From Sinorhizobium numidicum (lineage in GTDB: Bacteria; Pseudomonadota; Alphaproteobacteria; Rhizobiales; Rhizobiaceae), in contig NZ_CP120368.1 of assembly GCF_029892045.1 (NCBI RefSeq), positions 1,424,001 through 1,488,000 on the forward strand: a stretch of DNA of 64,000 nucleotides, read 5' to 3'. The stretch's first letter is position 1. Every line of letters starts with the position of its first letter. The notes beneath the pieces are model-generated. The model was not told where the DNA came from. It worked only from the letters and a program-made list of their open reading frames with translations, and searched no databases. Shown piece by piece: positions 1 through 64,000 of the stretch. The position numbers were made by a program, and so were the translations under genes.

Positions 1-2
1 AA

Positions 3-110
3 TTCGTCCGTGCCGAAGGCCTGAACCTCGGCGCCGACGCGAAGCAGTTTGCCATCGCCGAAGCCGAAAAGACGATCGCCCAAGGCACCGTCCTGCGGCT
101 GGCAAGCTAG
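3..110 (+). CDS. C-terminal end of an unidentified protein (partial)
   Basis: An open frame enters from the left edge and stops at a TAG at 108-110, leaving about 35 residues that end in VLRLAS. The codon use is GC-rich at third positions, as in a real gene. The fragment is too short to place in a family. A strong hairpin at 199-234 downstream probably ends its transcript. Confidence 0.5.
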   Translation, partial: FVRAEGLNLGADAKQFAIAEAEKTIAQGTVLRLAS

Positions 111-198
111 CGCATCGTCCGAAGCCGGGGAATCCGTTTTTTCGAAAAGGACCCTGCGCAGCCTTGATCTGGACCGGTGCGAATACCGGTCCGTTGCG

Positions 199-240
199 GA
201 AGAATGCCGGCTGCCTCAGCAGCCGGCATTCTTCATTTTA
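199..240 (+). terminator. Intrinsic terminator or strong hairpin
   Basis: A perfect 15-bp stem (199-213 with 220-234) encloses a 6-base loop and is followed by CATTTTA. It lies after the truncated gene at the left edge and just before the small secreted protein at 270, so it probably ends the upstream transcript. The T-run is short and interrupted. Confidence 0.7.
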
Positions 241-269
241 GAAGCCAAGCATTTGCGCTATGCTGAGCC

Positions 270-536
270 ATGAAACTGCGCGCCATATCGATTGCAGCAT
301 TGTCTTTGGTGGCCGCCACCTTGGCTGCCTCTGCGGCGCCGCCGGATGCCCGCTGCACCTGCCGCAATCGTGACGGCTCCAAGTATGAACTCGGCGAGGT
401 CGTTTGCATCAGCGTGGGCGGCGTCTCCTATCTCGCGCGCTGCGAAATGAACCTCAACGTCCTGACATGGAAGAAGCTGCGCGACGGATGTCCGACCGCG
501 CAGCTCGGAACGGTAAGCGGCGCACTGCTTTACTGA
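270..536 (+). CDS. Small secreted cysteine-containing protein, hypothetical
   Basis: This is an 88-residue protein with a clear Sec signal peptide: MKLR, a hydrophobic stretch to about residue 20, then an Ala-rich cleavage region near ASA-AP. The mature part of about 65 residues has four cysteines (in RCTC, VVCI and RCEM) plus a fifth at DGC, suggesting a disulfide-stabilised periplasmic or exported domain. I recognise no family. It converges on rlmB with only 9 bp between the stops. No strong ribosome site is evident before the ATG. Function unknown. Confidence 0.6.
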   Translation: MKLRAISIAALSLVAATLAASAAPPDARCTCRNRDGSKYELGEVVCISVGGVSYLARCEMNLNVLTWKKLRDGCPTAQLGTVSGALLY

Positions 537-545
537 GCGTGGGCT

Positions 546-1421
546 TCAGCCTTTCAGGAACTGCCGCGCCGCATACATGGCGATCGCGGCGGCGTTCGAG
601 ACGTTCAGCGACTTGATTGCGCCCGGCATATCCAGTCGCGCCAGAGCCGTCACAATCTGTCTTGTCTTCTGCCGCAGTCCCTTGCCCTCCGATCCCAGCA
701 CCAGGGCGATCTTCTCAGCAGAGAAAGTGCCTTCGAGCGGTTGCGGGCCGTCGGAATCGAGACCGATCGTCTGGAAGCCGAGCCTGTGCAATTCCTCGAT
801 CGTGTCGGCGAGATTGGTTATCTGGATGTAAGGAATGAGCTCGAGCGCGCCGGAGGCCGACTTCGCCAGCACGCCCGATTCCGTCGGGCTGTGGCGCATC
901 GTAGTGATGAGCGCACCGGCATCGAAGGCCACTGCCGAGCGCATGATCGCGCCGACGTTATGGGGGTCGGTCACCTGATCGAGCACCAGGATCAGAGGGC
1001 AGTCGCGCAACGCTTCGAGCCTTCGATGCGGCAGAGGCCGTGTCTCCAGCATCACGCCCTGGTGGATGGCGTCGGGGCCGAGAATTCTGTCCAGATCCTG
1101 CGGCGTCACGGTCTCGACCGGGAAGGGGAGCGCGGAGACGTCGCCGAGTTCCAGCCGGGCTGCGGCATTCTGCGTGACGCTGAGGCGTATGATCTGCCGC
1201 TCGGGATTGTCGAGCGCCGCACGGACGGTGTGCAATCCGTAAAGCAGCACCTGTTCCGGCGTCAGCGCCGGGGGCTTCCAGTCTGTTGCCAGCTTCTTGC
1301 GCTTGTCCTGACGCGGCGTCGGAATTTCGCCGCGCTCGCGGCGCGCATCGCGATGCGCTCGGCGAAGATTGGCGTAATGGGTGTCTCTGGCGCTCTTGTC
1401 GCCGGTCTTGTCCTTGCTCAT
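546..1421 (-). CDS. rlmB: SpoU/TrmH-family 2'-O-ribose RNA methyltransferase (RlmB-like)
   Basis: A 291-residue SPOUT methyltransferase that should transfer a methyl group from S-adenosylmethionine to a ribose 2'-OH. RlmB acts on 23S rRNA G2251, but the exact target cannot be read from sequence. All three SpoU motifs are present: LDQVTDPHNVGAIMRSA with Asn155 and Arg161, LVLGSEGKGL at 240-249, and SLNVSNAAAI at 271-280. A substrate-binding domain (YGLHTVRAAL, about 61-70) precedes them, after a basic 50-residue extension common in rhizobial homologues. I start at MSKDKT; the frame continues upstream but with non-conserved sequence. It is divergent from the tRNA-Tyr gene. Confidence 0.85.
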   Translation of the reverse strand: MSKDKTGDKSARDTHYANLRRAHRDARRERGEIPTPRQDKRKKLATDWKPPALTPEQVLLYGLHTVRAALDNPERQIIRLSVTQNAAARLELGDVSALPFPVETVTPQDLDRILGPDAIHQGVMLETRPLPHRRLEALRDCPLILVLDQVTDPHNVGAIMRSAVAFDAGALITTMRHSPTESGVLAKSASGALELIPYIQITNLADTIEELHRLGFQTIGLDSDGPQPLEGTFSAEKIALVLGSEGKGLRQKTRQIVTALARLDMPGAIKSLNVSNAAAIAMYAARQFLKG

Positions 1422-1636
1422 GCGCGTCTTATAGTGGGGTTCGGCGAGCGTTGGAAATGGTTTCGGAATGTTCGCCGGGTGTGCCTGTGGAGAATTTCTG
1501 AAATTTTGCGTTTCGCCGTGTTGACAGGACGAATGCAGGCGGTCATATACCCGGCGCAGATCGAGAGGCGGCAACAAAACGGCGCCGGTTCTTCCGCGAT
1601 CTCAAATGCTTGGTCGATTGATCCCGACAGAATAAT

Positions 1637-1721
1637 GGAGGGATGCCCGAGTGGTTAAAGGGGACGGACTGTAAATCCGTTGGCTCAGCCTACGTTGGTT
1701 CAAATCCAACTCCCTCCACCA
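1637..1721 (+). tRNA. tRNA-Tyr (anticodon GTA)
   Basis: The 7-bp acceptor stem GGAGGGA/TCCCTCC, an anticodon loop CTGTAAA, a long variable arm and the GGTTCAAATCC T-arm define an 85-nt class II tRNA with encoded CCA. It reads UAC and UAU. It precedes tRNA-Gly and tuf, the same order as tyrU-glyT-tufB in Escherichia coli. Confidence 0.96.
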
Positions 1722-1744
1722 TTCTGCTTCAGGATCGAAGGCCC

Positions 1745-1818
1745 GCGGGTATAGCTCAATGGTAGAGCAGCAGCCTTCCAAGCTGAATACGCGGGTTCGA
1801 TTCCCGCTACCCGCTCCA
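1745..1818 (+). tRNA. tRNA-Gly (anticodon TCC)
   Basis: Acceptor stem GCGGGTA/TACCCGC, anticodon loop CTTCCAA, T-arm GGGTTCGATTCCC and encoded CCA give a standard 74-nt tRNA reading GGA and GGG. It lies 23 nt after tRNA-Tyr and is probably co-transcribed with it and with the tuf gene downstream. Confidence 0.96.
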
Positions 1819-2078
1819 GTCTGTTTCCCTTCAGAATTAATTAATACGCAACTTCAGGTCATGCTCGCATGTCGCTGATTGCGCTGGCTTTCACGTTTCC
1901 GGAACACCGACGTGCCGTCAGCTCGGCGGATCTCTGTCTCTGCTCTTCGAAGAGGGTCGAGTCATGCGCTCCTGGTGCACGCAATTAAGTCTTGCGCAAA
2001 GTCGACGAAACCCTTAAACGGCTCGACAAACCGGCCCAGCCGGCTGATCTGTTTTACTTGACCACAGGAAACGTACCC

Positions 2079-3254
<1,176 letters not shown>

Positions 3255-3279
3255 TTCCGGCTCATCCGGATTTCGAAAG

Positions 3280-3306
3280 CCCCGCAGGCAACTGCGGGGT
3301 TTTTTG
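3280..3306 (+). terminator. Intrinsic terminator of tuf copy 1
   Basis: The stem CCCCGCAG/CTGCGGGG (3280-3287 with 3292-3299) has a GCAA tetraloop and is followed directly by TTTTTTG. It sits 25 nt after the tuf stop and separates tuf from the accessory gene at 3488. Confidence 0.9.
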
Positions 3307-3487
3307 TTTGCGGGCTGGGAGGCGGATGCTCGTCCCAGCCCCCGCGTGTGATGTTTACAACAGTGTTCATAGAGTTCGTTGCGCTGCGGCCGATTACCAT
3401 GAGGTTTTTGCAGCCGGTTCGTGCTATTTTCCAGTCCTGACGATTTGCCCGAGTGCCAGCGGTTGCGACCGAGGATCGGAATTCCAA

Positions 3488-4153
3488 ATGAAAAAAGGTA
3501 TCGCTGCGCGGCTCGCCGCTGCTGGCATCGCTTTGGTCTGTATCGGTCCGTTTCCGCAAACGGCATCATCTGCCGACAACGATCTGCTGATATGGGCGCC
3601 TTCGAAGACCGGAACCAACGCCTACAAGCTGCGCGTTGGTATGCGTTTGCCATGGCGGTGGGATACGAGTGCGGGTGCCGAGCTGTCGATGGGCGCGGGG
3701 CCGGCTGGAAAAATCAATCCACCGGACGCGCCGGTTCGCCTCTGGGGGTCGTTTTCGCGCAAGAGCGGACGACGGGCGGTCACGCGTTCCTCACAGATCA
3801 GCATGGACTTCAACGCCTTGAGCGGCGCCGGCGGCGTCGGCGCTGGTACTGCACGGACCTGGATTGTTACGCCGACTCTGGATGCGGAGGTCCACCGAAG
3901 CATAGCGCTCCAGTGCAATGCCTATGAGAACAATTGCAGCAAACCGAGCCTGACCCAAACAGCCAGGCTCACATCTCCAGCAACCCGGACCGCACTCGTA
4001 GCGCAGGGTCAACTGTCAAGTGACGGCATCAGCGGCTTGAGCCGCATTGGCGTCGAGCAAGAGTTCGGCAATCTCCATCTCGGCGCGGCTGTCGCCGAAC
4101 CGTTGTTGGCGCCCCGCAGCATCTTCGAACTCCGCTACAGCCTGAAATGGTGA
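3488..4153 (+). CDS. Predicted exported, possibly outer-membrane, protein of unknown function
   Basis: A 221-residue protein with a Sec signal peptide (MKKG, hydrophobic stretch to about residue 22, likely cleavage at TASSA-D). The mature part alternates polar and hydrophobic residues, has several Trp/Tyr/Phe-containing strands and ends in ELRYSLKW. A terminal aromatic residue in an amphipathic strand is typical of outer-membrane beta-barrels, so an outer-membrane location is my inference. Two cysteines (CNAYENNC, about 142-149) could form a disulfide. I start at ATG 3488 because it opens the signal peptide. With the next gene it forms an insertion between tuf and tRNA-Trp relative to the ancestral order. 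Confidence 0.65.
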   Translation: MKKGIAARLAAAGIALVCIGPFPQTASSADNDLLIWAPSKTGTNAYKLRVGMRLPWRWDTSAGAELSMGAGPAGKINPPDAPVRLWGSFSRKSGRRAVTRSSQISMDFNALSGAGGVGAGTARTWIVTPTLDAEVHRSIALQCNAYENNCSKPSLTQTARLTSPATRTALVAQGQLSSDGISGLSRIGVEQEFGNLHLGAAVAEPLLAPRSIFELRYSLKW

Positions 4154-4264
4154 GATTGCGACGCTCGTAGCGAGCGGTGCTCGCGGCAAATGTCGAGCGC
4201 AGAGGCATCTTGCGCAAAAGCGCAAACCACCTAACTATTGCTTGGATTTTGTGGGGGAGGCGTC

Positions 4265-5158
4265 ATGAAAAAGCGTATTCTGTTTACCGGCGGCGCCGGC
4301 AAGGCCGGCCGGCACACGGTGCCCTATCTCGTCGAGGCGGGTTATGAGGTGCACAATGTCGATCTTGTTCCGCTCGACAGCCCCGGCGTCACCAACCTGA
4401 TCGCCGACATCACCGATAGCGGCCAGATGTTCAATGCGCTCTCGATGCATCGAGATTTTCCCGATCTCGACCAGGGCCCCCAGCCTTTTGATGCCGTCTT
4501 GCACTTTGCCGCCATTCCCCGCATCCTGATCAAGCCGGACAATGAGACCTTTCGGGTCAATGTCATGGGCACCTACAACGTGATCGAGGCAGCGGTGAAG
4601 CTTGGCATCCGCAAGATCATCGTCGCTTCGAGCGAGACGACCTACGGCGTCTGCTTCGCCGAGGGGCATCGGGACTTCGATCATTTTCCGCTGGAAGAGG
4701 ATTATGATGTCAACCCGATGGACTCCTACGGTCTCTCGAAGGTCGTGAATGAGAAGACGGCGCGCGCATTTGCCGACCGTTCCGGCTTCGACATCTACGC
4801 GTTACGCATCGGCAACGTAATTGAGCCGCACGAATACGCGCATTTCCCGCACTACTTCGCTCATCCGGAGATCAGAAAGCGGATCGCGTGGAGCTATATC
4901 GATGCGCGGGACCTCGGCCAGATCGTCAAGCTCTGCATCGAGAAGGATGGGCTTGGCTTCGCTGTATTCAATGCCGCCAACGACACGGTGTCGGCGAACA
5001 CTCCGTCCCGCGAACTCGCCAGACGCTTTTATCCGAATGTCCCTTTCACAAGAGAGATCGGCGAGTTCGAAGGACTCCTTTCGAATCGAAGAATTCGCGA
5101 GGTCCTCGGCTTCAAGGAAGAGCACGACTGGCGGAAATACGTGCCTCTGGAGGAGTAG
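4265..5158 (+). CDS. NAD(P)-dependent epimerase/dehydratase of the extended SDR family
   Basis: A 297-residue extended short-chain dehydrogenase. The nucleotide-binding TGGAGKAGRH motif is at 8-17, the catalytic Ser region ASSETTYG at 121-128 and the YGLSK catalytic pair (Tyr155, Lys159) follow in correct spacing. This architecture usually acts on NDP-sugars (epimerases, dehydratases, reductases), but the substrate cannot be assigned. GGGGGAGGCGTC just before the ATG supports the start. It is the second of two accessory genes between tuf and tRNA-Trp. About 110 nt separate it from the preceding gene, so co-transcription is possible but not shown. Confidence 0.8.
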   Translation: MKKRILFTGGAGKAGRHTVPYLVEAGYEVHNVDLVPLDSPGVTNLIADITDSGQMFNALSMHRDFPDLDQGPQPFDAVLHFAAIPRILIKPDNETFRVNVMGTYNVIEAAVKLGIRKIIVASSETTYGVCFAEGHRDFDHFPLEEDYDVNPMDSYGLSKVVNEKTARAFADRSGFDIYALRIGNVIEPHEYAHFPHYFAHPEIRKRIAWSYIDARDLGQIVKLCIEKDGLGFAVFNAANDTVSANTPSRELARRFYPNVPFTREIGEFEGLLSNRRIREVLGFKEEHDWRKYVPLEE

Positions 5159-5247
5159 CGCACATCGCGGCTCGCATCATGGATCGGCGTGGCCGCCGTC
5201 CGCGCGGAATTTTCTGGGAACTTTTTCCCCTTTTGTTGCAAATGCGC

Positions 5248-5276
5248 TTGAAAGCGCCCGGTAAACTGAATAAGAA
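5248..5276 (+). promoter_or_regulatory. Candidate sigma-70 promoter for tRNA-Trp-secE-nusG
   Basis: TTGAAA (5248-5253), a 17-bp spacer and TAAGAA (5271-5276) form a housekeeping-type promoter about 50 bp before tRNA-Trp. Immediately downstream, CGCTGAC/GTCAGCG (5279-5285 with 5295-5301) forms a hairpin followed by TTTATTTG. It could be a weak terminator of the SDR gene or a structure in the tRNA precursor leader. Confidence 0.45.
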
Positions 5277-5325
5277 GCCGCTGACTTGAGATGCGTCAGC
5301 GTTTATTTGTGCGGCGTAACGATTT

Positions 5326-5401
<76 letters not shown>

Positions 5402-5497
5402 AACCTTCCATTCTGCCCTTCTTATATTCGGGTGGGATGAGAAGGGTGGGGTGGCGCAGTCGCCCTTTTTATATTCACAAAAAAGACTGATTGGCTC

Positions 5498-5526
5498 TTG
5501 TGGTTTTTGGAATCGGTCTTTATGTA
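5498..5526 (+). promoter_or_regulatory. Candidate secE promoter
   Basis: TTGTGG (5498-5503) and TATGTA (5521-5526) are separated by 17 bp in the 196-nt gap between tRNA-Trp and secE. A GC-rich imperfect hairpin ending in CTTTTT (about 5442-5471) lies before it and could end the tRNA transcript. Both calls rest on consensus matching only. Confidence 0.4.
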
Positions 5527-5597
5527 GGGTTCAAACAGACACGCGGTGCGTGGGGCTGAATCATCGGCTTTACGCGCCGTAATGGCGTGAGCATTTT

Positions 5598-5798
5598 ATG
5601 GCATCCAAAACGAATCCGTTTACGTTTCTGCAGCAGGTTCGCTCCGAAACGTCGAAAGTGACTTGGCCTTCACGGCGCGAGACGACGATCTCGACGCTGA
5701 TGGTCTTTGTCATGGTCTCTTTTGCCGCCGCCTTTTTCTTTGGTGCGGACCAGTTGATGGGTTGGCTGATGAGCCTGATCCTCAACGTTGGCGCTTGA
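5598..5798 (+). CDS. secE: Preprotein translocase subunit SecE
   Basis: SecE (66 residues) is the single-spanning subunit that clamps SecY in the SecYEG channel. The short alphaproteobacterial form is seen: a cytoplasmic amphipathic region with the conserved VTWPSRRET stretch (about 22-30) followed by one transmembrane helix (about 34-60). It lies between tRNA-Trp and nusG, the usual setting. Confidence 0.95.
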
Positions 5799-5814
5799 TT
5801 GGGTGGAGGGTAGC

Positions 5815-6345
5815 ATGGCTGCGCGCTGGTATATCGTTCACGCCTATTCGAATTTCGAGAAAAAGGTTGCCGAGTCGATCGAGGAGAAGGCCAAGCAGAA
5901 GGGGCTGGATCATCTCTTCGAGAAGATCCTCGTTCCGACCGAAAAGGTCGTCGAGGTTCGTCGCGGACGCAAGGTCGATGCGGAGCGGAAGTTCTTTCCG
6001 GGCTATGTCCTTGTTCGCGCCAATCTGACGGACGAGGCCTACCATCTCATCAAGAACACGCCGAAGGTTACCGGCTTCCTTGGGACGGACAGCAAGCCCG
6101 TTCCGATCCCGGACTATGAGGCCGAGCGTATTCTCGGTCAGGTTCAGGAGGGCGTCGAGCGTCCGAAGCCTTCGGTGTCCTTCGAGATCGGCGAGCAGGT
6201 CCGCGTATCGGACGGTCCGTTCGCATCCTTCAACGGCATCGTTCAGGATGTTGATGAAGAGCGGTCGCGCTTGAAGGTCGAAGTATCGATCTTTGGCCGT
6301 GCGACCCCTGTCGAGCTGGAATACGGCCAGGTCGAAAAGGTCTGA
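5815..6345 (+). CDS. nusG: Transcription termination/antitermination factor NusG
   Basis: NusG (176 residues) binds RNA polymerase and couples it to Rho or to the ribosome. The N-terminal NGN domain starts with [10 protein letters not shown] and contains FPGYVLV. The C-terminal KOW domain includes [16 protein letters not shown] use the ATG at 5815, which follows GGAGGG at a suitable distance; an upstream in-frame ATG overlaps secE and adds non-conserved residues. The 17 nt after secE suggest co-transcription. Confidence 0.96.
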
Positions 6346-6559
6346 CGAGAGCACAGACTTACAAGGATGGGCAGTCTGAATTGGTCTGCTCTGGCGGAGT
6401 GATCCGCATGCGCGTGGGAGGTGTCCGGTCTTAGCCGGGTCGGTTATCCGCACCACGCAACCGCAGCCGCCGGTCTTGTGATCGGCAGATGGCCGGGCAA
6501 CCGGCTGAACAGTTCCTCTTCCGGCCCGGCTGTGAAGAGGCAATGAGAGGCAGAGAGAA
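6346..6559 (+). promoter_or_regulatory. rplK leader region, 214 nt without a gene
   Basis: The gap between nusG and rplK contains several GC-rich inverted stretches around 6418-6540, including CCGGTCTTAGCCGG and paired GCCGGGC/GCCCGGC segments. In many bacteria the rplKA leader carries an L1-binding site that mimics 23S rRNA and gives feedback control. I infer a similar role here from position only; no specific L1 motif was confirmed. Confidence 0.35.
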
Positions 6560-6988
6560 ATGGCTAAGAAAGTTGCAGGCCAGCTCAAGCTGCAGGTCAA
6601 GGCCGGCTCGGCGAATCCGTCGCCGCCGATCGGTCCTGCGCTTGGTCAGCGTGGCATTAACATCATGGAATTCTGCAAGGCGTTCAACGCTGCCACGCAG
6701 GAAATGGAAAAGGGTATGCCGATTCCGGTCGTCATCACCTACTACCAGGACAAGTCCTTCACCTTCGTCATGAAGCAGCCGCCGGTTAGCTACTTCCTGA
6801 AGCGCGAGGCGAAGATCCAGTCGGGCTCGAAGACCCCGGGCAAGGCGAAAGCCGGCGCGATCTCCAAGGCTCAGATCCGCACCATCGCAGAGGCCAAGAT
6901 GAAGGACCTCAATGCGGCGGATATCGAAGGCGCAATGGCAATGGTCGAGGGCTCTGCCCGCTCCATGGGCCTGGAAGTGACGGGCTGA
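6560..6988 (+). CDS. rplK: Ribosomal protein L11
   Basis: L11 (142 residues) binds the GTPase-associated region of 23S rRNA and helps elongation-factor function and RelA signalling. The proline-rich [19 protein letters not shown] segment (about 20-38) of the N-terminal domain is intact, and the RNA-binding C-terminal domain ends in [18 protein letters not shown] before the ATG supports the start. rplA follows after 4 nt. Confidence 0.98.
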
Positions 6989-6992
6989 GACC

Positions 6993-7691
6993 ATGGCGAA
7001 GATTGCAAAGCGTGTACAGAAGACCCGCGAGGGCATTGATCCGGCAAAGACATACGGCCTCACCGAAGCCGTGACGCTGGTCAAGGAACGTGCGACGGCC
7101 AAGTTCGATGAAACCATCGAAGTCGCGATGAACCTCGGCGTCGACCCGCGTCATGCCGACCAGATGGTCCGTGGCGTTGTCAACCTGCCGAACGGCACTG
7201 GCCGCTCGGTCCGCGTCGCCGTTTTCGCTCGAGGCGCCAAGGCTGATGAAGCCAAGGCTGCCGGCGCTGACATCGTCGGGGCAGAAGACCTGGTCGAAAT
7301 CGTCCAGGGCGGCAAGATCGACTTTGATCGCTGCATCGCGACCCCGGACATGATGCCGCTCGTCGGCCGTCTCGGTAAGGTTCTCGGCCCGCGTGGCATG
7401 ATGCCGAACCCGAAGGTCGGCACCGTCACCATGGACGTGGCTGCAGCCGTCAAGGCCTCGAAGGGTGGCGCGGTCGAGTTCCGCGTCGAAAAGGCAGGTA
7501 TCGTTCACGCCGGCGTCGGTAAGGCATCCTTCGATGCCAAGTCGCTGGAAGAAAATATCCGCGCATTCGCCGACGCCGTTATCAAGGCAAAGCCGGCGGG
7601 CGCCAAGGGCAACTACGTCAAGCGCGTCGCGATTTCGTCGACGATGGGTCCGGGTCTGAAGATCGACCCGGCAACGCTCAGCGTAGCCTGA
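6993..7691 (+). CDS. rplA: Ribosomal protein L1
   Basis: L1 (232 residues) forms the mobile L1 stalk that guides deacylated tRNA from the ribosome, and in many bacteria represses its own operon. The family signature [10 protein letters not shown] lies in the central domain, with the flanking GKVLGPRGM segment. It is coupled to rplK by a 4-nt gap. An unusual set of palindromes begins immediately after its stop codon. Confidence 0.98.
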
Positions 7692-7692
7692 T

Positions 7693-7767
7693 GAATTCCG
7701 GGCCTAGGCCCGGAAACTGAATTTCCGGCCTTTCGAGGCCGGAAATCCGGACCTCGGTCCGGAATTC
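7693..7767. repeat. Three stacked palindromes inside an outer inverted repeat
   Basis: Three perfect dyads follow each other: an 18-bp palindrome (7697-7714), an 11-bp stem with TTCG loop (7721-7746), and an 8-bp stem GGTCCGGA/TCCGGACC with a TC centre (7746-7763). The ends GAATTCCGG (7693-7701) and CCGGAATTC (7759-7767) also pair, so the RNA could fold as a four-way junction or as separate hairpins. No T-run follows. It lies between rplA and the rplJ leader and may be a processing site, an attenuator or a repeat element. Confidence 0.8.
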
Positions 7768-8017
7768 CTGTCCGAGATTGCGGGTGGTTTTACCTTAATC
7801 ACCATTGCCCGCATGAGACGGGTAAGATCTGGATTTCATGTGACGCCGCTGGCGTCGAAATTCGGTTCGAACCTCGCTTGCCTTGTGTCAGACCCGGCTT
7901 CCCGGGGACGCCAAGGGACAGGATCCTCAAGCGTCGCTTGGGATCGACAGTGATCCCGGGGGACAAAGGCAAACCCGGCAGGGCTGCAAAAGCAACCCTG
8001 TCAACTGGAGACAGACA
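7768..8017 (+). promoter_or_regulatory. rplJ (L10) leader region
   Basis: A 250-nt untranslated stretch precedes rplJ. It contains paired GC-rich segments, for example GATCCCGGGGG near 7951 and CAGGGCTGC/GCAACCCTG around 7979-8000. L10 or the L10-L12 complex represses translation through such a leader in other bacteria, so an autogenous site here is likely by analogy. I did not identify the specific kink-turn motif. Confidence 0.4.
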
Positions 8018-8536
8018 GTGGAAAGAGCGGAAAAACGCGAATTTGTCACGGAGCTGAACGAAGTCTTCAAGGCTTCCGGTTCGGTTGTCGTGGCCCACTA
8101 TGCTGGTGTCACAGTTGCGCAAATGAACGACTTCCGTTCGAAAATGCGCGCTGCTGGCGGCACCGTCAGAGTCGCGAAAAACCGCCTGGCCAAGATCGCT
8201 CTTCAGGGCACGGAGTCTGAAGGGATGACCGATCTCTTCACGGGACAGACGCTGATCGCTTTCAGCGCTGACCCTATGACGGCTCCGAAGGTCGTCATGG
8301 ATTTCGCCAAGACCAACGACAAGCTCGTTGTTCTCGGTGGCGCCATGGGTGCAACCACGCTCAATGCCGAAGGTGTCAAGTCGCTTGCGACCCTGCCTTC
8401 GCTTGACGAACTGCGCGCGAAGCTGCTGGGCCTCCTCAATGCCCCGGCAACCCGCGTCGCGACGGTTGTCGCAGCACCGGCAAGCCAGCTTGCTCGCGTG
8501 TTCTCGGCCTATGCCAAGAAGGACGAAGCCGCCTGA
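8018..8536 (+). CDS. rplJ: Ribosomal protein L10, GTG start
   Basis: L10 (172 residues) anchors the L7/L12 stalk dimers. The conserved N-terminal RNA-binding region ([19 protein letters not shown]) and the C-terminal helix that binds L7/L12 are present. The start is GTG at 8018, placed after CTGGAGACAGACA; an upstream ATG would add about 45 non-conserved residues that overlap the structured leader. Confidence 0.95.
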
Positions 8537-8594
8537 GGCGGAATTTCGCTGTTGTAATTGAAACCAGTTCGAACCGAACAAAAGGAAAAGTAAA

Positions 8595-8978
<384 letters not shown>

Positions 8979-8997
8979 TTCGACGAAATGCGACGGG

Positions 8998-9080
8998 GAG
9001 GTGGCCGCTGTGGCCGCCTCTCTTTGACCGTTTTTAGAACATATTACCCAAAAGCCTGTCGAAAACGGCTTTTGGGTAAT
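8998..9080 (+). promoter_or_regulatory. Two hairpins between rplL and rpoB: candidate attenuator and processing site
   Basis: The first stem GAGGTGGCC/GGCCGCCTC (8998-9006 with 9012-9020, one G-U pair) is followed by TCTCTTTGACCGTTTTT, like a leaky terminator. The second is a perfect 14-bp stem (9043-9056 with 9067-9080) with a 10-base loop. Escherichia coli has a partial terminator and an RNase III site at the same junction; an equivalent role here is inferred. Confidence 0.6.
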
Positions 9081-9172
9081 GGGTTCTTTGAAAGTCCCAT
9101 TGATGACGGAGCCGACTGGCCAGCGGTGACCGTCTGTTGCAGGCCCGGATGCAAGATTGACAAGGAGCGACG

Positions 9173-13315
<4,143 letters not shown>

Positions 13316-13499
13316 GAGACATCAGGTGCGTGCCGCTAAGCGGCGCGCACCGTTTCCGCCGTCGGGCATCCGATTGTCTGCGGCAGGAACAGGGCCGCAC
13401 CCGATGCGGTTTTAGCTGTTTATGGGGCAGGGGCCGGCGCCCGGGATTTGCCGGCACCCTCGCCAAGCTTAGGGCGCAATGCCCGCAAAGGAGACAGGC

Positions 13500-17705
<4,206 letters not shown>

Positions 17706-17745
17706 TGGCGAAGGAGAGGGCGGGCGTGCTCTCTCCAGGAAAATT

Positions 17746-17781
17746 AAAGAAGCCGCCCGGATCCTTCCGGGCGGCTTCTTT
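17746..17781 (+). terminator. Intrinsic terminator of the rpoBC operon
   Basis: A perfect 15-bp stem (17746-17760 with 17767-17781) has a 6-base loop and ends in CTTCTTTGTTT. It lies 40 nt after the rpoC stop codon. Confidence 0.9.
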
Positions 17782-17815
17782 GTTTCAGTTTATGTCCGAC
17801 TGCAAGAACTCTAAA

Positions 17816-18109
17816 TCAGTTGAAGCGAATGATCGCGACCTCGCCTTCGAGCGCGCCCTGATAGGCGGAAGCGTGCGGCTCCTCGTCGGGTATATCCGTC
17901 AAGGTTCCGATCTGATCGAGATCCGCCTGAAGGAATCCTTCCTCGGCGAGCGCATTGAGTGCCTCCCGCACGGCCGTATCGTCGTCCGGAGCCCGGAGCA
18001 TGACGTGAATGTCGACGCCCTCGTCGCCGTCGGCTTCGTAGGCTTTGCCGATGATGATGAAGACCAGTGGGTCGTCCGGTGAATTGTCGTTGTCCGGGGT
18101 AATAGGCAT
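17816..18109 (-). CDS. Small acidic protein of unknown function
   Basis: A 97-residue, strongly acidic protein that starts MPITPDNDNSPDD and has an alpha/beta pattern (LVFIIIGKAYE, then DIHVMLRAPDDDTAVREALNALAEEGF). This suggests a small soluble cytoplasmic domain. The start at 18109 follows GAGGACA at a good distance; longer reading gives basic, non-conserved sequence. It is the only opposite-strand gene inside the rif-str block, lying between the rpoC terminator and the str leader. I recognise no family. Confidence 0.65.
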   Translation of the reverse strand: MPITPDNDNSPDDPLVFIIIGKAYEADGDEGVDIHVMLRAPDDDTAVREALNALAEEGFLQADLDQIGTLTDIPDEEPHASAYQGALEGEVAIIRFN

Positions 18110-18485
18110 TGCATGTCCTCTTTCGAATAGCGCTCTGAGCTTAGCTCGGTTCTCTCCGGCGTGCGAAGGAAATAGCGCCAGGTGCGAAATTCTACGGGAG
18201 ATCCTGTGCCGTTTTCCGCCCGAATCCCGCGCATCAATTTCGTCGGAATCAGCCGCTGCCATGGTCGAGCGCTTTCGGTCGAAGGATTGCTTCTCCGAAG
18301 ACTGCCGTAAGCGCCGAGTCGTGATCGTGGAAAACGTCAGAAAGAAGTTGCTGATTCCTTAATCGCGAAGAACAATGCGTGTGGGTAAAATGCTGTTGAT
18401 GCCCTTCCGGCAGTCTGTAGGCGCCGCAAAGCCTTGTTTTCCGGGCATGACAGGGCTGCAAAGCCGATATTATTTGTTAATTGCC

Positions 18486-18782
18486 CTTGACGGATCGCCC
18501 CGAAATCAGTACACCCCGCCGCATCGGAGCCCATGTGAGGCTGGCTGGTTCGGAACGTCGCGTTCTGGAGTTCGCCTCAAACAAGGTTCGAACCGCACGC
18601 TGAAGACAAAAATGCTGCACGCAAGACGCGCGAGATAGTGCGTCCTCTGCTTTTGGTGGGGCCATCTGCGAAAAAGCGGATCGGCCCTCGTTTTGCGCAT
18701 TTCATAGGCGTTCGAGACCGCCGGCGACGGCAACGATCCGCCCGAAAGGGTAACGAGACAAGTTTTTGCAAGGGATGGTTAC
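18486..18782 (+). promoter_or_regulatory. Candidate promoter and long leader of the str operon
   Basis: CTTGAC (18486-18491) matches the rhizobial -35 element; the -10 at 17-bp spacing (GTACAC) is poor. Downstream, GGTTCG (18547-18552) can pair with CGAACC (18589-18594) around an inner GAACG-TCG-CGTTC hairpin (18553-18565). The region before it, 18110-18485, shows no gene or clear site. About 290 nt of leader would be long for rpsL and could hold autoregulatory structure; this is inference. Confidence 0.35.
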
Positions 18783-19154
18783 ATGCCTACCGTAAACCAG
18801 CTGATCCGCAAGCCGCGTCAGGCACAGGTAAAGCGCAACAAGGTTCCTGCTCTGCAGGAAAACCCGCAGAAGCGCGGCGTTTGCACCCGCGTCTACACGA
18901 CGACCCCGAAGAAGCCGAACTCGGCTCTGCGTAAGGTTGCAAAGATTCGCCTGACGAACGGCTTCGAGGTGATCGGCTACATTCCGGGTGAAGGTCACAA
19001 CCTTCAGGAGCACTCCGTGGTCATGATCCGCGGCGGCCGCGTGAAGGACCTTCCGGGTGTTCGTTACCACATCATCCGTGGCGTGCTCGACACGCAGGGT
19101 GTGAAGAACCGTAAACAGCGCCGCTCCAAGTACGGCGCGAAGCGTCCGAAATAA
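18783..19154 (+). CDS. rpsL: Ribosomal protein S12
   Basis: S12 (123 residues) sits at the decoding centre. Both streptomycin-resistance sites are wild type: Lys43 in [11 protein letters not shown] and Lys88 in GGRVKDLPG. The first gene of the str operon, it is followed by rpsG, fusA and the second tuf. Confidence 0.98.
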
Positions 19155-19200
19155 CATCGCAACCGGCGCCATTTCGCTGGTCACAAGATTTAAGAGTTGA

Positions 19201-19683
<483 letters not shown>

Positions 19684-19712
19684 TCCGAACACGTCTCGAA
19701 AGGCAGTCTCTC

Positions 19713-21812
<2,100 letters not shown>

Positions 21813-21884
21813 CCGGAATAGCCTCGCGCTGAAAACAGAATGAAAAGATTTCCCCTGTAGGGGACAGGAAACGGAGAGCCGGAA

Positions 21885-23060
<1,176 letters not shown>

Positions 23061-23084
23061 CAAGAGAACGGCTCGGCCGTTTCG

Positions 23085-23119
23085 GCAGGGACATGGTCGC
23101 CCATGTCCCTGCGATTTTT
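23085..23119 (+). terminator. Intrinsic terminator between str and S10 operons
   Basis: A perfect 12-bp stem (23085-23096 with 23101-23112), a TCGC tetraloop and GATTTTTG form a textbook terminator 25 nt after tuf. It implies that rpsJ and its operon have their own promoter in the short remaining gap, or depend on readthrough. Confidence 0.9.
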
Positions 23120-23205
23120 GAAAGAAGCGGCTAAGCGAAACGAATTCAGAAGTTCAAGTGTGTGCTCTCGAAAGCACATTGGAAACACGAGCAAGGACAA
23201 GTCGA

Positions 23206-23514
23206 ATGAACGGCCAGAATATCCGCATCCGCCTCAAGGCGTTTGATCACCGGATCCTCGATGCCTCCACGCGCGAAATCGTGTCGACGGCCAAGCGCAC
23301 CGGTGCGAGTGTGCGCGGGCCCGTGCCGCTTCCGACCCGGATTGAAAAATTCACGGTCAACCGGTCGCCGCACGTCGATAAGAAGAGCCGCGAACAGTTC
23401 GAGATGCGCACGCACAAGCGTCTTCTCGATATCGTTGATCCGACCCCGCAGACGGTTGATGCGCTGATGAAGCTCGATCTGGCCGCCGGTGTCGATGTCG
23501 AGATCAAGCTTTAA
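23206..23514 (+). CDS. rpsJ: Ribosomal protein S10 (NusE)
   Basis: S10 (102 residues) is a 30S head protein and, as NusE, a transcription antitermination partner of NusB. It starts [19 protein letters not shown] and keeps [32 protein letters not shown] use the ATG at 23206; the frame extends upstream with non-conserved residues. First gene of the S10 operon. Confidence 0.98.
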
Positions 23515-23635
23515 GGTCCGGCGCAAGCCGAAATAAAAAGGAAGGTACGTGGAGTTTCTCCAACGGCTTCCAGGAACAGGAAACCGGAAGGCGCGAAAGT
23601 GCCGGACGGGAACCCTAAACAAGAGGCGTGAACCG

Positions 23636-24322
23636 ATGCGTTCAGGTGTGATTGCACAGAAGGTGGGAATGACCCGCGTCTATAACGACGCTGGCGAGCA
23701 TATCCCGGTAACAGTATTGCGGCTGGAAAACTGCCAGGTAGTGGCCCACCGCACGGAAGAGAAGAACGGTTATACCGCAGTTCAGCTGGGTGCCGGCCGT
23801 TCGAAGGTCAAGAATACGCCGAAGGCGATGCGCGGCCATTTCGCCGCTGCAAGCGTCGAGCCGAAGGCAAAGGTCGTCGAGTTCCGCGTGAGCGCTGATA
23901 ACCTGATCGACGTCGGTTCTGAGCTGACGGCCAGCCACTTTGTTGCGGGCCAGCTGGTTGACGTGACCGGCACGACGATCGGTAAGGGCTTTGCCGGCGC
24001 CATCAAGCGCCACAATTTCGGCGGTCTGCGCGCCACGCACGGCGTTTCCGTATCGCACCGCTCGCACGGTTCGACCGGTTCCAACCAGGACCCGGGCCGT
24101 GTTTGGAAGGGCAAGCGCATGGCTGGTCACATGGGTCAGACGCGCGTCACCACTCAGAACCTGGAAGTCGTGTCGACTGACGAAGACCGTGGCCTGATCT
24201 TGGTCAAGGGTGCAGTCCCTGGCTCCAAGGGCTCCTGGATCGTCGTCCGTGACGCAATCAAGTCGGGCACCCCGGAAGGCGCTCCGCGCCCGGCCGCCGT
24301 GCGCGCCGAAGCATCGAAGTAA
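23636..24322 (+). CDS. rplC: Ribosomal protein L3
   Basis: L3 (228 residues) is an early-assembly 50S protein reaching to the peptidyl-transferase centre. The L3 signature around [21 protein letters not shown] and [14 protein letters not shown] is intact. The ATG at 23636 opens the conserved [16 protein letters not shown]. The C-terminal AAVRAEASK tail is a short alphaproteobacterial extension. Confidence 0.97.
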
Positions 24323-24334
24323 GGGAGCCGAATA

Positions 24335-24955
24335 ATGGATCTCACCGTCAAAACCCTCGAGGGCAAGGACGCGGGAAAGGTTTCCCTTTCTGACGCCATT
24401 TTCGGCCTCGAACCCCGTGAAGACATCATCGCCCGCGTCATTCGCTGGCAGCTCGCCAAGAAGCAGCAGGGCACCCACAAGGCCAAGGGCCGCGCCGAAG
24501 TCTCGCGCACCGGCGCCAAGATGTACAAGCAGAAGGGTACGGGCCGCGCCCGCCACCACTCCGCTCGTGCTCCGCAGTTCCGCGGCGGCGGTAAGGCTCA
24601 TGGTCCGGTTGTCCGCAGCCACGCCCATGACCTTCCGAAGAAGGTCCGCGCGCTCGGCCTGCGCCATGCGCTCTCGGCCAAGCTAAAGGCTGAAGAGATC
24701 ATCGTCATCGACGACCTCGTCGCCAACGAAGCAAAGACGAAGGCTCTCGCCGGCGTATTCGCGTCGCTCGGCCTCACCAACGCTCTGATCATCGGCGGCG
24801 CCGAGATCGAGAGCAACTTCAAGCTCGCAGCCCAGAACATCCCGAACGTGGACGTTCTGCCGGTTCAGGGCATCAATGTTTACGACATTCTGCGCCGTGG
24901 CAAGCTCGTGCTTTCCAAGGCTGCCGTGGAAGCTCTGGAGGAGCGGTTCAAATGA
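24335..24955 (+). CDS. rplD: Ribosomal protein L4
   Basis: L4 (206 residues) lines the nascent-chain exit tunnel; in E. coli it regulates the S10 operon. The extended loop [29 protein letters not shown] is present. The last four bases overlap the rplW start (ATGA), indicating translational coupling. Confidence 0.98.
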
Positions 24956-25245
24956 CGGATCTTCGCCACTACGACGTGATCGTGTCTCCCTCGATCACCG
25001 AAAAGTCGACGCTGGTTTCCGAACAGAACCAGGTCGTCTTCAATGTCGCCAAGGGCGCCTCGAAGCCTGAGATCAAGGCTGCTGTCGAAGCCCTGTTCGG
25101 CGTCAAGGTTACGGCCGTGAACACGCTCGTCCGCAAGGGTAAGCTGAAGCGTTTCCGCGGTTTTGCCGGAAAACAGAAGGACGTGAAGAAGGCGATTATC
25201 ACGCTCGCCGAAGGTCAGTCCATCGACGTCTCCACCGGTCTCTAA
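24952..25245 (+). CDS. rplW: Ribosomal protein L23
   Basis: L23 (97 residues) sits at the tunnel exit and docks trigger factor and SRP. Conserved [10 protein letters not shown] and [18 protein letters not shown] segments are seen. It starts inside the rplD stop codon. Confidence 0.98.
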
Positions 25246-25288
25246 CGGATAGGCCCATTAGGGTAAAAACCCAAAAGGGAACAAGAAA

Positions 25289-26125
25289 ATGGCATTGAAA
25301 AGTTTCAATCCGACGACCCCGAGCCAGCGTCAGCTGGTCATCGTAGACCGGGCCGGCCTCTATAAGGGCAAGCCGGTCAAGGCGTTGACCGAGGGCCTGT
25401 CCTCCAAGGGCGGTCGCAACAACCTGGGCCGCATCACCGTCCGCTTCCAGGGCGGCGGTCACAAGCGGTCCTACCGTCTGGTCGACTTCAAGCGTCGCAA
25501 GTTCGACGTTGAAGGCACTGTCGAGCGTCTGGAATACGACCCGAACCGCACCGCGTTCATCGCTCTCGTCAACTATGCCGACGGCGAACAGGCTTATATC
25601 CTGGCGCCGCAGCGTCTAGCCGCCGGTGACAAGGTCATCGCTTCGGACAAGGCTGTCGACGTAAAGCCCGGCAATTCGATGCCGCTGCAGTTCATTCCGG
25701 TCGGCTCCATCATCCACAATGTGGAGATGAAGCCGGGCAAGGGCGGGCAGATCGCTCGCTCCGCCGGAACCTATGCGCAGCTCGTCGGCCGCGACCAGGG
25801 CATGGCAATCCTTCGCCTGAATTCGGGCGAGCAGCGCCTCGTGCACGGCTCTTGCCTTGCATCGATCGGTGCTGTATCGAACCCCGATCACGGCAACATC
25901 AATGACGGTAAGGCTGGTCGTTCGCGTTGGCGCGGCAAGCGTCCGCACGTACGCGGCGTCGTCATGAACCCGGTTGACCATCCGCACGGCGGTGGTGAAG
26001 GCCGTACCTCCGGTGGCCGCCACCCGGTAACCCCGTGGGGCAAGCCGACGAAGGGCAAGCGCACGCGCTCCAACAAGTCGACCGACAAGTTCATCATGCG
26101 CTCGCGTCACCAGCGCAAGAAGTAA
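25289..26125 (+). CDS. rplB: Ribosomal protein L2
   Basis: L2 (278 residues) supports peptidyl-transferase activity and subunit joining. The C-terminal [21 protein letters not shown] motif, which includes the functionally important histidine, is intact, as is the N-terminal [33 protein letters not shown] precedes the start. Confidence 0.98.
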
Positions 26126-26140
26126 GAGAGGAAGTCTCAA

Positions 26141-26419
26141 GTGGCTCGTTCAGTATGGAAAGGTCCGTTTGTTGACGGCTATCTTCTCAACAAGGCTGAG
26201 AAGGTTCGCGACGGCGGTCGTAACGAAGTGATCAAGATGTGGAGCCGTCGCTCCACGATCCTTCCGCAGTTCGTTGGTCTGACCTTCGGCGTCTACAACG
26301 GCAACAAGCATGTTCCCGTCTCCGTGTCCGAAGAAATGGTCGGTCACAAGTTCGGCGAATTCGCTCCGACCCGGACCTATTATGGTCATGGCGCGGACAA
26401 GAAAGCGAAGAGGAAGTAA
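26141..26419 (+). CDS. rpsS: Ribosomal protein S19, GTG start
   Basis: S19 (92 residues) binds 16S rRNA in the 30S head with S13. It begins [15 protein letters not shown] after a GTG start codon at 26141, with AGAGAGGAAG upstream. The conserved [16 protein letters not shown] ending is intact. Confidence 0.97.
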
Positions 26420-26421
26420 CA

Positions 26422-26811
26422 ATGGGCAAGGCAAAAGCCGAACGCCGGCTGAAGGACAATGAGGCGCAGGCCATTGCGCGCACGATCCGCGTCAGCCCCC
26501 AGAAGCTCAACCTCGTTGCCGCGTTGATCCGCGGCAAGAAGGTTGATCGCGCTCTGGCCGAACTCGAGTTCTCGCGTAAGCGCATAGCAGGTACCGTCAG
26601 AAAGACGCTTGAATCTGCGATCGCAAACGCTGAGAACAACCACGATCTCGACGTTGATTCGCTCATCGTCGCCGAAGCTTACGTTGGCAAGTCGATCGTG
26701 ATGAAGCGCTTCCACGCCCGTGGTCGCGGCCGTGCATCGCGCGTCGAAAAGCCGTTTTCGCACTTGACGATCGTCGTTCGTGAAGTGGAAGCCAAAGGGG
26801 AGGCCGCATAA
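26422..26811 (+). CDS. rplV: Ribosomal protein L22
   Basis: L22 (129 residues) has its loop in the exit tunnel. The start is the ATG at 26422, two bases after the rpsS stop, giving [16 protein letters not shown]. The [24 protein letters not shown]-terminal motif is present. Its TAA overlaps the rpsC ATG by one base (TAATG). Confidence 0.98.
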
Positions 26812-27524
26812 TGGGCCAGAAGATTAATCCGATCGGTTTCCGTCTCGGCATCAACCGGACCTGGGACAGCCGTTGGTTCGCGGATAACGCGGAATATGGC
26901 CAGCTTCTTCACGAAGACCTGAAGATCCGCTCGTACCTGATGGAAGAGCTGAAGGCAGCCGGCATCGCCAAGGTCGTGATCGAACGCCCGCACAAGAAGT
27001 GCCGCGTGACGATCCACTCGGCTCGCCCGGGTCTGATCATCGGCAAGAAGGGCGCCGACATCGAAAAGCTCCGCAAGAAGCTTTCCGAGATGACGAACTC
27101 CGAAACGCACCTCAACATCGTCGAGGTGCGCAAGCCGGAAGTTGATGCGACGCTCGTTGCCCAGTCGATCGCTCAGCAGCTCGAACGCCGCGTGGCCTTC
27201 CGCCGTGCGATGAAGCGCGCTGTTCAGTCGGCCATGCGTCTCGGCGCTGAAGGCATCAAGATCACCTGCGCCGGCCGTCTCGGCGGTGCGGAAATCGCTC
27301 GTACCGAATGGTATCGTGAAGGTCGCGTTCCGCTGCACACGCTGCGCGCCGACATTGATTACGGCACGGCGGAAGCTGAGACCGCTTTCGGTATCTGCGG
27401 CATCAAGGTTTGGATCTTCAAGGGCGAAATCCTCGAGCACGATCCGATGGCTTCCGAGCGCCGCGCGACCGAGAGTGACAACCAGGGCGGTGGCGGCAGG
27501 GACCGTCGTCGTGAAAACGCGTAA
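26811..27524 (+). CDS. rpsC: Ribosomal protein S3
   Basis: S3 (237 residues) lines the mRNA entry channel. The KH domain with [17 protein letters not shown] and the C-terminal domain with [12 protein letters not shown] and [20 protein letters not shown] are intact. A short Gly/Arg-rich tail ends the protein. Confidence 0.98.
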
Positions 27525-27562
27525 CATTCGCGCGTGGCAGCCAATATCGGAGAAGTAAAAAA

Positions 27563-27976
27563 ATGTTGCAGCCAAAGCGTACGAAGTATCGCAAGCAGTT
27601 CAAGGGCCGCATCAAGGGTGTAGCCAAGGGTGGTTCTGATCTTGCTTTCGGCGAATTCGGCCTGAAGGCTCAGGAGCCGAACCGCGTCAACGCTCGCGAG
27701 ATCGAGGCGGCCCGCCGCGCGATCACCCGCCACATGAAGCGCGCCGGCCGCGTTTGGATCCGTGTGTTCCCGGACGTTCCGGTCACCGCCAAGCCGACCG
27801 AAGTCCGCATGGGTAAGGGCAAGGGTTCGGTTGAATACTGGGCATGCAAGGTCAAGCCCGGCCGTATGATGTTCGAGATCGATGGTGTCAGCGAAGAACT
27901 CGCCCGTGAGGCACTTCGTCTTGGCGCTGCCAAGCTCTCTGTCAAGACGCGCTTCGTGCAGCGTATCGCAGAGTAA
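27563..27976 (+). CDS. rplP: Ribosomal protein L16
   Basis: L16 (137 residues) contacts A-site tRNA and the peptidyl-transferase centre. It begins [16 protein letters not shown] and has [22 protein letters not shown]. No anomalies. Confidence 0.98.
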
Positions 27977-27988
27977 GGAGTGAAGCTC

Positions 27989-28189
27989 ATGAAAGCCGCA
28001 GATGTTCGCGCTCTGAGCGCCGATCAACTCAACGAAGAGCTTGCCAAGCTGAAGAAGGAGCAGTTCAACCTGCGCTTCCAGAAGGCAACCGGCCAGCTCG
28101 AAAAGTCTTCGCGTATCAACGAAGTCCGCAAGGACATCGCACGCATCAAAACAATTGCCCGCCAGAAGGCGGCAGAAGCCAAGGCCTAA
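27989..28189 (+). CDS. rpmC: Ribosomal protein L29
   Basis: L29 (66 residues) is a helical protein at the tunnel exit. I start at ATG 27989 ([10 protein letters not shown]), 8 nt after AAGGAG; a GTG at 27980 overlaps that ribosome site and is unlikely. [13 protein letters not shown] is the family signature. Confidence 0.97.
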
Positions 28190-28202
28190 GGACCAGAAGA
28201 AA

Positions 28203-28439
28203 ATGCCGAAACGCATTCTGCAGGGCACCGTCGTCAGCGACAAGAACGACAAAACCGTCGTCGTCAGGGTCGAGCGCCGCTTTGCGCACCCGATTCTCCA
28301 GAAGACCGTCCGCCGTTCCAAGAAGTACAAGGCTCACGACGAGAACAACCAGTACAAGGTCGGTGACGTTGTTTCCATTGAGGAATGCGCACCGATCTCG
28401 AAGGACAAGCGCTGGACGGTCGTTTCCGCCCAGGCTTGA
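28203..28439 (+). CDS. rpsQ: Ribosomal protein S17
   Basis: S17 (78 residues) is an OB-fold primary 16S rRNA binder. It starts [18 protein letters not shown] at 28203, just after the rpmC stop, and keeps [20 protein letters not shown] 178-nt gap with a weak terminator-like hairpin follows. Confidence 0.97.
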
Positions 28440-28513
28440 TTTGTGCAGGTTTTGTCGGCGAGACCCTTGCGTCTCGGGCAAATATCTGTATGAAGCACGC
28501 AATTAAAGCAGAG

Positions 28514-28540
28514 GAACGCTCGAGTCCGGGCGTTCTTTTG
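28514..28540 (+). terminator. Weak terminator-like hairpin between S10 and spc operons
   Basis: GAACGC (28514-28519) pairs with GCGTTC (28530-28535), followed by TTTTG. The stem is short, so termination would be partial at most. Its place between rpsQ and rplN matches the S10/spc operon boundary. Confidence 0.5.
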
Positions 28541-28617
28541 CTTTGAGATGAGCACAATAAGCCGGGCGAGGGGGTTTCGACCCAACCGGCCTGGTAACAA
28601 CAAGAAGGCGACCTGAC

Positions 28618-28986
28618 ATGATTCAGATGCAAACAAACCTCGACGTGGCGGATAATTCCGGCGCACGTCGTGTCATGTGCATCAAGGTGCTGGGCGGCTC
28701 CAAGCGCAAGTATGCGTCGATCGGCGACATCATCGTCGTTTCGATCAAGGAAGCCATTCCGCGCGGCCGCGTGAAGAAGGGTGATGTCATGAAGGCTGTT
28801 GTCGTTCGCACCGCGAAGGACATCCGCCGTCCGGATGGCAGCGTCATCCGTTTCGACACCAACGCAGCCGTTCTTATCGATAACAAGAAAGAGCCGATCG
28901 GCACCCGTATCTTCGGACCGGTTCCGCGCGAACTCCGCGCCAAGAACCACATGAAGATCATCTCGCTGGCTCCGGAAGTACTCTAA
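28618..28986 (+). CDS. rplN: Ribosomal protein L14
   Basis: L14 (122 residues) forms an intersubunit bridge and binds the silencing factor RsfS. It begins [17 protein letters not shown] and contains [16 protein letters not shown]. First gene of the spc operon. Confidence 0.98.
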
Positions 28987-29000
28987 GGGAGCGTTGAGAG

Positions 29001-29312
29001 ATGCAAAAGATTCGTAAAGGCGACAAGGTTGTCGTGCTCACCGGCAAGGACAAGGGCCGCACCGGCGAGGTAATCCAGGTCATGCCGAAGGAAGACCGGG
29101 CTGTCGTGCGTGGCGTCAACATGGTGAAGCGTCACCAGCGCCAGACCCAGAGCCAGGAAGCCGGCATTATCAACAAGGAAGCCCCGATCCACCTTTCGAA
29201 CATCGCGATCGCCGATCCGAAGGACGGCAAGCCGACCCGCATCGGTTTCAAGATCGACGGTGACAAGAAGGTCCGCGTGGCCAAGCGTTCGGGAGAAGTG
29301 ATCGATGGCTAA
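29001..29312 (+). CDS. rplX: Ribosomal protein L24
   Basis: L24 (103 residues) is a KOW-domain initiator of 50S assembly ([22 protein letters not shown]). Its last eight bases overlap the rplE start (29305), indicating coupling. Confidence 0.98.
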
Positions 29313-29862
29313 GACCGCTTATGAGCCGCGGCTCAAGAAGGAATATGTAGAGCGCATCCGCAAGGCGATGCAGGAGAAGTTCTCCTACGCCAACGAAATG
29401 CAGATCCCGCGCCTCGACAAGATCGTTATCAACATGGGTGTTGGCGAAGCGACCGGCGATTCCAAGAAGCCGACCGTTGCTGCCGCCGATCTCGCTGCGA
29501 TTGCCGGCCAGAAGGCGGTGATCACCCGCGCTCGCAACTCCATCGCTGGCTTCAAGCTCCGCGAAGGCATGCCGATTGGCGCCAAGGTTACCTTGCGCGG
29601 CGTTCGGATGTATGAGTTCCTGGATCGTCTGATAAACATCGCTCTTCCGCGTGTTCGAGACTTCCGCGGCCTCAATCCGAAATCCTTCGATGGTCGTGGC
29701 AACTTTGCCATGGGCATCAAGGAACACATTGTGTTCCCTGAGATCAACTACGACAAGGTTGATCAGATGTGGGGCATGGACATCATCGTTTGCACGACGG
29801 CAACTAACGACGACGAAGCTCGCGCTCTGCTTACAGAGTTCAACTTCCCGTTCCGTCAGTAA
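29305..29862 (+). CDS. rplE: Ribosomal protein L5
   Basis: L5 (185 residues) binds 5S rRNA and contacts P-site tRNA. The signature [19 protein letters not shown] and the [17 protein letters not shown] segment are present. It overlaps rplX by eight bases. Confidence 0.98.
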
Positions 29863-29896
29863 TCCGTAACGACAAGCGTAAAGAAGGATAACTGTT

Positions 29897-30202
29897 ATGG
29901 CGAAAACGAGCGCAGTTGAAAAGAACAAGCGCCGCCGCAAACTGGTTGTCGGGCAAGCCGCCAAGCGTGCTGCCCTGAAGGCAATCATCATGAACCAGTC
30001 TTTGCCGATCGAAGAGCGGTTCAAGGCCACCCTCAAGCTGGCAAGCCTGCCACGTGATGGATCGAAGACCCGCATCCGCAATCGTTGCGAAGTTACCGGG
30101 CGTCCGCGCGCCTACTATCGTAAACTTCGCATGTCGCGTATTGCGCTTCGCGAACTGGGCAATTTCGGCAAGGTGCCGGGCATTGTCAAGTCGAGCTGGT
30201 AA
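29897..30202 (+). CDS. rpsN: Ribosomal protein S14 (zinc-free type)
   Basis: S14 (101 residues) is the long form without the CxxC zinc motif; a single Cys remains in [17 protein letters not shown]-terminal [11 protein letters not shown] is standard. It needs no zinc, so no alternative copy is expected from this sequence. Confidence 0.97.
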
Positions 30203-30214
30203 GGAGACGGGCAC

Positions 30215-30613
30215 ATGGCAATGACTGATCCCTTGGGCGATATGCTCACCCGTATCCGCAACGGTGCTGCCCGGCGCAAGTCGAGCGTTTCGACGCCGGC
30301 TTCGAGGCTGCGCGCACGCGTTCTGGATGTCCTTCAGGCTGAAGGCTACATCCGTGGGTACTCTGAAGTCGAATTCGGCAACGGCAAGTCCGAGCTGAAC
30401 ATCGAACTGAAGTACTACGAAGGCTCGTCCGTGATCCGCGAGATCGCACGCGTCTCTAAGCCGGGCCGCCGAGTTTATGTCTCGGTCAAGTCCATTCCGC
30501 AGGTCGCGAACGGCCTCGGCATCACCATCCTTTCGACCCCGAAGGGCGTGATGGCCGATCATCAGGCGCGCGAACAGAATGTTGGTGGCGAGGTTCTTTG
30601 CTCGGTCTTCTAA
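30215..30613 (+). CDS. rpsH: Ribosomal protein S8
   Basis: S8 (132 residues) is a primary 16S rRNA binder and the spc-operon regulator in E. coli. It begins [25 protein letters not shown] and ends in the conserved GGEVLCSVF. Confidence 0.98.
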
Positions 30614-30653
30614 GGCCGGGCACGATCTCCATAGCGAACAGACAGGTATAAAA

Positions 30654-31187
30654 ATGTCTCGTATCGGTAAGAAACCCGTTCAAGTTCCGGCAGGCGTCAC
30701 GGCTAACGTTGATGGCCAGAAGGTAACGGCGAAGGGTCCGAAGGGCGAATTGTTTTTCGTCGCAAACGACGAAGTCTCGGTGAAGCTTGAAAACAATGCG
30801 GTCGTCGTTGAGCCGCTCAATGAGAGCAAGGATGCTCGTTCGAAGTGGGGCATGTCCCGCACGATGATTGAGAACATCTTCAAGGGCGTGAAGGACGGCT
30901 ACGAGCGCAAGCTCGAAATCAACGGCGTCGGCTACCGCGCCTCCATGCAGGGCAGGAACCTGCAGCTGGCTCTCGGCTTCAGCCACGACGTCGTCTACCA
31001 GACGCCGGAAGGCATCTCGATCGCTGTGCCGAAGCCGACGGAAATCGTCGTTTCCGGCATCAACAAGCAGCAGGTCGGCCAGGTTGCCGCGGAGATCCGC
31101 GAATACCGTGGCCCCGAGCCCTACAAGGGCAAGGGTGTCAAGTATGCCGAAGAGCGGATTGTCCGCAAAGAAGGCAAGAAGAAGTAA
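30654..31187 (+). CDS. rplF: Ribosomal protein L6
   Basis: L6 (177 residues) lies near the factor-binding site of the 50S subunit. I use ATG 30654 ([15 protein letters not shown]); the frame extends upstream over the rpsH end with non-conserved residues. The C-terminal [13 protein letters not shown] motif is intact. Confidence 0.98.
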
Positions 31188-31199
31188 GGATCACGCGAA

Positions 31200-31562
31200 A
31201 TGGCTAGCAGGAAAGATACTCTTGTGCGTCGCGCCAGCCGCGTGCGCCGTCAAATCAAGGCGGTCGCCAACGGCCGTCCGCGCCTGTCGGTTCATCGCTC
31301 GTCGAAGAACATCTATGCGCAGATCATCGACGATGTTGCCGGCAAGACCCTTGCCTCCGCATCGACCCTCGACACGGATCTGCGGTCTTCGCTGAAGACT
31401 GGCGCTGATACCGCAGCCGCTACGGCTGTCGGCAAGCTCCTTGCGGAGCGTGCATCCGAGGCGGGCGTCAAGGACGTTGTCTTTGACCGCGGCGCCTTCA
31501 TCTACCACGGCCGCATCAAGGCGCTGGCCGAGGCAGCTCGCGAAGGCGGCCTGAACTTCTAA
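31200..31562 (+). CDS. rplR: Ribosomal protein L18
   Basis: L18 (120 residues) delivers 5S rRNA to the 50S subunit. RRIKAV-type basic N-terminus, [18 protein letters not shown] and [26 protein letters not shown] are present. A 133-nt gap, with no evident gene, precedes rpsE. Confidence 0.98.
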
Positions 31563-31695
31563 GGTTCATCGCCCGGGCAGCAATGTCCGGGCGAAATTCG
31601 GCTTCGCACATCCCTGGCCGCTTCGATTTCCGAGGAAGTGAGGCGGCCTTCGTCAATCTGCCGATTGCACCCGGAAAAGAAAAAGGAAGAGGACA

Positions 31696-32265
31696 ATGGC
31701 ACAAGAAAGAAGAGGTTCTCGCGAAGATCGCCAGAGCCGTGAAGAGCGCGACAGCGAATTTGTCGACAAGCTCGTCGCAATCAACCGCGTCGCCAAGGTG
31801 GTGAAGGGCGGTCGTCGTTTCGGTTTCGCAGCTCTCGTCGTCGTCGGCGACCAGAAGGGCCGCGTCGGCTTCGGTCACGGCAAGGCGCGCGAAGTGCCGG
31901 AAGCCATCCGCAAGGCGACGGAAGCCGCCAAGCGTGACCTGATCTTCGTCCCGCTGCGCGGTGGCCGTACATTGCATCACGACGTTCACGGCCGTCACGG
32001 CGCCGGCAAGGTGCTGCTGCGCTCGGCGAAGGCCGGTACCGGTATCATCGCCGGTGGTCCGATGCGCGCCGTGTTTGAAACGCTCGGCGTTCACGACGTC
32101 GTTGCCAAGTCGACCGGTTCGTCGAACCCCTACAACATGGTTCGCGCAACGTTCGACGCGCTGAAGAACCAGATGCACCCGAAGGACATCGCGGCACAGC
32201 GCGGCATGAAATACGCCACGCTCCAGTCTCGTCGCGTTGCCACCGGCGCTGCTTCCGAAGAATAA
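31696..32265 (+). CDS. rpsE: Ribosomal protein S5
   Basis: S5 (189 residues) helps decoding fidelity and mRNA unwinding. [32 protein letters not shown] is the family signature. The charged N-terminal tail (about 20 residues) is an alphaproteobacterial feature. Confidence 0.98.
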
Positions 32266-32277
32266 GGGAGCTGACAG

Positions 32278-32481
32278 ATGGCTAAGAAAGAAGTTGGCAA
32301 GAAGACGGTTACGGTCGAGCAGATCGGTAGCCCCATTCGCCGCCCTGCCGTGCAGCGTCAGACGCTTATCGGCCTGGGCCTCAACAAGATGCACCGGGTT
32401 CGCACGCTGGAAGACACTCCGGCCGTTCGCGGCATGATCCGGGCCGTCCAGCACCTCGTTCGCGTCGTCGACGAGAAGTGA
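32278..32481 (+). CDS. rpmD: Ribosomal protein L30
   Basis: L30 (67 residues). The [29 protein letters not shown] core is conserved. It lies 12 nt after rpsE and 13 nt before rplO. Confidence 0.97.
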
Positions 32482-32494
32482 GGGGGATCCACAA

Positions 32495-32965
32495 ATGAAA
32501 CTGAATGAAATCAAGGACAACGAAGGCGCGACCAAGAACCGCAAGCGTCTCGGCCGCGGCATCGGCTCCGGCTCCGGCAAGACGGCCGGTCGCGGTGTGA
32601 AGGGTCAGAAGGCTCGCTCGGGCGTTGCCATCAACGGCTTCGAAGGCGGCCAGATGCCTATCTACCGTCGCCTGCCGAAGCGCGGTTTCAACAACATCTT
32701 CGCTTCGGAGTTTGTTGTCGTGTCGCTCGGCCGCATCCAGGCTGCCGTCGACGCCAAGAAGCTCGATGCTTCGAAGACCGTCGATGCTGCCGCTCTCAAG
32801 GCTGCCGGCGTCATTCGTCGCGCCAAGGACGGCGTTCGCATCCTCGCTGACGGCGAGCTGAAGGCGAAGGTCTCGCTCGAGGTTGCCGGCGCTTCGAAGC
32901 CGGCGATCGAGAAGATCGAAAAGGCCGGCGGTTCGATCAAGCTGCTTGCAGCCGCCGCAGAATAA
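32495..32965 (+). CDS. rplO: Ribosomal protein L15
   Basis: L15 (156 residues) is a late 50S assembly protein. The Gly/Arg-rich N-terminus [24 protein letters not shown] and [18 protein letters not shown] are present. A terminator-like hairpin follows before secY. Confidence 0.98.
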
Positions 32966-32979
32966 TATGACTGATGAAT

Positions 32980-33009
32980 CGCCCGGGGTGCTTCACGCCG
33001 GGCGGTTTT
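32980..33009 (+). terminator. Terminator-like hairpin between rplO and secY
   Basis: CGCCCGG (32980-32986) pairs with CCGGGCG (32998-33004), followed by GTTTTG. It would separate secY-adk from the spc ribosomal genes, fully or partially. The 234-nt rplO-secY gap otherwise shows no gene. Confidence 0.65.
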
Positions 33010-33199
33010 GCTCCCATATGTGAGCCTCACGTTCGGGGCGGCGAATCGCTCGCCGCGACGGACATAGCGGAAACCACGGTGAGGCATCCGATTGCAGCGA
33101 CAATCGCCTCGCGTCAGGTTTTCAACGATGAAGACTTACTCTTTCCGGAACTGACCGGGTTTTCCCGCTGATTCCGAAATTTGGTACGCGGAGAATTGC

Positions 33200-34540
33200 A
33201 TGGCTTCTGCAGCGGAACAGCTTGCTTCGAACCTGAATTTTTCGACTTTCGCCAAGGCGGAAGATCTGAAGAAACGTCTGTGGTTCACGCTCGGTGCCCT
33301 TCTGGTTTACCGTCTTGGCACCTACATCCCGCTGCCCGGGCTCAATCCGGAAGCGTTCGCGCAGGCCTTCCAGGGACAGAGCGGCGGTATTCTCGGCCTC
33401 TTCAATATGTTCTCCGGCGGTGCAGTGGAGCGCATGGCGATCTTCGCGCTCGGCATCATGCCCTATATTTCCGCCTCGATCATCGTGCAGCTGATGACGT
33501 CGGTCGTTCCTGCGCTGGAGCAGTTGAAGAAGGAAGGTGAACAGGGCCGCAAGATCATCAACCAATACACCCGCTACGGCACGGTGCTTCTCGGAGCGAT
33601 GCAGGCCTACGGCATCGCCGTCGGTCTTGAGAGCGGCAGTGGTCTGGTCAACGATCCGGGTTGGTTCTTCCGAATTTCCACGGTGATCTCGCTTCTCGGC
33701 GGTACGATGTTCCTGATGTGGCTCGGTGAACAGATCACGTCACGCGGCATCGGCAACGGCATTTCGCTGATCATCTTCGCGGGTATCGTCGCAGCCCTTC
33801 CGTCGGCACTTGCCGGAACGCTTGAACTCGGCCGTACGGGCGCCCTCTCGACGCCGCTCATTCTTGCGATCATCGTCATGGTCGTCGCCGTGATCGCGCT
33901 GATCGTCTTCGTCGAACGCGCGCAGCGCCGTCTCCTCATTCAGTATCCGAAACGCCAGGTCGGCAATCGGATGTTCCAGGGCGACACCTCGCATCTGCCG
34001 CTGAAGCTCAACACCTCGGGTGTTATCCCGGCGATCTTTGCGTCGTCGTTGCTGCTGCTGCCGGCCACGCTGGCCGGCTTTGCCAACACTGCGACCATGC
34101 CCGGCTGGGCGACGGCGATCGTCGGCGCGCTTGCCCACGGCCAGCCGCTCTACATGGTGCTCTATGGGGCCATGATTGCCTTTTTCGCCTTCTTCTATAC
34201 CGCGATCGTCTTCAATCCGAAGGACACCGCGGACAATCTGAAGAAACACGGCGGCTTCATTCCGGGCATTCGCCCGGGCGAACGTACGGCCGAATATATC
34301 GACTACGTGCTGACGCGGATCACCGTCATTGGCGCGATTTACCTGATCTTCGTCTGCATTCTGCCTGAAATCCTCATCTCGCAGACCGGCGTGCCGTTCT
34401 ACCTTGGTGGTACGTCGCTTTTGATTGTTGTCAGCGTGACCCTCGATACGGTAGCACAGATCCAAGGTCACCTCATTGCCCAGCAATATGAGGGGCTGAT
34501 CAAGAAGTCGAAGCTGCGCGGAGGAAAGAGGGGACGATGA
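33200..34540 (+). CDS. secY: Preprotein translocase subunit SecY
   Basis: SecY (446 residues) is the channel subunit of the Sec translocon in the inner membrane, with ten predicted helices. Recognisable parts are [11 protein letters not shown] in helix 1, NMFSGGA of the plug region and the cytoplasmic loop [17 protein letters not shown]. The stop overlaps the adk start by four bases. Confidence 0.98.
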
Positions 34541-35115
34541 GGCTTATTTTTTTAGGACCGCCGGGCGCTGGCAAGGGGACACAGGCCAAGCTCCTGACGG
34601 AGAGATACGGCATACCGCAGCTTTCCACAGGTGATATGCTGAGGTCGGCCGTGGCTCAGGCGACCGAGGTTGGCAAGCGTGCGAAAGCGGTGATGGATGC
34701 CGGCCAGCTCGTCTCCGACGACATCGTCAACGAAATCGTCTCCGACCGTATCGATGCACCGGACTGCGCCAGGGGCTTCATCCTCGACGGCTATCCGCGC
34801 ACCGTTCCGCAGGCCGAAGCGCTTGATCGGATGCTCGACGGCAAGGGTCTCAAGCTCGATGCGGTTATCGAGTTGAAAGTCGACGAGGCAGCTCTTGTCC
34901 GGCGCATGGAGAATCGCGTAGCGGAAACTGTCGCCGCCGGCGGAGCCGTTCGCTCCGACGATAATCCCGAAGCTTTCAGGCGTCGCCTGAAGGAGTATCG
35001 GGAAAAGACCGCTCCGCTTTCGGAGCATTATGCCCGCACGGGTCGGCTGAAGACCGTGGACGGCATGGCGGACGTGAAGACGGTTACCGCCGAGATCGAG
35101 AAAATTCTGGCGTAG
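34537..35115 (+). CDS. adk: Adenylate kinase
   Basis: Adk (192 residues) interconverts ATP+AMP and 2 ADP. The P-loop GPPGAGKGT is at 7-15, LSTGDMLR at about 30 and the LDGYPRT AMP-site motif at about 84-90. It is the short form with a reduced LID and no zinc cysteines, as usual in Rhizobiales. Translationally coupled to secY by an ATGA overlap. Confidence 0.98.
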
Positions 35116-35347
35116 ACAGTGGTCTTCGCCAAAATGGAAGCGCCGGGGAGTTGACTTTTCCGACCGATTCCTCCAAAGACAGCGTCAACTCGCGACATGA
35201 GAAGCGATCGGCGCGGTCTTCAAAGCAATGAAGTCCGGGTACGGTCGTTTTTGACGTGTCTCGAACCTCAATTAACGTGCGGCTCTTCGAGGTCGCGTAA
35301 CGAAGCACCTATTGCCGGATGGCAACTGGAACGCAAGGAGAATAGAC

Positions 35348-35716
35348 GTGGCACGTATCGCTGGCGTCAACATCCCGACGGCAAAGCGCGTCGTCATCGC
35401 GCTGACGTATATTCACGGGATCGGCCCGAAATTCGCACAGGAAATCGTTGAGAAGGTCGGTATTCCGACTGAACGTCGCGTGCATCAGCTGACGGACGCA
35501 GAAGTCCTGCAGATCCGCGAAACGATCGACCGTGACTACCAGGTCGAAGGTGACCTGCGTCGCGACACCGCGATGAACATCAAGCGTCTGATGGACCTCG
35601 GCTGCTATCGCGGCCTGCGCCATCGCCGCGGTCTGCCGGTGCGCGGTCAGCGCACGCACACCAATGCCCGTACCCGCAAGGGTCCGGCAAAGGCGATCGC
35701 CGGCAAGAAGAAGTAA
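35348..35716 (+). CDS. rpsM: Ribosomal protein S13, GTG start
   Basis: S13 (122 residues) contacts P-site tRNA and bridges to the 50S subunit. The start is GTG 35348 ([18 protein letters not shown]) after AAGGAGAATAGAC. The [19 protein letters not shown] tail is conserved. In the 232-nt gap before it, GAGTTGAC (35148-35155) can pair with GTCAACTC (35184-35191), perhaps part of the alpha-operon promoter or leader. Confidence 0.97.
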
Positions 35717-35946
35717 TTTCCCGAAAAGGGAAAGTGGGAGGCTGGCGCATGCGCCGGCCTCCTTTTGTAGTTTGGGAAGGGCAATTGTCCGACCGTCGCT
35801 GGGGCCGCTATCGGTTCTGCGAAATGCCCGCGAAGCCGGTGGGCCGGCTACCGCAAAATTGAAGATGCAGGGCAGGGGACGAACAATCCTTTTCCCGGTG
35901 GAGCCGCTGGAATTACGGCGGTGCAGAGATCTAAGAAAGGGATCCT

Positions 35947-36336
35947 ATGGCCAAGGAAGCCACCCGCGTTCGCCGCCGCGAGCGCAAGAACATTACGTCT
36001 GGCGTTGCACACGTCAATTCGTCGTTCAACAACACGATGATCACCATCACCGACGCGCAGGGCAATGCGATTGCCTGGTCGTCTGCCGGTGCGAAGGGTT
36101 TCAAGGGTTCGCGCAAGTCGACCCCGTTCGCCGCACAGATTGCCGCTGAGGACTGCGCCAAGAAGGCTCAGGAACACGGCATGAAGTCGCTGGAAGTGGA
36201 AGTTTGCGGCCCGGGTTCTGGTCGTGAATCCGCTCTGCGCGCGCTGCAGGCTGCGGGCTTCATGATCACGTCGATCCGCGACGTGACCCCGATCCCGCAC
36301 AACGGCTGCCGCCCGCGCAAGAAGCGCCGCGTCTGA
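35947..36336 (+). CDS. rpsK: Ribosomal protein S11
   Basis: S11 (129 residues) forms part of the 30S platform. [21 protein letters not shown] and the C-terminal [15 protein letters not shown] are family hallmarks. A 230-nt gap precedes it. Confidence 0.98.
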
Positions 36337-36438
36337 TCATATGCACACAACATGCCGGTGAGGGCGCTTGTGGTTCTCCCGGTCTTCGGGGCTCGGTTGT
36401 CACGATTGGATGGTGGCAACGAACGGAAGGCAGAAAAC

Positions 36439-37449
36439 ATGATTCAGAAAAATTGGCAGGAATTGATCAAGCCGAATAAGGTGGACTTCGCCTCCGCCGG
36501 CCGCACCAAGGCAACGTTGGTCGCGGAACCGCTCGAGCGCGGCTTTGGTCTGACACTCGGCAACGCGCTTCGCCGCGTGCTTTTGTCGTCGCTGCGCGGT
36601 GCTGCCGTTACGGCAGTGCAGATCGACGGCGTGCTGCACGAGTTCTCGTCTATCCCGGGCGTCCGGGAAGATGTGACCGACATCGTGCTCAACATCAAGG
36701 AAATCGCCATCAAGATGGATGGCGACGATGCAAAGCGCATGGTCGTGCGCAAGCAGGGTCCGGGCGTCGTGACGGCCGGTGACATTCAGACGGTTGGCGA
36801 TATCGAAATCCTCAATCCGAACCATGTGATCTGCACGCTCGACGAGGGCGCCGAGATCCGCATGGAGTTCACCGTCAACAACGGCAAGGGCTACGTACCG
36901 GCTGACCGCAACCGCTCGGAAGACGCGCCGATCGGCCTCATCCCGGTCGACAGCCTCTACTCGCCGGTCAAGAAGGTCTCGTACAAGGTGGAAAACACCC
37001 GCGAAGGCCAGGTTCTTGACTATGACAAGCTGACGATGTCCATCGAGACGGACGGCTCGGTCACTGGTGAGGATGCGATCGCTTTTGCGGCCCGCATTCT
37101 TCAGGACCAACTGTCGGTCTTCGTCAACTTCGAAGAGCCGCACAAGGAAGCAGAGGAAGAGGCAGTCACCGAACTCGCCTTCAACCCGGCGCTTCTCAAG
37201 AAGGTCGACGAACTGGAGCTTTCCGTCCGTTCGGCCAACTGCCTGAAGAACGACAACATCGTCTATATCGGCGACCTCATTCAGAAGACCGAAGCAGAAA
37301 TGCTCCGCACGCCGAATTTCGGCCGCAAGTCGCTCAACGAGATCAAGGAAGTTCTCGCTTCCATGGGCCTGCACCTCGGCATGGAAGTGCCGTCCTGGCC
37401 GCCTGAGAACATCGAAGATCTCGCCAAGCGTTACGAAGACCAATACTAA
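36439..37449 (+). CDS. rpoA: RNA polymerase alpha subunit
   Basis: Alpha (336 residues) dimerises to start RNA polymerase assembly and binds UP elements and activators. The N-terminal domain has [20 protein letters not shown] and the C-terminal domain has [21 protein letters not shown], with the helix-hairpin-helix [14 protein letters not shown] start at [10 protein letters not shown] after GGAAGGCAGAAAAC; upstream sequence in frame is not conserved. No rpsD lies beside it. Confidence 0.98.
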
Positions 37450-37550
37450 CGCCGCACGCGTTCGAAGGAACGCGTGAAGCTGGCCTTAGAACGTTTAAAC
37501 GACGCCCCATTAGACTGCGGGCGGATGCCTGCAAGTAAAGGAGAATAGCC

Positions 37551-37976
37551 ATGCGCCACGGTAAAGCCGGCCGCAAGCTGAATAGAACCGCCAGCCACCG
37601 CAAGGCGATGTTTGCCAACATGGCAGCTTCGCTGATCGAACACGAGCAGATCGTCACGACTCTGCCGAAGGCTAAGGAAATCCGTCCGATCGTCGAGAAG
37701 CTCGTCACGCTCGGCAAGCGCGGCGACCTGCATGCCCGCCGTCAGGCGATCTCGCAGATCCGCGATGTTGCCGTCGTCGCGAAGCTGTTCGACACGATTG
37801 CCTCGCGTTACGCCACCCGCAATGGCGGCTACCTGCGCATCATGAAGGCCGGTTTCCGTCACGGCGACAACGCCGCTCTCGCTGTCATCGAATTCGTTGA
37901 CCGCGACGTGGACGCCAAGGGCGCAAAGGACCGTGTCCGCGTTGCATCCGAAGCCGAGGCCGCGGAAGCAGCATAA
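37551..37976 (+). CDS. rplQ: Ribosomal protein L17
   Basis: L17 (141 residues). [25 protein letters not shown] is the family signature, with a short Ala/Glu-rich C-terminal tail. Last gene of the alpha operon; a repeat and a strong terminator follow. Confidence 0.98.
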
Positions 37977-37992
37977 TCGCCTGCGAGTCACT

Positions 37993-38092
37993 ACAGCGTC
38001 TTGCGTCTTTTCAGACGCACAAAGGTCGCTGTAGCACTTTGAATCACTGCATGTTTTTATCCTTAAATCGGTTCCGATTTAAGGAACATGCA
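37993..38092. repeat. Rhizobial-type palindromic intergenic element
   Basis: Two adjacent dyads: an outer ACAGCG/CGCTGT (37993-37998, 38027-38032) around a TGCGTCT/AGACGCA hairpin, and a long stem TGCATGTT...CCTTAAATCGG-TT-CCGATTTAAGG-AACATGCA (38048-38092). Similar mosaic palindromes are dispersed in intergenic regions of Rhizobium and Sinorhizobium. Copy number cannot be judged from one window. Confidence 0.65.
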
Positions 38093-38105
38093 CTAGAAGC
38101 ATTGA

Positions 38106-38138
38106 AGCGGCCGGATGATCGTCACCCGGCCGCTTTTT
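38106..38138 (+). terminator. Intrinsic terminator of the alpha operon
   Basis: AGCGGCCGG/CCGGCCGCT (38106-38114 with 38126-38134) is followed by TTTTT. It ends transcription from rplQ and physically overlaps the 3' end of msrQ on the other strand. Confidence 0.85.
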
Positions 38139-38784
38139 CCGTTGCGGGCCGTGATCGTATCGGACCGGCCTGCTGCCGCTTCGAGCGCAGAAATCGCATT
38201 CTGATCGCCCGCCAGGCGAGCAGAGCCGCGACCATGGCGACGTAGAGCATCTGCTCCGGCCCCACCACCTTGACCGACATGGCAAAATGCAGCGCCCCTG
38301 CGGCCGCGATGACATACACCAGACGGTGGAGCTTGTTCCATCTTTGGCCGAGCTTGCGGATCGACCAATTGTTTGAGGTGAGCCCGAGTGGAATCAACAT
38401 CACGAGCGCGGCCATGCCGATGGTAATGAAGGGCCGGCGGGCGATGTCCGCTACGATGGCTTCAAAGCGCAGCGTCTGATCCAGCACCATATAGGCGAGG
38501 AAGTGCATCAGCACGTAGTAGAAGGCCAGCAAACCGAGGGCGCGGCGGTATCTCAGCCAGTTCACGGCGAAGAGGTCTCGGATAGGCGTGATCGCCAGCG
38601 TCGCGATCAGGAACCGCAAAGCCCAGAGGCCAAGCAAGTGTTCGAATTCCTTGACAGCGTTGCCGGGCAACTGACCTGTAGCGCCGAGATAGAAGGCGGA
38701 TGCCGCGGGAACGAGGCCGACCGCATAGAGCATCCAAACCGAGGGACCGTGAAAGCGTTTCGGCAAAGTTGGAAAGACGGCCAT
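38122..38784 (-). CDS. msrQ: MsrQ, heme-binding membrane subunit of the MsrPQ methionine sulfoxide reductase
   Basis: A 220-residue protein of the ferric-reductase-like (YedZ) family with about six membrane helices. MsrQ carries electrons from the quinone pool or a flavoreductase to periplasmic MsrP. Conserved histidines that may hold heme are in the helices containing FYYVLMHFLAY, WNKLHRLVY and ALHFAMSV. I start at ATG 38784, two bases after msrP; longer reading overlaps msrP out of frame. It is co-transcribed with msrP. Confidence 0.9.
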   Translation of the reverse strand: MAVFPTLPKRFHGPSVWMLYAVGLVPAASAFYLGATGQLPGNAVKEFEHLLGLWALRFLIATLAITPIRDLFAVNWLRYRRALGLLAFYYVLMHFLAYMVLDQTLRFEAIVADIARRPFITIGMAALVMLIPLGLTSNNWSIRKLGQRWNKLHRLVYVIAAAGALHFAMSVKVVGPEQMLYVAMVAALLAWRAIRMRFLRSKRQQAGPIRSRPATEKAAG

Positions 38785-38786
38785 CG

Positions 38787-39728
38787 TCAGAAATTCGCCC
38801 GGAGGTCGATGCCGGCATAGAGGCCTGCGACTTCGTCCGCGTAGCCGTTGAACGGAAGCGTGTCGCGCCGGTTGGCGCCGAAGAAGCCGCCTTCGCCGAT
38901 CCGGTTTTCCGTCGCCTGGCTCCAGCGTGGGTGGTCGACCGCAGGGTTCACATTGGCATAGAAGCCATATTCGTCCGGGGCAGCGAGGTTCCAGGTGCAG
39001 GGAGGGGCGGTTTCGGTCAGCGAGATGCGCACGATGGATTTGATTCCCTTGAAGCCGTATTTCCACGGAACGACCAGGCGTATGGGCGCGCCGTTCTGGT
39101 TCGGCAAGGTCTTCCCGTAAAGTCCGACGGAGAGGATCGTCAGCGGATGACGGGCCTCATCGAGCCGCAGACCCTCGCGATACGGCCAAGGCAGGGGTTG
39201 GAAAAACCCGGATTGGCCGGGCATTTCCTCCGGCCGCACGACGGTTTCGAACGCAACATATTTTGCGCTGCCGAGGGGCTCCACCTCGTCGAGCAACGCC
39301 GCTAACGGAAAACCGATCCAGGGGATAACCATCGACCAGGCTTCGACGCAGCGCATGCGGTAGGTCCGCTCCTCTAGCGGGAAACCCAAAAGCTCCTCAA
39401 GACCGAATTCCCTCGGCTTGCTGACCAGGCCATCGACTTTCACCGCCCAGGGTGAAGCTTTGAACGCTCCCGAATTGGCCGCCGGATCGCCTTTGCCCGT
39501 GCCGAATTCGTAATAGTTGTTATAGCTCGTGACGTCCTTTTCCGGCGTCACCGGTTCGTCGATCTTGTACGGGCTCTCTGCCGCCTTGAGTGAGGTTGCG
39601 TGTGCCGTTGCCGCTCCGCTCACGAACAGGCCGCCAGCCGCAGCCGTCATGAAAGTCCTGCGATTGAGAAAACAGTGCTCGGGTGTGATCTCGGATGCGG
39701 CAATCCGCGGCGCGCGATAGCGGGGCAT
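38787..39728 (-). CDS. msrP: MsrP, periplasmic molybdenum-dependent methionine sulfoxide reductase
   Basis: A 313-residue YedY-family molybdopterin enzyme that repairs oxidised methionines in envelope proteins. A twin-arginine signal (RRTFM at 23-27, then a hydrophobic stretch) directs folded export with the cofactor. Cys127 in [14 protein letters not shown] is the expected molybdenum ligand. Length and C-terminal pattern ([14 protein letters not shown]) match the family. Transcribed ahead of msrQ and divergently from the HtrA-type protease, another envelope quality-control gene. Confidence 0.93.
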
Positions 39729-40011
39729 ATAGTTCCTCGGTGTCGATTAGCGACTCTGAATATCAGATGACCAGAGTTTCGATCACCGGAAAAGGTGGGC
39801 GAGACCACGTTTTCGTGCGCAGTCCGTGACTATGCCGGCCGCAGGGCGAGACAGGAGTTGCGAACGTGCGCACATTTCCACAACGATCTGAATCGCTGGA
39901 TAAATTCATTCCATCACCCATGGCGAAACAGGAGAATTATGCCCGCGACGCGTTTGCCTTTTTTCCTGCGAAATCCTATCTGATCGTAGCGGCAACGAAA
40001 GGAGATGCTTC

Positions 40012-41409
40012 ATGATCTTTGGCCATCGAGCCCTCGCGGCTCTCGTCCTTGCCGTTGCCATGTCAACGCCCGCAGCAGCGCAGGATGCTAAGGCCGTACC
40101 GCAATCCCGCACAGAAATGCAGCTTTCCTTCGCGCCCCTGGTCAAGCAGACGGCGAATGCGGTGGTGAACGTCTATGCGGAGCGCGTTGTTGAGCGACGG
40201 TCGATCTTTGCCGGGGATCCTTTCTTTGAGGAATTTTTCGGCCAGCGCATGCCAAACAGGACTGAAAAGCAGTCGTCGCTCGGCTCCGGCGTGATCGTCA
40301 GCCGCAACGGTGTCGTCGTCACCAACAACCACGTGATCGAGGGCGCCGACGATATCAAGGTGGCGCTCGCCGACGGGCGCGAATTTCCCTGCAAGATCGT
40401 GCTGAAGGACGACCGTTTGGACCTTGCGGTCATGAAGATCCAGGCGGACGGGCCGTTCGATATCATCCCTATAGGTGATTCCGATGCGGTGGAGGTCGGA
40501 GACTTGGTTCTGGCGATCGGAAACCCGTTCGGTGTGGGGCAGACGGTGACGAGCGGCATCGTATCGGCGCTCGCCCGCAACCAGATTTCATCCGGCGATT
40601 TCGGTTTCTTCATCCAGACCGATGCGGCCATCAATCCCGGCAATTCCGGTGGCGGCCTGATCGATATGAAGGGGGAACTGATCGGTATCAACACGGCGAT
40701 CTTCTCGAGGGGAGGCGGCTCCAACGGAGTGGGCTTCGCTATCCCGGCCAATTTGGTGAAGGTCTTCGTCGCCTCCGCGGAGAGCGGCGGCGGTTCTTTC
40801 ATCCGCCCCTTCGTCGGTGCGAGCTTCGAGCCGGTCACCTCCGAGGTAGCCGACGCGCTCGGGCTAGACCGGGCTCGCGGTGCGCTGGTGACGGCCGTGG
40901 CCGCCGGCGGTCCGGCGGCGAACGCCGGCATAAAGCCTGGGCAAGTGGTCACGGCCGTTAACGGTGTACCCGTCGAGCACCCCGATGCCCTCGGATATCG
41001 TCTGACGACTGTCGGCATCGGACATGAAGCGCGCTTGACGATTTCGGAAAACGGCAAGCCGCGCGACGTCACGCTGAAGCTCGATCAGGCACCGGAAACC
41101 TCGCCGCGCGACGAGCGGCTGATCGAGGGAAGAAATCCGTTCGCCGGAGCGGTCGTGGCAAATCTCTCGCCGCGTCTTGCAGAAGAGCTCCGGATGCCCA
41201 CCTCTTTGCAGGGCGTCGTCGTAACCGAGGTCAATCGCGGCTCGCCGGCAGCGCGGATCGGTCTGGAACGAAAGGACATCGTCCGCTCCGTCAATGGAAT
41301 GGCGATCGATAGCTCGAAGACGCTGGAGACCGTCATGGCGGAGGATGCTTCGTTCTGGCGCGTCGAGATCGAGCGCGACGGCCAAATTATTCGTCAGTTC
41401 TTCCGATGA
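40012..41409 (+). CDS. HtrA/Deg-family periplasmic serine protease
   Basis: A 465-residue DegP/DegQ-like protease with a Sec signal peptide (residues 1-23, AAAQ-D). The triad is His107 (VVVTNNHVIEG), Asp137 (DDRLDLAVMK) and Ser212 (INPGNSGGGLI). Two PDZ domains follow: about 270-350 and 375-460. It should degrade or refold misfolded envelope proteins. The linker loop (about 60-90) is shorter than in DegP. The start follows AAAGGAGATGCTTC. Its stop overlaps the rarA start by four bases. The 283-nt gap upstream, shared with msrP, has no clear sigma site. Confidence 0.92.
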   Translation: MIFGHRALAALVLAVAMSTPAAAQDAKAVPQSRTEMQLSFAPLVKQTANAVVNVYAERVVERRSIFAGDPFFEEFFGQRMPNRTEKQSSLGSGVIVSRNGVVVTNNHVIEGADDIKVALADGREFPCKIVLKDDRLDLAVMKIQADGPFDIIPIGDSDAVEVGDLVLAIGNPFGVGQTVTSGIVSALARNQISSGDFGFFIQTDAAINPGNSGGGLIDMKGELIGINTAIFSRGGGSNGVGFAIPANLVKVFVASAESGGGSFIRPFVGASFEPVTSEVADALGLDRARGALVTAVAAGGPAANAGIKPGQVVTAVNGVPVEHPDALGYRLTTVGIGHEARLTISENGKPRDVTLKLDQAPETSPRDERLIEGRNPFAGAVVANLSPRLAEELRMPTSLQGVVVTEVNRGSPAARIGLERKDIVRSVNGMAIDSSKTLETVMAEDASFWRVEIERDGQIIRQFFR

Positions 41410-42716
41410 GCGACCTTTTTTCCCCCTCGGAACCCCCGGAGATGGCGTCGGCAAGACCGCTAGCCGACCGGCTGCGGCCGCGCACGCTTGCCGAGGTGAC
41501 CGGACAGGAACATCTGACCGGCGAGCATGGCGCTTTGACGCGCATGATTTCCTCCGGTTCTCTCGGTTCCATGATCTTCTGGGGACCGCCGGGTACCGGC
41601 AAGACCACCGTGGCGCGGCTGCTTTCGGGCGAGGCTGGCCTCGCCTTCGAACAGATCTCGGCGATCTTCTCCGGTGTTGCGGACTTGAAGAAGGTGTTCG
41701 ATGCCGCCCGCGTCAGACGAATGTCCGGACGCCAGACGCTGCTTTTCGTCGACGAGATTCATCGCTTCAATCGGGCGCAGCAGGATAGCTTCCTTCCGGT
41801 GATGGAAGATGGCACGATCATTCTCGTTGGCGCCACCACCGAAAACCCATCCTTCGAGCTCAATGCCGCGCTGCTGTCGCGGGCGCGGGTGCTGACGTTC
41901 AAGCCGCTTGGCGAAGCGAGCCTCGAAGAGCTCTTGAAGCGGGCAGAGAAAGCCGAGGGCAAGTCGCTGCCGCTCGATGAGAATGCCCGTGCAAACCTCA
42001 TCCGGATGGCCGACGGCGATGGCCGCGCTGTGTTGACGCTCGCGGAAGAGGTCTGGCGCGCGGCGCGTCGGGACGAAATCTTCGATGCGGCCGCGCTCCA
42101 GGACATCGTCCAGCGCCGCGCTCCGGTTTACGATAAGGGCCAGGACGGCCACTACAATCTGATATCGGCGCTTCACAAGTCCGTGCGCGGATCCGATCCG
42201 GACGCAGCGCTCTACTATCTCTGCCGCATGTTCGACGCCGGCGAGGACCCGCTCTATATCGGCAGACGACTTGTGCGTATGGCTATCGAGGATATCGGAC
42301 TCGCCGATCCGCAAGCACTAGTGATCTGTAACGCCGCCAAGGACGCTTACGATTATCTCGGGTCTCCCGAAGGGGAATTGGCTCTGGCGGAAGCTTGCGT
42401 TTATGTCGCCACGGCACCGAAGTCGAACGCGGTCTACACCGCCTACAAGGCGGCGATGCGCGCGGCAAAGGAAAATGGTTCGCTGCTGCCGCCGAAGCAT
42501 ATCCTCAATGCCCCGACGAAGCTCATGAAGGGCGAGGGATATGGCGAGGGGTATCGCTACGACCACGACGAGCCAGATGCGTTTTCGGGACAGGATTATT
42601 TCCCGGAGAAGATGGGACGAAAAACGTTTTACGACCCTCCGGAGCGCGGCTTCGAGCGCGAACTTCGCAAGCGGCTCGATTGGTGGGCGAAGCTCCGGCG
42701 CGAGCGGAATTCGTAG
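41406..42716 (+). CDS. rarA: Replication-associated recombination protein A (RarA/MgsA)
   Basis: A 436-residue AAA+ ATPase of the clamp-loader-like RarA family (eukaryotic WRNIP1), which acts at stalled replication forks. Walker A GPPGTGKT is at 60-67, Walker B LLFVDEIHRFN near 112-122 and the sensor ATTENPSFELN follows. The C-terminal helical tetramerisation domain contains HYNLISALHKSVRGSDPDAALYYL. It starts inside the stop codon of the HtrA-type protease gene, so the two are translationally coupled despite unrelated roles. Confidence 0.93.
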   Translation: MSDLFSPSEPPEMASARPLADRLRPRTLAEVTGQEHLTGEHGALTRMISSGSLGSMIFWGPPGTGKTTVARLLSGEAGLAFEQISAIFSGVADLKKVFDAARVRRMSGRQTLLFVDEIHRFNRAQQDSFLPVMEDGTIILVGATTENPSFELNAALLSRARVLTFKPLGEASLEELLKRAEKAEGKSLPLDENARANLIRMADGDGRAVLTLAEEVWRAARRDEIFDAAALQDIVQRRAPVYDKGQDGHYNLISALHKSVRGSDPDAALYYLCRMFDAGEDPLYIGRRLVRMAIEDIGLADPQALVICNAAKDAYDYLGSPEGELALAEACVYVATAPKSNAVYTAYKAAMRAAKENGSLLPPKHILNAPTKLMKGEGYGEGYRYDHDEPDAFSGQDYFPEKMGRKTFYDPPERGFERELRKRLDWWAKLRRERNS

Positions 42717-42800
42717 CGCAAGGTCTGTCGGGGTTGCAGGGCAGGCTTGTCGGGCGATGTCTTGCTGCCCCAATCGGCTTATGGCATAGCAACGCAACAC

Positions 42801-42873
42801 TGCAGACGACTGCACGGGTTGACGTTGTCGATCCGCCCATCCGCGGGGACGGCCTCGCTCCAGACGAAGGAGC
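42801..42873 (+). promoter_or_regulatory. Guanidine-II (mini-ykkC) riboswitch
   Basis: Two short hairpins have ACGR tetraloops: P1 TGCAG-ACGA-CTGCA (42801-42814) and P2 GCGGGG-ACGG-CCTCGC (42843-42858, one G-U pair). They are separated by 28 nt, within the known range of this class. This is the defining structure of the guanidine-II riboswitch. A third, competing stem GCTCC/GGAGC (42857-42861 with 42869-42873) would mask the AAGGAG ribosome site of gdx and shares bases with P2. Ligand-stabilised P2 should free translation. Confidence 0.87.
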
Positions 42874-42878
42874 TTGAA

Positions 42879-43193
42879 ATGGCCTGGATCACCCTTCTCA
42901 TTGCCGGCATTCTCGAAATCGGTTGGGCAATCGGTCTCAAATATACGGATGGATTCACGCGCTTTATGCCGACGGTGCTAACCGTCGGCTCAATGGTCCT
43001 GAGTATTATGCTGCTCGGGATGGCCGTCCGTTCGCTGCCGCTCGGAACGGCCTACGCGGTGTGGACAGGCATCGGCACCGTTGGCACGGTCGTGCTCGGT
43101 ATCGTCCTCTTCGGCGAGCCTGTGACTGCCGTGCGCCTCGGCTGCGTTGGCCTCATTGTCGCGGGTATTGGCGGCCTCAAGCTCATTGCCTGA
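42879..43193 (+). CDS. gdx: Guanidinium exporter Gdx (SMR family, formerly SugE)
   Basis: A 104-residue four-helix small multidrug resistance protein. The membrane-embedded Glu13 and the Gdx-type residues Gly10, Trp16 and Lys22 ([13 protein letters not shown]) distinguish it from EmrE-type drug exporters. It should form antiparallel dimers exchanging guanidinium for protons. The guanidine-II riboswitch directly upstream supports this substrate. The ATG at 42879 lies 6 nt after AAGGAG. It converges on the ATP12 gene. Confidence 0.92.
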
Positions 43194-43253
43194 CGCGACG
43201 TCAGATACTTGCCCCTGCGACATGAACGCTATGACCCGCATGCCCGGCGGGCT

Positions 43254-44033
43254 TCAGCGCAGCGCCTCAAGGACGTTTGCCGCCGCCTGCATCTCCTGCC
43301 AGCGGTTTTCGCGGCGCCGGAAGGCCTCTTCGTCGGTTCCCCAATGTTCGATCTGCCAGTCTTCATCGACATGGGCGGCGGTCCAGGCCTCCTCTGCCGA
43401 CAGACGTCCCATGGCACAGGCGAGCGCGAGCAGCGCGGACCCCGTCAGCGTCGTCAAGGTATGAAGGCAAGCGAGACCGAGCGGCGTCGCAAAGGCCCGC
43501 AGACCTTCGGCATAGGCCGAAATAGCCTCGCGGGGCTGCTCCTGGTGAATGACGCCCTCCGCGAGGATAAAACGGGCGCCGAGCGATTGAGCCGCCCAGT
43601 CGACAATCGGATTCCATGCGTCGTTCTGTCGGGCGACGAGCCCTTCAGGTCCGTCGGCTCGGTAGCAGATGAGATCGGTGCCGGCGAAGCGCAGAATGTC
43701 CTCGAACACGGCGCGAGGATCGGGGGCCACCCCGTCGATTGCGGTGTTGATGATCCGGGTAATCGGCATCGCCGCAGGATCGATGACATCAGCCTGCGCG
43801 TCCCATTCGGCCGCAAGGAGTTCGGCAAGCTTGGCGGTCGGGACCGCGAGCGGTTGCTTTGCCGGCGTGCGCACCGGCCGTCCGTCGAGGAGCACAGCGT
43901 GTCCGCCCGCAGCGGCGACGCTCACGTTCTTGTAGAAGCGCTTTGCCAGCGGCTTCAACATCTGAATCTGGGCGCGGCGCACCGGATCCTCGTCGCTCAG
44001 CGCCTGGTTCAATTCATCGCGAATATCAGGCAT
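43254..44033 (-). CDS. ATP12-family F1-ATPase assembly chaperone
   Basis: A 259-residue ATP12 protein, which in mitochondria and alphaproteobacteria chaperones the F1 alpha subunit. Typical segments are AKRFYKNVSV near the N-terminus, DGRPVRTPAKQPL, AEWDAQ and the central DILRFAGTDLICYRADGPEGLV. It overlaps the upstream HAD gene by eight bases and so belongs to the rluC-HAD-ATP12 operon. An ATP synthase role is known from the family, not from context. Confidence 0.9.
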   Translation of the reverse strand: MPDIRDELNQALSDEDPVRRAQIQMLKPLAKRFYKNVSVAAAGGHAVLLDGRPVRTPAKQPLAVPTAKLAELLAAEWDAQADVIDPAAMPITRIINTAIDGVAPDPRAVFEDILRFAGTDLICYRADGPEGLVARQNDAWNPIVDWAAQSLGARFILAEGVIHQEQPREAISAYAEGLRAFATPLGLACLHTLTTLTGSALLALACAMGRLSAEEAWTAAHVDEDWQIEHWGTDEEAFRRRENRWQEMQAAANVLEALR

Positions 44034-44691
44034 GATTGCGTTCCATCCACTCGATTATGTCTGCCGGCACGCGGGCAATATGATCCGCCCCGGCCTCGGT
44101 CAGCTCCCGCATGCTGGCATAACCCCAGGCAACACCGAGAGCATCCGCGCCGGCCGCCTTTGCCATCTGCATATCATAGATCGCGTCGCCGATGACGATC
44201 GTATCCTTCGGATCGACGCCCGCCTCTGCGCAGCATTCCATCACCATGGCCGGGTGCGGCTTCGAGGGGCAGTCGTCCGCCGTTCGCGAAACGAAGAAGA
44301 TCTTATCGAAGCCGTGGGTTGCGGCTATATGTGTAAGCCCCTGACGAGATTTTCCAGTCACCGCTCCGATCAGCAGTTCGTCGCGAGCGGTAAGACTTTG
44401 CATCATTTCCGCGATGCCGGGAAACAGGAGTTCATGGAAGTCCTGCTCGCCCCGCACGGAGCCGAAGATTGCCTTATAATGGGCCGTCATCGCGGTTGCG
44501 CGGTTGTCGACATGATCCTGCCCGAGAAGACGGGCGATCGCGATGTCGAGCGTCAGCCCGATGATCGCTTTCGTCGCGTCGGAGGTCGGACGCGGTCGGT
44601 CGAAAGCCTCGAAGGTGCGCGCCATCACTTCATGGATCAGCCCGGCGCTGTCGACCAGCGTGCCGTCACAGTCGAAAAGAACCAACTTCAT
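44026..44691 (-). CDS. HAD-superfamily hydrolase, phosphoglycolate-phosphatase-like
   Basis: A 221-residue HAD phosphatase with motif I LFDCDGTLVDS (Asp8, Asp10), motif II Thr/Ser near IGAVTGKS, and motif III/IV KPHPAM...IVIGDAIYDMQMAKAAGA. An alpha-helical C1 cap lies between. The class resembles Gph and other small-phosphate phosphatases; substrate unknown. It overlaps the pseudouridine synthase gene by four bases and ATP12 by eight. Confidence 0.88.
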   Translation of the reverse strand: MKLVLFDCDGTLVDSAGLIHEVMARTFEAFDRPRPTSDATKAIIGLTLDIAIARLLGQDHVDNRATAMTAHYKAIFGSVRGEQDFHELLFPGIAEMMQSLTARDELLIGAVTGKSRQGLTHIAATHGFDKIFFVSRTADDCPSKPHPAMVMECCAEAGVDPKDTIVIGDAIYDMQMAKAAGADALGVAWGYASMRELTEAGADHIARVPADIIEWMERNHA

Positions 44692-45683
44692 CGAGCTTCC
44701 TCGTCGGCGGCGTTTTCGTCGAAGCCGAGCAGGTTCCAGCTCTGCACCATGTGCGGGGGTAGGGGCGCGGTGACCTTCAAGCGTCCGCCGTTCGGATGCG
44801 GAATGTCGATGTGCCGGGCGTGCAGGTGCAGCCGGTTCTGCATGCCACCGGGGAAAGTCCAGTTGACATCCGCTTCGAAATATTTCGGATCGCCGATGAT
44901 TGGATGGCCGATATGCGCGGCGTGAACGCGCAGCTGGTGCGTGCGGCCGGTATAGGGTTCCATTTCCAGCCAGGCGAGATTCTGACCGGCCTGTTCGACG
45001 ATTCGGTAATAGGAAATGGCGTGGTCGGCGCCTTCATCGCCGTGCTTGGCGATGCGCATGCGGTCGCCATCCGGTGTCTGCTCCTTGACCAGCCAGGTGG
45101 AAATACGGTCTTCGCGCTTGCGCGGAACGCCCTTGACGAGCGCCCAATAGGTCTTCTTGGTGTCGCGCTCGCGGAATGCGGCCGTCAGCTGCTGCGCCGC
45201 ACCACGCGTGCGGGCGATGACCAGCACGCCGGAAGTATCGCGGTCGAGCCGATGGACTAGGCGCGGCTTTTCGCCTTTCTGATTGGTCCAGGCTTCGAGC
45301 ATCTTGTCGATGTGCCGGTTGACCCCCGAACCGCCCTGGACCGCGAGGCCGGCAGGTTTGTTGAGCACGATGACCTTCGCGTCCTCATGCAGCACCATCC
45401 GCGATAACAGTTCGCCGTCCGGCGAGTGACGGAGATCCCGGCCGCCGATCGGGCCGGATTTCGTATCCTTGGCATCGACGCCAAGCGGAGGAATGCGGAT
45501 GGTCTGGCCAGGCTGTACGCGCGTATCGGATTTCGCGCGCGCGCCGTCCACGCGGATCTGGCCGGAGCGCAGCAGCTTCTGCAGCGGCCCAAAACCGAGC
45601 CCCGGAAAATGCACCTTGAACCAGCGGTCGAGGCGCATTCCTGCCTCGTCGCCGTCCACCTGCCTGTGTTCTATGCCTGCCAT
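44688..45683 (-). CDS. RluA-family pseudouridine synthase (RluC/RluD type)
   Basis: A 331-residue enzyme isomerising uridine to pseudouridine in 23S rRNA. An S4 RNA-binding domain (MRLDRWFKVHFPGLGFGPLQKLLRSGQIRVDG, about 17-48) precedes the catalytic domain with HRLDRDTSGVLVIART, whose Asp is the nucleophile, and the GRTHQLRVHAAHIGHPIIGD motif. RluC is more likely than RluD by overall layout, but the target uridines are not determined. First gene of a three-gene overlapping operon. A tandem 13-bp repeat (45695-45720) lies just before its start. Confidence 0.88.
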   Translation of the reverse strand: MAGIEHRQVDGDEAGMRLDRWFKVHFPGLGFGPLQKLLRSGQIRVDGARAKSDTRVQPGQTIRIPPLGVDAKDTKSGPIGGRDLRHSPDGELLSRMVLHEDAKVIVLNKPAGLAVQGGSGVNRHIDKMLEAWTNQKGEKPRLVHRLDRDTSGVLVIARTRGAAQQLTAAFRERDTKKTYWALVKGVPRKREDRISTWLVKEQTPDGDRMRIAKHGDEGADHAISYYRIVEQAGQNLAWLEMEPYTGRTHQLRVHAAHIGHPIIGDPKYFEADVNWTFPGGMQNRLHLHARHIDIPHPNGGRLKVTAPLPPHMVQSWNLLGFDENAADEEAR

Positions 45684-45837
45684 GTGCGCAATCCGCTTCT
45701 TGTTCTTGCTTCTTGTTCTTCAAGGGCTGGCTTTAGACCATTGCGCGCATCAGGGCCAGTCCGCTGAAGATTGCGAGCATCGAAAGAAGACGCTCGCTCC
45801 GTGAGGAAGCCCTCGCGCAAGACGCTCGGCCGCGATC

Positions 45838-46671
45838 TCAGCCGAGCCTCGCCGCGTGCCATTTCAGATGGTCGTCCATGAAAGTCGATATGAAGTAGTA
45901 GGAGTGGTCATAGCGCTCGTGCATTCGGAGCGTCAGCCCGATACCCGTTCCCTGGACAGCTTCCTCGAAGAGCCACGGGCGCAGGCCTTTATCGAGAAAC
46001 CCGTCGGCCTCGCCCTGGTCGATCAGAAATTCCGGAAAGCGCGCGCCGTCCTTGACGAGCGCGCAGGCATCGTACTGGCGCCAAGCGGTCCGGTCCGTGC
46101 CGAGGTATTTTTCGTAGGCGCCGACGGACCAATCGGCGGTCGACGGTTCGACGATCGGAGCGAAGGCAGAGCAACTCCTGAAGCGGTCTGGATTTTTGAG
46201 CGCGATCGTCATGGCGCCGTGTCCGCCCATGGAATGGCCGAAGATGCCTTGGCGGCTCATGTCCACGCGAAAATGCTGGCTGACGAAGGCGGGCAGTTCC
46301 TCCGTGATATACGTATACATCCGGTAGTGTTCGGCCCAGGGCTCTTCCGTCGCATCGAGATAAAACCCAGCGCCTTTGCCCATCTGCCAGTTCGTCAACT
46401 CGTCCGGCACATCCGGCCCGCGCGGACTCGTATCGGGGCAAACGACGATGAGGCCGAGCTCCGAAGCCACGCGGCGATACTCGCCCTTCTCCATCACGTT
46501 CGCATGGGTGCAGGTGAGACCGGAGAGATACCAGAGAACCGGGCGAGGCTCCTTGATCGCCTGCGGCGGCACGTAGACGGCAAAGGTCATTTCGCCCTTG
46601 CAGGCTTTGGAGTCGTGGGCGAATACGCCTTGCATGCCGCCGAAGGCGGTATTCTGCGAGATTACTTTCAT
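45838..46671 (-). CDS. S-formylglutathione hydrolase
   Basis: A 277-residue alpha/beta-hydrolase (esterase D family) that releases formate and glutathione from S-formylglutathione, the last step of formaldehyde detoxification. The nucleophile Ser147 sits in GHSMGG (145-150); Asp in LIDQGEADGFL and His in MHERYDHSYYF complete the triad. YLSGLTCTHANVMEKG is the family oxyanion segment. It overlaps the DUF1345 gene by four bases and is about 1.2 kb from the partner dehydrogenase gene. Confidence 0.93.
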   Translation of the reverse strand: MKVISQNTAFGGMQGVFAHDSKACKGEMTFAVYVPPQAIKEPRPVLWYLSGLTCTHANVMEKGEYRRVASELGLIVVCPDTSPRGPDVPDELTNWQMGKGAGFYLDATEEPWAEHYRMYTYITEELPAFVSQHFRVDMSRQGIFGHSMGGHGAMTIALKNPDRFRSCSAFAPIVEPSTADWSVGAYEKYLGTDRTAWRQYDACALVKDGARFPEFLIDQGEADGFLDKGLRPWLFEEAVQGTGIGLTLRMHERYDHSYYFISTFMDDHLKWHAARLG

Positions 46672-47348
46672 TGAGTGCTCCCTGGAACGGGTGGGACGCC
46701 GCCGGCGAGTTGTACCGCGGCGTTTACGGCGGCCGCGACGAGGACCGTGTTGAAGAAGAACGAGACGACCGCATGCGTCAGATTGAAACGCCGCATCGCC
46801 GTCGTGGTAATGGCGACATCGGAGGTCTGCGCGGTCATGCCGATGACGAAGGCGAAATAGAGAAAATCATGGCCGCCGGGCATGTCGGTCCCGGGAAACG
46901 CCAGTCCACGGGCTGCGGGATCGCTGCCATCATCATGACGGCCCGCAAGCCAGTAAAGATGGGCATAGTGCAATGCTGCCATGGTGTGAATCGTCGCCCA
47001 TCCGAGCGTGACCGAGGCAAAGGTCAGGATCAGTTCGGGACCGCTCCCGCCACCCGCCCGGTTGAGCGCGAGAAAGAGCGCCACAAGCGAAACAGCGGCG
47101 ACCGAAAGCGTCACGAGAAAGATGATCGGTTCCGGTTCGCCGGTGTCGCGGGCATTGGCCTTGAGATAGCTTCCGGTGAGGTTGGGAAGCCGGAATGTCG
47201 TTATCGAGAGATAAATGCAGAAGAAGAGGATGGCCGCGATCTCAATGGCCCAATCACGAAAAAACGGGACGCCGACCGGCAGGCTGAGAAAGGCGCCCGC
47301 GAGCGCAAAATAGAACGGCCAATGCCTCAGGCGTGTCTTGGAATTCAT
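46668..47348 (-). CDS. DUF1345 integral membrane protein
   Basis: A 226-residue inner-membrane protein with about five to six hydrophobic helices. LHYAHLYW in the middle and GGHDFLYFAFVIGMTAQTSDVAITT are typical of the DUF1345 family. The function is unknown. Its stop overlaps the S-formylglutathione hydrolase start (ATGA), so the two are translationally coupled; whether this has functional meaning is unclear. Confidence 0.8.
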   Translation of the reverse strand: MNSKTRLRHWPFYFALAGAFLSLPVGVPFFRDWAIEIAAILFFCIYLSITTFRLPNLTGSYLKANARDTGEPEPIIFLVTLSVAAVSLVALFLALNRAGGGSGPELILTFASVTLGWATIHTMAALHYAHLYWLAGRHDDGSDPAARGLAFPGTDMPGGHDFLYFAFVIGMTAQTSDVAITTTAMRRFNLTHAVVSFFFNTVLVAAAVNAAVQLAGGVPPVPGSTQ

Positions 47349-47384
47349 TTGCGTCTCGCGCTCACAGGCTGTCGCTTCCGATCG

Positions 47385-47834
47385 TCACCTTTTGATCTGA
47401 CGGCAGAGCCGGTCAAGCGTTTCGAGAAAGGTTGAGCGGTCTCGGGCCGTGAAGGCAGGATTATAGCCCTTGCTTTCGCCCGTTTCCCGAAGGTGCGCGC
47501 CGAGGTCGCGCATCGCCGACGCCATGCCGATATTGGTCTTGTCGAAGACGCGGCCGGAGGGGCCAGTGACAAGAGCGCCCGCGGCGACACAGCGTGTGGC
47601 CAGCGGCACGTCGGCGGTGACCACGATATCGCCTTCGCCGGCGTGCTCGGCAATCCAGTTGTCCGCGGCGTCGAAACCCGCTGACACGATGACGTTGCGA
47701 ACCATCGGGTCACGCGACGGGCGCAGTCCTGAATTGGCGACGAAGGTCACCTCGAAACCGTGGCGCTCTGCCACCTTCAGGATTTCCGCCTTTACCGGGC
47801 ACGCATCAGCATCGACATAGATCATCATCGGCAA
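47385..47834 (-). CDS. YaiI/YqxD-family (DUF188) protein
   Basis: A 149-residue member of the YaiI/YqxD family, whose fold is PIN-like. The DADACPVKAEIL N-terminal motif (about 7-18), DNWIAEHAGEGDIVVTADVPLA and the C-terminal FLETLDRLCRQIKR are typical. The DxDxCP site suggests metal-dependent nucleic-acid chemistry, but no activity is established for the family. Not obviously linked to the formaldehyde genes on either side. Confidence 0.85.
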   Translation of the reverse strand: MPMMIYVDADACPVKAEILKVAERHGFEVTFVANSGLRPSRDPMVRNVIVSAGFDAADNWIAEHAGEGDIVVTADVPLATRCVAAGALVTGPSGRVFDKTNIGMASAMRDLGAHLRETGESKGYNPAFTARDRSTFLETLDRLCRQIKR

Positions 47835-47854
47835 TCAACTTCTCAACGGCACGG

Positions 47855-47887
47855 AAAAGCGCCGAAATTCAAACGATTCCGGCGCTT
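47855..47887 (-). terminator. Probable intrinsic terminator of the dehydrogenase gene
   Basis: Read on the minus strand, AAGCGCCG and CGGCGCTT (47880-47887 with 47857-47864) form a stem followed by TTTTCC. It lies between the class III alcohol dehydrogenase stop and the YaiI gene. Confidence 0.65.
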
Positions 47888-47907
47888 CCCTGATTTAAAT
47901 CATGAGC

Positions 47908-49035
47908 TCAGTAGATCACGATGCTCCTGATGCTTTCGCCGGAATGCATCAGCTCGAAGCCCTTGTTGATGTCCTCGAGCGGCATCGTATGGGTGATCAT
48001 CGGATCGATCTCGATCTTGCCTTCCATGTACCAGTCGACGATCTTCGGCACATCGGTGCGGCCGCGCGCGCCGCCGAAGGCGGTGCCCATCCAGGAGCGG
48101 CCGGTGACCAGTTGGAACGGCCGCGTCGAAATCTCCTGGCCGGCACCGGCAACGCCGATGACCACCGACTTGCCCCAGCCGCGATGGCTGGCCTCCAGCG
48201 CCTGGCGCATCACCTTGGTGTTGCCGGTGCAGTCGAAGGTGTAGTCGGCACCGCCGATCTGGTCGGCGCCGCGCTTCGTCAGGTTGACGAGATAGGGGAC
48301 GATGTCGTCGCCGACCTCCTTCGGATTGACGAAATGGGTCATGCCGAACTTTTCGCCCCATTCCTTCTTGTCGTTGTTGAGGTCGACGCCGATGATCATG
48401 TCGGCACCGGCAAGCCTCAAGCCTTGAATGACGTTGAGGCCGATGCCGCCGAGCCCGAAGACGATGGCGGTCGCGCCGATCTCCACCTTGGCGGTGTTGA
48501 TCACCGCGCCGATGCCGGTGGTGACGCCGCAGCCGATGTAGCAGATCTTGTCGAACGGGGCGTCGGGATTGACCTTGGCGACGGCGATCTCCGGCAGCAC
48601 GGTGAAATTGGCAAAGGTCGAGCAGCCCATATAGTGGTGGATCTTGTCGCCACCGATCGAGAAGCGCGAGGTGCCGTCCGGCATCAGCCCTTGCCCTTGC
48701 GTGGCGCGGATGGCGGTGCAGAGATTGGTCTTTCGGCTGAGGCACGAGGGGCAGGCGCGGCATTCCGGCGTATAGAGCGGAATGACATGGTCGCCCTTCT
48801 TCACCGAGGTGACGCCGGGGCCGACATCGACGACGATGCCGGCGCCCTCATGGCCGAGGATCGCCGGAAACAGCCCTTCCGGATCGGCACCGGACAGGGT
48901 GAAGTCGTCGGTGTGGCAGATGCCGGTCGCCTTCACCTCGACCAGCACCTCGCCGGCCCGCGGTCCCTCGAGCTGTACCGTCATCACTTCCAGCGGCTTG
49001 CCGGCCTGAACGGCCACGGCGGCACGAACGTCCAT
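47908..49035 (-). CDS. S-(hydroxymethyl)glutathione dehydrogenase / class III alcohol dehydrogenase
   Basis: A 375-residue zinc-dependent medium-chain dehydrogenase that oxidises S-hydroxymethylglutathione, formed from formaldehyde and glutathione, to S-formylglutathione with NAD. Catalytic zinc ligands are in GICHTDDF and GHEGAG; the structural zinc cysteines are in ECRACPSCLSRKTNLC. The NAD-binding VFGLGGIGLNVIQGLRLAGA is present. I start at MDVRAAVAVQ, the conserved start, because upstream sequence is not conserved. It works with the S-formylglutathione hydrolase at 45838. Confidence 0.95.
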   Translation of the reverse strand: MDVRAAVAVQAGKPLEVMTVQLEGPRAGEVLVEVKATGICHTDDFTLSGADPEGLFPAILGHEGAGIVVDVGPGVTSVKKGDHVIPLYTPECRACPSCLSRKTNLCTAIRATQGQGLMPDGTSRFSIGGDKIHHYMGCSTFANFTVLPEIAVAKVNPDAPFDKICYIGCGVTTGIGAVINTAKVEIGATAIVFGLGGIGLNVIQGLRLAGADMIIGVDLNNDKKEWGEKFGMTHFVNPKEVGDDIVPYLVNLTKRGADQIGGADYTFDCTGNTKVMRQALEASHRGWGKSVVIGVAGAGQEISTRPFQLVTGRSWMGTAFGGARGRTDVPKIVDWYMEGKIEIDPMITHTMPLEDINKGFELMHSGESIRSIVIY

Positions 49036-49113
49036 GTCTCGTCTCCCTTGATTTGCAAATGGTTGGCGCTGCGATCGTCCATACAACGGCAATCGACATG
49101 CGTAACTGAAATT

Positions 49114-49215
49114 TAGAGCGGGATGGAAAAAATGTGCGGTCTTTCGCCCCATCCCGCTCTAGCTTATTAGGAATCGATCACGTTTATGATTTCGGGTCAT
49201 TCGACCCCAAATCAT
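49114..49215. repeat. Palindromic intergenic element (RIME-like)
   Basis: A 13-bp perfect inverted repeat, TAGAGCGGGATGG/CCATCCCGCTCTA (49114-49126 with 49149-49161), is followed by a second hairpin ATGATTTCGGGTC/GACCCCAAATCAT (49186-49215) with one mismatch. Sinorhizobium and Rhizobium chromosomes carry many dispersed intergenic mosaic elements of this kind. It lies between the class III dehydrogenase promoter side and the XRE gene end. Confidence 0.65.
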
Positions 49216-49229
49216 CATGATCCAGTTAA

Positions 49230-49628
49230 CTAACGAATATCGTGTTGCCCGCGCTCGAGCTCCGTCTCGAGCGCGGCAATGGCTTCGCCGGTCTGCTCAT
49301 GCAGTTTCTTAACCAGGTCGAGCTGATCGCGAAGCGCATCCTTCGATCTTCCGGCGGGTTTATCGTCTGGTGCGCGGCCGATCCCGGCGATCAGCCAAGC
49401 GGGGGTCACGCCGAGTACGCCGGCAAGCATGAATAGCCGGTTTGTCCGCGGCTCGGCGCGGTCGCGTTCCCAGGCGGCGACGGTTTCGCTGCGTACACCG
49501 AGCTGGTTAGCGAGATCTCTGGTCGAAAGGTTCGCCGCGTCTCGCGCTCTCCAGATGCGTCCTCCGAGCGTATCGCCGTCTCCGACTTCGCGCAGGCGCG
49601 CCATCGTGGTTTCGGTGGATAAGCGCAT
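49230..49628 (-). CDS. XRE-family transcriptional regulator
   Basis: A 132-residue protein with one Cro/C1-type helix-turn-helix (about 23-80): GGRIWRARDAANLSTRDLANQLGVRSETVAAWERDRAEPRTNRL. A charged C-terminal helix follows and likely mediates oligomerisation. I start at MRLSTET because AAGGAG lies 7 nt upstream; an earlier ATG would include that site. Target genes are unknown. No toxin partner or prophage is adjacent. Confidence 0.82.
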   Translation of the reverse strand: MRLSTETTMARLREVGDGDTLGGRIWRARDAANLSTRDLANQLGVRSETVAAWERDRAEPRTNRLFMLAGVLGVTPAWLIAGIGRAPDDKPAGRSKDALRDQLDLVKKLHEQTGEAIAALETELERGQHDIR

Positions 49629-49853
49629 GGATTTCTCCTTTGGCACTGTTACGTTCAAAGGGCCCGGACGGCGGCGGAAGCGTTTTTTTGACTTCGCGAT
49701 TGCGGGCTAGGAGCGGTGAGCTTATAGGCATTCTCGCGCCGATCGACCACCCCGAAGCGTCAAAAACACCGCCAAATGCGGCTGAGCGCGTTTCGGTTCT
49801 CAAGAGCGAGCTTCATGTCGCACCCGGATCTGGCGCTTTCCTGCGAAGGAGTT

Positions 49854-50585
49854 TCACTCGTTCTCCGCGCGCGTCGGGCCGAAAACGCTTTCGAACGCTT
49901 CTCTGATGCGGATATCGACGTCAGGCATCATCACCGGCAGACCGAGGTCGACGAGACTGGTGACCCCGTAGCCGCGAATGCCACAGGGTACGATCCCCCC
50001 GAAATGATCGAGGTCCGGATCGACGTTTAAAGAGAAGCCGTGGAAACTCACCCACTTGCGCAGCCGGATACCAATGGCAGCGACCTTGTCCTCGGCGCTG
50101 GAGCCGTCCATGAGTGGCGGCTTCTCCGGGCGGCGCACCCAGACGCCGACCCGGTCTTCCCGGCGCTCCCCTTTGATGTTCATCGAATCGAGGGTGGCGA
50201 TGATGACGCTTTCAAGGGCGGCGACGAAAGCGCGAACGTCCTGCCGGCGTCGCTTCAGGTCGAGCATCACGTAGACGACCCGCTGCCCGGGACCATGATA
50301 GGTGTATTCGCCGCCTCGGCCTGTCGCAAACACCGGGAAGCGATCGGGCATCACGAGGTCGGCGGCATCGGCGCTGGTTCCAGCCGTGTAAAGCGGCGGG
50401 TGCTCGACCAGCCAGACGAGTTCATCGGCGGCGCCGGCGGCAATTGCCGCGGCTTCCCGTTCCATTGTCTCGACCGCCTCGGGATAATCGACGAGGGCAG
50501 CGGCGATACGCCAGCGCACCGGCGGCGATTGCGGCGGCGCAAACATGTGCGAACTGAGATTTTCACGCTGCATGGGGGCCTGCAT
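49854..50585 (-). CDS. lipB: Octanoyl-[acyl-carrier-protein]:protein N-octanoyltransferase
   Basis: LipB (243 residues) moves octanoyl from ACP to lipoyl domains, the first step of lipoate synthesis. [22 protein letters not shown] contains the His-rich substrate site. The catalytic pair is Lys in [13 protein letters not shown] and Cys in [16 protein letters not shown]. The first residues up to MFAPPQ are variable, so the start is uncertain by up to 14 codons. It is transcribed divergently from tRNA-Leu. Confidence 0.93.
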
Positions 50586-50765
50586 TGGTGATTTTCCGGC
50601 TTGTACATGGGATGGCTCGGGGCAAGAGTCCAGCGTTTCCGGCGCTTCGCGAATGCGCTGTCGAAATAGTTTCTGTTCTCGTCAAATTTCTGTCGTCATG
50701 CCCTTGTGCACCCCAAATGCTTTTGCTACATGCAGCCCGCCGACGCAATCGGCACCTACCACGAT

Positions 50766-50850
50766 GCGGTCGTGGCGGAATTGGTAGACGCGCAGCGTTG
50801 AGGTCGCTGTGGGGCAACCCGTGGAAGTTCGAGTCTTCTCGACCGCACCA
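50766..50850 (+). tRNA. tRNA-Leu (anticodon GAG)
   Basis: Class II tRNA of 85 nt with acceptor GCGGTCG/CGACCGC, anticodon stem CAGCG/CGCTG, loop TTGAGGT, long variable arm and encoded CCA. It reads CUC and CUU codons. A terminator lies right after it. Confidence 0.96.
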
Positions 50851-50865
50851 TCAGAGAATGAAAAA

Positions 50866-50899
50866 GCCCCCGTAACCGAGTGGTTCTACGGGGTTTTTT
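50866..50899 (+). terminator. Intrinsic terminator of tRNA-Leu
   Basis: CCCCGTA (50868-50874) pairs with TACGGGG (50887-50893), with a partly paired loop, followed by TTTTTTA. It lies 16 nt after the tRNA. Confidence 0.85.
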
Positions 50900-51356
50900 A
50901 TTTCTAAATTTCCTCAGTGTCTTACGGGCTTGCAGGACATGCAGCGGGCTTCGCCGGTGCAGCATCGCTCTTAGCCGGGTTTGAGGGCTCCTCCGACCAC
51001 CAGGCCCCGCCCGCCAGCGCTGCCGGAATTGCTGTTCGCTCTCATCAGGACTCCCATCAAGACCTTCACATGCGCGGTCGCGGTCACGAAGCCACCGTCC
51101 CTACACGATATTGTTGATAGCTAAATTCGTGGAATCGTAAAAAAAAAGTCGGCGAAAGGGCGGGGATTGGTTATGATTCCATTGTCATGACGGATTCGCG
51201 AGAAGCGGCCGGCATGACGGGCGACAGAGCGACGAGTGTCTTGCGGAGCGCGCCTCGTGAAATTGATGAGGCGCCGATCGGTCGGTCCGAAACTGATAAG
51301 CGGATGTTCGTCGTTAGCTGCTGCTTCGGCATTCGCTTCAGTGTCGGTTACGTGAC
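50900..51356. other. Gene-poor stretch before the prkA operon
   Basis: About 460 nt carry no gene I can support. Short frames on both strands (for example a Pro/Ala-rich minus-strand reading near 50930-51030 and a basic one at 51121-51510) lack ribosome sites and recognisable domains. An A9 run lies near 51140. The EcfG promoter at 51357 marks its right border. Confidence 0.4.
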
Positions 51357-51381
51357 GGAACTTTGAACTCAGGAAACCGTT
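51357..51381 (+). promoter_or_regulatory. EcfG/RpoE2-type general stress promoter
   Basis: GGAAC (51357-51361), a 16-bp spacer and CGTT (51378-51381) match the alphaproteobacterial EcfG consensus exactly. It lies about 65 nt before the prkA start codon. EcfG (RpoE2 in Sinorhizobium) drives the general stress response under PhyR/NepR control. Assignment rests on the motif and the stress nature of the downstream operon. Confidence 0.75.
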
Positions 51382-51447
51382 CACCTGAAGCAAGAGCCGA
51401 CAGGCAGCGATCCCGGTCAACCAAGCGGCCTGCCGCGGGAGAGCACG

Positions 51448-53397
51448 ATGCAAAGGAGTGAATCTGACGTCTTCGACCTCTTTTCGGAGATTTATACGAG
51501 TGCAGCGCAAGAAGAGATAAGTCTACAGGAATATCTTCTCGCATGTCGCGACGACAAGAGCATGTACGCTACCGCGCAGGAGCGAATGGTAGACGCCATT
51601 GGAGAACCGACCCTCGTCGATACAAGCGCTGACGAGCGTCTCGGTCGAATCTTCGCCAACCGAACCATCAAGATCTACCCTGCCTTCTCGGATTTCTTCG
51701 GCATGGAGGACACGATCGAACGGATCGTGGGATACTTCCGCTATGCTGCTCAGGGGCTCGAGGAACGCAAGCAGATCCTTTATCTCTTGGGACCGGTCGG
51801 CGGTGGCAAGTCCTCGCTGGCCGAGCGCCTGAAGAAGCTGATGGAGCAGCGTCCCATCTACACGCTGATGGTTGATGGCAAGATCAGCCCGGTATTCGAA
51901 TCTCCGCTCGGCCTGTTCCATCCTGAGCGCATGGCCGATCTTCTGGAAGATAAATACGGTATTGCCCGGCGGAGACTGACGGGCCTGATATCGCCCTGGG
52001 CCGCCAAGCGGCTCGATGAGGTCGGTGGCGACATATCGAAATTCAGCGTCGTCAAGCTGATGCCCTCTCGGCTGCGCCAGATTGGCATTGCCAAGACAGA
52101 GCCGGGCGACGAAAACAACCAGGACGTCTCCTCGCTCGTCGGCAAGGTCGACATCCGTCAGCTCGAGAACTACAGCCAGGCCGATCCCGACGCCTATTCC
52201 TATAGCGGTGGTTTGAACCGCACGACACAGGGTCTGCTCGAATTCGTCGAGATGTTCAAGGCGCCAATCAAGGTCCTGCACCCGCTTCTGACTGCGACCC
52301 AGGAAGGCAGCTACAACGGCACGGAAAACTTCGGTGCGTTTCCGTATCAGGGCACCATCCTGGCCCATTCCAACGAATCGGAATGGCTTCAATTCAAGAA
52401 CAACCGGAACAATGAGGCGTTTCTCGACCGTATCCTGGTGGTCAAGGTTCCCTATTGCCTGCGGGTCACCGAGGAGAAGATGATCTATGAGAAACTTCTT
52501 CGCGAGAGCGAACTGGTCCATAATCCTTGCGCGCCGGAAGTGCTGGAGAACCTGAGTCGCTTTACCGTCTCCACCAGGCTCGTTCCGCACGAGAATTCGC
52601 CTCTCTATACGAAGATGCGGGTCTATGACGGCGAGAACCTCAAGGACGTCGACCCGAAGGCGCGCTCGGTGCAGGAATATCGCGACGTCGCCGGCGTTGA
52701 CGAGGGCATGACCGGCGTCAGCACGCGTTTTGCCTTCAAGGTCCTCTCCGAGACCTTCAACTATGACACCAAGGAGGTCGCCGCCGATCCGGTGCATCTC
52801 ATGTATATTATGGAGCAGGCGATCAAACGGGAGCAGTTTCCAAAGGAGACGGAGGCAGCCTATCTCGACTTCATCAAATCGGAGCTCGCCACCCGTTATG
52901 CGGAATTCATCGGCCATGAAATCCAGAAAGCCTATCTGGAATCCTACAGCGAGTACGGCCAGAACCTGTTCGACCGCTACATCGCCTATGCCGATGCCTG
53001 GCTCGAGGATCAGGACTTCAAGGATCCCGATACTGGACAGATACTCAACCGGAAAATCCTCGACAGTGAACTGTCGCAGATCGAGAAGCCGGCCGGCATC
53101 GCGAACCCGAAGGATTTCCGCAACGAAGTCGTCAAGTTCACGCTGCGCGCTCGCGCAAAGAACCATGGGCGCAACCCGTCCTGGACGAGCTATGAAAAGC
53201 TTCGGGAAGTGATTGAAAAGCGCATGTTCGGTCAGGTCGAGGATCTGTTGCCGGTGATCAGTTTCGGTTCCAAAAAGGACAGCGCCACCGAGAAACAGCA
53301 TGTCGAATTCGTCCAACGCATGAAGGAGCGTGGATACACTGAACGGCAGGTGCGGCGACTCGTGGACTGGTACATGCGCGTGAACAAGGCAGGTTAA
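51448..53397 (+). CDS. prkA: PrkA-family AAA+ serine protein kinase (YeaG)
   Basis: A 649-residue PrkA protein, an AAA+ domain with a C-terminal kinase-like region. The P-loop GPVGGGKS is at 115-122. TYDAY-type spacing and EMFKAPIKVLHPLLTATQEGSYNG match YeaG of E. coli, which is induced in stationary phase and nitrogen starvation; in some bacteria PrkA acts as a protease. The ATG at 51448 follows CGGGAGAGCACG. It leads a conserved trio with YeaH and SpoVR/YcgB, behind the EcfG promoter at 51357. Confidence 0.93.
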   Translation: MQRSESDVFDLFSEIYTSAAQEEISLQEYLLACRDDKSMYATAQERMVDAIGEPTLVDTSADERLGRIFANRTIKIYPAFSDFFGMEDTIERIVGYFRYAAQGLEERKQILYLLGPVGGGKSSLAERLKKLMEQRPIYTLMVDGKISPVFESPLGLFHPERMADLLEDKYGIARRRLTGLISPWAAKRLDEVGGDISKFSVVKLMPSRLRQIGIAKTEPGDENNQDVSSLVGKVDIRQLENYSQADPDAYSYSGGLNRTTQGLLEFVEMFKAPIKVLHPLLTATQEGSYNGTENFGAFPYQGTILAHSNESEWLQFKNNRNNEAFLDRILVVKVPYCLRVTEEKMIYEKLLRESELVHNPCAPEVLENLSRFTVSTRLVPHENSPLYTKMRVYDGENLKDVDPKARSVQEYRDVAGVDEGMTGVSTRFAFKVLSETFNYDTKEVAADPVHLMYIMEQAIKREQFPKETEAAYLDFIKSELATRYAEFIGHEIQKAYLESYSEYGQNLFDRYIAYADAWLEDQDFKDPDTGQILNRKILDSELSQIEKPAGIANPKDFRNEVVKFTLRARAKNHGRNPSWTSYEKLREVIEKRMFGQVEDLLPVISFGSKKDSATEKQHVEFVQRMKERGYTERQVRRLVDWYMRVNKAG

Positions 53398-53421
53398 GGA
53401 TGCGAACGCAGGGGTTAGCTA

Positions 53422-54738
53422 ATGCCGAATTTCATCGATCGCCGCCTTAACCCGAAGGACAAAAGCCTCGGCAACAGGCAGCGCTTCTTGAAACGGGCAC
53501 GAGAGGAATTGAAACGGGCCATCAAGGAGCAGGTCAAATCGGGCAAGATTGCCGACGTCGACGCCGAACATAACGTGTCCATGCCCGCCCGTGGTGTCAG
53601 CGAGCCGACCTTTCAACCAGCCAGCAACAGTGGTGAAAGAAAGCATGTCCTTCCCGGCAACCGCGAGTTTGCGCCGGGTGACCGCATCCCCAAACAGGGT
53701 TCCGGTGGCGGTGCCGGGAGGTCGGGTGCCGGAACTGGTCGGAGCGAGGACGAATTTCAATTCGTCCTGTCACGCGAGGAGGTGCTCGATCTCTTCTTCG
53801 AGGACCTGGAACTTCCGGACATGGTAAAGCTCAACCTGAAGGAGTCCGTGGCCTTCAAGCGGCGCCGGGCAGGCTTCAGCGCTAGCGGGTCCCCGATGAA
53901 CATCAATGTCGGGCGTACCATGCGCAACAGCTACGGTCGTCGCATCGCCCTGCGGCGACCGTCACGGCGGGAACTGGAGGCGATCTCCGACGAGATCGCC
54001 AAATTGGAGGCGAAACCGGACGCCGGTACGAAATACCAAAAACGCATCGACGAGCTGCGCGAGAAGCTGGAGAGGCTGGAACGCCGGCGTCGGCGCATTC
54101 CCTATGTCGATCCAGTCGATATTCGGTTCAATCGCTTCGAGCCCCAGCCGCTTCCGAATGCGAGCGCGGTGATGTTCTGCCTCATGGACGTCTCCGCCTC
54201 GATGGGCGAACGGGAGAAGGATCTCGCCAAGCGTTTTTTTGTGCTGCTGCATCTCTTCCTCAAGCGACGCTATGAGCGGATCGACATCGTCTTTATCCGC
54301 CATACGGATGAGGCGGGTGAGGTCGATGAGAACACTTTCTTCTACAGCAAGCAGAGCGGCGGTACGGTAGTTTCCACTGCACTGGAGGAGATGCTTCGCG
54401 TTATCCAGGAGCGTTATCCCGCACGGGAGTGGAACATCTATGCCGCCCAGGCCTCTGATGGGGAAAACATCTCCGGTGACTCGGAGGTTTGCGCTTCGCT
54501 TCTCAGTGACGAACTGATGCGGCTTTGCCAATATTATGCCTATGTTGAAATCATTGATGAACGCGAGACGGAGATTTTCGGCGCGACCGATAACGGGACG
54601 TCGCTCTGGCGCGCCTATCGCACCGTCGACAGCGAGTGGCCCAACTTCCAGATGACCCGGATTGCGAGGCCGGCGGATATCTATCCGGTTTTCCGGAAAC
54701 TCTTCGGCAAGCATTCGACCATGCAATTGCGCAAGTGA
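53422..54738 (+). CDS. yeaH: YeaH/DUF444 von Willebrand A-domain protein
   Basis: A 438-residue DUF444 protein. After a basic N-terminal half with a Gly-rich linker (about 90-110), a vWA domain starts near 250 with the metal-site motif DVSAS at 256-260 and continues with VFIRHTDEAGEVDE. Such domains often work with AAA+ partners, which fits neighbour PrkA. The exact role is unknown. It starts 24 nt after prkA. Confidence 0.92.
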   Translation: MPNFIDRRLNPKDKSLGNRQRFLKRAREELKRAIKEQVKSGKIADVDAEHNVSMPARGVSEPTFQPASNSGERKHVLPGNREFAPGDRIPKQGSGGGAGRSGAGTGRSEDEFQFVLSREEVLDLFFEDLELPDMVKLNLKESVAFKRRRAGFSASGSPMNINVGRTMRNSYGRRIALRRPSRRELEAISDEIAKLEAKPDAGTKYQKRIDELREKLERLERRRRRIPYVDPVDIRFNRFEPQPLPNASAVMFCLMDVSASMGEREKDLAKRFFVLLHLFLKRRYERIDIVFIRHTDEAGEVDENTFFYSKQSGGTVVSTALEEMLRVIQERYPAREWNIYAAQASDGENISGDSEVCASLLSDELMRLCQYYAYVEIIDERETEIFGATDNGTSLWRAYRTVDSEWPNFQMTRIARPADIYPVFRKLFGKHSTMQLRK

Positions 54739-54749
54739 AAGGCGACGGG

Positions 54750-56297
54750 ATGGCACAGGCTCCGGCCTCAAACCTGCTGTTTCAGGGCTCTGACTGGAAC
54801 TTCGAGACGCTGGCGCGCACCTACGATGCCATCGAAGAGATCGCGCTCAATGAACTCGGGCTCGATGTCTATCCCAACCAACTGGAGATTATCTCCTCCG
54901 AGCAGATGCTCGACGCCTATTCATCCGTCGGCATGCCGTTGATGTACCAGCACTGGTCGTTCGGCAAACGCTTCGTTTTTGAGGATCACTTCTATCGCAA
55001 AGGCCAGCGCGGTCTCGCCTATGAATTGGTCATCAATTCCAATCCCTGCATCACCTATCTGATGGAAGAAAATACCATGGCCTTGCAGGCCCTGGTGACC
55101 GCTCACGCGGCCTTCGGTCACAATCATTTTTTCAAGAACAACTACCTGTTCCAGCAGTGGACCGATGCCAGCGCCATCCTCAATTATATGGAGTTCGCCA
55201 AGAAATATATTGCCAAATGCGAGGAACGGTACGGGACGCCTGCGGTGGAATCCATTCTCGATTCCGCCCATGCGTTGATGGAACAGGGCGTCTTCAGATA
55301 CAGGCGGCCGCCTCGGCTGTCGTCTGCAAAGGAACGGGAGAGGACGCGTGAGAGATTGGAATACGAGGAACAGACCTACAGCGACCTGTGGCGGACACTT
55401 CCGCCGACGACCGAAAGCAGCGATCCGACGGCAGTGGAACGCGACATCTCGGAGCGAAAGAAGGAACTGAACCTGCCCGAGGAGAATCTCCTCTATTTCC
55501 TGGAGAAAACCAGCCTCATCCTGGAGCCCTGGCAGCGTGAGATCCTGCGGATTGTCCGTGTCATCGCCCAGTATTTTTACCCGCAGCGACAGACAAAGGT
55601 GATGAATGAGGGATGCGCCACCTTCGTTCATTACACCATCATGAACAGGCTCTTCGATCAGGGCAAAATCAGCGAAGGCGCGATGCTGGAGGTTCTGCAG
55701 AGCCACACCAATGTCGTCTTCCAGCCAGGCTTCGACGATCCCAGGTTTCCGGGCATCAACCCTTATGCGCTGGGGTTTGCGATGATGCAGGATATCGAGC
55801 GCATCTGCACCAATCCGACATCGGAGGATCGCGACTGGTTTCCCGAGATCGCGGGCAGCGGCAAATGGCGCGAGACGCTGCTCGATGCCTGGGCAAACCA
55901 TCGGGATGAATCCTTCATCCTCCAGTATCTGAGCCCGGCGCTGATACGCAAATTCAGGTTGTTCCTGCTGACGGACGAGGCGGATGAGAAATATTGCGAG
56001 GTCGCCTCGATCCACAATGAGCGCGGCTACGAGGCCATACGCACCGCCCTTGCGCGCAGCTATGATATCGGTGCGAACCAGCCGGACATCCAGGTGATGG
56101 ATGTCGACCTCCTGGGCGATCGCCATCTCCGCCTTCAGCACAACGTGAAAAACGGGGTTCTTCTGGATGAAGACAACCGCGATGCCACGCTGAGTCACGT
56201 TCGTCACCTTTGGGGTTATGACGTCAGCCTGGAGGGCGTCGATGCCGAGAGCGGCGATACGCTCTACGAATGCACGACAGCGGAACTTTCGGAGTAA
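54750..56297 (+). CDS. SpoVR/YcgB-family protein
   Basis: A 515-residue SpoVR-family protein, named after a Bacillus sporulation gene but widespread in non-sporulating bacteria. MYQHWSFGKRFVFEDHFY, HNHFFKNNYLF, a predicted coiled region (KERERTRERLEYEEQT) and NEGCATFVHYTIMNRLFDQG (E and H residues may bind metal) are hallmarks. I start at MAQAPASNLLF, 11 nt after the yeaH stop. Molecular function is unknown; it is co-regulated with prkA and yeaH in other species. Confidence 0.92.
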   Translation: MAQAPASNLLFQGSDWNFETLARTYDAIEEIALNELGLDVYPNQLEIISSEQMLDAYSSVGMPLMYQHWSFGKRFVFEDHFYRKGQRGLAYELVINSNPCITYLMEENTMALQALVTAHAAFGHNHFFKNNYLFQQWTDASAILNYMEFAKKYIAKCEERYGTPAVESILDSAHALMEQGVFRYRRPPRLSSAKERERTRERLEYEEQTYSDLWRTLPPTTESSDPTAVERDISERKKELNLPEENLLYFLEKTSLILEPWQREILRIVRVIAQYFYPQRQTKVMNEGCATFVHYTIMNRLFDQGKISEGAMLEVLQSHTNVVFQPGFDDPRFPGINPYALGFAMMQDIERICTNPTSEDRDWFPEIAGSGKWRETLLDAWANHRDESFILQYLSPALIRKFRLFLLTDEADEKYCEVASIHNERGYEAIRTALARSYDIGANQPDIQVMDVDLLGDRHLRLQHNVKNGVLLDEDNRDATLSHVRHLWGYDVSLEGVDAESGDTLYECTTAELSE

Positions 56298-56322
56298 ATG
56301 ACCTCCTCGAGGGCTGGACACC

Positions 56323-56349
56323 AAAAATGCGGACCCTATCGGCCCGCAT
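56323..56349 (-). terminator. Intrinsic terminator on the minus strand
   Basis: On the minus strand ATGCGG and CCGCAT (56344-56349 with 56327-56332, extended by GG/CC after one mismatch) form a stem followed by TTTTTGG. It terminates the small membrane-protein gene at 56389-56760 and lies just after the spoVR stop. Confidence 0.75.
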
Positions 56350-56388
56350 CTTGGTCAGCATTGCTCAGGAGTACCGCAGTTCGGCGGA

Positions 56389-56760
56389 TCACTTCTCCGT
56401 GCCGTCGGGCGAAACCTGCTGCGATTCGCCGCCGGTGCCGGTTTGAGCGGTCGGATCTCTATCGGTCGGCGTTAGCGCCTGGCCGCCGGCCGGAGCGGGT
56501 TCATTGATGCTCCCCGTTTGCTCCGGCGAGGGACTCGGCTGAATTTGCTCTGTTTGGGTCGCCTGATCATTGTCGCTGCTTTCACCCCAGAGCTCCACGG
56601 CTCCCCATACGACAAGGGCAAGGAACAGCCCGGCCGTCAGCACTGCCAAAACGCGGACGCCAAGGGATCCCTGCCTCGCCTCTCGCGCGTCGAAGTTCTC
56701 TCTGTCCGCGTCATGCGTCGCAGAGGCTCGGTCGCCGCGCTCATCGAGATATTTGGCCAT
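56389..56760 (-). CDS. Single-pass membrane protein with a low-complexity tail, hypothetical
   Basis: A 123-residue protein with a charged N-terminus of about 33 residues, one transmembrane helix (GVRVLAVLTAGLFLALVVWGAVEL, about 34-57) and a long Pro/Gln/Thr/Ser-rich tail. The tail probably faces the periplasm. TGGAG precedes the start. I recognise no family. A terminator lies after it. It is convergent with spoVR. Confidence 0.65.
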   Translation of the reverse strand: MAKYLDERGDRASATHDADRENFDAREARQGSLGVRVLAVLTAGLFLALVVWGAVELWGESSDNDQATQTEQIQPSPSPEQTGSINEPAPAGGQALTPTDRDPTAQTGTGGESQQVSPDGTEK

Positions 56761-56888
56761 TGCATCGACTCCATTGATTGCCTCATTGGAGAACGAGAGT
56801 GAGCACGCAATGTTCCGGGATATGCCGCCTCCGGGTCTCTCGACGATAACCGGTCAGTTGCCCGGAGCGGTTCTGCAGCAGCTGAAGG

Positions 56889-57152
56889 CTAGCCCGGGGG
56901 CCAGGTGTCGGCGATGCTGCGGCGAACGAGCTTGTAGGAGTGATCAGGCTGAACCTCATAGGTCTCGTAGACCATGGTACCCTGATGCAAGAAGCGGTTT
57001 TGTATCATCGTGCCCGGGTCTGCTTGTGTCCTTCGAGAAGCAGCCTTCTCGCCGTAGGTAAGGCTGCCGGGAAGAGGCTCGAGATCGGGCGAGGCGGCCG
57101 TGCAGCCAGCCAGAGCAATCGTACAGAAGAGTGTCAGGCGCAGGACGTTCAT
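56889..57152 (-). CDS. Small predicted lipoprotein
   Basis: An 87-residue protein with a lipoprotein signal: MNVLRLTLFCTIALAGC, the lipobox LAGC with Cys17 as acylation site. The mature part is basic and contains MVYETYEVQPDHSYKLVRR. Conserved in rhizobia in my judgement, but without a recognised domain. CGAGGA lies before the ATG. Confidence 0.7.
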   Translation of the reverse strand: MNVLRLTLFCTIALAGCTAASPDLEPLPGSLTYGEKAASRRTQADPGTMIQNRFLHQGTMVYETYEVQPDHSYKLVRRSIADTWPPG

Positions 57153-57214
57153 GAATAGATCCTCGATTAACTTTTAAATTGGAGGCTGCGGCCTATGATA
57201 TGGTTTGCGCCGGA

Positions 57215-57718
57215 TTACCGATACTCTCTGGTCGATTTTTCGAACCGCTTCACTGCCCGCTCGCGCTTCAGTCTCGACAGCCGCTGAAGCCAGAAGATCC
57301 CGCGAAGCTGATCGATCTCGTGCTGAAGACAGACCGCCATCAGCCCGTCGGCCTCTTCCTCGCGCACTTCGCCCGACATCGCCTGGTAGCGCACGCGCAC
57401 CCTGTCTGGCCGCTCGACCTCTTCGGAAATGCCGGGCATTGAGACGCTGCCCTCGCTATGGCGCGCGGTCTCGCTCGAATACCAGACGATCTCCGGATTG
57501 ATGAAGACGCGTGCTTCCGCGTGGCGATCGAACTCGATTACCGTGACCCGCTGCAGAATGCCGATGTGAGGGGCCGTGATGCCGATCCCCGGAGCTGCCC
57601 GCATCGTATCAAGCAGATCGTCGGCAAGCCGGCGAAGGTCCTCATCGAATCTGCTGACCATTGCTGCCGCCGTGTTCAGCAGCGGGTTTGGAAACCGAAT
57701 GATGGGGCGGACCGCCAT
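57215..57718 (-). CDS. Peptide-deformylase-like protein lacking two metal ligands
   Basis: A 167-residue protein with the deformylase fold and motifs in altered form. Motif 1 is GIGITAPHIG (44-53). Motif 2 is EGSVSMPG (89-96), with Ser91 where active enzymes have the metal-binding Cys. Motif 3 is QHEIDQLRG (132-140): His133 and the catalytic Glu134 remain, but the second His is Gln137. Two of three iron/zinc ligands are therefore lost and ordinary deformylase activity is unlikely. It is distinct from a canonical def, which is not in this window. It may bind formyl-Met or serve as a regulator; this is speculation. Confidence 0.85.
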   Translation of the reverse strand: MAVRPIIRFPNPLLNTAAAMVSRFDEDLRRLADDLLDTMRAAPGIGITAPHIGILQRVTVIEFDRHAEARVFINPEIVWYSSETARHSEGSVSMPGISEEVERPDRVRVRYQAMSGEVREEEADGLMAVCLQHEIDQLRGIFWLQRLSRLKRERAVKRFEKSTREYR

Positions 57719-58003
57719 GCAACAACTCTCTCTCTGAACGGTTGTTCTACCGTCTTGCCGCGATTCCGGCCAGCCGCTCTTGTCTCAGTTGTTTCATATG
57801 CGTTTGCAACAGCTTGGATAAAGCGCCATAGGTTCGATATTGACGCCGTCTCGGCTGTGGACCTTCTTGGAGCTTTGCGCTAGCAGGGCAATAGCCCACC
57901 GCCCGCTGAGGATGGTGGGGACAAGCCGGCCATTACCCCTCGCTTTCCCGGCCTTCGACAGAAGCTTGATCCGGGCGGCGGTATTCTTTTCGAGGACGGG
58001 TCC

Positions 58004-59425
58004 ATGAGCAGTACGGGCGACGACGACCGCGGTTCCGATGAAATCACCGCCTATGACGGTTCGGATATCTACGCCGACGACGGTTCGGTGCGCTCCGACT
58101 TCTTGATGCATGTCGGTGCCGCGATCGCGGACCGCGATACGATCTATCTGCGCCAGCATGTCGCCCGCCTTCACGCCTCGGAACTCGGCGACCTTCTCGA
58201 GGCGATCCAGCCGGAGCAGCGCTTGGCGCTCGTTTCGCTGCTTGGAAAGGAGTTCGACCTTTCGGCTCTGACCGAGGTCGACGAGGCGATCCGCCTCGAC
58301 ATCGTCGAGCATCTGCCGAACGAGCAGATCGCCGAGGCACTTGGCGAAATGGATTCCGATGACGCGGTCTACATTCTCGAGGATCTCGATCAGGAAGATC
58401 AGGAAGAGATCCTCGCCAAGCTGCCGTTTACAGAGCGTGTTCGTCTTCGCCGCTCGCTCGATTATCCGGAAAGCACCGCCGGTCGGCGTATGCAGACCGA
58501 GTTCGTGGCCGTTCCGCCATTCTGGACCGTCGGTCAGACGATCGATTACATGCGCGAGGACGAGGATCTTCCCGATAGCTTTACGCAGATCTTCGTGATC
58601 GATCCGACCTTCAGGCTCCTCGGCACCGTCGATCTCGACCGGGTGTTGCGGGCAAAGCGCTCGGTCAAGATCGATGCGATCATGCGTGATACAAGCCATG
58701 CGATTCCGGCGGAGATGGACCAGGAAGAGGCGGCCCAGCTTTTCGAGCAGTACGACCTGCTATCCGCCGCCGTCGTTGACGACAATGGCCGTCTGGTCGG
58801 CGTACTGACGATCGACGACGTCGTGGACGTGATTCAGGAAGAGGCCGAGGAGGACCTGCTGCGCCTGAGTGGCGTCGGTGACGAGGAATTGTCCGACTCC
58901 GTTGCAGAGGCCTCGCGCTCGCGCGTGCCGTGGCTGTTCGTCAATTCGATGACGGCCTGTATCTCGGCCTCGGTGATCGGGCTCTTCGATGCCACCATCC
59001 AGCAGATCGTTGCACTCGCCATCCTGATGCCGATCGTCGCGGGCATGGGCGGCAATGCCGGCTCGCAGACCATGACCGTCACGGTTCGGGCGCTTGCGAC
59101 CCGTGGCCTCGACATTCACAATGCTCCGAGGATCATTCGGCGCGAAGCGGGTGTCGGGCTGCTGAACGGCATAATCTTCGGGACACTCATCGGCCTCGTC
59201 GCCGGTCTCTGGTTTCAGGACCCCAACATCGGCGGCATCATCGCGACGGCAATGCTGATCAACATGATGGCGGCCGCACTCGCAGGCATCCTGATTCCGC
59301 TGCTCCTGGAGAAATCCGGCGCCGACCCGGCCGTTTCTTCGGCGGTCTTCGTCACGGCCATCACGGATGTAACCGGCTTCTTCACCTTCCTGGGCATTGC
59401 CACCTGGTGGTTTCACATCACGTGA
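58004..59425 (+). CDS. mgtE: Magnesium transporter MgtE
   Basis: A 473-residue MgtE-type channel in the inner membrane. The cytoplasmic N domain (about 30-150) is followed by two CBS domains (about 155-280; VGQTIDYM, AAVVDDNGRLVGVLTIDDV) that sense magnesium. A plug-helix region then leads to five membrane helices with AILMPIVAGMGGNAGSQTMTVTVRALA. GAGGAC precedes the start. The 285-nt gap upstream shows no magnesium riboswitch that I can recognise. Confidence 0.94.
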   Translation: MSSTGDDDRGSDEITAYDGSDIYADDGSVRSDFLMHVGAAIADRDTIYLRQHVARLHASELGDLLEAIQPEQRLALVSLLGKEFDLSALTEVDEAIRLDIVEHLPNEQIAEALGEMDSDDAVYILEDLDQEDQEEILAKLPFTERVRLRRSLDYPESTAGRRMQTEFVAVPPFWTVGQTIDYMREDEDLPDSFTQIFVIDPTFRLLGTVDLDRVLRAKRSVKIDAIMRDTSHAIPAEMDQEEAAQLFEQYDLLSAAVVDDNGRLVGVLTIDDVVDVIQEEAEEDLLRLSGVGDEELSDSVAEASRSRVPWLFVNSMTACISASVIGLFDATIQQIVALAILMPIVAGMGGNAGSQTMTVTVRALATRGLDIHNAPRIIRREAGVGLLNGIIFGTLIGLVAGLWFQDPNIGGIIATAMLINMMAAALAGILIPLLLEKSGADPAVSSAVFVTAITDVTGFFTFLGIATWWFHIT

Positions 59426-59436
59426 AAGCGGTCTGT

Positions 59437-59458
59437 TTGACTTTTACGTCAAAGTCAA
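59437..59458. promoter_or_regulatory. 22-bp dyad, candidate MerR operator
   Basis: TTGACTTT (59437-59444) and AAAGTCAA (59451-59458) are perfect inverted arms around TACGTC. The dyad lies 36 nt before the MerR-family start codon and just after mgtE. Dyads with ACGT-type centres are typical of MerR operators, so autoregulation is likely. Confidence 0.55.
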
Positions 59459-59494
59459 CAATAGTGACCGCGTGTAATTTGATGGAATGGCGGC

Positions 59495-59881
59495 GTGGAC
59501 AAGTACTATAGCATCACCGAGCTGACGCGGGAATTCGGCATCTCGACCCGCACGCTGCGCTTCTACGAGGACGAAGGCCTCATCCATCCGGAGCGTCGCG
59601 GCCGCACGCGCCTGTTTCGGCCGGCCGACCGGCACCTCATCAAAGAAATCCTGCGTGGCCGCCGCATCGGTTTCACGATTGCCGAAATCCGCGAGATCAT
59701 TCAGGTCTACAAGGACCCGCCGGGCGAAATGGGCCAGCTGCAGCTTCTGATGAAGCGCGTCGAAGAGAAGCGCGAGGAATTGCGGCAGAAGCGCAAGGAT
59801 ATAGAGGATACACTCGCCGAGCTCGACAATGTCGAAGAGGCGTGCCTGACGCGCCTGGCGGAGATTGGCGTCGGCACCTAG
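59495..59881 (+). CDS. MerR-family transcriptional regulator, GTG start
   Basis: A 128-residue MerR regulator. The winged helix-turn-helix covers about 5-75 (YSITELTREFGISTRTLRFYEDEGLIHPERRGRTRLF), followed by a long dimerisation coiled coil (about 80-115). There is no metal-binding Cys set, so it is not a heavy-metal sensor of the MerR/CueR kind. Its C-terminus is short and no effector domain is seen. The start is GTG; nearby ATGs are out of frame. The dyad at 59437-59458 is its probable operator. Confidence 0.85.
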   Translation: MDKYYSITELTREFGISTRTLRFYEDEGLIHPERRGRTRLFRPADRHLIKEILRGRRIGFTIAEIREIIQVYKDPPGEMGQLQLLMKRVEEKREELRQKRKDIEDTLAELDNVEEACLTRLAEIGVGT

Positions 59882-59946
59882 CCCCAGCTCACTTGCAGAT
59901 TTCCTTCGGAAGGGCGGCCTTGTGGCGGCTTTTCTTTCAGGAAGGG

Positions 59947-60420
59947 TCAGATCCACCGCGTGGTGTGGCGGCAATATATTTCAAATTCGAAGCCGAAGCG
60001 CGAGAGCAGATGCCGTTCCTCATTGCGGATGGCAAATAACGTCGTCACTGCGACAGCCGCAATTGCCATGATGAAGAACCAGGGATTGAGCATCATCAGT
60101 CCGAGGCCGATCATCAGCAGGGTGTAGCCGAGATAGATCGGATTGCGGGTGAAGCGAAACGGTCCGCACGTCACCAGGCACGTGGCGCACCGGTTCGGCA
60201 GGACGGCGGTGTGCCGGTCGAGCAATGTCTTCATAGCCCAAAGATCGAGCCACACCGCCAGCAGGATCAATCCGCCTCCTGTCAGCCATGGCATCCAGCT
60301 ATGTCCATGCGATACCGGAATAGGGAAAAGGCGGCTCAAGACGAGGGCAAGCAGGACAGCCGCACCATAGAGCAGGGGCGGCCATGGAAAACTCAGCGGC
60401 TTGGCACGATAGGCATTCAT
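59947..60420 (-). CDS. Isoprenylcysteine-methyltransferase-like membrane protein
   Basis: A 157-residue ICMT/phospholipid-methyltransferase-like membrane protein with four hydrophobic segments. The C-terminal RFTRNPIYLGYTL and NEERHLLSRFGFEFEIYC block is the SAM-binding signature. Prenylated proteins do not occur in bacteria, so the substrate is probably a small lipid or other membrane molecule; unknown. The tail ends 66 nt from the MerR stop and the gene is convergent with it. Confidence 0.8.
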   Translation of the reverse strand: MNAYRAKPLSFPWPPLLYGAAVLLALVLSRLFPIPVSHGHSWMPWLTGGGLILLAVWLDLWAMKTLLDRHTAVLPNRCATCLVTCGPFRFTRNPIYLGYTLLMIGLGLMMLNPWFFIMAIAAVAVTTLFAIRNEERHLLSRFGFEFEIYCRHTTRWI

Positions 60421-60423
60421 GTC

Positions 60424-61446
60424 CTAATCCCCTGATCGTGCATCCATTGTGCACTGACCGGCGATTCGCGCAATGCGTTCATCCGTGTTCACGTCGATCT
60501 TGCCCAGGTTTAAATCTTCGAACAGGTTTTGCGCCTTCAGCCGGTCGAGCGTGCAGCCGCAGAAGGCAGCGCACGAGACGGCGGGATTTTCCCGACTGCA
60601 GGCTTGCTCGCAGTTCAATCGGTAGGCCTGCGCCGCATCCGGCACGGGGGCGGGGACGACAAGGGAAAAAAGATAGACGAGCCCTATGAGCAGCGGCTGG
60701 TGTACCAAGTACACGACCAGGCTGTGGCGCCCAGCAAAGGCGAGCGGCGCCATCCACAGATTCTGCCCATTACGTGGAGCGTGAGCGGATGCTTGACGGG
60801 CGAAAAGCCGGTGATGAAGCAGCTTTGCGGTTCCAAGCCCTAACAGGAAAGGGGCGAGCCAAGGAAGAAGGGGCACGTAGTCGTTAGAGCGAGGGACCGT
60901 CTCGGACAGTCCGACCCACCAGAGCGCGGGCGTGTCGAAGATGGGCGAGCGCAAGTAGAGCGGCGCGACGAGGACCGCTGCGGCGGCAAGAAAGGAAACC
61001 GCTGCGGGGAGCGGCAAGAACAAGAGGCCGACAACGCTTGCTGCCGCGATGGCATGGAGAATCCCAAAAAAGATGAAGGAATCGGGGATGACAAACCAGG
61101 TCGCGATGCTGATCAGGGCTGCGGCTCCAGCGATCTTGGCCAAGCGGCGGCCGAATGCGCCGGCGCGAAATTTCGGAAGCTGACCCAAGACGAGGCTATA
61201 GCCGGCGAGAAACAGGAAGCTGCTCGCGATCAATCGCGCAAAAAGCCGCCAGCCGCCTGTACCCGCGGTTCCGGCTGCCACATAACCGAAGAATTCAAGA
61301 TCCCAGACAGAATGGTAGATCGCCATGGCGACGAGAGCCAGGCCCCGGAGCGCATCCAAGAGCGCGATCCGACCGGGTCTGCTGACGCTCGGTTGCGAGG
61401 TTTGCGGCGCATGAATCGTCGCCGCGGGACTATCGGACATGGGCAT
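60424..61446 (-). CDS. DUF1624/acyltransferase-type membrane protein with a cysteine-rich tail
   Basis: A 340-residue membrane protein of the heparan-alpha-glucosaminide acetyltransferase-like (DUF1624) type. LDALRGLALVAMAIYHSVWDLEFFGY near residues 30-55 holds the conserved Arg and His; about eight helices follow and AGRHSLVVYLVHQPLLIG is near the last. After the final helix a tail of about 66 residues (275-340) carries Cys279, 283, 292, 296, 298 and 332. The acyl acceptor is unknown. Three bases separate it from the downstream ICMT-like gene. Confidence 0.75.
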   Translation of the reverse strand: MPMSDSPAATIHAPQTSQPSVSRPGRIALLDALRGLALVAMAIYHSVWDLEFFGYVAAGTAGTGGWRLFARLIASSFLFLAGYSLVLGQLPKFRAGAFGRRLAKIAGAAALISIATWFVIPDSFIFFGILHAIAAASVVGLLFLPLPAAVSFLAAAAVLVAPLYLRSPIFDTPALWWVGLSETVPRSNDYVPLLPWLAPFLLGLGTAKLLHHRLFARQASAHAPRNGQNLWMAPLAFAGRHSLVVYLVHQPLLIGLVYLFSLVVPAPVPDAAQAYRLNCEQACSRENPAVSCAAFCGCTLDRLKAQNLFEDLNLGKIDVNTDERIARIAGQCTMDARSGD

Positions 61447-61566
61447 TGCTATCCTGTTGGTGGGATAAGGTTACACGTCTGATCTATGCCAGTCGCGTCT
61501 CGATTATGTTGAAATGAAGGCCGCACACACAGGCGCGTCGGGCACTGGCCGGGAGCTCATTCTGAC

Positions 61567-62256
61567 CTAAAGGCCGTCCTCCAGCAGCATAGTGCGTGCT
61601 TCGGAGAAAAACTGCCGGCGCGTAAGCACGAAGATGACGAAGGCGGTTAGCACAATGAAGACATAGGGGCTGATGAACCAGCCGAGATAGCCGATCGAAA
61701 GGAAGATTGCCCTGAGGCCGGCATTGAAATGTTTGGCGGCCAGGATGTTCATGCTTATTGCGCGTTCCGCGGCCCGTTCGGCGGCCTGCCGATCCCGTGT
61801 CATGTCGGCCGTCATCGGAATGCCGCCCATCAGAATAGAACAATAATTGAACAGCCTGTAGGACCAGCCGAACTTGAAGAAGGAATAACCGAAGAGGCAG
61901 GTAAGTCCGCCGACCTTCAGCTCGAATCCCGTCCGCCCAGTCCGGAAGACCTGCGGCAGGTCGTTGAAGATCATTTGCACCTGCTCGGTCGCGCCGAGCA
62001 GCGCGAAACAACCACCAAGCGCAAAAATGGTCGTAGAGGCGAAGAACGCGGTGCCGTTCTGCAGACCGGCGATGATCTGCGTGTCGATCATCTTCAAGTC
62101 ACGATTGAGTGAGTTGCGAATCCACCGCCGCCTGTTTTCGTTCATGAGCCGGGTCAGACTGACGCGCCGGAACTTGCGCCTTCCATCGGTCGCCCAACTG
62201 AAGCCGCCCCACAGCAAAATGAAGATGCCGAACGCTATATAATCCTCGAAAGTCAT
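61567..62256 (-). CDS. DUF599 family membrane protein
   Basis: A 229-residue protein matching DUF599: an N-terminal helix, the basic NENRRRWIRNSLNRDLKMIDTQIIAGLQNGTAFFASTTIFALGG block, and two further hydrophobic segments at the C-terminus. The family is restricted mostly to proteobacteria and has no known function. It stands alone, 120 nt from the DUF1624 gene end. Confidence 0.8.
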   Translation of the reverse strand: MTFEDYIAFGIFILLWGGFSWATDGRRKFRRVSLTRLMNENRRRWIRNSLNRDLKMIDTQIIAGLQNGTAFFASTTIFALGGCFALLGATEQVQMIFNDLPQVFRTGRTGFELKVGGLTCLFGYSFFKFGWSYRLFNYCSILMGGIPMTADMTRDRQAAERAAERAISMNILAAKHFNAGLRAIFLSIGYLGWFISPYVFIVLTAFVIFVLTRRQFFSEARTMLLEDGL

Positions 62257-62536
62257 GCACGTGTTTTTGGCACGGCTGTTTGAAAATGCAAGCGCGCGCA
62301 GCAGGCTTCGTCGTATGGCCAGCTTTAACTAGTAAGGCGGAATCGCGGCCGAACGGGATCCGGAAGCACCGCGTGTGCGGGTGCATCACGGCCGGCCCGG
62401 CGGAGTCCGGTTCATGCTGCTCGAGCTCGACACGATTTTGCCATATTTCGATATTGCGCATTTACACATTCTTCAGTATGCAAGAGCCGAAATGCGGGCC
62501 TCAGAGCTTCTTGGCCCTCGGGTATTCGGAGAAATC

Positions 62537-62638
62537 ATGGACAATACAATACAGAAGTCGTGCTGGGGCGTGACTATTCGCGCCGTGGCTGGTTTCGCTG
62601 GCGTTCTTGTTCTGGCTCATCTTTTTGGCGGCTTCTGA
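62537..62638 (+). CDS. Candidate 33-residue membrane peptide
   Basis: A short frame, MDNTIQKSCWGVTIRAVAGF then a hydrophobic stretch to the stop, encodes one likely transmembrane helix. CGGAGAAATC before the ATG is a fair ribosome site, and a strong terminator follows 18 nt after the stop. A longer reading from ATG 62492 is possible. Peptides of this size are easily random, so the call rests on the ribosome site and terminator. Confidence 0.45.
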   Translation: MDNTIQKSCWGVTIRAVAGFAGVLVLAHLFGGF

Positions 62639-62656
62639 AAATCGAAAAAATCTATC

Positions 62657-62693
62657 AAGGACGACGCAGCCTAGAGACTGGGTCGTCCTTTTG
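62657..62693 (+). terminator. Intrinsic terminator
   Basis: AAGGACGAC (62657-62665) pairs with GTCGTCCTT (62682-62690), with additional pairing in the loop, followed by TTG. It shows that something is transcribed rightward into this site, most simply the small membrane-peptide gene just upstream. Confidence 0.75.
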
Positions 62694-62937
62694 ATTCCGG
62701 CGGAACTTTTCCATCGCTAAATGCTGCCGCTTTCGGCACCATGTCGCACCAACAGAATCCAATGTCGGTCAGTCGCCTGATCCACCGGGATGGGATCGCA
62801 TAGGGTTTCTTCCTATATTAAGGGAAAACCGGCATCGCCTGTTCTCGAAGGGGAGCTGAAGCGGGTTCGGTCATCATCGACAGATGCTCGTGCTGCCCGC
62901 GTGGCGGCGCTCTGTCAGGCTCCGGGGCAGGCAGTTT

Positions 62938-64000
62938 ATGTTTCTTTCCGTCTTCGACGTTTTCAAGATCGGTATCGGTCCTTCGAGTTCGCACACGATG
63001 GGACCGATGTCGGCGGCGAACAGGTTCCTCGACCTCATTCTCTCCGAGGAATGGCCGCGGCCGACGCATGCGGCTGTTGCCGCCATCAGCGTCAGCCTGC
63101 ATGGCTCGCTCGCGCACACGGGTATCGGCCACGGCACTGGCAGGGCGGTGATCCTTGGATTGATGGGCGAGCGTCCGGATCTGGTCGACCCCGATCAGAT
63201 GGATGCAATCATCGACGAGGTGGAACGCACCGGCCGTATCACGCCGCCTGGACATCCGCCTTATGCGTTTCAGCCGAAGACCGATCTCGTCTTCGACAAG
63301 AAGGTGCCGCTGCCGGGTCACGCCAACGGCATGTCCTTTTCTGCGCTTGATCGCGACGGTCGATTGCTTCTCAAACGCATCTATTATTCGATCGGCGGCG
63401 GCTTCGTCGTCACCGATACCGAACTCGAGGCGATGCGTGCCTCGAAGAACAAACCCGCGGGCGTCAAGGTACCCTATCCCTTTGCGACGGCGCAGCAGAT
63501 GCTTGATATGGCGGCCCGCTCGGGACTGACGATTGCCCAGATGAAAAGGGCGAACGAGGAATGCAGCATGTCGAGAGAGGAGCTCGACGAGGGACTCGAC
63601 CGCATATGGGCGGCGATGAACAGTTGCATTGATCGTGGGCTCAGCCAAGACGGAATCATGCCGGGTGGCTTGAAGGTTCGCCGGCGCGCCCGGTCGATCC
63701 ACGACCAGCTCCAGGAGGAATGGCGCTCCAACAAGACCAACCCGCTGCTCGCCAACGATTGGTTGAGCGTCTATGCGATGGCGGTCAATGAAGAGAACGC
63801 TGCCGGCGGCCGGGTGGTGACATCGCCGACCAACGGGGCGGCCGGCGTCGTTCCGGCGACCATCCGCTATTATTTGCATTTCCATGACGATGCCGACCAG
63901 GAAGGCATTCGCGATTACTTACTGACGGCCGCGGCCATCGGTGGCATCATCAAGCATAATGCCTCGATTTCGGGCGCCGAGGTCGGCTGTCAAGGCGAGG
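62938..64000 (+). CDS. sdaA: L-serine ammonia-lyase (SdaA), partial at the right edge
   Basis: The first 354 residues of an iron-sulfur L-serine dehydratase, which deaminates serine to pyruvate and ammonia. The N-terminal [19 protein letters not shown] motif (about 6-24) and the NGAAGVVPA region are intact. Cys351 in EVGCQGE is the first expected [4Fe-4S] ligand; the other two lie beyond the window. The beta domain precedes the catalytic alpha domain in one chain, as in E. coli SdaA. The upstream gap (62694-62937) has a CTATAT at 62813-62818 that could be a -10 box without a good -35. Confidence 0.93.

Follow-up and report, generated by a model that had tools for sequence, protein, structure and literature searches.

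In the guanidine-II riboswitches of Gloeobacter violaceus and Escherichia coli, two GC-rich hairpins with ACGR tetraloops closed by G-C pairs precede a gene for an SMR exporter; for guanidine-II riboswitches in general, the linker between these hairpins, P1 and P2, is stated to span 7-40 nt (PMC7544219). For G. violaceus, Huang et al. proposed a stem loop that overlaps both P2 and the ribosome site and excludes the folded riboswitch (PMC5486947). The E. coli model follows the logic of a translational on-switch and places the anti-ribosome-site strand in the P1-P2 linker (PMC9300104, PMC9094411). A 20-bp deletion in the P2 region of E. coli is reported to go with constitutive gdx expression, which fits a repressing free state, although the scheme in the same paper draws P1 and P2 as the off state, unlike the model presented here (PMC13064478). 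Dissociation constants of the E. coli aptamer are 59 µM with two ACGA loops (AA), 133 µM for the wild type (AG), 165 µM for GA and 264 µM for GG, and G in both loops is called rare in nature (PMC9300104). PMC7544219, PMC9300104 and PMC9094411 report ACGG loops as weaker binders and leave open whether P1 and P2 kiss within or between molecules.

We compared these systems with the gdx leader of Sinorhizobium numidicum, located in a 64,000-nucleotide stretch of contig NZ_CP120368.1 (the window; positions are counted from its first letter). Judged from its sequence, the element in this leader is a divergent guanidine-II riboswitch, and the leader and gene are organised as follows.

42762..42790, + strand: probable promoter, TTGCTG (42762-42767), a 17-nt spacer and CATAGC (42785-42790), from a loose pattern
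42801..42814, + strand: P1 hairpin, 5 bp TGCAG/CTGCA with loop ACGA (42806-42809), from sequence
42815..42835, + strand: linker hairpin, CGGGTTGAC-GTT-GTCGATCCG, nine pairs including two G-U, flush with P1, from folding and covariation
42836..42842, + strand: unpaired bridge of 7 nt from the linker hairpin to P2
42843..42858, + strand: P2 hairpin, GCGGGG-ACGG-CCTCGC with loop ACGG (42849-42852), from sequence
42857..42873, + strand: competing anti-ribosome-site hairpin (the mask), GCTCC (42857-42861) with GGAGC (42869-42873)
42867..42872, + strand: ribosome binding site AAGGAG, 6 nt 5' of the ATG, from sequence
42879..43193, + strand: gdx, a sugE-type SMR guanidinium exporter of 104 aa, ATG at 42879 and stop at 43191-43193

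The linker between P1 and P2 measures 28 nt (42815-42842), 21 nt of which are occupied by the linker hairpin, and 20 nt lie between P2 and the gdx ATG. Two bases of the window, G42857 and C42858, belong to both P2 and the mask. Transcription may start just 5' of P1, and in 26 of 32 genus loci the loose promoter pattern is matched at a comparable position, twice with a spacer of 18 nt. The gdx product passes the NCBIfam SugE equivalog (129.2 bits, cut-off 126), and its best solved relative is 6wk5, which we take to be Gdx-Clo (109 bits; best EmrE 37.7). It contains E13, W16, S42, Y59 and W62. PMC9574504, which names 6WK9, the sister entry of 6wk5, gives Glu13, Trp16, Ser42, Tyr59 and Trp62 as the Gdx-subtype set, though Tyr59 and Glu13 also occur in other SMR subtypes, so that these residues alone are no proof of the subtype. 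The genes next to gdx encode a trypsin/PDZ protease and an MgsA-type ATPase (stop at 42716), and those for an ATP12 chaperone, a HAD hydrolase and a pseudouridine synthase are convergent to it; given these neighbours, gdx is probably transcribed as a single gene. The two hairpins with ACGA and ACGG loops 28 nt apart that the original prediction had described hold at every coordinate, the sequence bears out its GCTCC/GGAGC stem over AAGGAG with G42857 and C42858 also in P2, and equivalog, 6wk5 and residue set confirm the SMR gene with Gdx-type residues. It had overlooked the linker hairpin (42815-42835) and the bias of the relatives towards ACGG in both loops.

Close orthologues of gdx are present in 31 of the 32 other genus genomes; in the remaining one, the draft genome G008, the gene exists only as two fragments (contig 31, 1389-1619). 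P1, P2 and a mask of 4-5 bp precede gdx at the same place in all 32 genus loci read, a set that includes the window genome and leaves out G008 as the 33rd. Of the five other SMR genes counted in the window genome, three were inspected, and none of these is preceded by an ACGR hairpin of ≥4 bp within 200 nt. A covariance model (R1) built from 30 distinct genus sequences was run on 394 family genomes; it matched 97 at E≤0.5, among them 62 at E<1e-3 (8 of the genus). The 55 non-genus loci read (to E 0.0013) are spread over 14 further genera, and each of them is followed by an SMR gene, recognised by motif in 52 and read from the DNA in three (L142, L144, L145); most of seven weaker loci that were also read look like chance. 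An exact P1 plus P2 core pattern occurs at at least 120 places in named genomes. Among the core-pattern matches listed, 79 of 80 titles are rhizobial and one is Caldimonas, whose locus L205 fits the pattern with a short linker; a loose pattern detects an SMR-like frame after each of the 120 matches listed and of two further loci.

Some genomes (L038, L046-L050, L053, L054) carry another SMR gene, 50-52% identical to that of the window, with no ACGR hairpins upstream. Within at most about 100 nt before its start, a strongly conserved block around AAGGTGCGTAATTGC and GGTGCC is found, perhaps a regulator site. Further, elements resembling the Brucella sRNA CI27 lie beside gdx in two genus genomes (L016 1212-1353 and 1805-1965; L035 1810-1967) and score 56.3, 55.4 and 36.6 bits against a cut-off of 59.8; they are perhaps a repeat family.

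As P1, P2 and the mask are almost invariant within the genus, its alignment holds little covariation information. A family alignment of 67 sequences (12 genus, 55 others) was fitted to R1, and this fitting favours the structure; 96.1% of its cells are paired, and in 12 of 17 pairs both partners vary. Double-changed cells number 198, compared with 62.9 in shuffled and at most 48 in slid versions. Both-side changes affect four of five pairs in P1, all six in the linker hairpin and two of six in P2, where the evidence is thin. Loop-anchored, alignment-free counts agree with the alignment. Among 83 distinct family sequences, P1 pairs 1-4 from the loop are kept in all, with replacements at three of the four, pair 5 is kept in 69, and a G-C pair closes the loops of both P1 and P2 throughout. 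The third pair of P2 from the loop is GU, GC or AU, with few changes elsewhere.

A second model (R2) was built from the 67 sequences with the linker left unpaired. At E≤0.07 it recovered 17 of 30 strong Rfam-positive guanidine-II loci of the order, two of the 17 being near-identical, with a best E of 5.7e-6; it matches the window, whose leader is part of the model, at 5.3e-15. Several class traits are found at this locus, namely two ACGR tetraloop hairpins closed by G-C pairs, a linker whose 28 nt fall within 7-40, and a position close to the ribosome site of a SugE/Gdx-type SMR gene. Conservation, covariation and the recognition of Rfam-positive loci by R2 point to a divergent guanidine-II riboswitch, and together with the protein matches they support both the class and the gdx target originally proposed. 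R1 on 297 order genomes gave, beyond three family genomes, 12 weak matches known by score alone (E 0.005-0.046), and R2 on 337 class genomes gave five besides the window (L289-L293). In L289, which belongs to another family of the same class, a 10-bp linker hairpin starts 1 nt after P1 and ends 7 nt before a P2 of GCGGGGACGGCCTCGC, followed by an SMR gene, so the three-hairpin leader is not entirely exclusive to the family. In L290, L292 and L293 the linker folds otherwise than in L289, and L291 is without a clear hairpin pair.

The standard Rfam model, RF01068, does not report the window element. Its search of 801 nt around the locus returned no match at E≤1, and on 184 nt the element reaches 15.3 bits (E 0.45), below the gathering cut-off of 32. 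A search of the same genome listed seven other sites at 14.4-16.3 bits and left the window element unlisted, and none of the 20 genus loci scanned matched at E≤10. The original prediction had named a missing Rfam covariance match as its own refutation, and the match is indeed missing. RF01068 was also run on 20 relatives with linkers of different lengths. All five with linkers of 14-16 nt reach 25.9-32.2 bits, and one of these rhizobial loci, L143, passes the cut-off at 32.2 bits; of 14 with linkers of ≥19 nt, 11 are without a match at E≤10 and three score 20.1-26 bits. Another relative, L151, scores 20.0 bits. Since short-linker relatives score high and most long-linker relatives are lost, we regard the miss as a false negative and rejected Rfam as the sole judge. 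We attribute the low score to the long structured linker, possibly with a contribution from the unusual P1; the miss does not contradict the assignment. The cut-off is a detection threshold rather than biology, and the element is therefore best described as a variant of the riboswitch class, not as an RF01068 hit.

The most distinctive feature of the rhizobial leaders is the structured linker. In 71 of 83 distinct sequences a hairpin follows P1 at a distance of 0-1 nt and leaves 6-8 nt to P2 (4.2 expected with shuffled linkers), several pair types occur at each of its six pairs, and a slightly looser rule holds for 106 of 110 distinct linkers among the core-pattern matches listed. Linker lengths in the family set range from 14 to 40 nt. 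Of the 12 sequences outside the rule, seven have open linkers of 14-16 nt (L137, L138, L140, L141, L147, L143, L146), L142 and L144 have a hairpin and a longer bridge, and L020, L074 and L131 have another computed fold. The linker hairpin of the rhizobial locus L122, GCCGGA-ACGA-TCCGGT, would give this leader three ACGR loops. The canonical RF01068 members of the same order, although recognised by R2, differ in this respect: their linkers (28, taken from 30 loci with one unparsed and one duplicate) measure 13-21 nt and are mostly unstructured, one of the 28 folding at -4 kcal/mol or better and none combining a stem of ≥4 bp flush against P1 with a bridge of 6-8 nt. Some canonical loci of the order (L101, L105, L107, L294, L298, L305, L310) precede genes of the chlorhexidine-efflux type, assigned by Pfam BTP for L101 (155.8 bits) and by similar N-termini for the others. 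We take this type to be PACE; our literature search joining guanidine-II riboswitches with chlorhexidine-efflux genes found none.

The loops deviate as well. Among the 67 rhizobial rows, 46 have ACGG/ACGG, 18 ACGA/ACGG and three ACGA/ACGA, and the P2 loop is ACGG in 80 of 83 distinct sequences. The window itself has ACGA/ACGG, the pair of E. coli, and is alone among the 30 distinct genus sequences in having ACGA in P1. Among the loci of the order found with Rfam, ACGG/ACGG is absent from 29 strong ones, a set that favours ACGA by construction, and present in three of 20 weaker ones; one of these, L296, is perhaps a false match. The 120 core-pattern matches listed, in which ACGG in P2 is fixed by the pattern, split into 45 with ACGG and 75 with ACGA in P1; thus, the ACGG/ACGG bias is strong in Sinorhizobium and does not extend to every rhizobial genus. 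The linker hairpin accompanies 58 of 61 distinct ACGG/ACGG cores and 15 of 20 others. In the genus of L137, L138, L140, L141 and L147, P1 has ACGA and the linker hairpin is missing, while L119, its one member with ACGG in P1, has the hairpin; counterexamples by the script's rule are L136, L143 and L146. Given these and the confounding by descent, the association is a lead only.

Upstream of gdx, a helix of ≥4 bp over GGAG occurs in 55 of 58 distinct sequences, three loci lacking GGAG having been dropped, compared with 13.0 expected when the spacer is shuffled. The mask shares at least one nucleotide with P2 in 81 of 84 sequences, and the ribosome site is less than 20% open in free folds of 72 of 84 family sequences. 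The original prediction also held that P2 and the mask compete to form an on-switch, and folding supports this in part: by computed stability, 27 of 32 genus sequences favour the masked state and five full P2, but forcing P2 frees the site only partly, raising its mean accessibility over 84 sequences from 0.08 to 0.24 and that of the window from 0.01 to 0.13. Accessibility rose in 77 of the 84, was not raised in seven and exceeded 0.5 in seven. Neither the kissing contacts nor the ribosome enter into these energies, which therefore speak for the direction of the switch but not for its size. With so few bases in common, P2 and the mask are not strictly exclusive.

From these observations, the gdx leader very probably contains a guanidine-II (mini-ykkC) riboswitch with the mask as its off state and a guanidinium-locked P2 as its on state, most likely a translational on-switch. 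We infer a mechanism in which guanidinium is the ligand and, in its absence, GCTCC would pair with GGAGC and hold the ribosome site while P2 is open or frayed. Guanidinium would bind both ACGR loops, which would then kiss via C-G steps; kissing may lock P2 at full length and withdraw G42857 and C42858 from the mask, and the weakened mask would permit translation of the exporter. The linker hairpin would be stacked on P1 and joined to P2 by the 7-nt bridge. Such a P2-mask switch is plausible and not new, since it closely resembles the proposal for G. violaceus, where the mechanism is already set out in outline (PMC5486947).

Other explanations of the same leader differ in how much they have to disregard. 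The probability that the ACGR hairpins are chance occurrences in a GC-rich leader is practically nil: the RF01068 score does lie at the chance level of the genome, but conservation, covariation and cross-recognition with Rfam-positive members refute this reading. Covariation also bears on the inverted repeat in the linker, which might instead be a DNA operator for a gdx repressor, unrelated to an RNA switch. In the window this repeat comprises 9+9 positions, 7 of 9 complementary as DNA, just 3' of the probable promoter, as would suit an operator. Between genera, however, the sequence is replaced with the pairing kept, its size varies, and in 71 of 83 sequences the hairpin keeps its distances to P1 (0-1 nt) and to P2 (6-8 nt). 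Kept pairing, varying size and fixed spacing are RNA-like and unlike a protein site, and on the strength of the covariation a protein operator was considered very improbable.

Control might instead be exerted on transcription, by attenuation or Rho access, as leader hairpins could in general gate elongation. Yet no T run follows any of the hairpins, and 55 of 58 distinct sequences retain a mask over the ribosome site, which makes this quite unlikely. Somewhat different is the idea that the fold is right and the rhizobial ligand is another guanidino compound, or that a much higher concentration is needed. It would be in line with the frequency of ACGG/ACGG in the rhizobial rows (46 of 67; in the order, none of 29 strong and three of 20 weaker loci) and with the 264 µM of this loop pair in E. 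coli compared with 133 µM for the wild type (PMC9300104). We nevertheless consider it unlikely: an SMR exporter lies downstream in 55 of 55 non-genus loci, ACGG loops still bind guanidinium in E. coli according to the same text, and the window has the same ACGA/ACGG loops as E. coli.

Guanidinium-responsive control of translation through P2 and the mask is thus the reading we prefer. The rhizobial leaders differ from the described systems in several ways. Where those systems have an open strand, the linker here forms a covarying hairpin followed by a bridge of 6-8 nt, the P1 stem is GCAG/CTGC-like, the P2 loop is ACGG in 80 of 83 sequences and both loops are ACGG in 46 of 67. Unlike in E. coli, the window linker is tied up in the hairpin, and the anti-ribosome-site strand lies at and just past the 3' end of P2; because the hairpin takes up the linker, the geometry of G. 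violaceus is likelier than that of E. coli. We infer that the linker hairpin takes up linker sequence, fixes a short distance between P1 and P2 and favours intramolecular kissing. More tentatively, guanidine-II riboswitches of the Rhizobiaceae may share a three-hairpin architecture in which the linker hairpin, variable in sequence and conserved in structure, would act as a strut of fixed length that lowers the entropy cost of intramolecular kissing, lets the weak ACGG/ACGG pair work and shifts the anti-ribosome-site strand out of the linker to the 3' border of P2. The structured linker and the frequent ACGG/ACGG loops are the new part, as far as the literature searched shows; we found no report of a structured guanidine-II linker there, and some primary papers may mention one.

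The standard RNA library is incomplete here: at E≤10, RF01068 matched none of the 20 genus loci scanned and missed 11 of 14 long-linker relatives, while the exact core pattern occurs at at least 120 places in named genomes. Because the rhizobial lineage naturally combines a structured linker with frequent ACGG/ACGG loops, deleting or resizing one hairpin would allow tests of two points from the published work, kissing within or between molecules and the weaker binding of ACGG loops. If the linker hairpin is indeed a strut, these leaders would provide a natural full-length RNA for a direct test of P1-P2 kissing in cis, which is disputed for E. coli. For the family, our results describe a variant three-hairpin form of the guanidine-II riboswitch that is common to the relatives of S. 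numidicum in several rhizobial genera.
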